This document shows positions 1 through 39,039 of a DNA stretch of 39,039 bases, piece by piece; the stretch's first letter is position 1, and each line of letters starts with the position of its first letter. The position numbers and the translations under genes are program-made. Location of the stretch: NCBI GenBank assembly GCA_029880245.1, contig JAOUOR010000010.1, positions 1-39,039 on the forward strand. The letters are read 5' to 3'. The DNA is from Alphaproteobacteria bacterium (lineage in GTDB: Bacteria > Pseudomonadota > Alphaproteobacteria > Micavibrionales > Micavibrionaceae). Below the pieces are notes generated by a model. That model did not search any database and had not been told where the DNA came from. It saw only the letters and a list, made by a program, of their open reading frames with translations.

Positions 1-575
1 CGCTCTTTTGCTTCATCCTCAGTGATGAGGCCGGAGGAAAGGTCGCTGTCGATGGCCATTTGTTTGCCGGGCATGGCGTCCAAGGTGAAACGGGCTGCGA
101 CCTCGGCAATACGCCCCGAACCCTTGGTGATGACAACAAAGTTGACGATCACAAGAATTGAAAAGACAATCGCGCCAATGATATAGTTTCCGCCGATGAT
201 AAAGGTACCAAAGGCCTGAATGATCTGTCCGGCAGCTTCATTGCCTGTATGTCCGTCTTGCAGGATTAACCGTGTGGAGGCAATGTTTAAGCCTAGCCTG
301 AGGGCCGTTGCTAAAAGCAAGACAGTGGGGAAGGTTGAAAACTCAAGCGGGCCTTTGATAAATAAAACTGTCATCAGGACCATGACGGCAAGTGTAATTG
401 AGACGGCTAAGCCCCCGTCAAGCACCATAGTGGGAATGGGCACCAGCATAAACAGGATAATAACCACAATCCCCAGAGCAAAAAGAATATCTGTCCGGAA
501 AAAGGCAGACGCGTCGAATTCTCCGGCATTTCCGGAAGATGTTGGAAGTGTTGCTGATCGTGTGTTTTCAGCCAT
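1..575 (-). CDS. flhA: Flagellar type III export gate protein FlhA (5' part, cut by window edge)
   Basis: FlhA is the large inner-membrane subunit of the flagellar export gate; its N-terminal half is a multi-helix membrane domain and its C-terminal half docks export chaperones. Only the first 191 residues are present; the gene runs off the left edge. The start is the ATG at 575-573, giving [11 protein letters not shown], then hydrophobic segments at about residues 27-60 and 65-85 and the FHIPEP-family signature near the end of the fragment ([15 protein letters not shown], followed by [15 protein letters not shown]). No strong ribosome binding site is visible before this ATG. It is on the same strand as the flbD-fliF block but is separated from it by an orphan gene. 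Identity is secure; the start is less certain. Confidence 0.95.
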
Positions 576-712
576 AAGTCTAATTTCGATCGCTTTTAGT
601 AAATTCCATGCAGACAAGCACAAAAAGGGGTCGCGTGATTCTGACGCCATTCCATCATATAACGGGTTTGGACTGTGTGCAAATGCTTAAGGAGATTAAA
701 GGCGGATAAAAA

Positions 713-1372
713 TCACATGCCGCCCGGCCTCTGAGATGGAATTACAGGTTGTGGGTCGGAGGTAACACTCGCATTAGTGTCCGGTGTATCCGATTCAGGT
801 GTTACTTGATCGCCTGTCGTTGTATCAAATGCTACTTTTTCATCAGGGTTGCCGACTCGGTCAGTGAATTTGCCTTGTAAGCGTCTATCATCCTGATTTA
901 AACGTTCCTCAATTGCTTCATACTCGTGTTTGCGGAAAAGATTTATCACTAAAACCGCGCCACTTACGTTGATTTCGGTGTCCTCAATGCCCCAATTTTC
1001 AAGTAATTTTTTTGCATTATGTATATCAGTAGAACTAATTTTTTGCAAGGAGATTGGGTTTGCTTCTCCAGACCTTTTTTCATTTTCTATTCTTGCTAAT
1101 TCGGCCCCCCATTGGACCAGTTCTTCATTTGTAACTTCCCCATTATTAAAAATTTCTAATATTGTATTTGATAAATTTTCAGGATTCGGTATAAAGAAGC
1201 CGCGTTGGGCAGGATCTGCGTTCAGCCAGTTTATATCTGATTGCGCTTTATACGGAAGGATATTTTCTCCCATAAATCCTGTTATTTCAGGTATGTCATT
1301 CGGTCCTCCCCAAGTATCTATTATAATATCTACTATGTCTGTTTCTGGAGCTATTGTATTTGAATCCGCCAT
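713..1372 (-). CDS. Hypothetical protein, orphan gene between flhA and flbD
   Basis: A 219-residue predicted soluble protein that I do not recognise. It has no signal peptide or membrane segment. Residues 1-160 look like a mixed alpha/beta or helical domain, with one hydrophobic stretch INVSGAVLVINLF at about 134-146. Residues 175-219 are rich in D, T, S and P and look disordered (ending IPSQRPGGM). The ATG at 1372 follows AAAGGG about 10 bases upstream, a plausible ribosome binding site. The gene is AT-richer than its flagellar neighbours, and the 249-base gap upstream holds an AT-rich stretch and a cluster of palindromes. The intact frame argues for a real gene; function is unknown and a flagellar role is not supported by anything in the sequence. 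Confidence 0.6.
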   Translation of the reverse strand: MADSNTIAPETDIVDIIIDTWGGPNDIPEITGFMGENILPYKAQSDINWLNADPAQRGFFIPNPENLSNTILEIFNNGEVTNEELVQWGAELARIENEKRSGEANPISLQKISSTDIHNAKKLLENWGIEDTEINVSGAVLVINLFRKHEYEAIEERLNQDDRRLQGKFTDRVGNPDEKVAFDTTTGDQVTPESDTPDTNASVTSDPQPVIPSQRPGGM

Positions 1373-1503
1373 TATTCACTATCCCTTTTGTAATTAGAGC
1401 AAAAAATATTTTCTATAATTATTGTTAAACAAAAAATATTAAGATTACAATAAATTTTTTTTAATCACTTTCAGGTTTAATTCCTCGCCGCTTGCGGCGT
1501 TTT

Positions 1504-1589
1504 CGTCATTGCACGGCTTGTCCGTGCAATCCATGGATTACCCGCACAGGCCACACGCTTTATGCGCGTGTAACAGGCGGGTAATGACG
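1504..1589. repeat. Double-hairpin palindromic repeat, copy 1 (86 bp, intergenic)
   Basis: The element starts with CGTCATT and ends with AATGACG, so its ends are inverted repeats. Each half folds into its own hairpin: left GCACGGCTTGTCCGTGC, right ACCCGC...GCGGGT with a nested ACACGC/GCGTGT hairpin inside. The centre is AATCCATGGATT. The same architecture and arm sequences recur inside flgA at 21964-22023. It lies between the 3' end of flbD and the orphan gene, flanked by further GC-rich hairpins (CGCCGC/GCGGCG at 1486-1499 and one at 1599-1616). Confidence 0.85.
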
Positions 1590-1598
1590 TATTGATAC

Positions 1599-1616
1599 CC
1601 CGCCCCTTGGGGCGGG
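1599..1616. other. GC-rich hairpin just after the flbD stop codon
   Basis: CCCGCCCC, a two-base TT spacer, then GGGGCGGG form a perfect inverted repeat five bases after the flbD stop (minus strand). There is no run of T after it on the minus strand, so it is not a textbook intrinsic terminator. It may stabilise the flbD mRNA 3' end or belong to the neighbouring palindromic repeat. Confidence 0.5.
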
Positions 1617-1621
1617 ATTAT

Positions 1622-3034
1622 TTAATTCGCGCCGGAAGCGGAGATTTTATCGCCTTCTTCTTTGTACTGGTTTAGCTTATTGCGAAGAGTGCGGATTGAG
1701 ATGCCCAGAATATTGGCGGCATGGGTCCGGTTGCCAAGGCAATGATCTAGCGTGTTGAGGATCATATCCCGCTCGACATCGGCAATGGTGCGCCCGATCA
1801 TGGCTTCGACAGCGCCTGTGTTTTGGATATCTTGTGTTTCGGGAGAGGTTGATTCCTCGGTTTTACCTGCGCCGGATACACCTGTTGGGCTAGGCGCGGA
1901 AGCAGGGGCGGCGGCTTTATGCCCGTCTTGAAGTGCTCCGCCTTGGATGAAAATGGCATCAGCTTCGATTTCATCTTGCATGGCCATCAGAATTGCACGG
2001 TGCATCGTGTTTTCCAATTCACGGATATTGCCGCGCCATGCGCAGCCTTTGAGTTTAGCAAGGGCTTCGGCGGAGACTTTCTTTTTGGGTACGCCATTGG
2101 CTTCGGCGTATTTATCAGCAAAGAATTGTGCAAGGCGCTCAATATCGCTGGGGCGTTCGCGTAAAGGGGGAAGAGGGATGTTCACAACATTCAGGCGGAA
2201 ATATAAATCTTCACGAAACTCACCCTTTTGAACGGATTCTTGAAGATTCCGGTTAGAGGTTGCAAGAATGCGTACATCGACCTTGACGGGGTCGTTACTG
2301 CCAACCCGTGTAATAACCTTTTCCTGAATGGCGCGCAGGAATTTGGCTTGAAGGAGGGGGTGCATTTCACTGACCTCATCAAGCAAAAGCGTTCCTTTAT
2401 GAGCTTCCTCGAATTTACCGATGCGCCGCGCCGAGGCGCCGGTGAAGGCTCCTTTTTCATGGCCAAATAATTCGGATTCCAGCAGGTTTTCAGGAATGGC
2501 GGCACAATTCACCGCGATAAATGGTCCGTCTTTACGTTTGGATTTAGCATGGATATGCAAAGACATAACTTCTTTACCTGTACCGGATTCTCCGGTGATG
2601 AGAACTGTGGCTTCGGATGGCGCGATTTTATTGGCAAGCTCCATAACAGGCTTCATTGAGGGATCATTGGCGATCATTGTTGAATTTTCTTCTGTCACGG
2701 CCTGAATCACGGCGGCAATTAACTCCGGATCGGGGGGCAAAGGGACATATTCTTTTGCGCCTTGCTGGATGGCTTTTACTGCGGCTCTGGCATCAGTTTC
2801 TACACCGCAAGCCACAACAGGAATATGGATGCGCTCTTGCTCTAGTCGTTCAATGAAATGACCGATTTTTTGCTTAACGTCCATCATAACAAGATCGGCG
2901 CCTTTTCCATTCAACAGCGCACCTATGGCTTGATCGCTGTCTTCACAGTGAATGACTTTTGCACCTCGTTGCAGGGCAATTTTTCCCGCCTGCGATATAT
3001 GTCCGTCCAGATGTCCGATAATCATTAAACGCAT
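1622..3034 (-). CDS. flbD: Sigma-54-dependent flagellar transcriptional activator FlbD
   Basis: A 470-residue bacterial enhancer-binding protein that should activate sigma-54 promoters of middle and late flagellar genes. Domains: receiver-like, residues 1-115; AAA+, about 120-360, with Walker A GESGTGKE at 148-155, the sigma-54 contact loop GAFTGA at 195-200 and Walker B TLLLDE at 215-220; a Fis-type helix-turn-helix at the C-terminus (residues about 425-462, ending in RTHAANILGISIRTLRNKL). The receiver keeps an aspartate at 52 (MMDVKQ), but the usual acidic pair after strand 1 is replaced (MIIGHLDG) and the conserved lysine before the final proline is missing (YVPLP). Caulobacter FlbD is also degenerate there and is controlled by FliX, which is encoded at 19169. 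AGGAG lies 10 bases before the ATG. Length matches the family. Confidence 0.93.
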   Translation of the reverse strand: MRLMIIGHLDGHISQAGKIALQRGAKVIHCEDSDQAIGALLNGKGADLVMMDVKQKIGHFIERLEQERIHIPVVACGVETDARAAVKAIQQGAKEYVPLPPDPELIAAVIQAVTEENSTMIANDPSMKPVMELANKIAPSEATVLITGESGTGKEVMSLHIHAKSKRKDGPFIAVNCAAIPENLLESELFGHEKGAFTGASARRIGKFEEAHKGTLLLDEVSEMHPLLQAKFLRAIQEKVITRVGSNDPVKVDVRILATSNRNLQESVQKGEFREDLYFRLNVVNIPLPPLRERPSDIERLAQFFADKYAEANGVPKKKVSAEALAKLKGCAWRGNIRELENTMHRAILMAMQDEIEADAIFIQGGALQDGHKAAAPASAPSPTGVSGAGKTEESTSPETQDIQNTGAVEAMIGRTIADVERDMILNTLDHCLGNRTHAANILGISIRTLRNKLNQYKEEGDKISASGAN

Positions 3035-3191
3035 TGATTTTTTACTCCTAAAAAAAGTATTTCGTCTGATTTCTTTACATTTTGGGAATCATTACATTTA
3101 TAGTAATTTTCAAATGACAAAGTATAACATGCGCGGGCACAGTGCAATAGCGCTGGATTATATGCCAGAAAACTACGGGCGTATTATAGTC

Positions 3192-4043
3192 CTAATCAAA
3201 ATATATAATGCGATCTGATGGGGGAAGTTCCGAATTCAGTAGCATTTCAAGATTTCGGGGGTTTTCCTGATTTATGATTGATATGGCGGCTTTGAAACTC
3301 AATCTTTTTAAAAGGATATTGTCGGAGCAAGCCTTTTCAAGCTTCGCTGCCATCGGGGAAAGAACAACTGTTCCCAAAATAGCGCCGTAAAATGTTGTTA
3401 AAAGTGCAACAGCCATTGCAGGACCAATTGTATCTGGATTTTCCAGATCAGCCAGCATCTGCACAAGTCCGACCAAGGTTCCTATCAGGCCCATAGCAGG
3501 CGCAATTTCTGAGGCTCTCTTGAGCATGCTTGCAGCTCTCTCATCTCTTTCGATTTCCTTGTCTATTTCGTCTTTGAGAATACGTTCAATGTCTTGTGCG
3601 CTAAATCCGTCCACTACTAATTGTATGGATTTGGCTAAGAAAGGTTCCTTACTAGTCTGGGTGTCGTAGGTAGAAAGAGCAAGTATACCACGCTTTCTTG
3701 CTATAATGGCTAGCGCCATAAGAGATATGGCAATTTTGTCGTACTGCCTTGTTGGACGATATATGGTCAAGCCAATTGCCGAGCCTGAATTAAAAAGTTC
3801 CTTTGTTGTATATGCTATTGAAGTGGCAGTGATGGTGCCGCATAAAACAATCAGGAGAGATGGCACGTTAAAGAAATTTGCATTGCTATCACCCATCATT
3901 ATTGCTGAGGCTATCAAACCAAAAGAGAAAACAAGTCCAAGAATAGTAACGAAATCAATCGTATGCCCGGGGGTGGGTACGAAAACGTCAGGGAGTTTCG
4001 TATTATCCTGAGCATTTTGTGCGACATTTGCATCTGTCGTCAT
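3192..4043 (-). CDS. motA: Flagellar motor stator protein MotA (MotA/PomA family)
   Basis: The stator subunit that surrounds the MotB dimer and pushes on FliG using ion flow. It has 283 residues, with two N-terminal membrane helices (about 28-50 and 58-78), a charged cytoplasmic loop rich in R, K, D and E (about 95-190), and two C-terminal helices carrying the family motifs IAPAMGLIGTLVGLV and LLTTFYGAILGTVVLSPMA. The second motif resembles PomA-type stators, but the ion cannot be told from sequence alone. A roughly 25-residue hydrophilic N-terminal extension (MTTDANVAQNAQDNTKLPD) precedes the first helix. The gene lies between fliN and flbD, about 25 kb from its partner motB, whereas the two are usually adjacent. 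Confidence 0.92.
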   Translation of the reverse strand: MTTDANVAQNAQDNTKLPDVFVPTPGHTIDFVTILGLVFSFGLIASAIMMGDSNANFFNVPSLLIVLCGTITATSIAYTTKELFNSGSAIGLTIYRPTRQYDKIAISLMALAIIARKRGILALSTYDTQTSKEPFLAKSIQLVVDGFSAQDIERILKDEIDKEIERDERAASMLKRASEIAPAMGLIGTLVGLVQMLADLENPDTIGPAMAVALLTTFYGAILGTVVLSPMAAKLEKACSDNILLKRLSFKAAISIINQENPRNLEMLLNSELPPSDRIIYFD

Positions 4044-4111
4044 ATTTCAGTTATCCCGTAATAATTATTATGTTTCAAATTTACGCAGAAAAAGTAGTAG
4101 TATAACCCGTT

Positions 4112-4540
4112 TTAGGCACGATCTGATTTTACAATTTCCGTCATTGTTATCCCTAGTTTATCTTCTACAACGACGACTTCGCCGCGCGCCACTAGTCTGT
4201 TATTCACATAAATATCAATAGCTTCACCAACTTTACGGTCAAGTTCTACAACAGCTCCCCGACCAAGTTTCAGAAGTTGGCTGACTTGCATGGTTGATCG
4301 GCCTAAGACTGCAGAAAGCTGCACCGGTATATCATAAATGGCGGCGACATCTCCGGCCATAGGTTCCCCGATTTCATATTCCTGTCCCTGATTTTGTTTT
4401 GCAATAACCTCATCTTCCTGTATCTCATCAAGATTCATGCTAGTGCTAGGCTCTCCGTCAGTGCCACCACCTTCGCCATCAAACATTGAATCAATATCGT
4501 CTTGATTTACGTCATTGCCAGATCCGTCATCTTCACTCAT
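4112..4540 (-). CDS. fliN: Flagellar motor switch protein FliN
   Basis: A C-ring component with a SpoA (surface presentation of antigens) domain at about residues 65-140 (IYDIPVQLSAVLGRSTMQ, then LLKLGRGAVVELDR and GEVVVVEDKLGI). The start chosen is the ATG at 4540, giving MSEDDGSGND and 142 residues, because AGGAG sits six bases upstream and the ATG overlaps the fliH stop in an ATGAGTGA junction; a start 24 bases further up (MWKSQEKR) lacks this support. The N-terminal 60 residues are acidic and contain VNQDDIDSMF at 11-20, very like the CheY-binding peptide of FliM, which is unusual for FliN. It is translationally coupled to fliH. Confidence 0.93.
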   Translation of the reverse strand: MSEDDGSGNDVNQDDIDSMFDGEGGGTDGEPSTSMNLDEIQEDEVIAKQNQGQEYEIGEPMAGDVAAIYDIPVQLSAVLGRSTMQVSQLLKLGRGAVVELDRKVGEAIDIYVNNRLVARGEVVVVEDKLGITMTEIVKSDRA

Positions 4541-5234
4541 TCTTTTCTCCTGACTCTTCCACATTTTGTGGCGTTAAAGTCTCTGAATTTTCTTCATCCG
4601 CATTGTCTACGGTAATATTTTCTGCTGCAAGCGTTTCTGTAAGTAAATCCAGAATTTGACCTGCGACTTTTTGTGGTGCAAGAATCGCGCCACCGTCAGG
4701 CCATGATAACCGAGATTCTATAGTATTCATATCATCGGAGCTGACAATTTTTATATTCTTTTTTTGTAAGGAGTCTGTTTTATGTAGATAACCCTCTATT
4801 TGGGGCCTTATATCGCTGTGGACGGTTAATGTTATCTCATTAGCTGTTGGGCAAGTTTCCAGAGTTTTTTTGATCAGGGCCTGTAGTTCCTCAAGGCCAG
4901 CTTTATCAAAAAAAACAGGAAATACTTTTTTGAGTATATGCATAGTAAGATGAGTGGTTTCTGCTTCGTAGCGTTTGTTGCGTTCATCTTCAGCCTGCAT
5001 AAGGGTTGCAATTTGGTTTAGAGTCCGTTCAATCATCTTTAGGCATTGGTTCTCAATGCTTTCTTTGCTTTCGGCAAGACCATCTTTTTTACCTTTCGCA
5101 TAAGCCGTATTTTTTGCGATTTCCAGGTCGTCATCCGTGTATTTTAATTCCAGAGCCTGATCGTCTTCACGCAATTTTAGTGGCGAGTCATCGTCGAAGT
5201 AGTTTTCATCAAAAAAGAAAGGTTGTCCTTTCAT
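4533..5234 (-). CDS. fliH: Flagellar export apparatus protein FliH
   Basis: FliH regulates the export ATPase FliI and links it to the C-ring through FliN. The 233-residue protein has an acidic, aromatic N-terminus (MKGQPFFFDENYFDDD), a helical region with AYAKGKKDGLAESKESIENQ at about 45-64 (the small-residue-rich helix typical of FliH), and a C-terminal domain resembling the E subunit of V-type ATPases (about 90-210). It lies between fliG and fliN, the usual place. The C-terminal 30 residues are acidic and probably disordered. No fliI is in the window. The assignment rests on position and overall pattern, since FliH sequences diverge strongly. Confidence 0.85.
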   Translation of the reverse strand: MKGQPFFFDENYFDDDSPLKLREDDQALELKYTDDDLEIAKNTAYAKGKKDGLAESKESIENQCLKMIERTLNQIATLMQAEDERNKRYEAETTHLTMHILKKVFPVFFDKAGLEELQALIKKTLETCPTANEITLTVHSDIRPQIEGYLHKTDSLQKKNIKIVSSDDMNTIESRLSWPDGGAILAPQKVAGQILDLLTETLAAENITVDNADEENSETLTPQNVEESGEKNE

Positions 5235-5296
5235 AGCATAATCCGGTTCTTCATAATAAAATCATTCTAATATAAAAAAATATGTTGCTCTAGTTT

Positions 5297-6322
5297 CTAA
5301 CCAATCATCTCTTCATCTGAGGCGCCGGTTGATATGGTTATTTCTCCACGTCCTTCAAGGTCTTTTGCAACGTTCACTATATATTGTTGGGCTTCTTCAA
5401 CTTCTTTTAGGCGAACAGGCCCCATAGCAGCCATATCCTCTTTCATGATCTTGGCAGCGCGTTCGGACATATTGTCAAAGAACATATCCTTAATACTATC
5501 TGTGGCACCTTTGAGGGCAAGAGGTATACGTTCTTTATTAACTGAACGAATGAGGGTTTGCATGGAGGCTGGATCAAGTTTAAGAAGATCTTCGAAGGTA
5601 AACATGAGGCTTCTGATTTTTTCGGCTGAATCCGGTGTAATTTTCTCAAGCTCTTCCATGAATTTTGTTTCAACGGAACGATCCATGTTATTAAAAATAT
5701 CGGCCATGAGTTCATGGCTGTCTCTGCGCTGTGTACGAGCAAGATTGGTCATAAATTCTTTTCTCAGAGTTTTTTCAATTTCTTCAAGGATTTCTTTTTG
5801 AACGGCTTCCATTTTGAGCATACGATTTATCACTTCAAGAGCAAAGCCTTCTGGGAGTAGGGCCAAAACTCGTGCTGCGTGATCTGTTGTAATCTTTGAT
5901 AAAACCACGGCAACTGTTTGCGGATATTCCTTTTGTAAGAAGCTCGATAAAATTTCCTCATTGACATTACTAAGCTTTTCCCACATTGTCCGGCCTGCCG
6001 GGCCACGGATTTCCTCCATAATAAGGTCAATTTTTTCTTGTGACATACCTGATTTTAGCAATAGGCGTTCTGTACTGTCCTGAGAACCAACAACGGCGTT
6101 GGTGGAGCTCATCTGACTTGCAAAATCAACAAAAAGCTTTTCAATAACGCTAGGGCTTATTTTCCCAAGGCCTGATATTATCTGTGAAATTTCTAGAATT
6201 TCGTCATCATCCATATGGCTGAACAATACAGAGGTTTGTTCTTCACTTAGAGCTAACACAAGAATGGCCGCTTTTTCCGGCCCTGTTAAAGATCTATAAT
6301 CATCACGTACACGTACATTCAT
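5297..6322 (-). CDS. fliG: Flagellar motor switch protein FliG
   Basis: The rotor protein that interacts with MotA and is mounted on FliF. Its 341 residues match the family. Visible motifs are the N-terminal [17 protein letters not shown], the middle-domain [13 protein letters not shown] (the EHPQ motif), and the C-terminal torque helix region [19 protein letters not shown] followed by [28 protein letters not shown], which carries the conserved charged residues that face the stator. The start is the ATG at 6322, six bases after the fliF stop, so the two are probably co-translated, consistent with FliF-FliG co-assembly. Confidence 0.97.
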
Positions 6323-6328
6323 AACATC

Positions 6329-8011
6329 TTAGCTTTCTTGTGCCATCCAACTTCGTATGACTGAAACAGTTTCTTCCGGATAGTTATTTACAATTTCTTC
6401 AACTTTTTTGACAGTGGAAGCTTTTACTTTGCCTTCAATGCCCGAAATATTGACCATACTACCATCATCATCATCGTCATCATCAAAGTTTACATCACCC
6501 ATTGTGGCTCCTATGGGGCCAGCCAAAGCAGGATTTTCAGTAGAGGGTGATAATAATTCAGCTTGCAAAATTTCATCCATAGCTGATCTAGGGGGTTCCA
6601 TGCTCATTAACTTGGTTACCATTGGCTGAAGGACAAGGACCACGACGAGGACGATCATGATGCCAACAACAACGAATTCAGCAGCATCTAGAAGCTGACC
6701 TTTTTCAAACCCAAGGATCAGGCTGTCATCGATAAATTCTTCATTTGTATCGACTTTGGCAAATTGTAAATTGACAACTTCCAGAGTATCACCTCGCGTT
6801 TCATCAAGGCCGACGGCTGTTCTAATTAAAGAGGATATCTGGTCAATTTCCTCCTGCGATCTGGGTTGGTAAATTTTTTCACTTTCTCCCCCGTCTTCAA
6901 TGGTCTGTGTAATATATTTTCCATCAATCAAAACCGAAATAGAAAGTTTTTTAATGTCACCGGCATTTCTTTGTGTACTCCGGATTGTCTTGCTGATTTC
7001 ATAATTTGTAATTTCTTCAACGCGGTTTGATTGCGCTGAGGGCTGATTATCTGTAAGAAGATCACCTCCAACACCAGGAAGATTATTACCAACTGTAACC
7101 TGATCGGCAACAGACTCTCTTTCGGTGCTATCTTCCTGTGAAGTTTGAGATGATCTAAGAACTTGTCCTTCTGGATCATAAAGCTCTTCGCTCATATTGA
7201 TTTGATCGAAATTCATTTCTGCGGTGACAATGGCTGTTACTTTACCATGACCAACAACACGGCTAACCTGATCTTCTATCTTTTGTGTTAGTCTGTTTTC
7301 GTAACTTCGACGTAAATCTTCAGCTTTGAGCGACATAATATCCGAGCCTTCATCACCTCCCTTGGCGAGTAAATTACCATTACTGTCTATAATCGACACA
7401 TTTGAGGCTTTTAAATTAGGTACGGCTGATGCCACAAGTGATTGTACGGCCAAAACTTCTTGGCGCTCAACAGAACCACCTTGGCGGATACCCAAAAATA
7501 CACTGGCAGAGGAATTTCTGGTTTCACGACTAAATAATTCTCTTTGAGGCAGAACAATATGGACCCGGGCGCTTTTTATACTGCTTAAAGATATAATTGT
7601 TTTTGCAAGCTCTCCTTCTAAGGCTCTGATCTGGTTAATATTCTGAACAAAGTTAGTGGTTCCAAATCCTGATTGTTCATCAAAGATCTTGTAGCCCATA
7701 GACCCACCATTGGGTAGTCCGGCCTCTGCCAGGAGCATCCGTGCTCGTCCAATCTCATTTGAGGGGGCAAAAATCCGTGCACCATCACCCGAAATCTCGT
7801 AAGGGATGTTTGTTTCCTCAAGTTTAGCGGCAATAGCGCCAGAATCGGTCGTCGATAAATCGGCATAAAGTAATTTCATTTCCGGTGAGGTTATGCGCAA
7901 GGAAATAAAAACAAAAAACATTAAAAGACCAATAATTATTGCTCCCATGACGGCGAGTCGGGCTGGTCCGAGTTGTTGTAATGTGGCTAAAAAACTATTC
8001 ACGTTTTTCAA
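6329..8011 (-). CDS. fliF: Flagellar MS-ring protein FliF
   Basis: FliF forms the MS-ring, the base on which the rest of the flagellum assembles. The 560-residue protein has an N-terminal membrane helix (about 19-41), a periplasmic ring-building region containing GSMGYKIFDEQSGFGTTNF and ALEGELAKTI, which are strongly conserved, a second helix near 450-475 (FVVVGIMIVLVVVLVLQPM), and a C-terminal cytoplasmic tail ending VSVIRSWMAQES that binds FliG. A run of seven aspartates (NFDDDDDDDGS) lies in the tail before the FliG-binding segment. It is the first gene of the minus-strand fliF-fliG-fliH-fliN block; a possible sigma-54 promoter lies about 175 bases upstream. Confidence 0.97.
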   Translation of the reverse strand: MKNVNSFLATLQQLGPARLAVMGAIIIGLLMFFVFISLRITSPEMKLLYADLSTTDSGAIAAKLEETNIPYEISGDGARIFAPSNEIGRARMLLAEAGLPNGGSMGYKIFDEQSGFGTTNFVQNINQIRALEGELAKTIISLSSIKSARVHIVLPQRELFSRETRNSSASVFLGIRQGGSVERQEVLAVQSLVASAVPNLKASNVSIIDSNGNLLAKGGDEGSDIMSLKAEDLRRSYENRLTQKIEDQVSRVVGHGKVTAIVTAEMNFDQINMSEELYDPEGQVLRSSQTSQEDSTERESVADQVTVGNNLPGVGGDLLTDNQPSAQSNRVEEITNYEISKTIRSTQRNAGDIKKLSISVLIDGKYITQTIEDGGESEKIYQPRSQEEIDQISSLIRTAVGLDETRGDTLEVVNLQFAKVDTNEEFIDDSLILGFEKGQLLDAAEFVVVGIMIVLVVVLVLQPMVTKLMSMEPPRSAMDEILQAELLSPSTENPALAGPIGATMGDVNFDDDDDDDGSMVNISGIEGKVKASTVKKVEEIVNNYPEETVSVIRSWMAQES

Positions 8012-8183
8012 ATCCTATGTTTTTTGACATTTGAGACCCTGAGGAAAATATAGAATACAAGGCCAAAATAAGAACTGAAACAAACCTTTAGCAATAATTG
8101 GACAATATTCCAACGGTATGTTTGCATATAAAATACTTCAGTTTTTGCATTCTTGCAAATGTCTTCTTAGTATTTCCTTATAT

Positions 8184-8199
8184 TCAAGTGTAGTGCCAA
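8184..8199 (-). promoter_or_regulatory. Possible sigma-54 promoter upstream of fliF (imperfect)
   Basis: Read on the minus strand, TTGGCACTACACTTGA has a perfect -24 box (TTGGCAC) and TTG at the right spacing, but ends GA instead of the expected GC. It lies in the 338-base fliF/FlaG-like intergenic region, about 175 bases before the fliF start. Because the -12 GC is usually important, this is a weaker candidate than those at flgI, flgF and fliM. Confidence 0.35.
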
Positions 8200-8260
8200 G
8201 TTTTCTTTTGCCATGCTAAAAGGGTGTTATCCACCAGATATAGCTATATTTTCTTGACTT

Positions 8261-8288
8261 TTGACCTTTTTTTTTGTAAAATGATAAT
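8261..8288 (+). promoter_or_regulatory. Sigma-70-like promoter for the FlaG-like gene
   Basis: TTGACC (8261-8266) and GATAAT (8283-8288) are separated by 16 bases, with a T-rich spacer, 62 bases before the ATG at 8350. Nearby at 8227-8235 is TTATCCACC, a DnaA-box-like nonamer with one mismatch. The rest of the 8012-8349 gap shows no further feature that I can support. Confidence 0.45.
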
Positions 8289-8349
8289 AGGGTAGTGTGC
8301 GCCTAATTCTAATTGTTATGCGCGCATAGTATGAAAGGTTAGGATCGTT

Positions 8350-8871
8350 ATGGTAGATGCAGTTAATGCAGCTATATCATCAGTAAGTACGCTTCCTGCG
8401 GCATCCAGAGAGGCGGCGGTTGTTGCTTCGTCAATTTTGGCGGCTGATTCCTCTTCTGTTGTTTCCATGCCGCAAGCACCTTATGTTAGCCCTTATATTC
8501 ATGTTGATTTGAATTTTGATACAGCTGTTCTCCAGATACGGGATTCAGACACGGGTGATGTTGTCGAGCAATTTCCATCTGAAAGCAGGCTGCAACAGTT
8601 AAGGCGTGCACAGCAACTGGTTTCCAGAGCGCATGAATTGTCTGGTGGTGGTGAAAGTTCTGAGCAAGTTAAAGTAGAACAGAAAAAGTATCAGGATATT
8701 GAATTTTCACGTTCCGGTAGTTTAGATACGAGTACTTTAGTTGCAGCGCAAAGTAGCGCGCCTTCTTCTCCGGCGAGTGGACCGGCATTGCCACAGGCAG
8801 CGATTTCTGCACTGTCCTCCGGTGTTCAGCAATCAGCTCCGGCGGCGCAAGGTACCAGTCAGCTGGTTTAA
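8350..8871 (+). CDS. FlaG-like flagellar protein
   Basis: A 173-residue protein whose middle part (about residues 47-85) matches the FlaG pattern: VDLNFDTAVLQIRDSDTG, then VVEQFPSESRLQQLRR, that is, two short beta strands with a D-x-x-T-G turn, then I/F-P-x-E and a basic helix. The N-terminus (VNAAISSVSTLPAASREA) and C-terminus (S, A, P and Q-rich) are low-complexity and probably disordered. FlaG proteins are linked to flagellin filament length and cap function in other bacteria, but that role is not shown here. It is transcribed divergently from fliF and convergently with flaF (25-base gap). GGTTAGGATCGTT precedes the ATG. The family call rests on a short motif, so it is moderate. Confidence 0.6.
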   Translation: MVDAVNAAISSVSTLPAASREAAVVASSILAADSSSVVSMPQAPYVSPYIHVDLNFDTAVLQIRDSDTGDVVEQFPSESRLQQLRRAQQLVSRAHELSGGGESSEQVKVEQKKYQDIEFSRSGSLDTSTLVAAQSSAPSSPASGPALPQAAISALSSGVQQSAPAAQGTSQLV

Positions 8872-8896
8872 TAGTTTTTCAATAAAATTTCTGAAT

Positions 8897-9361
8897 TTAG
8901 CCACTTATGTCGGTGTGGGTTTCTGCTTTTGTGGAGGGGCTTTGTGGTTTCTGTTCTGTCGTCTGATTGGTCATAAGGCCAGCTGATATTTCGCGGTTGA
9001 TATTGATCAGGACGTCAAGTTTTTGTTTTTGAGGGTCCGCAAGGATTTCCATTTCCCGTTTGAAAATAAAGTTAGCCAGATTAACGATATTGCTCCGTAA
9101 ATCATTCGGACGGTTTCCATCTTTATTTTCAATAGCTGTATCATAAAACAAAACCCAGATCTGGCGGTTATATTTAAGGGCCTCCTCTAGTTTTTCCAGA
9201 TCGGGGCCGTTATCCCAGCTTTCAATAATGTTCTGGAACATACGATTGGCTTTGAGCAAAATGCGGGCTTCAAGCTCGCGTTGATTATCTGTGTGGGCGC
9301 GGGCATGCGAGTCGTAGGCTCCGGCGGCAGTTGCATAAGGGTTCTCTTTATTTGAGGGCAT
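8897..9361 (-). CDS. flaF: Flagellar biosynthesis regulator FlaF
   Basis: FlaF is an alphaproteobacterial protein needed for flagellin production or export; in Caulobacter it acts together with FlbT. The 154-residue product begins MPSNKENPYATAAGAYDS and has the typical helical core with LEARILLKANRMFQ and YNRQIWVLFYD (the W-x-x-F motif), followed by LRSNIVNLANFIFKRE. The start chosen is the ATG at 9361; an upstream in-frame TTG at 9388 would add nine residues but lies deep inside flbT. The ATG overlaps the end of flbT by 14 bases, indicating translational coupling. A disordered tail of about 30 residues rich in T, Q, P and S follows the core. Confidence 0.9.
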   Translation of the reverse strand: MPSNKENPYATAAGAYDSHARAHTDNQRELEARILLKANRMFQNIIESWDNGPDLEKLEEALKYNRQIWVLFYDTAIENKDGNRPNDLRSNIVNLANFIFKREMEILADPQKQKLDVLININREISAGLMTNQTTEQKPQSPSTKAETHTDISG

Positions 9362-9737
9362 TTTCGAGAAGCTCCTTTTCATGTTCAATAAGTTGCTGTG
9401 CTTGCTTCAAGGCTTTGTAATACGTATCATTCATAATATGCTCATTAATCTGCATAAAGAAGATCGAGCTTGTGGGCGCGGCTTTTTGTATCTCTGTTAT
9501 CATATCAAAATATTTTTGGTGATAGTCTTTCGGGTTGTGGGAAAGATACATGCATTGCAGAACAAAATAAACCCGTTTACATGGTGTGTCCGCATCTTCT
9601 TCCTGTAAGATATCCTTTTCTCTTAGAATAGGGGCGTCCCCTGCTATATGCATTCGTGTGCGCTGGGAGCTGTTTGTAATTACAGCATCGCCTATCAATA
9701 TTTTTTCGTGAGGTTTTAAATCTATGACAAGTGCCAT
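9348..9737 (-). CDS. flbT: Flagellin mRNA-binding regulator FlbT
   Basis: In Caulobacter FlbT binds the 5' untranslated region of flagellin mRNA and lowers its stability until the hook is complete. The 129-residue product matches the family in length and in motifs: LVIDLKPHEKILIGDAVITN at the N-terminus, R-M-H-I-A-G-D-A-P-I-L-R-E-K-D, then a helix with RVYFVLQCMYL. AAAGGA lies about 10 bases before the ATG. It is immediately downstream of the flagellin gene and coupled to flaF. Given its role, the long structured leader of the flagellin gene (see 11862-11903) is a natural candidate target; this is inference. Confidence 0.93.
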   Translation of the reverse strand: MALVIDLKPHEKILIGDAVITNSSQRTRMHIAGDAPILREKDILQEEDADTPCKRVYFVLQCMYLSHNPKDYHQKYFDMITEIQKAAPTSSIFFMQINEHIMNDTYYKALKQAQQLIEHEKELLENALK

Positions 9738-9820
9738 TGGAATTCTTCCTTTTAATCAGTTCATGCGTTCTGCATTATAAGCTTATATATCATTTTAGCA
9801 CGAAAAAGTTAATATTGATT

Positions 9821-9925
9821 TAGAGTCTTTCAGATTTATCGTCTGACATCGTTATTTGTCACTCACGTATTCTTATACGTTTCGTTCCGCATGCCTTGTC
9901 AGATCGATAAATCTGATGCGACTAG
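9821..9925. repeat. Long stem-loop repeat, copy C (downstream of flagellin)
   Basis: Imperfect palindrome: AGATTTATCGTCTGAC (9832-9847) pairs with GTCAGATCGATAAATCT (9898-9914), and an inner hairpin ACGTATTCTTATACGT sits between them. The middle block GTCACTCACGTA...TACGTTTCGTTCC aligns with the same block in the copies at 12021-12132 and 20166-20270 while the outer arms differ. It lies 100 bases past the flagellin stop, beyond the terminator. Confidence 0.75.
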
Positions 9926-9934
9926 TTTTGAAGA

Positions 9935-9966
9935 GAAAAAACCGGCGGGGGGGACCGCCGGTTTTG
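9935..9966 (-). terminator. Intrinsic terminator of the flagellin gene
   Basis: An 11-base stem AAAACCGGCGG/CCGCCGGTTTT with a six-base loop, followed on the minus strand by a T run (CCGGTTTTTTC). It starts about 50 bases after the flagellin stop codon. The A/T ends also make it usable from the plus strand. It separates the flagellin transcript from flbT-flaF. Confidence 0.9.
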
Positions 9967-10015
9967 GTTTGGTATAATGCTGTCCGGGTTCTGCCGGTAA
10001 GCAAAATCCCTATGA

Positions 10016-11674
10016 TTAGAATAGACGAAGCACAGCTTGCTGTGACTGAGACGCCAATGACAAGGATGTAATACCCAATGTCTGACGTGTCTGCAGAGCG
10101 AGCAAGTTTGCACCTTCTTCGTTCTGATCGGCCACTGTCAATTCATCGGCACCGGACTTCAGAGTATTAATCGTCTGCTCGGTGAAGGACTGACGTGTCT
10201 GGATAATACCCAGATTGGTCGCTAGTGTCGATCCGAAGGAACGGACCGAAGCCAAGGCTTCACGAGCTTGACTGGCTGTAAGCTCAATGTCAGCTGAACT
10301 TCTGAATGTGGCTTCTGTCAGACCAAGACCATTGGCTGAGAAGGTTACACCGGATGTTACCAAACGGCTTGTGTTGTCTTCGTTGAAGAATGTCGTGAGG
10401 TCATCACCATTCAACAAGTTCACACCACGATATCCTGCATCAGTTACCAAACGGTCAATCTGTTCACGTAGACTGTTATAGTCTGCAGCCAGAGAGTCCA
10501 AGCCGGCAGTACTGCTGTTGAAACGGAAAGTTTGATCAGCAGTGTTTGCAGCTGTTGTCGTTACAGGGTCAAGATTTCCAGTAGGGTCACCAAACCCGAC
10601 ATTAAATGTCGAGCCAGCTGTACCAGTGATCCGGAATTGGATGTTATCTACTGAGTCATCTAGTGATGTAAAAACTAACTGACCTGTAGCGTTATCGAAA
10701 GATGCTTCGATCAGATCGCCTGCTGTTGCATCATCGTTAATGGCATTGACAAAGTCCTGAAACGTTGATGTTGCTGCAGTGGTAAAAGTAACGTTTGTTG
10801 TGTTGTTGATAGACACTACAATACTTGTATCCACTCCGGTAATGATAGTATTACCATCAGCATCCAAGAAAGTTCCTTCGATCAAGTCACCAGCTTCTGC
10901 CAAATTACCAGCACCTTCATAAATCGAGATTGAAGAAAGTGTGTTACCGGCAACAATATTTGCAGAGGCAAGATCACTTGTACCAGTACCATCGTTTTCC
11001 AATTCTACGATATCACCAAGGCCTAGCGCAGAAAAGTCAGCTATATCAAGCGCGTTGGCGGCAGTAGTCGTTATTCGGAAACTTCTTCCATCTGTACTTT
11101 GAATGGAAAACAGACCTTCCTCTGTTATTTCTGCGGTGATTTCACCATTCTGGCTATCGGCGAACTGATCTGTAATTTTTGCCGCCAACGTATAAGCTGT
11201 ATCTCCCGCAAGAATGGCAACGCTTTCTGTTATCTGGCTACCAGAATCGTCGGTCGTCACAATTTGCAGAACATCCCCTGCCGTAATGGATGTGTTCGTG
11301 TCCAAGGCACCTGTGTCGGACAGGTCAACTGTACCAACAATACGGGCTTCACCTTCTGAAGAAGCGAGTTCGTCACGAGCGGAGTCCGCAATAGATTGCG
11401 CCTGCTCAACCAGACTTGTCAAGGCAGTGATCCCGTTATCGGCGGCCTCAATCGTTTTGATGGACTGTCCGATACCATCAAGAAGACGGCTAAGGTCGCT
11501 TGCGCGGTTGTCAAGAGCCTGCGCCGCGAAGAAGCTTGAAGGGCCGTCCAAAGCGGAGTTGACTTTCAAACCTGTTGCGAGGCGAAGTTGTGTTTTATCA
11601 ATAAGACTTTGTGTGCTTTGCAGCGAAAGTAGATTGTTTCTAAGTGCTGCGGTCAAAACTACATCTGAAGACAT
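10016..11674 (-). CDS. Flagellin (filament protein)
   Basis: A 552-residue flagellin, larger than the roughly 270-290-residue flagellins of Caulobacter. The conserved N-terminal D0/D1 region (about 1-110) has LRNNLLSLQSTQSLIDKTQLRLATGLKVNSALDGPSSF split over two helices; the C-terminal D1/D0 region (about 400-552) ends LGITSLSLASQSQQAVLRLF, with the terminal hydrophobic helix needed for assembly and export. Between them lies a long variable surface domain, T, D and N-rich, with repeated TTAANT/TTAANA-like segments. GGAGAAACGCT precedes the ATG. Only one flagellin gene is in this window, followed by its own terminator and then flbT-flaF. The 464-base upstream gap holds a hairpin and a repeat but no recognisable sigma-54 promoter. 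Confidence 0.95.
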   Translation of the reverse strand: MSSDVVLTAALRNNLLSLQSTQSLIDKTQLRLATGLKVNSALDGPSSFFAAQALDNRASDLSRLLDGIGQSIKTIEAADNGITALTSLVEQAQSIADSARDELASSEGEARIVGTVDLSDTGALDTNTSITAGDVLQIVTTDDSGSQITESVAILAGDTAYTLAAKITDQFADSQNGEITAEITEEGLFSIQSTDGRSFRITTTAANALDIADFSALGLGDIVELENDGTGTSDLASANIVAGNTLSSISIYEGAGNLAEAGDLIEGTFLDADGNTIITGVDTSIVVSINNTTNVTFTTAATSTFQDFVNAINDDATAGDLIEASFDNATGQLVFTSLDDSVDNIQFRITGTAGSTFNVGFGDPTGNLDPVTTTAANTADQTFRFNSSTAGLDSLAADYNSLREQIDRLVTDAGYRGVNLLNGDDLTTFFNEDNTSRLVTSGVTFSANGLGLTEATFRSSADIELTASQAREALASVRSFGSTLATNLGIIQTRQSFTEQTINTLKSGADELTVADQNEEGANLLALQTRQTLGITSLSLASQSQQAVLRLF

Positions 11675-11861
11675 AGCGTTTCTCCTTTCCTAGGTTGTAG
11701 TACCGGAAAATCCTATTCCGGCTTCATACTCCATCATACTAGCATAAGATTTAATAAAGCGTTAAAGGATTTTTAGAAGTTTTGAATTTTTTTGTGCGTA
11801 AAAGTGTTTCTGCCATAAATTACAGCAGAAATAATCCGGAAGGAGATATTTGTATTAATAA

Positions 11862-11903
11862 CGCATCGGGGGTCACGGTATTCTGCCGGTATCCCCCGAC
11901 GCG
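11862..11903 (-). other. Strong hairpin in the presumed flagellin mRNA leader
   Basis: CGCATCGGGGG (11862-11872) pairs with CCCCCGACGCG (11893-11903). One position is an A-C mismatch when read on the plus strand but a G-U pair on the minus strand, so the structure is fully paired only in minus-strand RNA, the direction of the flagellin gene, whose start is 188 bases further on. The T run on the plus strand (GCGTTTTTC) would suit a plus-strand terminator, but no plus-strand gene lies upstream. The region 11904-12020 shows further short inverted repeats and no ORF. Confidence 0.5.
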
Positions 11904-12020
11904 CGTTTTTCACACACTATCCATTCTTCTGTATGGACTAATTAGTGTCTGATTTATGGGTACCGTGTCCTAGGGGTTAGGTCGCCGGGTAGCTAGTATG
12001 CCTAGAAAACGATATCCAAT

Positions 12021-12132
12021 TCTGTTTGAGCTTTGATCGTCTGGATTAAATGTCGTTGCTTCGTCATTCATGTACTCATGTGTACATTTCATTCCTTGTG
12101 CCTAATTTAATCCAAACGCTCTATGTTCAGAT
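12021..12132. repeat. Long stem-loop repeat, copy A (downstream of flgE)
   Basis: Outer arms GTCTGGATTAAAT and ATTTAATCCAAACG pair, with GAGC/GCTC outside them; the inner hairpin is ATGTACTCATGTGTACAT. The shared core GTCATTCATGTAC...GTACATTTCATTCCTTG aligns with copies at 9821-9925 and 20166-20270. It begins six bases past the flgE stop on the minus strand. Confidence 0.8.
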
Positions 12133-12138
12133 TCTTCA

Positions 12139-13884
12139 TTAACGTAGTTGTAAAAGCTCCTGTGTCATCTGGTCGATGGTGTTAATAATTTTTGTTCCTG
12201 CGGAATAGGCCCGTTGTGCCACGATCAGCAGGGCAAATTCGTCGGCCAAGTCCACGTTGGAGTTTTCCAGTGTGGCAGGTTCGATAAAGCCCGCGCCGCC
12301 GCTTCCGGCCTCACGAAGGTTTTCTTCACCCGAATCTTCGGTTTCGGTATAGGCCGTACCCGATACTTCCTGCAGGCCGTTTGCGTTCGCAAAGGTTACG
12401 AGCGGGAGTTTATAAAGTACGGAGCTTGCGCCGTTGGAGAACTGTGCGATGATGAAACCCTCGCGGTCGATTTCGATCCCTGTTCTAAGACCAAGCTCAG
12501 CACCGTCCTGATCCGAGAAAAGAACAGTGTAATCGCTTGAGAACTGGCTGAAACGTTCGATGTCAATCAGAATGTTCTGGAGCTCTGAGCCGTTATTCCA
12601 GTTGATCTGGTTAAGTTCAACATCAATGTGGCCGGAGATATCCGGAAGGGCATTGATTGTACCGTCGCCATTAAAATTTATCAGACCCGTTGTGAGTAAT
12701 GCATTGCTCGGGTCGCGAATGGTCATGGTCCACCAGCCGCGCGAATTATAGTTTGGTGCGCCGGGCAGGAATTGCAGGGTCGGGAATGCGCCCGTACTAT
12801 AGGGCGGGGTGTCTGCAAAGGTACCGTTATCGTATATACCGGCTGTACTGATATCATCGGATAAGAAGGCACCAGGCGTAAAGCCAAGTGAACTGAGGGC
12901 CGATCCAACTGTATCAGCAATCGTGAAGGTTTCCGTGCCTGTCACGAAATTATCGTGCTGCATAACAATTTCACCTTCATTTCCAAGAAATGCTGTCAGG
13001 TTGGTTACGTTGGCATTGATATCGTTGATAAGGTCGCCAACATCAAAGACCATGACATCCACACCTACAGGCGGGGGAGCTCCGTCCGTATTGGTTATCT
13101 GGTAGGTCCGTGCAGCACCGCCATCAACGGAGATTGTGAAACGGTTACCATCGGCAAGGCCTAGGTCTGTCACCATCTCATCGGTTGATGTCAGTGTTGT
13201 CCGTGTAGAGGATGCTGTGGCTTGCGGACCGTAGGTTTTGACAAATTCGAAGGTCAATGGCTGCGGGTTACCGAGTGTGTCGTAAACGGTCAAGCCCCGT
13301 GTGAAGTCTGGCGGAGTAGTTGACGCGATGGATAAGTCCACGTCAACTTCGGCGGCGTCAAGGTTGATAGAAAGTTCTGCTGTATTTGTCGGGCGTGTCA
13401 AACCGCCGAGGAAGGCAACATCAATCGGGACAAGTGATGTCAAATCCCCTTGGTTGGCTGGCAGGTTTCCTGATGTGTCAATCGGCCACCCATAAAGATA
13501 GAATCCTGCGGAGTTTCTAAGGAATCCTTGAGAGTCCTCGCTGAACTGACCGTTTCTGGTGTACAGATATTCTGTCAAGGACGAGTCATCGGAGTCCCTT
13601 TTGACCGGAAAGAATCCTTTTCCTGATATGGCAGCATCCGTGGAGGATGTTGACTGCGAGATCGGGCCTTGTTGGCTTACCTGTTGCAGGCGGTTGGCTG
13701 TCACCGTACCAGGGGAGAATCGGGCATTGCCTGATTCTGTTGTTACAAGTGAGAAGAAGGCCGCTTCTGATCGCTTGAATCCTGTTGTATTAATATTGGC
13801 GATATTGTTCGAGATAATCGCTGTTTTCTGCGATTGTGCGCTTAGGGCTGATACCCCTGTAAATAGTGATCCGAATAGTCCCAT
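12139..13884 (-). CDS. flgE: Flagellar hook protein FlgE
   Basis: FlgE polymerises into the hook, the universal joint between rod and filament. At 581 residues it is longer than enteric FlgE, as is common in alphaproteobacteria. The N-terminal rod/hook signature is present (LFTGVSALSAQSQKTAI, then NNIANINTTGFKRSEAAFF), with a FlgE central domain rich in T, D and G, and the C-terminal NSNVDLADEFALLIVAQRAYSAGTKII helix that stacks with the N-terminal one. AAGGAGACTAAAC precedes the ATG. It is the last gene of the flgI-to-flgE operon and is followed by stem-loop repeat A rather than a classical terminator. Confidence 0.96.
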   Translation of the reverse strand: MGLFGSLFTGVSALSAQSQKTAIISNNIANINTTGFKRSEAAFFSLVTTESGNARFSPGTVTANRLQQVSQQGPISQSTSSTDAAISGKGFFPVKRDSDDSSLTEYLYTRNGQFSEDSQGFLRNSAGFYLYGWPIDTSGNLPANQGDLTSLVPIDVAFLGGLTRPTNTAELSINLDAAEVDVDLSIASTTPPDFTRGLTVYDTLGNPQPLTFEFVKTYGPQATASSTRTTLTSTDEMVTDLGLADGNRFTISVDGGAARTYQITNTDGAPPPVGVDVMVFDVGDLINDINANVTNLTAFLGNEGEIVMQHDNFVTGTETFTIADTVGSALSSLGFTPGAFLSDDISTAGIYDNGTFADTPPYSTGAFPTLQFLPGAPNYNSRGWWTMTIRDPSNALLTTGLINFNGDGTINALPDISGHIDVELNQINWNNGSELQNILIDIERFSQFSSDYTVLFSDQDGAELGLRTGIEIDREGFIIAQFSNGASSVLYKLPLVTFANANGLQEVSGTAYTETEDSGEENLREAGSGGAGFIEPATLENSNVDLADEFALLIVAQRAYSAGTKIINTIDQMTQELLQLR

Positions 13885-13913
13885 TGTTTAGTCTCCTTTT
13901 TTACGCGTTAATC

Positions 13914-14648
13914 TTATGTTGCTTGTTGTTGATCTTCAGTGTTTGTGCTTTCAGTAATAGGTGTCGATGTCGCCGGAATTTCTAATGGTTGGCTGACATT
14001 AATGATATTGCCAAGAGATACGGCGCGCTCTCCGACAAGCAAGAATATTGTGCCGTTTTGGGTCTCGATTCCATTGACATGACCTGTAACGACTGTGGAT
14101 GTTTTGATGGCTTCACCAGCGGCATCTATTGCTCCAACTCGTATTTCGTATGTTCCAGGGGGTGCAATGCTGCCGCCATTTGTTGTGCCGTCCCATGTAA
14201 ATTCTTCTACAGAGTCGTCATCACTGACTTTTTGGGTAAATACCAAGTCTCCGGCTTCATCGAAAATATTGATTGTTGTGTCAACCGAATCACCTTCAAT
14301 GGCGTAATTGACATTGATCGGTTTTGATCCGTCGAAAAAGGCTTCGGAACTTAAGTAGCTGACGTCCAGTCCGACATAGCCTAAAGCAGAGGAGAAGGCA
14401 CTACCGATACTGTTCGCAACCAGAGCATCGAGTTTCTGGTTAGAATTGATTTGCTGTTCTACTCCCGCGAAATTGACAAGTTGATTAGTGAATTCTGTGG
14501 AATCCATCGGGGATAGAGGGTCTTGATTTTGCAGTTGTGTAGTCAAAAGAACCAAAAAGTCATCGAAATCCTCGGCGAGCTGGGCCGATGATCTAGAGGT
14601 CTGAGCCTGAAAATCTAGTGCGTTATTTATTGTTATATCACTTGCCAT
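13914..14648 (-). CDS. flgD: Flagellar hook cap / assembly protein FlgD
   Basis: FlgD caps the growing hook and is required for FlgE addition. The 244-residue product has the N-terminal FlgD motif FDDFLVLLTTQLQNQDPLSPMDSTEFTNQL (split here: residues about 28-57), followed by VEQQINSNQKLD, and a C-terminal FlgD Ig-like region with FTWDGTTNGGSIAPPGTYEIRV, the usual W-D-G-x-x-x-x-G motif. The tail is T, S and Q-rich. It sits between fliK and flgE, 29 bases before flgE, the standard order for hook assembly genes. Confidence 0.95.
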   Translation of the reverse strand: MASDITINNALDFQAQTSRSSAQLAEDFDDFLVLLTTQLQNQDPLSPMDSTEFTNQLVNFAGVEQQINSNQKLDALVANSIGSAFSSALGYVGLDVSYLSSEAFFDGSKPINVNYAIEGDSVDTTINIFDEAGDLVFTQKVSDDDSVEEFTWDGTTNGGSIAPPGTYEIRVGAIDAAGEAIKTSTVVTGHVNGIETQNGTIFLLVGERAVSLGNIINVSQPLEIPATSTPITESTNTEDQQQAT

Positions 14649-14674
14649 TGTTTTGCTCTTTTAAAAAATCCCTT

Positions 14675-16363
14675 TTAAACCAGTATGTTGTATCTGATCC
14701 GGCCAGTTGCTGGATCTACTTGTAAATCCATCGTTGTATAAATCACTTCATCATCTGATATGTCTGTTTTATGTCCGCTTTTGCCGTTACCAGAAGAGTC
14801 TGCTCCCCGGTCATTGGCGTTGAAATCGTGGTTTTGCTCTGCGAGTTCAAAACTTAGGTCGTTTTGTGAATTTAGACCTGAATCCTGAAGTGCGCGCTCA
14901 AGAATATGCGCATCTCGCTGCAGCATGGCGTAAGTTTCAGGTTTTTCGATTGTCAGGACGATTTTGCTGGCATTGTCCTTGCCGATGCTCATTTTGACCT
15001 CGACGCGGCCCAATTCAGGAGGGTCAAGTTGCATATTTATGTTACTGTTATCACCGCCCTTCACAATCCGCTGGATATTGACCATAACGGCCTGTGTTGC
15101 CGGATGGGATTGCGCGGCGTGAGAAGATTGTGTTATCGGGTTAGTTGCGATGTTTTGGAGCATGGCATTGGATTGATTGATGCCTGCTTGTGCCGAAGAG
15201 CCAGAGACTGTTATATCTGTAAATAGAGTCTCAAAGCTTGCGCTGCCATTTTGCAAGAAACGCTGACTTGCGCTCTGGTTTGTTGCTTGTTGGTTTGTAC
15301 CGGCGTTAATTTTTCCGGTATCTTTGGCAATATTGTCCTGAACAAGATTTTTAAAACTGCCTTCATTATTCAAGGCACTTTGTTTTCCTGTGTTAATATG
15401 CCCTTCAAGGCTATATCTGGCGTCATATCGTTCTTGCGAAAAGTGGCGAGTATCAAGAGTGTCTTGTGGTTTACCTAAGGTTACAGGGAGTAGGGTTGTT
15501 ATTTCCCCGGATTCGGCTGTGCCTTCACTATTGACTGTTTTTGTCTCATGTAATTTATTTATTTCTGTCTTTTGTGGTTCCTTTAAAGGTGGAGCCAATT
15601 CACTCCATTGGGCTGCAAGAGCAGCGAGCATTTCTTCATCCTGTTTATCAATCTCGCGACTTAGAAGATCAAAGATGAAACTCTGGATACGAGTTATTTC
15701 TTCCGGTCTTTGATTGGTAATAACCAGAATATTTTCTGGCGAGTTCAAAATTCTATCCAGATGGTCGGAAATTGTTTCCAACAAGGATAAGTTTTCCGGA
15801 ATTTCTTGGCTGGCAGGTTTTGTCTCTTGTTCTTTTCCAATTTCAGATATTTGCTGTTTTATTTTATCCTGCAAACTTTGTAGAGCATCAAGAAGGGTTG
15901 CTGTGGCCTTTTCCTCATCTTCCTCTGTTGTCACCAGAAGGACTGATGTTTCAGTGTTTTCTGTCTTAAGGGCCTGTTCGGTTTGCGCCGTCAGGATTTG
16001 AGTAATTTGTGAGTTTAGCGTTGCTATATCCAGCAAGCCGGTTTTATTCTCTGAGCCATCTTTTGCGATTGGTGTTGCAGCTATTGGTGTGTGCAATATA
16101 ACGGCAGAGTGTTGGATTTTTTCGTTTTTGCTTGTGTGGGTAGGCAAGAAATTCTGGCTGGATTCTTTTTGCTTTTGAAGATTGTTCATTAATTCTGCAA
16201 AAGATTCGTGATCGGATTTTTGTTGTTCCTGTGCTTGCTTGGTCGAGAAATTCGATGGCGCCTTGTTGGTCACATAGTTTTTCTTCTCCGATCCTGTGAA
16301 ATCGGTGCTTACAAGGGTCTTAATCTGATCTGTATACTGGAATTCCAAAAAATTAGAGTTCAT
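14675..16363 (-). CDS. fliK: Flagellar hook-length control protein FliK
   Basis: FliK measures the hook during export and switches substrate specificity at FlhB. It has 562 residues. Residues 1-400 are low-complexity, Q, T, S and E-rich, as expected of the ruler part. The C-terminal hook-length domain contains NINMQLDPPELGRVEVKMSI (about 441-460), which is the conserved L-x-P-x-x-L-G-x-V-x-V signature, then KIVLTIEKPETYAMLQRDAHILERALQ. The tail (about 515-562) is D, N and G-rich. It is followed 26 bases later by flgD. The identification rests on the C-terminal domain and the neighbours. Confidence 0.93.
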   Translation of the reverse strand: MNSNFLEFQYTDQIKTLVSTDFTGSEKKNYVTNKAPSNFSTKQAQEQQKSDHESFAELMNNLQKQKESSQNFLPTHTSKNEKIQHSAVILHTPIAATPIAKDGSENKTGLLDIATLNSQITQILTAQTEQALKTENTETSVLLVTTEEDEEKATATLLDALQSLQDKIKQQISEIGKEQETKPASQEIPENLSLLETISDHLDRILNSPENILVITNQRPEEITRIQSFIFDLLSREIDKQDEEMLAALAAQWSELAPPLKEPQKTEINKLHETKTVNSEGTAESGEITTLLPVTLGKPQDTLDTRHFSQERYDARYSLEGHINTGKQSALNNEGSFKNLVQDNIAKDTGKINAGTNQQATNQSASQRFLQNGSASFETLFTDITVSGSSAQAGINQSNAMLQNIATNPITQSSHAAQSHPATQAVMVNIQRIVKGGDNSNINMQLDPPELGRVEVKMSIGKDNASKIVLTIEKPETYAMLQRDAHILERALQDSGLNSQNDLSFELAEQNHDFNANDRGADSSGNGKSGHKTDISDDEVIYTTMDLQVDPATGRIRYNILV

Positions 16364-16390
16364 TTTAATAGATACCTTATATTTAAATTC

Positions 16391-16861
16391 TCACGCTGTT
16401 TCACTAAGGCCGGATGAGAGACCTCTTTTCTTGTTATCGACAAAAGATCCGTTTTCTGCGTAGTTAAATCCTCTTTGGGATTTAACAGATCTTATAGCTG
16501 CATTTCTTAGTGTTTCACCGACCATTTCCGTACAACGTTGCATTCTTTGTATAGCGACGAGATTGCGGTCACTAAGCTCGGAAAATTCTTTTTGTATGGA
16601 TTTGAATTTTTCTTTTATATGGGGGTCAAGATTTGCAAGTTCATCTTTGCGTCCGAGGATTTGGGCCATGTAGGATTGATACGTGGTAGCGGCCTGAAGT
16701 TTGTCATCCTGAATTTCAAGAAATTTTTTGGTGTCTGCTGCCATCAAAGCTTCATTTTCAAATTCATAGATTTTTTGCAGACCTAATATGGCGTTCATAA
16801 CTTCCTGCAAGGCTGCATTTGTATTTTGGGGCAGTTTTTGATTTTTATTTCTTTCCGTCAT
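16391..16861 (-). CDS. FlgN-like flagellar export chaperone (probable)
   Basis: A 156-residue, almost wholly helical protein. The pattern LQEVMNAILGLQKIYEFENEALMAADTKKFLEIQDDKL, residues about 18-55 and given here in pieces as LQKIYEFENEALMAAD and FLEIQDDKL, is that of FlgN, chaperone of the hook-filament junction proteins FlgK and FlgL: a leucine-rich helix, E-x-x-A-L-x-x-x-D, then a K at the start of the next helix. The C-terminal FNYAENGSF recalls the Y-x-x-x-G tail of FlgN proteins. It starts two bases after the preceding coiled-coil gene and precedes fliK. I call it FlgN-like rather than FlgN because the family is weakly conserved; flgK and flgL are not in the window. Confidence 0.6.
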   Translation of the reverse strand: MTERNKNQKLPQNTNAALQEVMNAILGLQKIYEFENEALMAADTKKFLEIQDDKLQAATTYQSYMAQILGRKDELANLDPHIKEKFKSIQKEFSELSDRNLVAIQRMQRCTEMVGETLRNAAIRSVKSQRGFNYAENGSFVDNKKRGLSSGLSETA

Positions 16862-16863
16862 GG

Positions 16864-17310
16864 CTAAGCTCTTTTTCTTTCAGCGCGGATTTTGTTTTTT
16901 GGTTGTGAAATAAGCCGTTGCCCTAGATCTTGCGCGGTCATTAGTGTGGCTTTTGTATTGGCCATACTTTTTTGTTTGATCTGGTCGATCATGCGGTTAT
17001 TGCATTCTGTTTTCTTTTGGATTTCGTGTTGCAGCAAGTCCAGCTTGTTGATCAGGTTTTTATCGGCCTTTCTGAAATCTTCGATGCGGGCACGGAATTC
17101 TTCCGAAGCCTTTGAGTAGCGTGAAGAGAGCTTTTCTTTCTCTCTTTGGGCGATTGCAAAATGCATCATATCTCCGCGGACCAGAGAGTGTGTCTCGTCT
17201 TCGGCAATATGGACAAGCTTTTCACTGATGCGGATCATCTCGCGCATGGCGACATTAACGTTAACGCTTAGAACATGGGGTTCTTTTTTTAAATCTTGCG
17301 TGTCTTTCAT
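16864..17310 (-). CDS. Helical coiled-coil flagellar protein, possible second FlgN-like chaperone
   Basis: A 148-residue helical, basic protein starting MKDTQDLKKEPH; the ATG at 17310 is preferred because AAAGGACAAGACTT precedes it, and the upstream alternative is a TTG inside flgJ. It contains heptad-like segments, MREMIRISEKLVHIAEDE and LINKLDLLQHEIQKKTE, and ends with a K/R-rich tail. Its layout (helix, E-D-E-T-x-x-L-x-x-x-D, helix) resembles the neighbouring FlgN-like protein, so the two may be diverged duplicates. Function cannot be assigned from sequence; its position between flgJ and fliK supports a role in flagellar assembly or export. Confidence 0.5.
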   Translation of the reverse strand: MKDTQDLKKEPHVLSVNVNVAMREMIRISEKLVHIAEDETHSLVRGDMMHFAIAQREKEKLSSRYSKASEEFRARIEDFRKADKNLINKLDLLQHEIQKKTECNNRMIDQIKQKSMANTKATLMTAQDLGQRLISQPKNKIRAERKRA

Positions 17311-17341
17311 AAGTCTTGTCCTTTTATCTTTAGGGTAAAAA

Positions 17342-17707
17342 TTACTTTGCAAAATTCATTCCAGTTTTTTCAGAAGAGCCTGCATTCGCGGCCGCCTGAA
17401 TTTTTATCAATTCGTTTTTCACTTGATCGGCTATGCCGACCTGGCCGGTATTGGCAATGCTATTTCCGATTTCCTGTATCATAAGGTTGCGGAAGATTTC
17501 TTCGCCTTTACCGCCGCCGAACATACTGTCTGTCTCAAGTCCCTCGAACATAGGGCTGAGCATTTCCGAAATGAAGATGGCCTCGAATTCCTTTGCGCTT
17601 TCTTCGATTCGTTCAATGGTAGAGCTATCCAGAATGCTCGCAGGGTCTTTGTTTTGCGCCTTTACCATCATCATTGTCATTTCGGGGGATAAGCTGGATT
17701 CGATCAT
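17342..17707 (-). CDS. flgJ: Rod-binding protein FlgJ, single-domain form
   Basis: A 121-residue protein matching only the N-terminal rod-binding domain of enteric FlgJ: AKEFEAIFISEMLSPMFEGL, then GGGKGEEIFRNLMIQEIGNSIA. The C-terminal peptidoglycan hydrolase domain is absent, as is usual in alphaproteobacteria, where a separate lytic enzyme opens the wall; no such enzyme is encoded in this window. It acts as a scaffold or cap for rod assembly in the periplasm. It starts three bases after the flgI stop, so it is probably translationally coupled to it. Confidence 0.88.
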   Translation of the reverse strand: MIESSLSPEMTMMMVKAQNKDPASILDSSTIERIEESAKEFEAIFISEMLSPMFEGLETDSMFGGGKGEEIFRNLMIQEIGNSIANTGQVGIADQVKNELIKIQAAANAGSSEKTGMNFAK

Positions 17708-17710
17708 GGC

Positions 17711-18859
17711 TTACATTACCTCTATGTCGGCTTGAAGCGCGCCAGCGGCTTTGATGGCATGCAAGATCGTGATGATATCGCGCGGCTTGACGCCGAGCTT
17801 GTTCAAACCTGTGACAAGTTCTTGCAAGGTTACACCTGTATCCAGTACAGCAAGTTTGACATCATCTCCGACATTGGCGCTGACATCTGTGCGCGGTACG
17901 ATTACGGTTTCTCCTTGATCGGCAAAAGGATTAGCTTGCGATACTTGCGGGGTTTCATTGATCTTCAGGGTTAGATTGCCTTGGGCGATGGCAACGTTGC
18001 TGACGCGGACATTGGCACCCATAACGATCACGCCCGAGCGTTCGCTAATGACAACTTTGGCGATCTGGTCAGGTTGGATGGGGAGTTGCTCAATATCAGT
18101 AATCAGTTCAACAATTGATCCGTCATAATCTGTTGGGCGTTTGAGTACAACACTTGCGGAGTTTTCTGCCGAAGCGATTCCGGATGTGGTAAAACCGTTA
18201 ATGGCATCGGCTATGCGGCGTGCTGTCGTAAAGTCCGGATTGCGAAGGGCAAGGCGCACTTGTTGTAAGTCTTCTAGTTCAAAGTTAATTTCACGCTCGA
18301 CGATTCCACCATTGGGAATGCGGCCTGTAGTAGGGATATTTTGTGTTATTGATGCGGCTTCGCCTTCGATAGTGAATCCGGCAATATTTACCTCACCCTG
18401 GGCAACGGCATAAACTTCACCATCTGCACCCATCAAAGGTGTAACCATCAATGTTCCGCCCTGCAGCGAAGAGGCATCTCCGAGGGCTGAAACATTCACA
18501 TCAATTTGTGAACCCTGATTTTTAAAAGGGGGCAGGGTGGCAGTGACCATGACGGCGGCAACATTGCCTGTATTCATATTCTGTCCGCGTACATTCACGC
18601 CGAGGCGCTCTAACATGGCAATCAGGCTTTGTTCTGTAAATGGGGAATTATTCAGTCCATCCCCTGTGCCGTTCAGGCCGACAACAAGACCGTAGCCGAC
18701 AAGCTGGTTTGAGCGAACACCTTCTATGTTTACAATATCTTTGATGCGGGATGTTTTTGCGAGGCAAGGAGAAGACGCCACAGTCAGACAGATGCACAGC
18801 ATCCATAGGAGAATGCTTTTTCGGAGATAATCTGATTTTAAATATCTTACATCTGTCAT
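17711..18859 (-). CDS. flgI: Flagellar P-ring protein FlgI
   Basis: FlgI forms the P-ring around the rod in the peptidoglycan layer. The 382-residue precursor has a Sec signal peptide (basic N-terminus, then LLWMLCICLTVASSPCLA, cleavage near residue 35) and the family signatures SRIKDIVNIEGVRSNQLVGYG, GLNGTGDGL, and PLMGADGEVYAVAQG in the N-terminal half, with IEQLPIQPDQIAKVVISERSG and a final LVTGLNKLGVKPRDIITILHAI. It is the first gene of the flgI-flgJ-(two small genes)-fliK-flgD-flgE operon, read from the sigma-54 promoter at 18976-18991. It diverges from fliX. Confidence 0.97.
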   Translation of the reverse strand: MTDVRYLKSDYLRKSILLWMLCICLTVASSPCLAKTSRIKDIVNIEGVRSNQLVGYGLVVGLNGTGDGLNNSPFTEQSLIAMLERLGVNVRGQNMNTGNVAAVMVTATLPPFKNQGSQIDVNVSALGDASSLQGGTLMVTPLMGADGEVYAVAQGEVNIAGFTIEGEAASITQNIPTTGRIPNGGIVEREINFELEDLQQVRLALRNPDFTTARRIADAINGFTTSGIASAENSASVVLKRPTDYDGSIVELITDIEQLPIQPDQIAKVVISERSGVIVMGANVRVSNVAIAQGNLTLKINETPQVSQANPFADQGETVIVPRTDVSANVGDDVKLAVLDTGVTLQELVTGLNKLGVKPRDIITILHAIKAAGALQADIEVM

Positions 18860-18975
18860 CTTTTTGACTCTAAAATTACTAAACCGTTTTCCGTGGCGGT
18901 CTTCTTCTTTAACTACAACTTTTCTTGTCCGTAATTTCTCTAGGAAAGGAGATTAACTACGTTCGAGGTATATAT

Positions 18976-18991
18976 TGCGAATACCGTGCCA
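18976..18991 (-). promoter_or_regulatory. Sigma-54 promoter for the flgI operon
   Basis: On the minus strand: TGGCACGGTATTCGCA, with GG and GC separated by exactly 10 bases and seven of seven matches in the -24 box. It lies about 117 bases before flgI. The known family rule (TGGCACG-N4-TTGCA) is matched except at one -12 base. No plus-strand promoter for fliX is evident in the remaining 18860-19168 gap. Confidence 0.85.
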
Positions 18992-19168
18992 AGTTTTTAT
19001 CTCTTCTCTCTTAATCCTTCTCTCCGGTGAGGAAGGGGAAACGCTGGGTAAAACTATGACAGAGTGAAGAGTGAAAATAGGGCAGGCAAAATTTACCCTT
19101 TTGATCATGGTATTTTTTTCTCAAAAGGCGTATAAGTTATATATATTAAGTCAAAGAGTGGTCTAATC

Positions 19169-19609
19169 ATGAAAGTAGAAGGTCCCAAACGAGGAGGATC
19201 AACATCCGGCACAAAGAATACATCAGGGGCGAAAAGCTCTGGTGGTGCGGATTTTAGTCAATATATGACGTCCGGAGCGAGAAGCACGGTGGGCGCAGGG
19301 GCGACTCAGTCTATCGCACATATTGATGCGCTTTTGGCTGTGCAGGGGGCGGAAGACCCAACTCAGCGCTCGGCTAAGAAGCGTGTCAGAGCCAGAGCTA
19401 ATATTATTTTGGATAAGATGGAGCAAATTCGTCTAGCGATGCTTGGTGGAAATTTGACAGTGGGGCATATGATCGACGTTGCCGATGTCATTGCGTCGCA
19501 CCGGGATAAAATTAATGATCCGGTGTTGTCGGCAATTATGGATGAAATTGACTTGCGTGCACAGGTAGAGCTTGCGAAAATGCGTATTTCTTTGGATCGA
19601 AAATTATAG
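19169..19609 (+). CDS. fliX: Flagellar assembly regulator FliX
   Basis: FliX couples completion of the early basal body to FlbD activity in Caulobacter. The 146-residue product matches the family: a low-complexity G/S/T-rich N-terminus (about 1-40, with FSQYM), then a helical core (ALLAVQGAEDPTQRSAKKRVRARANIILDKMEQIRLAML in parts) and the typical C-terminus LSAIMDEIDLRAQVELAKM. It diverges from flgI and is followed by dksA. Presence of both flbD and fliX in one locus supports a Caulobacter-type hierarchy. The ribosome binding site is weak. Confidence 0.93.
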   Translation: MKVEGPKRGGSTSGTKNTSGAKSSGGADFSQYMTSGARSTVGAGATQSIAHIDALLAVQGAEDPTQRSAKKRVRARANIILDKMEQIRLAMLGGNLTVGHMIDVADVIASHRDKINDPVLSAIMDEIDLRAQVELAKMRISLDRKL

Positions 19610-19730
19610 TAACGAAATAATTTCTGTTTTTTTGTTGTTTTTAAAATTTTTCACCTTTATATTCTCACGCACTTTGGAAACTATGGTTTTTATTTGTATT
19701 TTTTAATAGCAAAAAAGAGGGCAGGAAAAC

Positions 19731-20165
19731 ATGGCAACCCTAACAAGCGTTACATTGCCGCCTGATTATGATCCTGAGAAGGATAAGGGCGAATTTATGA
19801 ATCCTGTAATGAAGGAATATTTTCGTAAAGCCTTGATTGACTGGCGTGCGGAGCTTCTGAAAGAATCGGAAGTTACAATTCAGGAAACGCTGCAAGGCAC
19901 GGAGCTGCAGAAGCCGGATTTGGCAGATCGTGCGTCTGCCGAGACAGATCACGCGCTGGAGCTAAGGACTCGCGACCGAGAAAGAAAGCTCATAGCCAAA
20001 ATTAACTCCACGATCCGTAAGATTGATGAAGATGAATATGGTTATTGTGAAGAAACCGGTGAGCCGATTTCTATTGGTCGGTTGAAAGCCCGTCCGATTG
20101 CGACTTTGAGTATTGAAGCGCAGGAACGTCACGAGCGTATGGAAAAAACCCATAGGGATGATTAG
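19731..20165 (+). CDS. dksA: RNA polymerase-binding transcription factor DksA
   Basis: DksA enters the secondary channel of RNA polymerase and, with ppGpp, tunes rRNA and stress promoters. The 144-residue product has a coiled coil (about 25-100) with the tip aspartates D63 and D66 in KPDLADRAS, matching the D-x-x-D-R-A motif. The zinc finger is degenerate: only C106 remains of the four cysteines (YGYCEETGEPISIGRLKARP), T, S and A occupying the others. This one-cysteine form is typical of alphaproteobacterial DksA, so it is not evidence of decay. GCAGGAAAAC precedes the ATG. It sits between fliX and the repeat at 20166, an unusual place inside a flagellar locus. Confidence 0.93.
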   Translation: MATLTSVTLPPDYDPEKDKGEFMNPVMKEYFRKALIDWRAELLKESEVTIQETLQGTELQKPDLADRASAETDHALELRTRDRERKLIAKINSTIRKIDEDEYGYCEETGEPISIGRLKARPIATLSIEAQERHERMEKTHRDD

Positions 20166-20270
20166 TAGAGCTTTGATCATCTAGCTTGAATGGCTTCACT
20201 CGTCGCTCATGTACGTTTTTTGTACATTTCGCTCCTTGTTCATAATTCAATCTAGATGCTCTTTGCTCTA
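20166..20270. repeat. Long stem-loop repeat, copy B (between dksA and flgH)
   Basis: TAGAGC (20166) pairs with GCTCTA (end 20270); inside that ATCTAGCTTGAAT pairs with ATTCAATCTAGAT, and the inner hairpin is GTACGTTTTTTGTAC. The block CGTCGCTCATGTAC...GTACATTTCGCTCCTTG aligns with the copies at 9821-9925 and 12021-12132. The copy begins at the dksA stop and ends 17 bases from the convergent flgH stop, so it could end both transcripts. Confidence 0.85.
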
Positions 20271-20286
20271 CACTCTGAGATTAGTA

Positions 20287-21039
20287 TCAAAACGGGAAGA
20301 TGATGTCATAGAGCTGCTGCCCGTAGCGGGGTTGTTGCATGTCTGTGATCTGACCCTCGCCGCCATAGACGATTCGTGCTTCGGCGATTTGATCGTAGGA
20401 AATCGTATTTTGAGGGCTGATATCTTCGGGTCGGATCACGCCGTCAATATTCAAGATACGTTTTTCGAAGTTTACGCGCACTTCCTGCTTTCCGTGAATA
20501 ACCATGTTGCCATTGGGTAATATTTGTGTAATCAGGGCAGCCATACGAAGCTTTATTTCATCTTCGCGTTCTGTGCTGCCGGAGCCGGAATGGCTTGAAC
20601 TCGCGCCGAAATCTGTCAAATCCGTATTATCTATGGCTTGCGGCAGAACTCTGTTCAGGGCTTGCTCATAACCCAAAAGAGCTGGTAGGGCGGCATCTTC
20701 GGAGCTGGAACGGCTGCGTTCAGTTTCATTGTCCATAGTGGCTTCGTCTTTGATATCGATCATCACGGTAATGATATCACCCACATCTGCGGCGCGTTGA
20801 TCTTTGAAGAAGGTCACGCGGTCGCTTTGCCACAATGAGTTTTTTTGCCGAGAGACGTTCTTTAGGGCGGGCATGGGAAGGCTGACTGGCTGGTAATCAG
20901 CTTGAATTTGAGGGTTTTCGATTTTTGACATCTCCGGCGCTTCACCAATTTTGGATACCTTGTCCATTGTCGAACATCCTGTCATTACTAGGCAAGAAAG
21001 GAGGGGGGTAACTGTTCTTATGTATTTTGTCTTACGCAT
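20287..21039 (-). CDS. flgH: Flagellar L-ring lipoprotein FlgH
   Basis: FlgH forms the outer-membrane L-ring. The 250-residue precursor has a type II signal peptide with lipobox VMTG followed by C22, so it is a lipoprotein. Family motifs: SLWQSDRVTFFKDQRAADVGDIITVMIDI, in the form LW...RA.DVGDI.TV.I, then LPNGNMVIHGKQEVRVNFEKRILNIDGVIRPEDI (residues about 186-219), and the C-terminal GQITDMQQPRYGQQLYDIIFPF (pieces only). It is the last gene of the flgF-G-A-H operon and ends facing dksA across a stem-loop repeat. Confidence 0.96.
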   Translation of the reverse strand: MRKTKYIRTVTPLLSCLVMTGCSTMDKVSKIGEAPEMSKIENPQIQADYQPVSLPMPALKNVSRQKNSLWQSDRVTFFKDQRAADVGDIITVMIDIKDEATMDNETERSRSSSEDAALPALLGYEQALNRVLPQAIDNTDLTDFGASSSHSGSGSTEREDEIKLRMAALITQILPNGNMVIHGKQEVRVNFEKRILNIDGVIRPEDISPQNTISYDQIAEARIVYGGEGQITDMQQPRYGQQLYDIIFPF

Positions 21040-21054
21040 TATCTTTGTTTCCTT

Positions 21055-22071
21055 TTAATTGCTAATGACGGCAACTTGCTTTTTGCCAATGATTTGAGCT
21101 TGGAGTGCTTGGTTGCTGCTGATGTTTACAACACGGATGATGTCACCTTTTGCGCCGCTTTCCAGTGCCTTTACCTGAGTGCTTAAGGAAAGTGGACCGT
21201 TGTTCAGTAAGATTGTTACAAGCTCGCCGCGTGAGATGATCTGCGGAGCGACGAGATCAGTGAACTGGATCGGGCGACCGGCTGCTACTAATCTGCGCGG
21301 GGACATTCCGATGAGTTCCTCGGCTGCACCAATTGTATTACGGGTAAATTCCGTTTCAGGGATTTTGATTAAATGAATATCTTTTTCTGTGATGATATTG
21401 CCGCGTGCCATGTTTTCTAGCAAAACCGGTACTTTGACAACGGGCTGTATTGTACCGCTAATCGTGAAATTCTGGATCGGGTTATCGGCTGATGGTGCGG
21501 CTATGGTTGCCGTATAGTTTTTATGCGCCGTATCAACGCTTAAATCCGTGATATCCAGTGAAGCACTCTGATCATAAGGAAGTATTATTTCTTGATACCG
21601 GGCAGGGATCTGTAGGGCATAATCACCATAGACGCCTTTAGCTTGCAAGGCTTCTTTAATACGGGAGTTCATGATTTCTTTGGAGATGACCGTCGCTTTG
21701 CGGGATATACGGACTTTTTGCTCGTTACTCGTTGGTCGCCAGTCTAGCCCTACAGCTTTTGCTACGCGTAGTAATGTACGCGCATCAAGGATCATGTCAT
21801 CACCGGGGTGGGGGGCTGCACCAAGGATGCGGTCTTCTTCATACTCTAGTCCATAAAAGATGTCGCCCAGCTTTATGGTGTTATCTGTGATAATACTGTT
21901 TTCCTTAATGCCTATTGTGGCATGGGCAGGCAGGGTTAATATCATGCAAAGCATAGAAGAGATCGTCATTGCACGCTTTATGCGTGCAATCCATGGATTA
22001 CACGGACAAGCCGTGTAATGACGTCCTTCAATTGATATTTTTACTTGCTTCATTGCTTTACTACCCTTCAT
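21055..22071 (-). CDS. flgA: Flagellar P-ring assembly chaperone FlgA, with an in-frame palindromic insertion
   Basis: FlgA is a periplasmic chaperone for the P-ring protein FlgI. The 338-residue frame has the SAF-type C-terminal part: GNIITEKDIHLIKIPETEF, then LIGMSPRRLVAAGRPIQFTDLVAP and ALESGAKGDIIRVVNISSN. Residues 17-36 are encoded exactly by a 60-bp palindrome (see the repeat entry), followed by the hydrophobic core ISSMLCMILTLPAHA of a signal peptide. The translation start is probably the second in-frame ATG (22053), which has AAGGG nine bases upstream; either start leaves the insertion in the coding sequence. A third candidate, the ATG at residue 35 within the palindrome, has no good ribosome binding site. 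It lies between flgG and flgH. Confidence 0.9.
   Translation of the reverse strand: MKGSKAMKQVKISIEGRHYTACPCNPWIARIKRAMTISSMLCMILTLPAHATIGIKENSIITDNTIKLGDIFYGLEYEEDRILGAAPHPGDDMILDARTLLRVAKAVGLDWRPTSNEQKVRISRKATVISKEIMNSRIKEALQAKGVYGDYALQIPARYQEIILPYDQSASLDITDLSVDTAHKNYTATIAAPSADNPIQNFTISGTIQPVVKVPVLLENMARGNIITEKDIHLIKIPETEFTRNTIGAAEELIGMSPRRLVAAGRPIQFTDLVAPQIISRGELVTILLNNGPLSLSTQVKALESGAKGDIIRVVNISSNQALQAQIIGKKQVAVISN
21964..22023. repeat. Double-hairpin palindromic repeat, copy 2 (60 bp, inside flgA)
   Basis: CGTCATT...AATGACG inverted ends, a left hairpin GCACGCTTTATGCGTGC, centre AATCCATGGATT and a right hairpin ACACGGACAAGCCGTGT. The right arm is the reverse complement of the left arm of copy 1 at 1504-1589 apart from the end bases. 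Its length is 20 codons and its boundaries coincide with codons 17-36 of flgA, with no stop codon in the used frame. Confidence 0.9.
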
Positions 22072-22080
22072 TCATACCTG

Positions 22081-22866
22081 TTATCTTAATTGTGAGACTG
22101 CTTGCAGCATTTCATCACTGGTTGATATGACATTGGAATTCATCTCGTAGGATCGTTGCGCGGTAATCAATGAGGTAATCTCAGCGACTACATCTACATT
22201 GGATTGTTCTAAGGAGCCTTGTTCAAGGCGTCCGAATTGTTCCTGCGCGGCAATGCCTGTTACAGGAGAGCCGGAGGCTGTGGTTTCAATCAGTAAGTTA
22301 TGCCCTATGGCTTCAAGCCCTGCCGGATTTACAAAAGTGGCCATCTGAAACTGTCCCAGACTGGTTACGGCTACCTGAGACTGGATGTTAGCAAATATTT
22401 CACCTTCAGAGTTAATATCCAAACTTGTGGCATTATCTGGAACGGTGATTCCCGGCAAAACGCGGTAGCCTTGTACGGTCACGATCTCCCCGTTTTCATT
22501 GATCTGGAACGTTCCATCACGCGTGTAAGCGGTCGCGCCATTTGGCAACTCTATTTGAAAGAAACCTTCCCCCAATATAGCTAAATCAAGTTCATTTTCT
22601 GTCATTTGCACGGCGCCTTGGGAATGCATACGGTAAACTGCGCCTGTTTTCACACCAAGGCCGATTTGCAAGCCCGATGGTACAGTCGTACCGGAGTCAG
22701 AAGATGTCGTGCCAGGGCGGGTGAGGTTTTGATAAATTAAGTCCTGAAAGGCTGCACGCTGTTTTTTGTATCCTGTTGTGGTCATATTGGCGATGTTATT
22801 CGATATCACATCAACATTAAGTTGTTGTGCCATCATGCCTGTTGCTCCGATATCCAGTGATCTCAT
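22081..22866 (-). CDS. flgG: Flagellar distal rod protein FlgG
   Basis: FlgG builds the distal rod. The 261-residue product is the usual length. N-terminal signature: MRSLDIGATGMMAQQLNVDV, then ISNNIANMTTTGYKKQRAAFQDLIY; central GLGVKTGAVYRMHSQGAVQMTENELDLAILGEGFFQIELPNG in pieces (the GEGFFQ motif); C-terminal LEQSNVDVVAEITSLITAQRSYEMNSNVISTSDEM. It lies directly after flgF, the normal order, and the downstream flgA begins ten bases later. Confidence 0.98.
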   Translation of the reverse strand: MRSLDIGATGMMAQQLNVDVISNNIANMTTTGYKKQRAAFQDLIYQNLTRPGTTSSDSGTTVPSGLQIGLGVKTGAVYRMHSQGAVQMTENELDLAILGEGFFQIELPNGATAYTRDGTFQINENGEIVTVQGYRVLPGITVPDNATSLDINSEGEIFANIQSQVAVTSLGQFQMATFVNPAGLEAIGHNLLIETTASGSPVTGIAAQEQFGRLEQGSLEQSNVDVVAEITSLITAQRSYEMNSNVISTSDEMLQAVSQLR

Positions 22867-22897
22867 GATCTACTCCTTCTTTCTTTTATTCCTTGTA

Positions 22898-23617
22898 TTA
22901 TGCCTGTGTTAGAGCTTGTATTGCCGAGCGCAATCTATCATGCTCGGTTTGTAAAATACGCTGTGTGCTCTGGAAATTCCGCAGAATTTCAATCATACGG
23001 GTGATTTCCACAACGGGTTTGACGTTTGAACCTTCCAGAAAACCTTGCGCTACAGTTGTTTTAATGGACGGGGTGCCGGCATCGGGTGAGTGGTAGACGT
23101 TATTACCCATAGCTTCTAACATCTGAACATTATCAAATTCTACAACCATGAGCTGCCCTAATTCTCCATCCTGATTGGAAACAACACCGCGCTGATCGAT
23201 ATTTATTTCAATCGAGTTATCAGGGATGGTAATTGCTCCTCCTTGCCCCATAACCGGATAACCTGCGGAAGTTACAAGCTTGCCGTCTGCTGCGCGCTGG
23301 AAGTTACCGTCTCTTGTATAAACGGTTTCACCTGTAGGGCTTTGTATCCCCATAAATCCCGGACCGTTCAGAGCCACATTATAAGGATTTCCTGTTTGCT
23401 GTTGTGAGCCGGGGGCTGTGTTTTGGTATTCGCCGTAATCGTAGGAAAAGGATAGGGGATCATCTCCGTGACCAGGATCTGAAATATATTCCTCGAAGGC
23501 TATATTCTGAGCTCTGAAGCCATTTGTATTCATGTTGGCGACATTATTGGCGACGATATCCATATTGGTCTGGAGCGTCATTTGTCGTGATAAAGCCAAA
23601 TATATACTATTTTCCAT
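22898..23617 (-). CDS. flgF: Flagellar proximal rod protein FlgF
   Basis: FlgF is a rod subunit. I take the ATG at 23617, giving MENSIYLALSRQMTLQTNMD and 239 residues, the usual FlgF start; a TTG 18 bases upstream would add MKKFGQ. Motifs: ANNVANMNTNGFRAQNIAF at the N-terminus, GPGFMGIQSPTGETVYTRDGNF in the middle and the C-terminal LEGSNVKPVVEITRMIEILRNFQSTQRILQ. It heads the flgF-flgG-flgA-flgH operon; a sigma-54 promoter at 23663-23678 would give a leader of about 35 bases. Confidence 0.95.
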   Translation of the reverse strand: MENSIYLALSRQMTLQTNMDIVANNVANMNTNGFRAQNIAFEEYISDPGHGDDPLSFSYDYGEYQNTAPGSQQQTGNPYNVALNGPGFMGIQSPTGETVYTRDGNFQRAADGKLVTSAGYPVMGQGGAITIPDNSIEINIDQRGVVSNQDGELGQLMVVEFDNVQMLEAMGNNVYHSPDAGTPSIKTTVAQGFLEGSNVKPVVEITRMIEILRNFQSTQRILQTEHDRLRSAIQALTQA

Positions 23618-23662
23618 TTGTCCAAACTTTTTCAAATTAAAAAACTTCTCGCAAGGGATAAA

Positions 23663-23678
23663 TGCATTGCTCGTGCCA
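23663..23678 (-). promoter_or_regulatory. Sigma-54 promoter for flgF-flgG-flgA-flgH
   Basis: On the minus strand: TGGCACGAGCAATGCA. GG and GC are separated by 10 bases; the -24 box is perfect and the -12 box ATGCA differs from TTGCA at one base. It lies 46 bases before the flgF ATG, an ideal distance. Confidence 0.88.
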
Positions 23679-23784
23679 TTGTTGGTAAGTTATTGAAAAT
23701 AAGTGTTTATATGAGAAAGGTGCGAGTGTTTCCTAGTAAGGCGGCCGGTTTGTTACTGTAAAAAAAGAGGCAGTTACTGCAAAT

Positions 23785-23800
23785 TGGGGCAGTTTTTGCC
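23785..23800 (+). promoter_or_regulatory. Possible sigma-54 promoter upstream of fliL
   Basis: TGGGGCAGTTTTTGCC has GG and GC separated by 10 bases and a good -12 box (TTTGC), but the -24 box deviates (TGGGGC). It lies 142 bases before the fliL ATG, between the divergent flgF and fliL. The distance and the imperfect -24 box lower confidence. Confidence 0.5.
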
Positions 23801-23941
23801 TGTGGATGAATGATGTCTTCTTAAAAAATCATAATAAAACAATGTTGATAGATCATTTTGCCTGTTAGACCTAATGAGCGGAATGTACTATAATTTCTCA
23901 CTGAGTTCGTTTTTTCCAATCTTAACCTCAGGATTTTTAAA

Positions 23942-24553
23942 ATGGCAGATGAAGAAGATGAAACAGAAGCTGCGGCGGGTGATGATATAGACGGTGGTGA
24001 AGGCGAAGATATAGAGGGAGGGGTCAAGACAAGTGGTAAGAAAAAGCTGTTGCTTGCTTTGGTGCCGTTGCTTTTGATTGGTGCAGCGGCTGGTGGTGCT
24101 TATTACATGGGGTATCTGGATTCTTTGTTTGGCATTGAATCAGGGGATCATGCAGAGGGAGAAGAAGGAGAACATGGTGGTGAAACTGAACATGCTTCTG
24201 CTGGTAAAGGGGATGGACATGGCGGCGGTCATGGAGAGGGCGAAGGAAGCGGCTTTATTGCCGTGCCGACGATGATTGTCAATTTGGTGGATGAAGACGG
24301 AGAAACACCACGCTATCTCAGATTAACTGTGCAGTTAGAGTTGCAAGATCCTGAGGAGGCAGTAGCTATAGAGGCTGTTATTCCCCGGGTTGTTGATCAG
24401 TTTCAGACATTTCTGCGAGAGCTTCGTGTAAGGGATTTGCGTGGGTCGGCAGGAATTTACCGCCTTCAAATGGAGTTGTTAAGGCGTGTTAATCAGGCGG
24501 CTTATCCGGTTGAGGTTAAGGATATATTGTTTCAGGAAATTCTTATTCAGTAA
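23942..24553 (+). CDS. fliL: Flagellar basal body-associated protein FliL
   Basis: FliL is an inner-membrane protein that surrounds and stabilises the stator. The 203-residue product has an acidic cytoplasmic tail (1-30), one membrane helix (about 37-58, LLLALVPLLLIGAAAGGAYYM), a linker at about 66-102 rich in H, G and E (pieces: GDHAEGEEGEHGGE, GHGGGHGEGEG), and the periplasmic FliL domain (about 105-203, with VNLVDEDGETPRYLRLTVQLEL and a terminal VKDILFQEILIQ). The His-rich linker is longer and more histidine-laden than I would expect. It is followed by fliM, as usual. Confidence 0.93.
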   Translation: MADEEDETEAAAGDDIDGGEGEDIEGGVKTSGKKKLLLALVPLLLIGAAAGGAYYMGYLDSLFGIESGDHAEGEEGEHGGETEHASAGKGDGHGGGHGEGEGSGFIAVPTMIVNLVDEDGETPRYLRLTVQLELQDPEEAVAIEAVIPRVVDQFQTFLRELRVRDLRGSAGIYRLQMELLRRVNQAAYPVEVKDILFQEILIQ

Positions 24554-24600
24554 AAAATATGGTATAGTATAAGCTCTGTTATATAAACGGCAAATTGATA

Positions 24601-24616
24601 CGGCACGGTTCTTGCT
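24601..24616 (+). promoter_or_regulatory. Sigma-54 promoter upstream of fliM
   Basis: CGGCACGGTTCTTGCT: GG and GC are 10 bases apart, with both the -24 GGCACG and -12 TTGC boxes matching consensus. It lies 74 bases before the fliM ATG, in the 136-base fliL-fliM gap. Confidence 0.85.
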
Positions 24617-24689
24617 GATTATGTCTTTGCTATCTAAATAGTTTCTGGAGTTTTACTGAACGGAATAAGTCTTTTAAGGATGATGTTAT

Positions 24690-25805
24690 ATGAGTGATGA
24701 CGAAGAAATCGCCCAGATGAGTGCCGAAGAGCAGGCTATGATGGATGAATGGGAGTCCATGGCCGGGGGCGATGACGATGGTGGCGGTGATTCTGATGCG
24801 GAGGCGGAAGACGAAGGCGGTCAGAATGGTGAGACCGATGCCAGAATTCTTAATCAGGATGAGATCGACAGCCTTTTGGGGTTTGATGAGGATGATGGTG
24901 GGGGCGAGACTTCGGGCGTTATGGCCCTTATTAACTCGGCGATGGTTAATTATGAGCGTCTGCCGATGCTGGATATTGTTTTTGACCGTCTTGTCCGGCT
25001 TATGTCTACATCTTTGCGGAACCTTACGAGTGATAATGTGGAAGTTAGTCTGGATCAGGTTTCGACTGTGCGTTTTGGCGATTATATGAATTCTATCCCG
25101 TTGCCTGCCATGATCTCTGTTTTTAAGGCTGAGGAATGGGATGATAATGGTTTGATGGTGACCGATAGTGCTTTGATCTATTCTATTGTTGATGTGCTTT
25201 TGGGCGGCAGAAGGGGGTCAGCCTCAATACGCGTAGAAGGTCGTCCTTATACTACAATCGAAAGTAAACTTGTGGAGCGCTTGATTCATGTAACGCTTGG
25301 TGATTTATCTTCGGCGTTTGATCCTCTTTCTCCTGTTAGCTTTAATCTTGATCGTCTTGAGACTAATCCCCGATTTGCAACAATTACGCAAACCGGTAAT
25401 GCCTGTGTGCTGGCGAGGTTGCGTGTTGATATGGGGGAACGTGGAGGTCGCATGGAAATCCTTATTCCTTATGCGACGTTGGAGCCGATCCGCGAATTGC
25501 TCTTGCAGATGTTTATGGGGGAAAAATTCGGACGGGACTCAATCTGGGAGAATCACTTGACACAAGAGCTTTATAAAACCGATGTCCAGCTTCAGGCAGT
25601 ACTTGGTGAGGTGTCTTTGCCGTTAGGAACAATGCTTAATTGGAAAGTTGGCGATCAAATAATGCTCAATACGCTCATTAGTGATCATTTGGAACTCAGA
25701 TGCGGGCAGTTTCCTATGTTTAAGGGGCCGGTAGGGCAAAAGCAGGATTATATTGCAGTGAAGATTGAAAATTATATTGAGCCCAAAGAGGATGACAAAC
25801 AATGA
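24690..25805 (+). CDS. fliM: Flagellar motor switch protein FliM
   Basis: FliM is the C-ring protein that receives CheY-P. The 371-residue product has a roughly 50-residue acidic N-terminal extension (MSDDEEIAQMSAEEQ...) before the CheY-binding peptide ILNQDEIDSLLGF (53-65), which in most FliM proteins is at the very N-terminus. The middle domain (about 80-270) carries LPMLDIVFDRLVRLMSTSLR and SALIYSIVDVLLGGRRG, and the C-terminal SpoA domain runs from about 290 (VQLQAVLGEVSLPLGTML, then LNTLISDHLELRCGQFPMF). It overlaps the next gene by four bases (ATGA). Confidence 0.97.
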   Translation: MSDDEEIAQMSAEEQAMMDEWESMAGGDDDGGGDSDAEAEDEGGQNGETDARILNQDEIDSLLGFDEDDGGGETSGVMALINSAMVNYERLPMLDIVFDRLVRLMSTSLRNLTSDNVEVSLDQVSTVRFGDYMNSIPLPAMISVFKAEEWDDNGLMVTDSALIYSIVDVLLGGRRGSASIRVEGRPYTTIESKLVERLIHVTLGDLSSAFDPLSPVSFNLDRLETNPRFATITQTGNACVLARLRVDMGERGGRMEILIPYATLEPIRELLLQMFMGEKFGRDSIWENHLTQELYKTDVQLQAVLGEVSLPLGTMLNWKVGDQIMLNTLISDHLELRCGQFPMFKGPVGQKQDYIAVKIENYIEPKEDDKQ

Positions 25806-26392
25806 ATCTCGAGTTACTGAGTTATGGTCTTGATGTTTTAATACTTATTTTTCTGGCAGTGATGATTTTTTATGCGTTTCGATTGACATATAGCTTGAAT
25901 GAGTTCCGTAAAAACAGAAATTCTTTTGATGAAGTTATCGGACGGCTTGTCGTGTCTATTGACCAAGCTGAGAAATCTATCAAAAACCTTAAAGAAGTCA
26001 GTGCTAATGAAGCCGGTAATCTGCAATCTTTGGTTAAAAATGCCAAGGCCTTGTCTTTGGAGCTTCAGGATATAAATCAAATTAGCGAGACAATGGCAAA
26101 TCGACTGGAAAATCTGGCCTCAGAAAATAGAAAAATTATAAGCGGAGAAGGAGATTCATCATCTTATGAAGAAACTTTACCTAAAAGAAAGTCTCTTGCG
26201 AGGGAGGATAATCAGGATTTGCCGTCATTTATGATTCATGACAATGAGGACAATTCGGTTCATGATTATGAGGGCGATCATGATATTTACCCAGATGATA
26301 TGTCTGATGAATTGCAAAGTGAGGCAGAAAAGGAATTATACAAAGCGTTGAAAGGTAGAGAAAAAAGATCTGCCGGGGGAGGGCGATCGTAA
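25802..26392 (+). CDS. DUF6468-like membrane-anchored coiled-coil protein
   Basis: A 196-residue protein with an N-terminal membrane helix (about 9-30, LDVLILIFLAVMIFYAF), then a coiled-coil region (about 30-115) containing RLVVSIDQAEKSIKNLKEVSANE and LSLELQDINQISETMANRLENL, and an acidic, probably disordered C-terminal half. The pattern matches proteins of unknown function (DUF6468, by memory) found between fliM and motE-like genes in alphaproteobacteria. It overlaps fliM by ATGA and the next gene by TAATG, so the three are co-translated. The function is unknown; its location suggests a motor or export accessory role. Confidence 0.6.
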   Translation: MNLELLSYGLDVLILIFLAVMIFYAFRLTYSLNEFRKNRNSFDEVIGRLVVSIDQAEKSIKNLKEVSANEAGNLQSLVKNAKALSLELQDINQISETMANRLENLASENRKIISGEGDSSSYEETLPKRKSLAREDNQDLPSFMIHDNEDNSVHDYEGDHDIYPDDMSDELQSEAEKELYKALKGREKRSAGGGRS

Positions 26393-27063
26393 TGACAGGG
26401 CAATTGAAGCTATTACCAATTTTAATTTTTATTGCTTTTATGTCGTTTGCGGTACGTTTGGTGGATGTTGTCACTGGTGTCCCGGAATTTTCAGGTTTAG
26501 CTTTTGCCGAAGATGTCGAAAAAACAGAAACTAAAGATTATAAAGAGAAAAAAAATAAAGAAGAAGAGCATAAGGATACAAATCAATCAGTAAAAGAAAG
26601 CGATGCCGAGGAACCAAAATGGCGTGATGCATCTGATTCGGATTTTAATCTCGCGGATATTAAGACTGAATTATACAAGGAGCTGGCAGACAGGCGCAAA
26701 AAACTGGATGAGCAGGAAAAACAGCTGCATGTGAAAGAAGCTATGTTACAAGCGACTGCCAAAGAGCTTGATCTGAAATATCTTGAGCTTGAAAAGTTAA
26801 AGAAGGAATTAGAAAGTTTACTTCAGCTTCAATCAGAAAAAGAGGAAGAGCGGATTAATAGTCTGGTTAAAGTATACGAGGGTATGAAACCTAAGGATGC
26901 TGCTCGTATTTTTGATACGCTTGATCTGGATGTTTTGGTTGATGTCATAGGCAGGATGTCGGAGAGAAAAATTTCTCCTGTTCTGGCAGCAATGAATCCT
27001 GAACGCGCCAAAACTGTAACAATTATGCTGGCTGAGCAGAATAAATTGCCCAAAATCAGATAA
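26392..27063 (+). CDS. motE: MotE-like chaperone with MgtE-N-type domain
   Basis: A 223-residue protein with an N-terminal signal-like helix (about 7-24, ILIFIAFMSFAVRLV), a long charged, K/E-rich coiled coil (about 35-145) and a C-terminal MgtE-N-like domain (about 155-215: LVKVYEGMKPKDAARIF, then MSERKISPVLAAMNPERAK). This layout is that of rhizobial MotE, the periplasmic chaperone of the motility protein MotC; FliG has a related fold in its N domain. No MotC-like gene is in the window, but a MotB-like protein and a giant TPR protein lie downstream and could be its clients. That client assignment is inference. Confidence 0.7.
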   Translation: MTGQLKLLPILIFIAFMSFAVRLVDVVTGVPEFSGLAFAEDVEKTETKDYKEKKNKEEEHKDTNQSVKESDAEEPKWRDASDSDFNLADIKTELYKELADRRKKLDEQEKQLHVKEAMLQATAKELDLKYLELEKLKKELESLLQLQSEKEEERINSLVKVYEGMKPKDAARIFDTLDLDVLVDVIGRMSERKISPVLAAMNPERAKTVTIMLAEQNKLPKIR

Positions 27064-27305
27064 AAATGTGTTTAGGGTTCAGGTGATTAGCTGATATTCT
27101 TTTGGAACTCTGCCCTTCCTAGAGCTTTACTTTGTTTTCAAATTGTATATTATTAAAAGGTGTTTGGGAGACTTTTTTTCCATCCTTCCTTCTTTTTTGC
27201 TTACGTTCTGTTAAGATTTTTTTGGCATACTGCCTTAGTCTTTTTGATTTATTACTGAGTTTTTTAAGTTTTTTTGCACTGTCTTAATTTGAGGAGATAT
27301 TTAAA

Positions 27306-27695
27306 GTGGCTGTTGATATGAACATGAATGTGCTGATTGTGGATGATTATACGACAATGCTTCGTATTATCCAGAACCTGTTAAAGCAGTTGGGATTTAA
27401 GAATATAGATGAAGCAACTGATGGCACTGCAGCTTTTGAAAAAGTTCAGCAGAAAAACTATGGTCTTATTATTTCGGATTGGAATATGGAACCGATGACG
27501 GGATACGAGCTTTTGCAGAAGATTCGTTCTTCGGATAAACCTTATAAAAATGTACCGTTTATTATGGTGACGGCTGAAAGCAAAACCGAAAATGTTGTTG
27601 CTGCGAAAAAAGCCGGCGTTAACAACTATATTGTTAAACCATTTAATGCAGAAACGCTGAAGACAAAAATTTCCTCTGTAATCGGTGATTTTTAA
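27306..27695 (+). CDS. cheY: Chemotaxis response regulator CheY
   Basis: A single-domain receiver of 129 residues. The phosphorylation set is complete: acidic pocket D13-D14 (IVDDYTTM), phospho-acceptor D58 (ISDWNMEPM), T89 (MVTAES) and K111 (VKPF); D58 and K111 are in the standard positions for CheY. The start is a GTG with GGAGAT nine bases upstream; an ATG four codons later lacks this spacing. It is followed after 32 bases by cheZ. The 242-base gap before it (27064-27305) is T-rich and shows no feature I can support. No CheA, CheW, CheB or CheR is in the window. Confidence 0.95.
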   Translation: MAVDMNMNVLIVDDYTTMLRIIQNLLKQLGFKNIDEATDGTAAFEKVQQKNYGLIISDWNMEPMTGYELLQKIRSSDKPYKNVPFIMVTAESKTENVVAAKKAGVNNYIVKPFNAETLKTKISSVIGDF

Positions 27696-27727
27696 TTTAA
27701 GTAATAGTTCTTGAGGGGTATTAGTTC

Positions 27728-28342
27728 ATGAGTAACATAGCAGAACAACGGTCTGGTTATCTGGGTAATAAGGAAAAAGTTGCCCGTATCATAAATTCGG
27801 TATTAGAAAAAGTAAGTAAGGCCGAGGAAGTTTCGCGTGAGGCAATCTACAAAGAATTGCTTGATGTTCAGTCAATTATTGATGAAATGCGTCAACAAGT
27901 AGGCTCACTTAAGGCGAGTGATATTAGTGGTAAACATATTCCGGGTGCTACAGATGAACTTGATGCTGTTGTAGCGGCTACTGCTGAAGCGACAAGTACA
28001 ATTATGGATGCTTGTGATATTATTCAGGAAAAGGCATCTGATGCCGGGGAGAGCAGTGACGCAATCGTGGCTGAGGTGATGAAAATTTATGAAGCTTGTT
28101 CGTTTCAGGACATTACAGGTCAACGTATTACAAGTGTTGTGAAAACTTTGAGAAAAATCGAAGATAAGGTTGATAATCTTATCGCAACAATGAGTGAACG
28201 TATTCCTATTTTGCGTGATGAAGCGGAAGACGATGATGATGAGAGGCAGGGAGATGAAAAATTTCTCAATGGGCCTCAACTTCCTGAAAATGCAATTTCA
28301 CAAGAAGATATTGATAAATTACTGGCCGAATTTGACGATTAG
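27728..28342 (+). CDS. cheZ: Protein phosphatase CheZ
   Basis: CheZ dephosphorylates CheY-P. The 204-residue product has the catalytic helix EACSFQDITGQRITSVVKTL with D128 and Q132, matching E. coli D143 and Q147. It is helical throughout its first 160 residues, as expected for the long four-helix bundle, followed by an acidic linker (161-180) and a C-terminal peptide AISQEDIDKLLAEF (189-202) that would tether CheY-P. This peptide resembles the FliM one. CheZ is sporadic in alphaproteobacteria; its place directly after cheY supports the call. Confidence 0.88.
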   Translation: MSNIAEQRSGYLGNKEKVARIINSVLEKVSKAEEVSREAIYKELLDVQSIIDEMRQQVGSLKASDISGKHIPGATDELDAVVAATAEATSTIMDACDIIQEKASDAGESSDAIVAEVMKIYEACSFQDITGQRITSVVKTLRKIEDKVDNLIATMSERIPILRDEAEDDDDERQGDEKFLNGPQLPENAISQEDIDKLLAEFDD

Positions 28343-28447
28343 AGTTTTGACGCAAATAACTTCTTTTTTCTTCCAAAAAATATGATTTGTACTGGTTTTT
28401 AGTGTAAAATGATGTGTGAAAATACTTCATTTGCTTGATAGGAAGAC

Positions 28448-29164
28448 ATGGCGAACCAGTTTCTTTCATTATCTTTGTTTCTTATGTTGCTTTCATTCTT
28501 TATTGTGATGAACGCGGTTTCAGGTTATGAGGAAACAAAAACCCAGCCCGTTATGCGAAGTATTTCTCTGGCGTTTTCTAACGAGGAAAACGTAAAGGAT
28601 TTAGGACCTTCGGACGAGCCGACAATTATAATGAATGTTGGATCGGGAGATACTCTTTCTGATATCAAAGGGTTGTTTGAAGGTCATATATCCAATATTC
28701 AGGCTACTAAAAACAGGCTTGGTACGGTTATGCATATACGTGTTCCAGTGCAATCTTTCAGGCGTGCGATAGAAATGCCGAGTTTAGATAATAGCGAGCA
28801 GGCAAAGCTTTCTAACGCCGATGAGGGGTCTTTTTTGCAAACCTTAGTGACTGTACTGCGTGCGGAGAAAAGTAATATGCCTTATCGGGCGGATATTATT
28901 CTTGAAGTTCCTTATCAACCCAATAATGTCGAACAAGAAAATCTTGGACAAGTAAACACAGATTTGAAGATGGCGGCTGGATTTACCTCGAAACTTGAAG
29001 AGTATGGTTTGCCAAAACAATATATCAGCGCTGGATTGATGAATGGTGAAAGTGGCTATATTTCACTGTATTTTAGATCTTATGTTCCTTACAGCCCAGT
29101 GTCGGAAAAATATAATGAGAGGAAAGAGCAGGAAAAGGTTAATGATAACGAGGTACCGTTATGA
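28448..29164 (+). CDS. MotB-like protein lacking the ion-binding aspartate
   Basis: A 238-residue protein that starts almost directly with one membrane helix (about 5-25, FLSLSLFLMLLSFFIVMNAVS). This aligns with the MotB helix downstream (ITFTDVMALMLTFFVLLYAMS): the shared FF lies eight residues after the MotB aspartate, and here serine 9 occupies that place. The periplasmic part (about 60-220) keeps the outline of an OmpA-like fold (GTVMHIRVPVQSF, then YRADIILEVP, then a helix TDLKMAAGFTSKLEEYGLPKQ) but has no GHTD and none of the peptidoglycan-binding residues. AGGA precedes the ATG. It overlaps motB by ATGA. It is probably a diverged MotB paralogue that cannot carry ions; its function is unknown. 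Confidence 0.65.
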   Translation: MANQFLSLSLFLMLLSFFIVMNAVSGYEETKTQPVMRSISLAFSNEENVKDLGPSDEPTIIMNVGSGDTLSDIKGLFEGHISNIQATKNRLGTVMHIRVPVQSFRRAIEMPSLDNSEQAKLSNADEGSFLQTLVTVLRAEKSNMPYRADIILEVPYQPNNVEQENLGQVNTDLKMAAGFTSKLEEYGLPKQYISAGLMNGESGYISLYFRSYVPYSPVSEKYNERKEQEKVNDNEVPL

Positions 29165-29916
29165 GTATTGTTTCCACTAGTCATAAAACGGGAATAAAAT
29201 CAGTTGTAAAAGGCAGAGGTTCCGGGGAAAGCCAAGTGCCTTTATGGCTTATTACGTTCACAGATGTTATGGCGTTGATGCTGACATTTTTTGTGCTGCT
29301 TTATGCTATGTCTGTGCCGGAAGAAGATAAATGGAGTGAAATTTCAACGGCGCTTAGCAACGAATTTAACAAAAAGGAACGCATGCCATATAATCCAGGA
29401 ACTCAAGATGTTATACAAATTGACAAGGTTGATACCTCTAAGGCATTGAATTTGAATTATCTTAATACGCTTGTGTCAGATATTGTGAAAAAGGAGAACG
29501 TAGATGGTGTAACAATAACAAATCATGGTAAACGTATGATTATTTCTCTGCCATCGGCGCTGCTGTTTAATAGCGGTTCTGTTGAGGTTAAACTTGAGGG
29601 GAAAAAAGCGCTGTTTTCAATTGCCGGTGTGTTGGACCGTATAAAAAACAGGATTGAAATTATTGGACATACTGACCCTGGTGCAATAAACGGCAATGCA
29701 AGCGGTTATAGTACCAATTGGGAGTTATCACTAGCACGTGCTATGTCGGTGGCGACGAGTCTCTATGAGGTTGGCTATAGTAAGGATGTGGTTGTGCGCG
29801 GGCTGTCAAGTGGGCTTTATAATGAATTACCGGATAGTATTTCGCAAGAAGAGCGCTATGCTTTGTCTCGCCGTGTGGATATTATCGTTATGCAAGATAG
29901 TGGTAATATGCCTTAG
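29161..29916 (+). CDS. motB: Flagellar motor stator protein MotB
   Basis: MotB forms the ion channel with MotA and anchors the stator to peptidoglycan. The 251-residue product has a basic cytoplasmic N-terminus, one membrane helix (about 29-50) with the ion-carrying aspartate D35 in ITFTDVMALM, a plug-like segment after it (VPEEDKWSEIST), and a C-terminal OmpA-like domain with IEIIGHTDPG and NWELSLARAMSV, the peptidoglycan-binding motifs, ending RRVDIIVMQ. It overlaps the upstream MotB-like gene, so both are made together; the MotA partner is 25 kb away at 3192. Confidence 0.95.
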   Translation: MSIVSTSHKTGIKSVVKGRGSGESQVPLWLITFTDVMALMLTFFVLLYAMSVPEEDKWSEISTALSNEFNKKERMPYNPGTQDVIQIDKVDTSKALNLNYLNTLVSDIVKKENVDGVTITNHGKRMIISLPSALLFNSGSVEVKLEGKKALFSIAGVLDRIKNRIEIIGHTDPGAINGNASGYSTNWELSLARAMSVATSLYEVGYSKDVVVRGLSSGLYNELPDSISQEERYALSRRVDIIVMQDSGNMP

Positions 29917-30001
29917 ATCAATCGTTATATTTTAGCGTAAAAAAAGGGAGTTAGCGGTCAAACTTCTGGATTATAGAGTATGGCTGTGGCATGCTTTGCG
30001 T

Positions 30002-33000
30002 ATGAAAAGGGGCACCTCTTTTATTTTCATTTTTGTTACTGCGTTTTTACTTCTTGTGCCAGCTTATGCTCAGGAAGGCTCTTCTGTGCGTGGTAAAGAC
30101 AGGGACGGTTACTCAAGAATTATCTTTGATTTACAAAATCAGGACTCTTTTGAAACAGATCAAAGTCAGAGTGGAAAAATTAGTTTAAAATTTAAGACTT
30201 CTTCTGATGTGACGGTTGATATTGAAACAAATACCTTAAAAAATATTCTCGGCTATGAGGTTTTGTCCAAAGCGCCGTTGTCGATATCATTTGATATCCC
30301 TAATAGCAGCAAAGCAAGAGCTTTTGCCTCTGGAGCGCGTGTCTTTCTGGATGTTTATAATCCCCAAAACCCTGAAGACCGTGTAGTGGTTGAGAAAAAG
30401 CCGGACGTTAAAAAGACGGATGTTGCTCAAATACCTCAACAAACAGAAGCTGACAAAAAACCTACAGAAGAGAAAAAGAAACCAGAGGAAGAGGAAATCA
30501 AATCTGTAGAGACTAAAGCTAAGGCTGTGCCGCCTGCAATTGTTTTGATTCCTGAAGATCTGGAAAGAATGATAAAGGAAAAGGAGGCTGAAAAGCTTGC
30601 TCAATTAGCTAAAAAAGAGGCTGAGGACAAAAAGGAAAAGCATAATCAGTTTCTGGAAGAAGCTATTGATCAGAACCAGCACGTAATTTCGGTAAGTTCA
30701 ACATCTGCTGTTAATATGGCGATGTTTGAAAATTATGAGACACTCTGGTTTGTGATGGATGATGATAGTTTTCATACAGCGCCGAGTTTGAATAGTCCTG
30801 CGGCATATCTGTTTGGTGACTTCAAAAAGATCGAGATTTCTAAGGGAGCGCTTTATACCGTGTCCAAGCCAAAAGGTTTTAAAGCTAAGGGAAATGGAGG
30901 TGAGCTTTTATGGCGTTTGATATTATCAGATGACATCAAGGAAGAGGTGGGCGTTGAGCCAATCCGCATAGGAGCTTCATCAGGTGGCGGCGCTAGAAAG
31001 GGTCATGTTTTATGGCCACTTGAAAACATTATAGATGTTATCAAGCTTAGAGATAGTGCAACGGGTAAAGACTTGCATATTGTTTTAGTCAGTGATTCCT
31101 CTTCTTTCTTTGGGGAAGAAAGGAGCTTTGTTGATTTCGATGTTTTGAAATCTTATGCAGGACTGGCTATAAGGTCTAAAGTCGATGATCTGATAGTAGA
31201 ACAGGTTGAGGAAGGTATAAAAATCTATCGTGAAGGCGGGTTGTCAATCATGCCCGACTCTTTGTTATCTTTGGCCATTGGAAAAGGGGAGAAGGATGCC
31301 CTGGTTGATTTAAACCAGAATCCGCAGGAAGAGTATAAGGAAGAATCGCCTTCCATTTTCAAATTTTCTTTATGGCAAAAGAGCAGTCTTGAAGAATTGA
31401 ACCAGAATAAAAACTCAATTCTTGCAGCGATGGGGGGTAAGAAAAAATTCGAGCAAGTCGAAGACCTTATGATTTTAGGGAAAATGCATCTGGCTTATGG
31501 CCGTGGAGCTGAAGCCTTAGGCTTTTTGGAATATGCTCGCCAGATTTTTCCTGAAATTGTGCGTACCCCCGAATTTCTGGCTTTGCGGGGCGTAGCGCGT
31601 GCATTTATGTGGAAGAGTGTGATCGCCTTGCAGGATTTATCTCATCCGGCGCTCAATGAATATCAAGAAATCAAGTATTGGAAGGCTTTTGTTTTGGCCG
31701 AACTTGGGGATTGGAAGCAGGCCGCGGATATTTTACCCCCAAATTATAATGTATTGCATGACTATCCGGTTAGTATCACATCGCGCCTAGGCTTGAGCCT
31801 TGCTGAGATAAATTTGCGCGCGGGGGAAGTTAATAAAGCCGAAGAAATTTTGGCTATGATAGGAGAGCATGATCTGTCTGCTCCGATGGAAGCTGCAGTA
31901 ACATATCTAAAAGGTGAGGCTTTTAGACAGAGGGGGAACGTTGATGAAACGATTTCGTTATGGACATCACTGGAGAAAAATCCCGATGATTTGTACAGGA
32001 CAAAGGCACGGCTGGCTTTGGCAATTTTATTGTCTAATGAAGGCAAGGCTAATACCAAAGAGGTTATTGATCGGCTGGAGCCCTTGCGTTACGAATGGCG
32101 CGGCGATCAGTTGGAAGCTCAGATTCTCTATTGGATGGGGCAGTATTATTTCAAGGACAAGAATTTCGTTAAGGGGCTGAATATTATGCGTGATGCATCG
32201 TCTTTGGCGGTAAATACGGCTTTGGGTGAGCGCATAGCTTCCAGTATGACGGAAGAATTTGCGCATTTGTTCCTAGATGATGCAGAGTTAAAGGAAATGT
32301 CGGCGCTTGATGCAATTGCTCTATACGACAAATTTAGTGAACTTACCCCGCCTGGTGATGATGGGAGTCAGGTTGTTCAGAAGCTGGCCGAGAAGATGGT
32401 TAAGGCAGATTTGCTGGATCGTGCAAGTGATTTACTCAAACATCAGGTTGATTTTCGTTTGAGTGGTGAAAATAGGGTTAAGGCGGCTATGAGGCTTGCT
32501 GCTATTGAGCTTTTGGCCAAGAGGCCGGATCATGCCATGCAAAGCCTTACTAAAGCTGAGCGCGGTATTCAGGATACAAAACAAATGAAGGATAAGGAGA
32601 GGAAGCTAAAAGAGATTGCTCTTATGAAAGCGCGTGCGTATTCGCAAGATAGGCAGGGCGATCTTGCTTTGGCTTTGCTTGAAAATCTGGATCCAGACCC
32701 TGATGTTAGCCGCCTTATTGCAGAAATAGCGTGGCAGCAGGGATATTGGGATGATGCGGCTTATGCGTTTAACGAGGTTATTATTGAAGAAAACATTTCT
32801 TTGGCTGACCCGTTGAGCAAGCGTCACGCAGAGATGATAATGAACAGGTCTATAGCACTTAATTTGGCGAGTGATAAAGTGGCTTTGGCGAATATGCGTA
32901 AGAAATATTATTCGGCAATGCTGGAGACCGAATTTAAAAACCAGTTTGATCTGGTCACAAGGCCCGGACGAAAATCAACTCTGGCTGATCGTGAGACCCT

Positions 33001-33079
33001 GATGTCAATTGTTTCCGAGGTTAATTTGTTTGAGGATTTCCTGACCAAGTTTAAAAATGGCGATGAAGTGGGTGGGTAA
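30002..33079 (+). CDS. Giant periplasmic TPR protein next to motB
   Basis: A 1025-residue secreted protein of unknown function. I take the ATG at 30002 (an upstream TTG would add two residues). Layout: signal peptide 1-24 (FIFVTAFLLLVPAYAQ); an AMIN-like beta domain at about 30-125 (DGYSRIIFDLQNQDSF, ARVFLDVYNPQ); a K/E/P-rich linker (about 130-215); a mixed domain (about 220-480); and helical tetratricopeptide-like repeats from about 490 to 1000, e.g. LGKMHLAYGRGAEALGFLEY and FVLAELGDWKQAADIL. Its place right after motB on the same strand suggests a periplasmic motor component. Its stop is three bases from the convergent fliP stop. Confidence 0.7.
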   Translation: MKRGTSFIFIFVTAFLLLVPAYAQEGSSVRGKDRDGYSRIIFDLQNQDSFETDQSQSGKISLKFKTSSDVTVDIETNTLKNILGYEVLSKAPLSISFDIPNSSKARAFASGARVFLDVYNPQNPEDRVVVEKKPDVKKTDVAQIPQQTEADKKPTEEKKKPEEEEIKSVETKAKAVPPAIVLIPEDLERMIKEKEAEKLAQLAKKEAEDKKEKHNQFLEEAIDQNQHVISVSSTSAVNMAMFENYETLWFVMDDDSFHTAPSLNSPAAYLFGDFKKIEISKGALYTVSKPKGFKAKGNGGELLWRLILSDDIKEEVGVEPIRIGASSGGGARKGHVLWPLENIIDVIKLRDSATGKDLHIVLVSDSSSFFGEERSFVDFDVLKSYAGLAIRSKVDDLIVEQVEEGIKIYREGGLSIMPDSLLSLAIGKGEKDALVDLNQNPQEEYKEESPSIFKFSLWQKSSLEELNQNKNSILAAMGGKKKFEQVEDLMILGKMHLAYGRGAEALGFLEYARQIFPEIVRTPEFLALRGVARAFMWKSVIALQDLSHPALNEYQEIKYWKAFVLAELGDWKQAADILPPNYNVLHDYPVSITSRLGLSLAEINLRAGEVNKAEEILAMIGEHDLSAPMEAAVTYLKGEAFRQRGNVDETISLWTSLEKNPDDLYRTKARLALAILLSNEGKANTKEVIDRLEPLRYEWRGDQLEAQILYWMGQYYFKDKNFVKGLNIMRDASSLAVNTALGERIASSMTEEFAHLFLDDAELKEMSALDAIALYDKFSELTPPGDDGSQVVQKLAEKMVKADLLDRASDLLKHQVDFRLSGENRVKAAMRLAAIELLAKRPDHAMQSLTKAERGIQDTKQMKDKERKLKEIALMKARAYSQDRQGDLALALLENLDPDPDVSRLIAEIAWQQGYWDDAAYAFNEVIIEENISLADPLSKRHAEMIMNRSIALNLASDKVALANMRKKYYSAMLETEFKNQFDLVTRPGRKSTLADRETLMSIVSEVNLFEDFLTKFKNGDEVGG

Positions 33080-33082
33080 AAA

Positions 33083-33841
33083 CTACCCGCCGCCCGAATA
33101 GGTGAAGCTTTGGATGAGTGATCCGGCGATAAGATGCCAGCCATCGACCATCACAAAAAAGATAATCTTAAAAGGGAGTGAAACCGTCACAGGCGGAAGC
33201 ATCATCATCCCCATAGACATTAAAATTGAGGCCGTGACCAAGTCGATAATTAAAAACGGCAGGAAAAGCATAAAGCCTATTTCAAAGGCGCGGCGCAGCT
33301 CCGAGATCATAAAAGCGGGTATAACGATGTGGAGTGGTACATCCATGGCTTCTTCATACGGGCCGGTTTTACTCATTTCAACAAAAAGCGCCAGATCCTC
33401 ATCTCTGGCAAATTTAAGCATAAATTTTTTGAAAGGGATAGTTGTGGCCTCGAAAGCCTCTATTTCATCTATTTGCTCATTGATTAAGGGGAGAACACCT
33501 TCGTCATAAGCAGCCTTGAATGTCGGGGCCATGATAAAAAAGGTCAAGAAAAGGGCCAGAGAAATCATAACGGTGTTGGGCGGGGTTTGTTGTACACCGA
33601 TGGCGGTTCTCAGGAATGATAAGACAACAACAATTCTGGTGAATGAGGTCATCATAATGAGAATTGACGGCGCCAAAGAGAGAACTGTGAGCAGGGCGAT
33701 CAGCTGAATAATTCGTCCAGAGACAGTGGCATCGCCGTCTTGCCCCATATCAATTGATATGTTTTGTGCTAGGGCTGTGTAAGGCACAATCAGCACCAAT
33801 AACAAAGCAATAACTAAGACACAGGCGATTTTTTTGCCCAT
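33083..33841 (-). CDS. fliP: Flagellar export gate protein FliP
   Basis: FliP is the main subunit of the FliPQR export gate. The 252-residue product has a cleavable signal peptide (KKIACVLVIALLLVLIVPYTALA), then SIDMGQDGD, and four membrane helices: family motifs LSLAPSILIMMTSFTRIVVVLSFLR, GVQQTPPNTVMISLALFLTFF, and FMLFLPFLIIDLVTASILMSMGMMMLPP, all quoted in parts only. It is separated from the other export genes (fliQ, fliR and flhB are not in the window) and converges with the TPR gene with a 3-base gap. It is probably the only gene of its transcript here. Confidence 0.95.
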   Translation of the reverse strand: MGKKIACVLVIALLLVLIVPYTALAQNISIDMGQDGDATVSGRIIQLIALLTVLSLAPSILIMMTSFTRIVVVLSFLRTAIGVQQTPPNTVMISLALFLTFFIMAPTFKAAYDEGVLPLINEQIDEIEAFEATTIPFKKFMLKFARDEDLALFVEMSKTGPYEEAMDVPLHIVIPAFMISELRRAFEIGFMLFLPFLIIDLVTASILMSMGMMMLPPVTVSLPFKIIFFVMVDGWHLIAGSLIQSFTYSGGG

Positions 33842-33940
33842 ATTCCTGCCTTCATGAGTAGGGTTAGACTATCACGATAGCGTGCGAATCTACGAACGTT
33901 TAGGGTTTCTGCGTATTTATAACAAGAAATCCACAGTTAA

Positions 33941-34483
33941 CTAACCTGCCATCACAGTCGCAAAAGGATTTAACGGCGCAGAAAATAGGCTTTCAAGCGG
34001 AAAATTAAATTGATCACGGCCACCGAGTTCATGGAGTTCAATGATGCAGGCGCCAAGTACTACTTCTCCGCCGGCCTTTTGAACGAGATCTCCTGTGGCT
34101 TTCATGGTCCCGCCTGTGGCAAGCAGGTCATCGAGAATAGCAATGCGCATGCCGTTTTCAATCAGGTTTTCTTGCACTTCGATTGTATCTGTTCCATATT
34201 CCAGTGCGTAACTTTGTTCGATAGTATTGCCTGGTAATTTGCCTTTTTTACGAACCATACCAAATGGAAGTCCAAGCTTTTGAGCCACAGGTAGGCCGGT
34301 TAAAAAGCCTCTGGATTCAATGCCTAAAATTAAATCGGCATTTGCTGTTTTGGCTTGGTCGGCAAGAGTGTCTGTGATTTTCACCCAAATTTCTGGTTTT
34401 TTAAGAAGTGACTGTATATCATAGAAGTTGATACCGGGTTTCGGAAAGTCAGGAATAATATCGATATGGTTAAGTAAATCCAT
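33941..34483 (-). CDS. apt: Adenine phosphoribosyltransferase
   Basis: Apt converts adenine and PRPP to AMP (purine salvage, cytoplasm). The 180-residue product, starting MDLLNHIDIIPDFPKPGI at the ATG at 34483, is the normal length. The PRPP-binding motif IAILDDLLATGGT is at about 115-127 and the typical IESRGFLTGLPVAQKL at 55-70. A longer frame with an upstream TTG exists but adds an atypical N-terminus. It marks the change from flagellar to housekeeping genes; it is transcribed away from the DUF2062-acpS-lepB-rnc-era run. Confidence 0.95.
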   Translation of the reverse strand: MDLLNHIDIIPDFPKPGINFYDIQSLLKKPEIWVKITDTLADQAKTANADLILGIESRGFLTGLPVAQKLGLPFGMVRKKGKLPGNTIEQSYALEYGTDTIEVQENLIENGMRIAILDDLLATGGTMKATGDLVQKAGGEVVLGACIIELHELGGRDQFNFPLESLFSAPLNPFATVMAG

Positions 34484-34599
34484 CACATAATGCCTTTTCT
34501 TTATTGATACACAGTTTTCCAAAAAGTTTTGTTTTTCGTTCCCGTTTTATTTGGTATAAAGTCTCCGGCGAAAACGGGCAAGGGGTTTTAGGTTAGAAA

Positions 34600-35211
34600 A
34601 TGTTCAAAAGACGCGAACCATTAACGCAAATGCAAAACATTCAGCAATTTTTCTGGCCGTCTATGGGCTGGATGAGATCTTTTCATTATATAAAGTATCG
34701 ATTGATACGCGTTGCAGATTCTACACATAAAATTGCTCTTGGTCTGGCTTTTGGTCTGGCAGTGTCTTTTACGCCTTTGTTGGGCACACATTTTTTACAA
34801 GCCGGATTGCTGGCTTTTGTATTTCGCGGCAATATTTTTTCAGCCATGATCGGGACATTTGTCGGGAATCCGTGGACATTCCCGTTTTTTTGGTGGGCCG
34901 GCTTTAGTATGGGTGAATTTCTTTTTGGAGTTTTTGGCATAAAAGGTGCCGGAGAATTACCCGATAATATGACTTTATGGATTTTGTTCGATACGGCATG
35001 GAACGATCCGCTTGTCTTGTTTTTGCCGTGGATGCTGGGTGGTTATTTTCTTTGTTTGATTAGTCTGCCGCTTAGTTATTATGTGTTTTATCGTCTGGTT
35101 TCAGCGGCCAAGCTTGCTCGTAAGAAAGCTAAGATAAGACGTCTTAAACGTGTTGAAAGTGAGGTTACGGGACAATCAATCATGCCAAAGAGGCACCGAA
35201 AAAAAATATGA
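34600..35211 (+). CDS. DUF2062 membrane protein
   Basis: A 203-residue protein with about four hydrophobic segments between residues 46 and 170. The DUF2062 signature is visible: HKIALGLAFGLAVSFTPLLGTHFLQA, then NIFSAMIGTFVGNPWTFPFFW (the N-P-W/x-T motif; quoted in parts). The C-terminal 35 residues are basic and soluble (KKAKIRRLKRVE). The biochemical function of this family is not known. It overlaps acpS by ATGA and so is co-translated with it; its presence before acpS is common in alphaproteobacteria. Confidence 0.85.
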   Translation: MFKRREPLTQMQNIQQFFWPSMGWMRSFHYIKYRLIRVADSTHKIALGLAFGLAVSFTPLLGTHFLQAGLLAFVFRGNIFSAMIGTFVGNPWTFPFFWWAGFSMGEFLFGVFGIKGAGELPDNMTLWILFDTAWNDPLVLFLPWMLGGYFLCLISLPLSYYVFYRLVSAAKLARKKAKIRRLKRVESEVTGQSIMPKRHRKKI

Positions 35212-35609
35212 TATTGGGTATAGGCAATGATATTGTTGATATAAGGCGCATAGAAAAGGCCTTTGAGAGGCATGGAGAGCGTTTTATAGAGCGGTGCTTT
35301 ACGCCGCATGAACAAAAAAAAGCTAAAAGACGTGAGTCTGCAGGGACACAGCATGATGTCTATGCCAAGCGTTTTGCTGCCAAAGAAGCTTGCGCCAAGG
35401 CTTTGGGTACGGGCTTTGCCAAGAATATAGTATTAAAGGATATCGGGGTTGTTGAGAATGAAGAGGGACGGCCTTTTCTGGAGCTTTCCGGAGGTGCTCT
35501 GGAGCAGCTTGTGGCGATTACACCAAAGGGCAAGAAGGCTGTTTTACACTTGAGCTTGAGTGATGAGCCGCCAATGGCTCAAGCTTTTGTTGTTATAGAA
35601 GCACTATAA
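35208..35609 (+). CDS. acpS: Holo-[acyl-carrier-protein] synthase AcpS
   Basis: AcpS transfers 4'-phosphopantetheine from CoA to acyl carrier protein, needed for fatty-acid synthesis. The 133-residue product has the two metal-binding motifs: GIGNDIVDIRRIE (D8) near the start and FAAKEACAKALGTG with E60. It overlaps the DUF2062 gene by four bases and is followed, after 50 bases, by lepB, an arrangement with rnc and era that is typical of alphaproteobacteria. Confidence 0.95.
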   Translation: MILGIGNDIVDIRRIEKAFERHGERFIERCFTPHEQKKAKRRESAGTQHDVYAKRFAAKEACAKALGTGFAKNIVLKDIGVVENEEGRPFLELSGGALEQLVAITPKGKKAVLHLSLSDEPPMAQAFVVIEAL

Positions 35610-35659
35610 ACATTATTCTCTACTAGCATTATGCCGAGATTTACGCTAATTCATTGGAT

Positions 35660-36547
35660 ATGTCGAAGAACACTACAGAACATAAAATGAATAAAGATGA
35701 AAAATCGGCTGAGCAGATTCCAGCACCATTAACGGCCAAAGAGGAAATGGGCGAGTTTGTTAAAACAGCGCTTTGGGCGATTGCGCTGGCTCTTTTAATC
35801 CGTTCGGTTTTTCTCGAGCCATTTAATATCCCTTCCGGTTCTATGAAGCCAACATTGCTTGTTGGAGACTATCTTTTCGTCAATAAGCCTGCTTATGGGT
35901 ATAGCCGTTTTTCTTTTCCATTCGGTATTGCCCCGATTGAAGGGCGTATTTGGTCAGAAGAGCCTAAGCGTGGGGATGTGATTGTTTTTCGCTTGCCGAC
36001 TGATACGAATACTAACTTTATAAAGCGGCTTGTTGGATTACCGGGTGAAACTATTCAGGTCAGAAAAGGCCGGCTTTATATTAACGGTGAAATGATTCCG
36101 CGTGAATTTATCAAGCGTGAGAAAGTTATAAATGACATTGGAAAATCTGTCGAAATTGATGAATATATCGAAACGTTACCAGGGGGGATAAAACATCGCA
36201 TTTACGAAGTTAGTGATTTTGGTGATCTCGACCAGACTGATATTTATACAGTCCCGCAAGGGCATTACTTCATGATGGGTGATAATCGTGATAACTCCAG
36301 AGATAGTCGTGTTGCTGAGGCTGTGGGTCCTGTGCCTTTTGAAAATATTGTTGGAAGAGCGGATTTCTTGTTTTTTTCTACAAACGGATATGCACACTTG
36401 TTTGAGTTCTGGAAGTGGCCATGGAGCATCCGCTATGATCGTATGTTTATGGATATAGATCCGGAAAGGTCAACGGAAAACAAAAAAGCCGCGGGCGATA
36501 GTGGCAGAGTAGGGATGACAACGAAAGCTATGGCTTCGGAACATTAA
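35660..36547 (+). CDS. lepB: Signal peptidase I LepB
   Basis: LepB removes Sec signal peptides at the outer face of the inner membrane. From the ATG at 35660 it has 295 residues, with one membrane helix (about 33-51, TALWAIALALLIRSVFLEPF). Catalytic residues are visible: serine 61 in IPSGSMKPTLLVGDY and lysine 122 in FIKRLVGLPGE, plus the later box GHYFMMGDNRDNSRDSR. An in-frame TTG two codons earlier is an alternative start. It is followed one base later by rnc, as expected for a lepB-rnc-era operon. Confidence 0.96.
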   Translation: MSKNTTEHKMNKDEKSAEQIPAPLTAKEEMGEFVKTALWAIALALLIRSVFLEPFNIPSGSMKPTLLVGDYLFVNKPAYGYSRFSFPFGIAPIEGRIWSEEPKRGDVIVFRLPTDTNTNFIKRLVGLPGETIQVRKGRLYINGEMIPREFIKREKVINDIGKSVEIDEYIETLPGGIKHRIYEVSDFGDLDQTDIYTVPQGHYFMMGDNRDNSRDSRVAEAVGPVPFENIVGRADFLFFSTNGYAHLFEFWKWPWSIRYDRMFMDIDPERSTENKKAAGDSGRVGMTTKAMASEH

Positions 36548-36548
36548 T

Positions 36549-37223
36549 ATGGCCAGAGATTTTAGTGCATTAGAAGACATTATTGGCTATTCTTTTCAGG
36601 ATAAAAGCCTGATTAAAACGGCACTAACCCATTCCAGCTCAGGTGATCCTGTCAATTATGAAAGATTGGAATTTTTAGGAGACAGAGTTTTAGGGCTTGT
36701 TATAGCTGAGCTGTTATTTCTAAAATTTCCGGAAGAACCGGAAGGACATTTGGCAAAGCGTCTGGCTGCGTTAGTGCAAGGTGAGACGCTTTCAAATTTA
36801 TCACCAAAAATTGAACTTAGCGATTTTGTGATTTTATCCGATAATGAACGGGATTCTGGCGGTGCTTCGAATGAAAATATTCTGGCGGATGTATTTGAGG
36901 CTTTGATTGGAGCTTTGTATCTGGATGGTGGGCTAAAAGTCTGTAAGGATTTTATCAGTAAAATATGGTCAGATATTTTGTATACTATGAAAAGTCCGCC
37001 TCAGCATCCAAAGACAACACTGCAGGAATGGGCGCAAGGCAGAGGATTGGCGCTTCCCAAATATGATATTGTTGAGCAAACCGGCCCTCACCATGCGCCA
37101 ATATTTAAAATTTTACTTTCGATTGAAGGTTATGAAGATATTACGGCGGAAGGTCGGTCAAGATCTGAAGCTGAAAAAGAAGCGGCTTTGTTGGCTCTAG
37201 CAGTTTTAGGCATATCACAATGA
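36549..37223 (+). CDS. rnc: Ribonuclease III
   Basis: RNase III cleaves double-stranded RNA in rRNA processing and antisense control. The 224-residue product has the catalytic domain (about 1-150) with the signature YERLEFLGDRVLGL (E41, D45) and the second metal site ILADVFEALIGALYLDGG (D114, E117), then a dsRNA-binding domain (about 155-223, TTLQEWAQGRGLALPKY, EAEKEAALLAL). It overlaps era by ATGA. Confidence 0.97.
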   Translation: MARDFSALEDIIGYSFQDKSLIKTALTHSSSGDPVNYERLEFLGDRVLGLVIAELLFLKFPEEPEGHLAKRLAALVQGETLSNLSPKIELSDFVILSDNERDSGGASNENILADVFEALIGALYLDGGLKVCKDFISKIWSDILYTMKSPPQHPKTTLQEWAQGRGLALPKYDIVEQTGPHHAPIFKILLSIEGYEDITAEGRSRSEAEKEAALLALAVLGISQ

Positions 37224-38116
37224 ATTCTCAAAAAACGAGATGTGGGTTTGTGAGTGTGCTGGGGCTTCCAAATGCAGGAAAATCAACACTTGTTAATGCG
37301 CTTGTCGGGCAAAAAGTTTCAATTGTGTCACGAAAAGTGCAAACAACACGTACCCGCATTCTTGGTCTTGCTTTGCACGAGAATAACCAAATAGTTATGA
37401 TTGATACGCCTGGTGTGTTCAGCCCAAAAAAAACACTTGAAAAATCAATGGTTTCAGCGGCGCTATCCAGTATAGAAGGTACGGATATTATTATTCATCT
37501 TGTTGATGCCGCCAAAGCGAACGCTGTGGAAGAAGCCAAGGCTATTCAGGCCCAGATTAAAGATCATGAAATGGTTATTCTGGTTCTTAATAAAATAGAT
37601 AAGATATCCAAAGATAAACTTTTGAAGCTGTCACAAGATCTTAATGAAGGTGCCGATTACAAGGCTTGCTTTATGATTTCTGCGCTGAAAAATAGTGGTG
37701 TAGGGGATTTAAAAGCTTTTCTTGCAGAAAAATTGCCCGAGCAGGAATGGATATTTCCCGAAGATCAGATTACAGATATGCCGATGCGTCTTTGGGCGGC
37801 GGAAATTACACGTGAGAAAGTGTATGATTTGTTACACAAGGAATTGCCTTATTCGATATTTGTTCAGACGGAAGATTGGGAAGAATTTGACAATGGTGAT
37901 GTAAAAATAATGCAAATTCTTACAGTTCAAAAATCGAGTCAGAAATCTATTGTATTGGGAAAAAAAGGCAGTAAGATAAAAGAAATCGGTCAAGCCGCAA
38001 GAATGGAGTTACAAGCCTTATTAGATCGTAAGGTTCACTTAAAACTTCATGTGCGTGTTCAAGAGAACTGGACTGAAAGACCTGAGATATATGCGCTTTT
38101 CGGGTTAGAACTCTGA
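37220..38116 (+). CDS. era: GTPase Era
   Basis: Era is the essential GTPase that binds 16S rRNA during small-subunit maturation. The 298-residue product has all G motifs: G1 GLPNAGKS (15-22), G2 region RKVQTTRTRILG, G3 DTPG (62-65), G4 NKID, and G5 SAL, and a C-terminal KH domain with SIVLGKKGSKIKEIGQAAR. It is the last gene of the DUF2062-acpS-lepB-rnc-era set. A 170-base gap leads to gcrA. Confidence 0.97.
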   Translation: MNSQKTRCGFVSVLGLPNAGKSTLVNALVGQKVSIVSRKVQTTRTRILGLALHENNQIVMIDTPGVFSPKKTLEKSMVSAALSSIEGTDIIIHLVDAAKANAVEEAKAIQAQIKDHEMVILVLNKIDKISKDKLLKLSQDLNEGADYKACFMISALKNSGVGDLKAFLAEKLPEQEWIFPEDQITDMPMRLWAAEITREKVYDLLHKELPYSIFVQTEDWEEFDNGDVKIMQILTVQKSSQKSIVLGKKGSKIKEIGQAARMELQALLDRKVHLKLHVRVQENWTERPEIYALFGLEL

Positions 38117-38132
38117 GTGGTAACTGTAACGG

Positions 38133-38141
38133 TGTGGATAA
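38133..38141 (-). promoter_or_regulatory. Perfect DnaA box upstream of gcrA
   Basis: TGTGGATAA on the plus strand is the complement of the consensus DnaA box TTATCCACA. It lies 146 bases before the gcrA ATG at 38287. DnaA is a known activator of gcrA in Caulobacter, so the position is suggestive; a single 9-mer can also occur by chance. I see no GANTC methylation site in the 38117-38286 gap. Confidence 0.6.
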
Positions 38142-38286
38142 AAGATTTTTTTATTTTTTTTCGCATTGGCAGTAGCGGGTTTTAACTGGTACATTGAACC
38201 TATCAGTTAAATTAAAGAAAATTAGTCAATAAAATCAAATGGTTATTTGGTTTTTGGCTTTGTGTCTATATCTACGGGAGGCCTAT

Positions 38287-38811
38287 ATGAGTTGGACAGA
38301 TGAACGCGTTGCTTTGCTAAAGAAACTCTGGGGAGAGGGACGTACAGCAGCCGAAATTGCCAAAGATCTTGGTGGTGTTACACGTAATGCCGTGATCGGA
38401 AAGGCTCACAGGCTGAAGCTGTCCAGCCGTATTTCGCCTATTCAGCAAAATACCAAGAAAGTGGTTCTTAAGACTTCGTCAGAAGCCAATAATAACGTTT
38501 CACGATCGTCCAAGGTTACGCATATATCTCCGGTGGAAGTTTTGGAAAAGAAATTGAAAACTGTTACCAGAGCCCGTCCTGAAAAATTATATAGTTTGAT
38601 GGATTTAAAGCCGAGGGCCTGTCGCTGGCCGGAGGGTGATCCTAAAGAGGATGATTTTGGGTTTTGTGGGGCGGAATCTCTTGCAGGCCTGCCTTATTGT
38701 CAGGAACATGCGCAATTGGCTTATCAGGCTGCTACGCGTAATCGTATCTTGAAAGATAAGGCTTTGCTTGATGAACAGGCCGAGAAATATGCGAAAGAAT
38801 CTGCGGGGTAG
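38287..38811 (+). CDS. gcrA: Cell-cycle master regulator GcrA
   Basis: GcrA binds sigma-70 RNA polymerase and methylated GANTC sites to activate S-phase genes. The start is the ATG with GGGAGG five bases upstream, giving MSWTDERVALLKKLWGEG and 174 residues; an upstream frame adds a spurious hydrophobic leader. The N-terminal DNA-binding part (about 1-46) has TAAEIAKDLGGVTRNAVIGK, and the C-terminal polymerase-binding part (about 105-150) carries SLMDLKPRACRWPEGDP and FCGAESLAGLPYCQEHAQLAY. It is followed by an intrinsic terminator. Confidence 0.96.
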   Translation: MSWTDERVALLKKLWGEGRTAAEIAKDLGGVTRNAVIGKAHRLKLSSRISPIQQNTKKVVLKTSSEANNNVSRSSKVTHISPVEVLEKKLKTVTRARPEKLYSLMDLKPRACRWPEGDPKEDDFGFCGAESLAGLPYCQEHAQLAYQAATRNRILKDKALLDEQAEKYAKESAG

Positions 38812-38843
38812 TGGTCTCTGCTCTGTCTTTAATAAGATCAAAT

Positions 38844-38871
38844 GACGCACCGTTTTTAGGTGCGTTTTTTT
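38844..38871 (+). terminator. Intrinsic terminator after gcrA
   Basis: ACGCACC and GGTGCGT form a seven-base stem around a seven-base T-rich loop, followed by seven T. It lies about 35 bases after the gcrA stop and before the tRNA gene. Confidence 0.92.
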
Positions 38872-38931
38872 GAGTTTTGTCTTCTTGACAGTTTAATGCA
38901 TACGCCGTAAAACACTTAAACCCTTTATCGC

Positions 38932-39007
38932 GGCGGTGTAGCTCAGGGGTTAGAGCAGAGGAATCATAATCCTTGTGTCGGGAGTTCAAATCTCTCCACC
39001 GCTACCA
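38932..39007 (+). tRNA. tRNA-Met (CAU), elongator type
   Basis: A 76-base cloverleaf: acceptor GGCGGTG pairs with CACCGCT (G1-U72 wobble), D-arm GCTC...GAGC, anticodon loop ATCATAA with CAT, TPsiC arm with GTTCAAA, encoded CCA at 39005-39007. A paired position 1-72 and lack of three consecutive G-C pairs in the anticodon stem point to the elongator rather than the initiator form; CAT could also be a tRNA-Ile2 if C34 were modified, but the acceptor is that of Met elongators. Confidence 0.9.
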
Positions 39008-39039
39008 TTACCTTATATTGTAAAATTCACGAAATTGTT

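Follow-up and report, generated by a model that had tools for sequence, protein, structure and literature searches.

The flagellar gene flgA of the window, by which we mean the whole 39,039-nt stretch of DNA analyzed here, from a Micavibrio-like bacterium, contains a 60-bp palindromic element in the region encoding the signal peptide, and its reading frame continues across it. This raises the question of what the element is, how it may have arrived there, and how a secreted protein tolerates it. The reading that we favor, with a probability of roughly three in four, is that a CGTC-REP dimer was inserted in the FlgA signal peptide and is read through and removed together with the leader, and that such dimers are probably spread by a small GIY-YIG nuclease. 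The relevant features of the window are the following:

21055..22071, minus strand: flgA open reading frame, 338 aa from the first ATG (PF13144, E=3.5e-27; TIGR03170)
22064..22068, minus strand: Shine-Dalgarno sequence AAGGG, common to the closest relative (AAGGGTA, L024)
22051..22053, minus strand: proposed true flgA start, ATG, residue 7
21964..22023, no strand assigned: CGTC-REP head-to-head heterodimer, 60 bp, in frame in flgA
21964..21990, plus strand: REP unit 1, with tag CGTC, 9-bp stem ATTGCACGC/GCGTGCAAT and 5-nt loop
21991..21996, no strand assigned: two abutting CCA tails (CCA/TGG) with zero spacer; tail consensus from PMC3733652
21997..22023, minus strand: REP unit 2, 27 nt
21967..21969, minus strand: rival start ATG (residue 35), from the end of the element
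21919..21963, minus strand: remaining signal peptide, ISSMLCMILTLPAHA, with cleavage expected after AHA
1504..1589, no strand assigned: further copy in the window, 86 bp long and intergenic, containing a nested hairpin

The sequence and coordinates of the element, its inverted ends (CGTCATT/AATGACG), its two hairpins, and its CCATGG center are exactly as described in the first-pass annotation. The stems of both units are 9 bp long (ATTGCACGC and ATTACACGG) and start with AT, and both loops comprise 5 nt. The pattern CGTCATT-N5..25-CCATGG occurs three times in the window versus 0.01 expected, and three occurrences were reached in 0 of 100 shuffles. An alignment of ten clean family members shows two independent hairpins and conserved ends; in this alignment, the double-hairpin fold has 99.1% of its cells paired and seven pairs changed on both sides, a covariation matched by 0 of 500 shuffles. 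A single long hairpin was ruled out as the conserved structure, since it shows no pair changed on both sides. The RNA of the flgA element folds with −28.4 kcal/mol (z −6.3). Because the canonical CGTC dimer consists of 2 × 30 bp (two times the CGTC tag, a 9-bp stem, a 5-nt loop, and a CCA tail), its 60 bp are a multiple of three. Among 38 distinct oriented sequences of this length, one frame is open in 31, another in 18, and the third in 1 (50/114). That the element spans 20 codons without a stop (residues 17–36 of the 338-aa reading frame) is correct, yet for these reasons less remarkable than it looked. The two commonly open frames usually carry an in-frame ATG, either from the center (CCATGG) or from the end (AATGACG), and insertion of a CGTC dimer can thus supply a start codon, as at 21964–22023.

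The element is a head-to-head heterodimer of the published CGTC-REP superfamily (Di Nocera, De Gregorio, Rocco 2013, PMC3733652). That paper defines a CGTC-REP by an unpaired CGTC (or TGTC) tag, an 8–9-bp stem that begins with complementary A and T, a loop of 4–5 nt, and a short unpaired tail with the consensus CCA. Each unit of the flgA element has an unpaired CGTC tag at one end, stem and loop lie within these ranges and show covariation, and the tails form the CCA/TGG center. Like the published elements, those described here are heterodimers, occur as many mostly intergenic head-to-head dimers (21 of the 22 examined copies in the own genome lie outside recognizable genes), and are in some cases inserted in frame; unlike them, the flgA element has no spacer between its units. 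The GTAG REPs with their RAYT transposases do not fit, since the tag is CGTC and the own genome contains no match to PF01797. The same search finds PF01797 in 5 of 14 control genomes, and RAYT is accordingly not supported as the mobilizer. This agrees with the statement in PMC3733652 that CGTC-REPs have no dedicated transposase, with their movement and that of the related Rickettsia elements being left open there.

The annotation had regarded the flgA insertion as an independent new case of what is established for Rickettsia. This is not supported: PMC3733652 equates the Rickettsia elements RPE-4 and RPE-6, which occur in frame in genes, with CGTC-4 and CGTC-1, respectively, and it already records CGTC-REPs inserted in frame in genes of free-living alphaproteobacteria; dimers or groups of 20–30 codons account for more than half of these insertions (RPE-1 is treated there as a separate class of longer insertions). 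By this equation the flgA element resembles RPE-4 and RPE-6 in being a CGTC-type sequence in frame in a gene, but the order of the host differs. New here are two observations described below: copies recur in signal peptides, and the repeats are linked to a gene for a GIY-YIG nuclease.

A covariance model of the family found 24 places at E <= 0.1 in the 2.15-Mb own genome, 22 of which were examined; the other two are weak matches (E 0.01–0.1). The related copy noted at 1504–1589 is real and intergenic, with an extra hairpin nested in one of its arms. When copies were counted as the annotation had proposed, the flgA copy was the only one among the 22 to lie inside a recognizable gene. Open reading frames of 86–129 aa at five other copies (L003, L006, L015, L018, L077) were judged spurious, as none matched a Pfam family in a search that covered this size range. 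About six own copies (1504–1589, L009, L055, L056, L076, L081) are larger composites in which the loop of one arm holds a second hairpin; some have additional G+C-rich palindromes at their borders. A second, longer type of CGTC-tagged palindrome, with stems containing CCTAGAAT, is present at L078:2001-2087 and L079:2001-2089 and matches the model weakly. One copy (L075:2001-2063) is located between MurG-type and Mur ligase genes (Pfam), and its terminal ATG opens the longest reading frame of the ligase.

Across genomes, the family is unevenly distributed. At E <= 0.001 the model finds matches in 13 of 38 genomes (own included); G006, the closest relative, has a single weak match. We compiled a census of 134 places in 15 genomes (own included), with weaker or unlisted matches of G010, G011, G037, G007, and others left aside; the protein scans covered 142 genomes each, and the rows followed up were a choice among the matches listed, mainly long open frames. 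The census contains five in-frame insertions in real proteins, namely the flgA copy and the following four:

L092, G117 (Micavibrio sp. UBA5703): LptA-type protein (LptD_N/LptA-type domain; NCBIfam LptA score below the curated cut-off), ahead of the hydrophobic core
L058, G012: 253-aa protein with a signal-peptide-like start and no family, ahead of the core
L126, G012: AcsA (acetate-CoA ligase), inside the enzyme
L167, G117: TrmB-type methyltransferase (PF02390; NCBIfam TrmB below cut-off), inside the enzyme

Thus, three of the five copies (flgA, LptA-type, 253-aa) precede the hydrophobic core of a signal peptide. Given the small target, n=5, and signal peptides assigned by eye, we treat this apparent enrichment as a lead. 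The flgA copy and the LptA-type copy (L092:1501-1560) are identical at 60 of 60 bases and are read in different frames; this identity between two genera of the same family suggests recent spread. The LptA-type orthologue of G021 (71%) lacks the element. Reading frames at L096, L100, L102, and L163 of other genomes were not counted as genes, as they had no Pfam match. Apparent N-terminal extensions of RdgB (L098), DprA (L061), an aldehyde dehydrogenase (L101), a TonB receptor (L180), a peptidyl-tRNA hydrolase (L182), and a solute-binding protein (L071) were assigned to the intergenic copies, since in each case the element is followed by what looks by eye like a normal start.

FlgA was found in 53 of the 58 genomes searched, own included. 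None of the 29 relatives' flgA loci examined, out of 52 other matching genomes, carries the element. Because of this absence, we infer an insertion specific to this lineage. Between the FlgG stop and AHA we count 162 nt in the own genome, 102 nt without the element, and 95 nt in a 72%-identical relative. The FlgA n-regions are too divergent to define an empty site to the exact base: the DNA alignment of flgA with G006 placed the gap elsewhere than at the element. When the element is disregarded, a normal-looking signal peptide indeed remains, and a tolerant insertion site, as the annotation had proposed, is plausible from the sequence. Its in-frame position also stands, but the residue numbers probably need revision: the closest relative reads MKHKIIYKALGLIICIIFAIPAHA with AAGGGTA ahead of it, and the own AAGGGTA precedes the ATG of residue 7. 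With this likely start, the element would correspond to residues 11–30 of the real protein.

According to our model, a non-autonomous mobile palindrome, the CGTC-REP dimer, would have been inserted between codon 10 of flgA and the hydrophobic core in this lineage. Translation from the old start at 22053 would pass through the element and add RHYTACPCNPWIARIKRAMT to the positively charged n-region. Since the leader is presumably cut off at export, mature FlgA would be unaltered and the insertion would survive. Most likely, FlgA is translated from residue 7 through the element, with a 30-residue n-region. Read-through is favored because the Shine-Dalgarno sequence and the ATG match those of the relative, the pairing of the start site is kept, and the ATG at the end of the element is buried. 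In the computed folds, the unpaired probabilities of the Shine-Dalgarno sequence and the ATG are 0.28 and 0.72 with the element versus 0.30 and 0.69 without it, so that the predicted pairing of the start site is nearly unaltered, whereas the ATG at the end of the element is placed in a stem.

It is unlikely, by comparison, that the element is untranslated, with FlgA starting at residue 35 or 40 and the repeat lying in the leader RNA. Such a start is conceivable: many REPs at the beginnings of reading frames have been argued to be extragenic owing to mis-called starts (PMC3733652), canonical CGTC dimers offer an ATG in their AATGACG end, and MTISSMLCMILTLPAHA could serve as a minimal leader. 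That leader would lack a basic n-region, though, and the ATG of residue 35 has an unpaired probability of 0.0 and no visible Shine-Dalgarno sequence ahead of it, whereas the older start keeps the one that is common to the closest relative. Moreover, there is no ATG between the element and the core in the LptA-type case, although there the central ATG would be in frame. We consider it improbable that the hairpin has been retained for an effect on the translation of flgA or on the stability of its mRNA. Its fold is very stable and starts about 30 nt past the proposed start codon, and post-transcriptional roles are favored for many REPs (PMC3733652), but the computed accessibility of the start hardly changes, none of the 29 relatives' loci has the element, and members of the family are also found in genes unrelated to flgA.

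Nor does it seem at all probable that the insertion harms FlgA export and that the gene is heading to decay. In favor of such damage, an n-region of 30 residues is long, and cysteines and a tryptophan come with the element; on the other hand, the reading frame is intact, the chaperone domain is kept, and n-regions of ~20–30 residues without any repeat appear in some relatives if their first ATG is the start (e.g., L031 and L047). An assembly artefact, in which a repeat copy was misjoined into flgA, is very improbable indeed. Such an error could arise in a draft of 125 contigs with many related repeats, yet the other full-length copies listed in the own genome are at most 91% identical, none of the other 21 examined copies is identical, the reading frame fits, and the 39-kb contig has intact flagellar genes on both sides of the element.

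Several CGTC elements of other genomes flank a small open reading frame of ~96 aa, which encodes a GIY-YIG catalytic domain (PF01541, E=1.1e-13). Its relative in the PDB is 1zg2 (UPF0213; E=2.2e-6), and no NCBIfam family matched. Genes for this nuclease were found in 86 of 142 genomes of the order. Our sample consists of 70 of the order's matches (30 loci returned, the other four from the own genome, and 36 more mostly from further down the list) and 15 of 33 plasmid records. CGTC hairpins are located within 250 bp of 58 of these 85 genes (35 on both sides, 23 on one side, 27 none). Of the 79 genes in the first set, 31 had them on both sides and 23 on a single side, and at 25 none were detected; six plasmid loci (Neisseria, Neorhizobium, Aeromonas, Shinella, Spirosoma, Sinorhizobium) gave four with both sides and two with none. 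No such hairpins were detected at the control genes (flgA 0/29, lptA 0/20, together 0/49) or in 477,540 bp of shuffled sequence. At the 30 best genes, one hairpin was found in 57,555 bp beyond 500 bp versus 53 in 14,892 bp of flank. The nearest hairpins of the 31 two-sided cases have their tags outward in 17, are direct repeats in 11, and have their tags inward in 3. Genes between or beside CGTC-REP hairpins include L240:1193-1480, L271:1582-1872, L274:1716-2003, L286, L288, and others, in many genomes of the order and also in Azospirillum, Rhizobium, Shinella, Neisseria, and Aeromonas records. In G129, the GIY-YIG frame (L274:1716-2852) lacks a stop and continues in frame across half a REP to join a PrmC-type gene, thereby forming one 378-codon reading frame, in which the PrmC-type part matches PF17827 from profile position 17.

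The type of hairpin also varies together with the nuclease. Across genomes, nuclease similarity tracks stem similarity (Mantel test on the 54 hairpin-bearing genes among the first 79, before the six later loci: r=0.467, reached by 0 of 2000 permutations). This correlation may arise because gene and hairpins are inherited together as one linked unit. Within genomes, the stem is shared by 12.5% of 16 gene pairs. Unit 2 of the flgA element (27 nt) is identical to hairpins at GIY-YIG genes in G073, G117, and G129 (L284, L286, L287). A co-occurrence tally, made by hand from the 142-genome protein scan and the GIY-YIG search with a 60% identity cut picked after the data had been seen, gave 7/8 versus 21/134 (Fisher p 4e-5). 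These sequence comparisons show that gene and hairpin are either co-inherited or matched in specificity.

In Azospirillum lipoferum 4B, sufB and sufC are separated by a unit of nuclease gene and CGTC hairpins, two of them downstream and one upstream; the upstream side also has a mismatched second arm (by eye). The sufB-sufC gap of A. ramasamyi, A. oryzae, and Azospirillum sp. B510 (pieces 95.6–96.6% identical) contains neither the unit nor a detected hairpin, and the same holds for A. thermophilum (90.1%). Nuclease gene and hairpins thus form a unit that occupies one Azospirillum site but is absent from that site in relatives. A sufB-sufC-like stretch of Shinella sp. PSBB067 carries a unit whose stem differs.

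Taken together, the GIY-YIG nuclease is the best candidate for the mobilizer of CGTC-REPs: its gene lies between CGTC hairpins elsewhere, and by catalysis that we infer from this association it would move the short dimers. The own genome contains five GIY-YIG genes, and the clade nearest to the matching hairpin type is not represented among them. One gene (L314) is located between hairpins of another stem type, and no hairpins were detected at L305 and L315–L317. The own dimers may therefore owe their movement to an enzyme acting in trans or to one that the genome has since lost. The REP-rich genomes G012 and G010 likewise lack the nearest nuclease clade. The arrangement resembles REPtrons, i.e., RAYT genes flanked by GTAG REPs, in that a nuclease gene lies between REPs and many free pairs of the same type occur elsewhere, but the enzyme has a GIY-YIG fold and is not a tyrosine (Y1) transposase. 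The Ssn family consists of small proteins with a GIY-YIG catalytic domain and site-specific single-strand cleavage, and a 2025 paper in Nature Communications reportedly describes it as cutting single-stranded Neisseria repeats. The protein described here shares with Ssn its small size and GIY-YIG catalytic domain, and the gonococcal homologue is flanked by CGTC hairpins in our data; compared with Ssn, specificity and activity of the Micavibrio-type enzyme are putative. In the literature searched we found no paper on a link between GIY-YIG proteins and REPs, and no GIY mention in the accessible part of the 2025 RepRanger paper; part of this link may already be in print.

A broader proposal follows, to which we give even odds. 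CGTC-REPs, including RPE-4/6, Neisseria dRS3, and the flgA insert, would be short non-autonomous forms of an element whose long form is a GIY-YIG gene between CGTC hairpins and whose nuclease would recognize its own stem, and copies in genes would survive best in the n-regions of signal peptides. If this is true, REPs would have a second transposition system alongside RAYT, based on an enzyme whose fold is unrelated. A linked, co-varying nuclease, together with a unit that is missing at the same site in relatives, makes REP movement testable at the bench. In the case of flgA, a mobile palindrome would have lengthened a protein at little cost, since the part in which it landed is removed.
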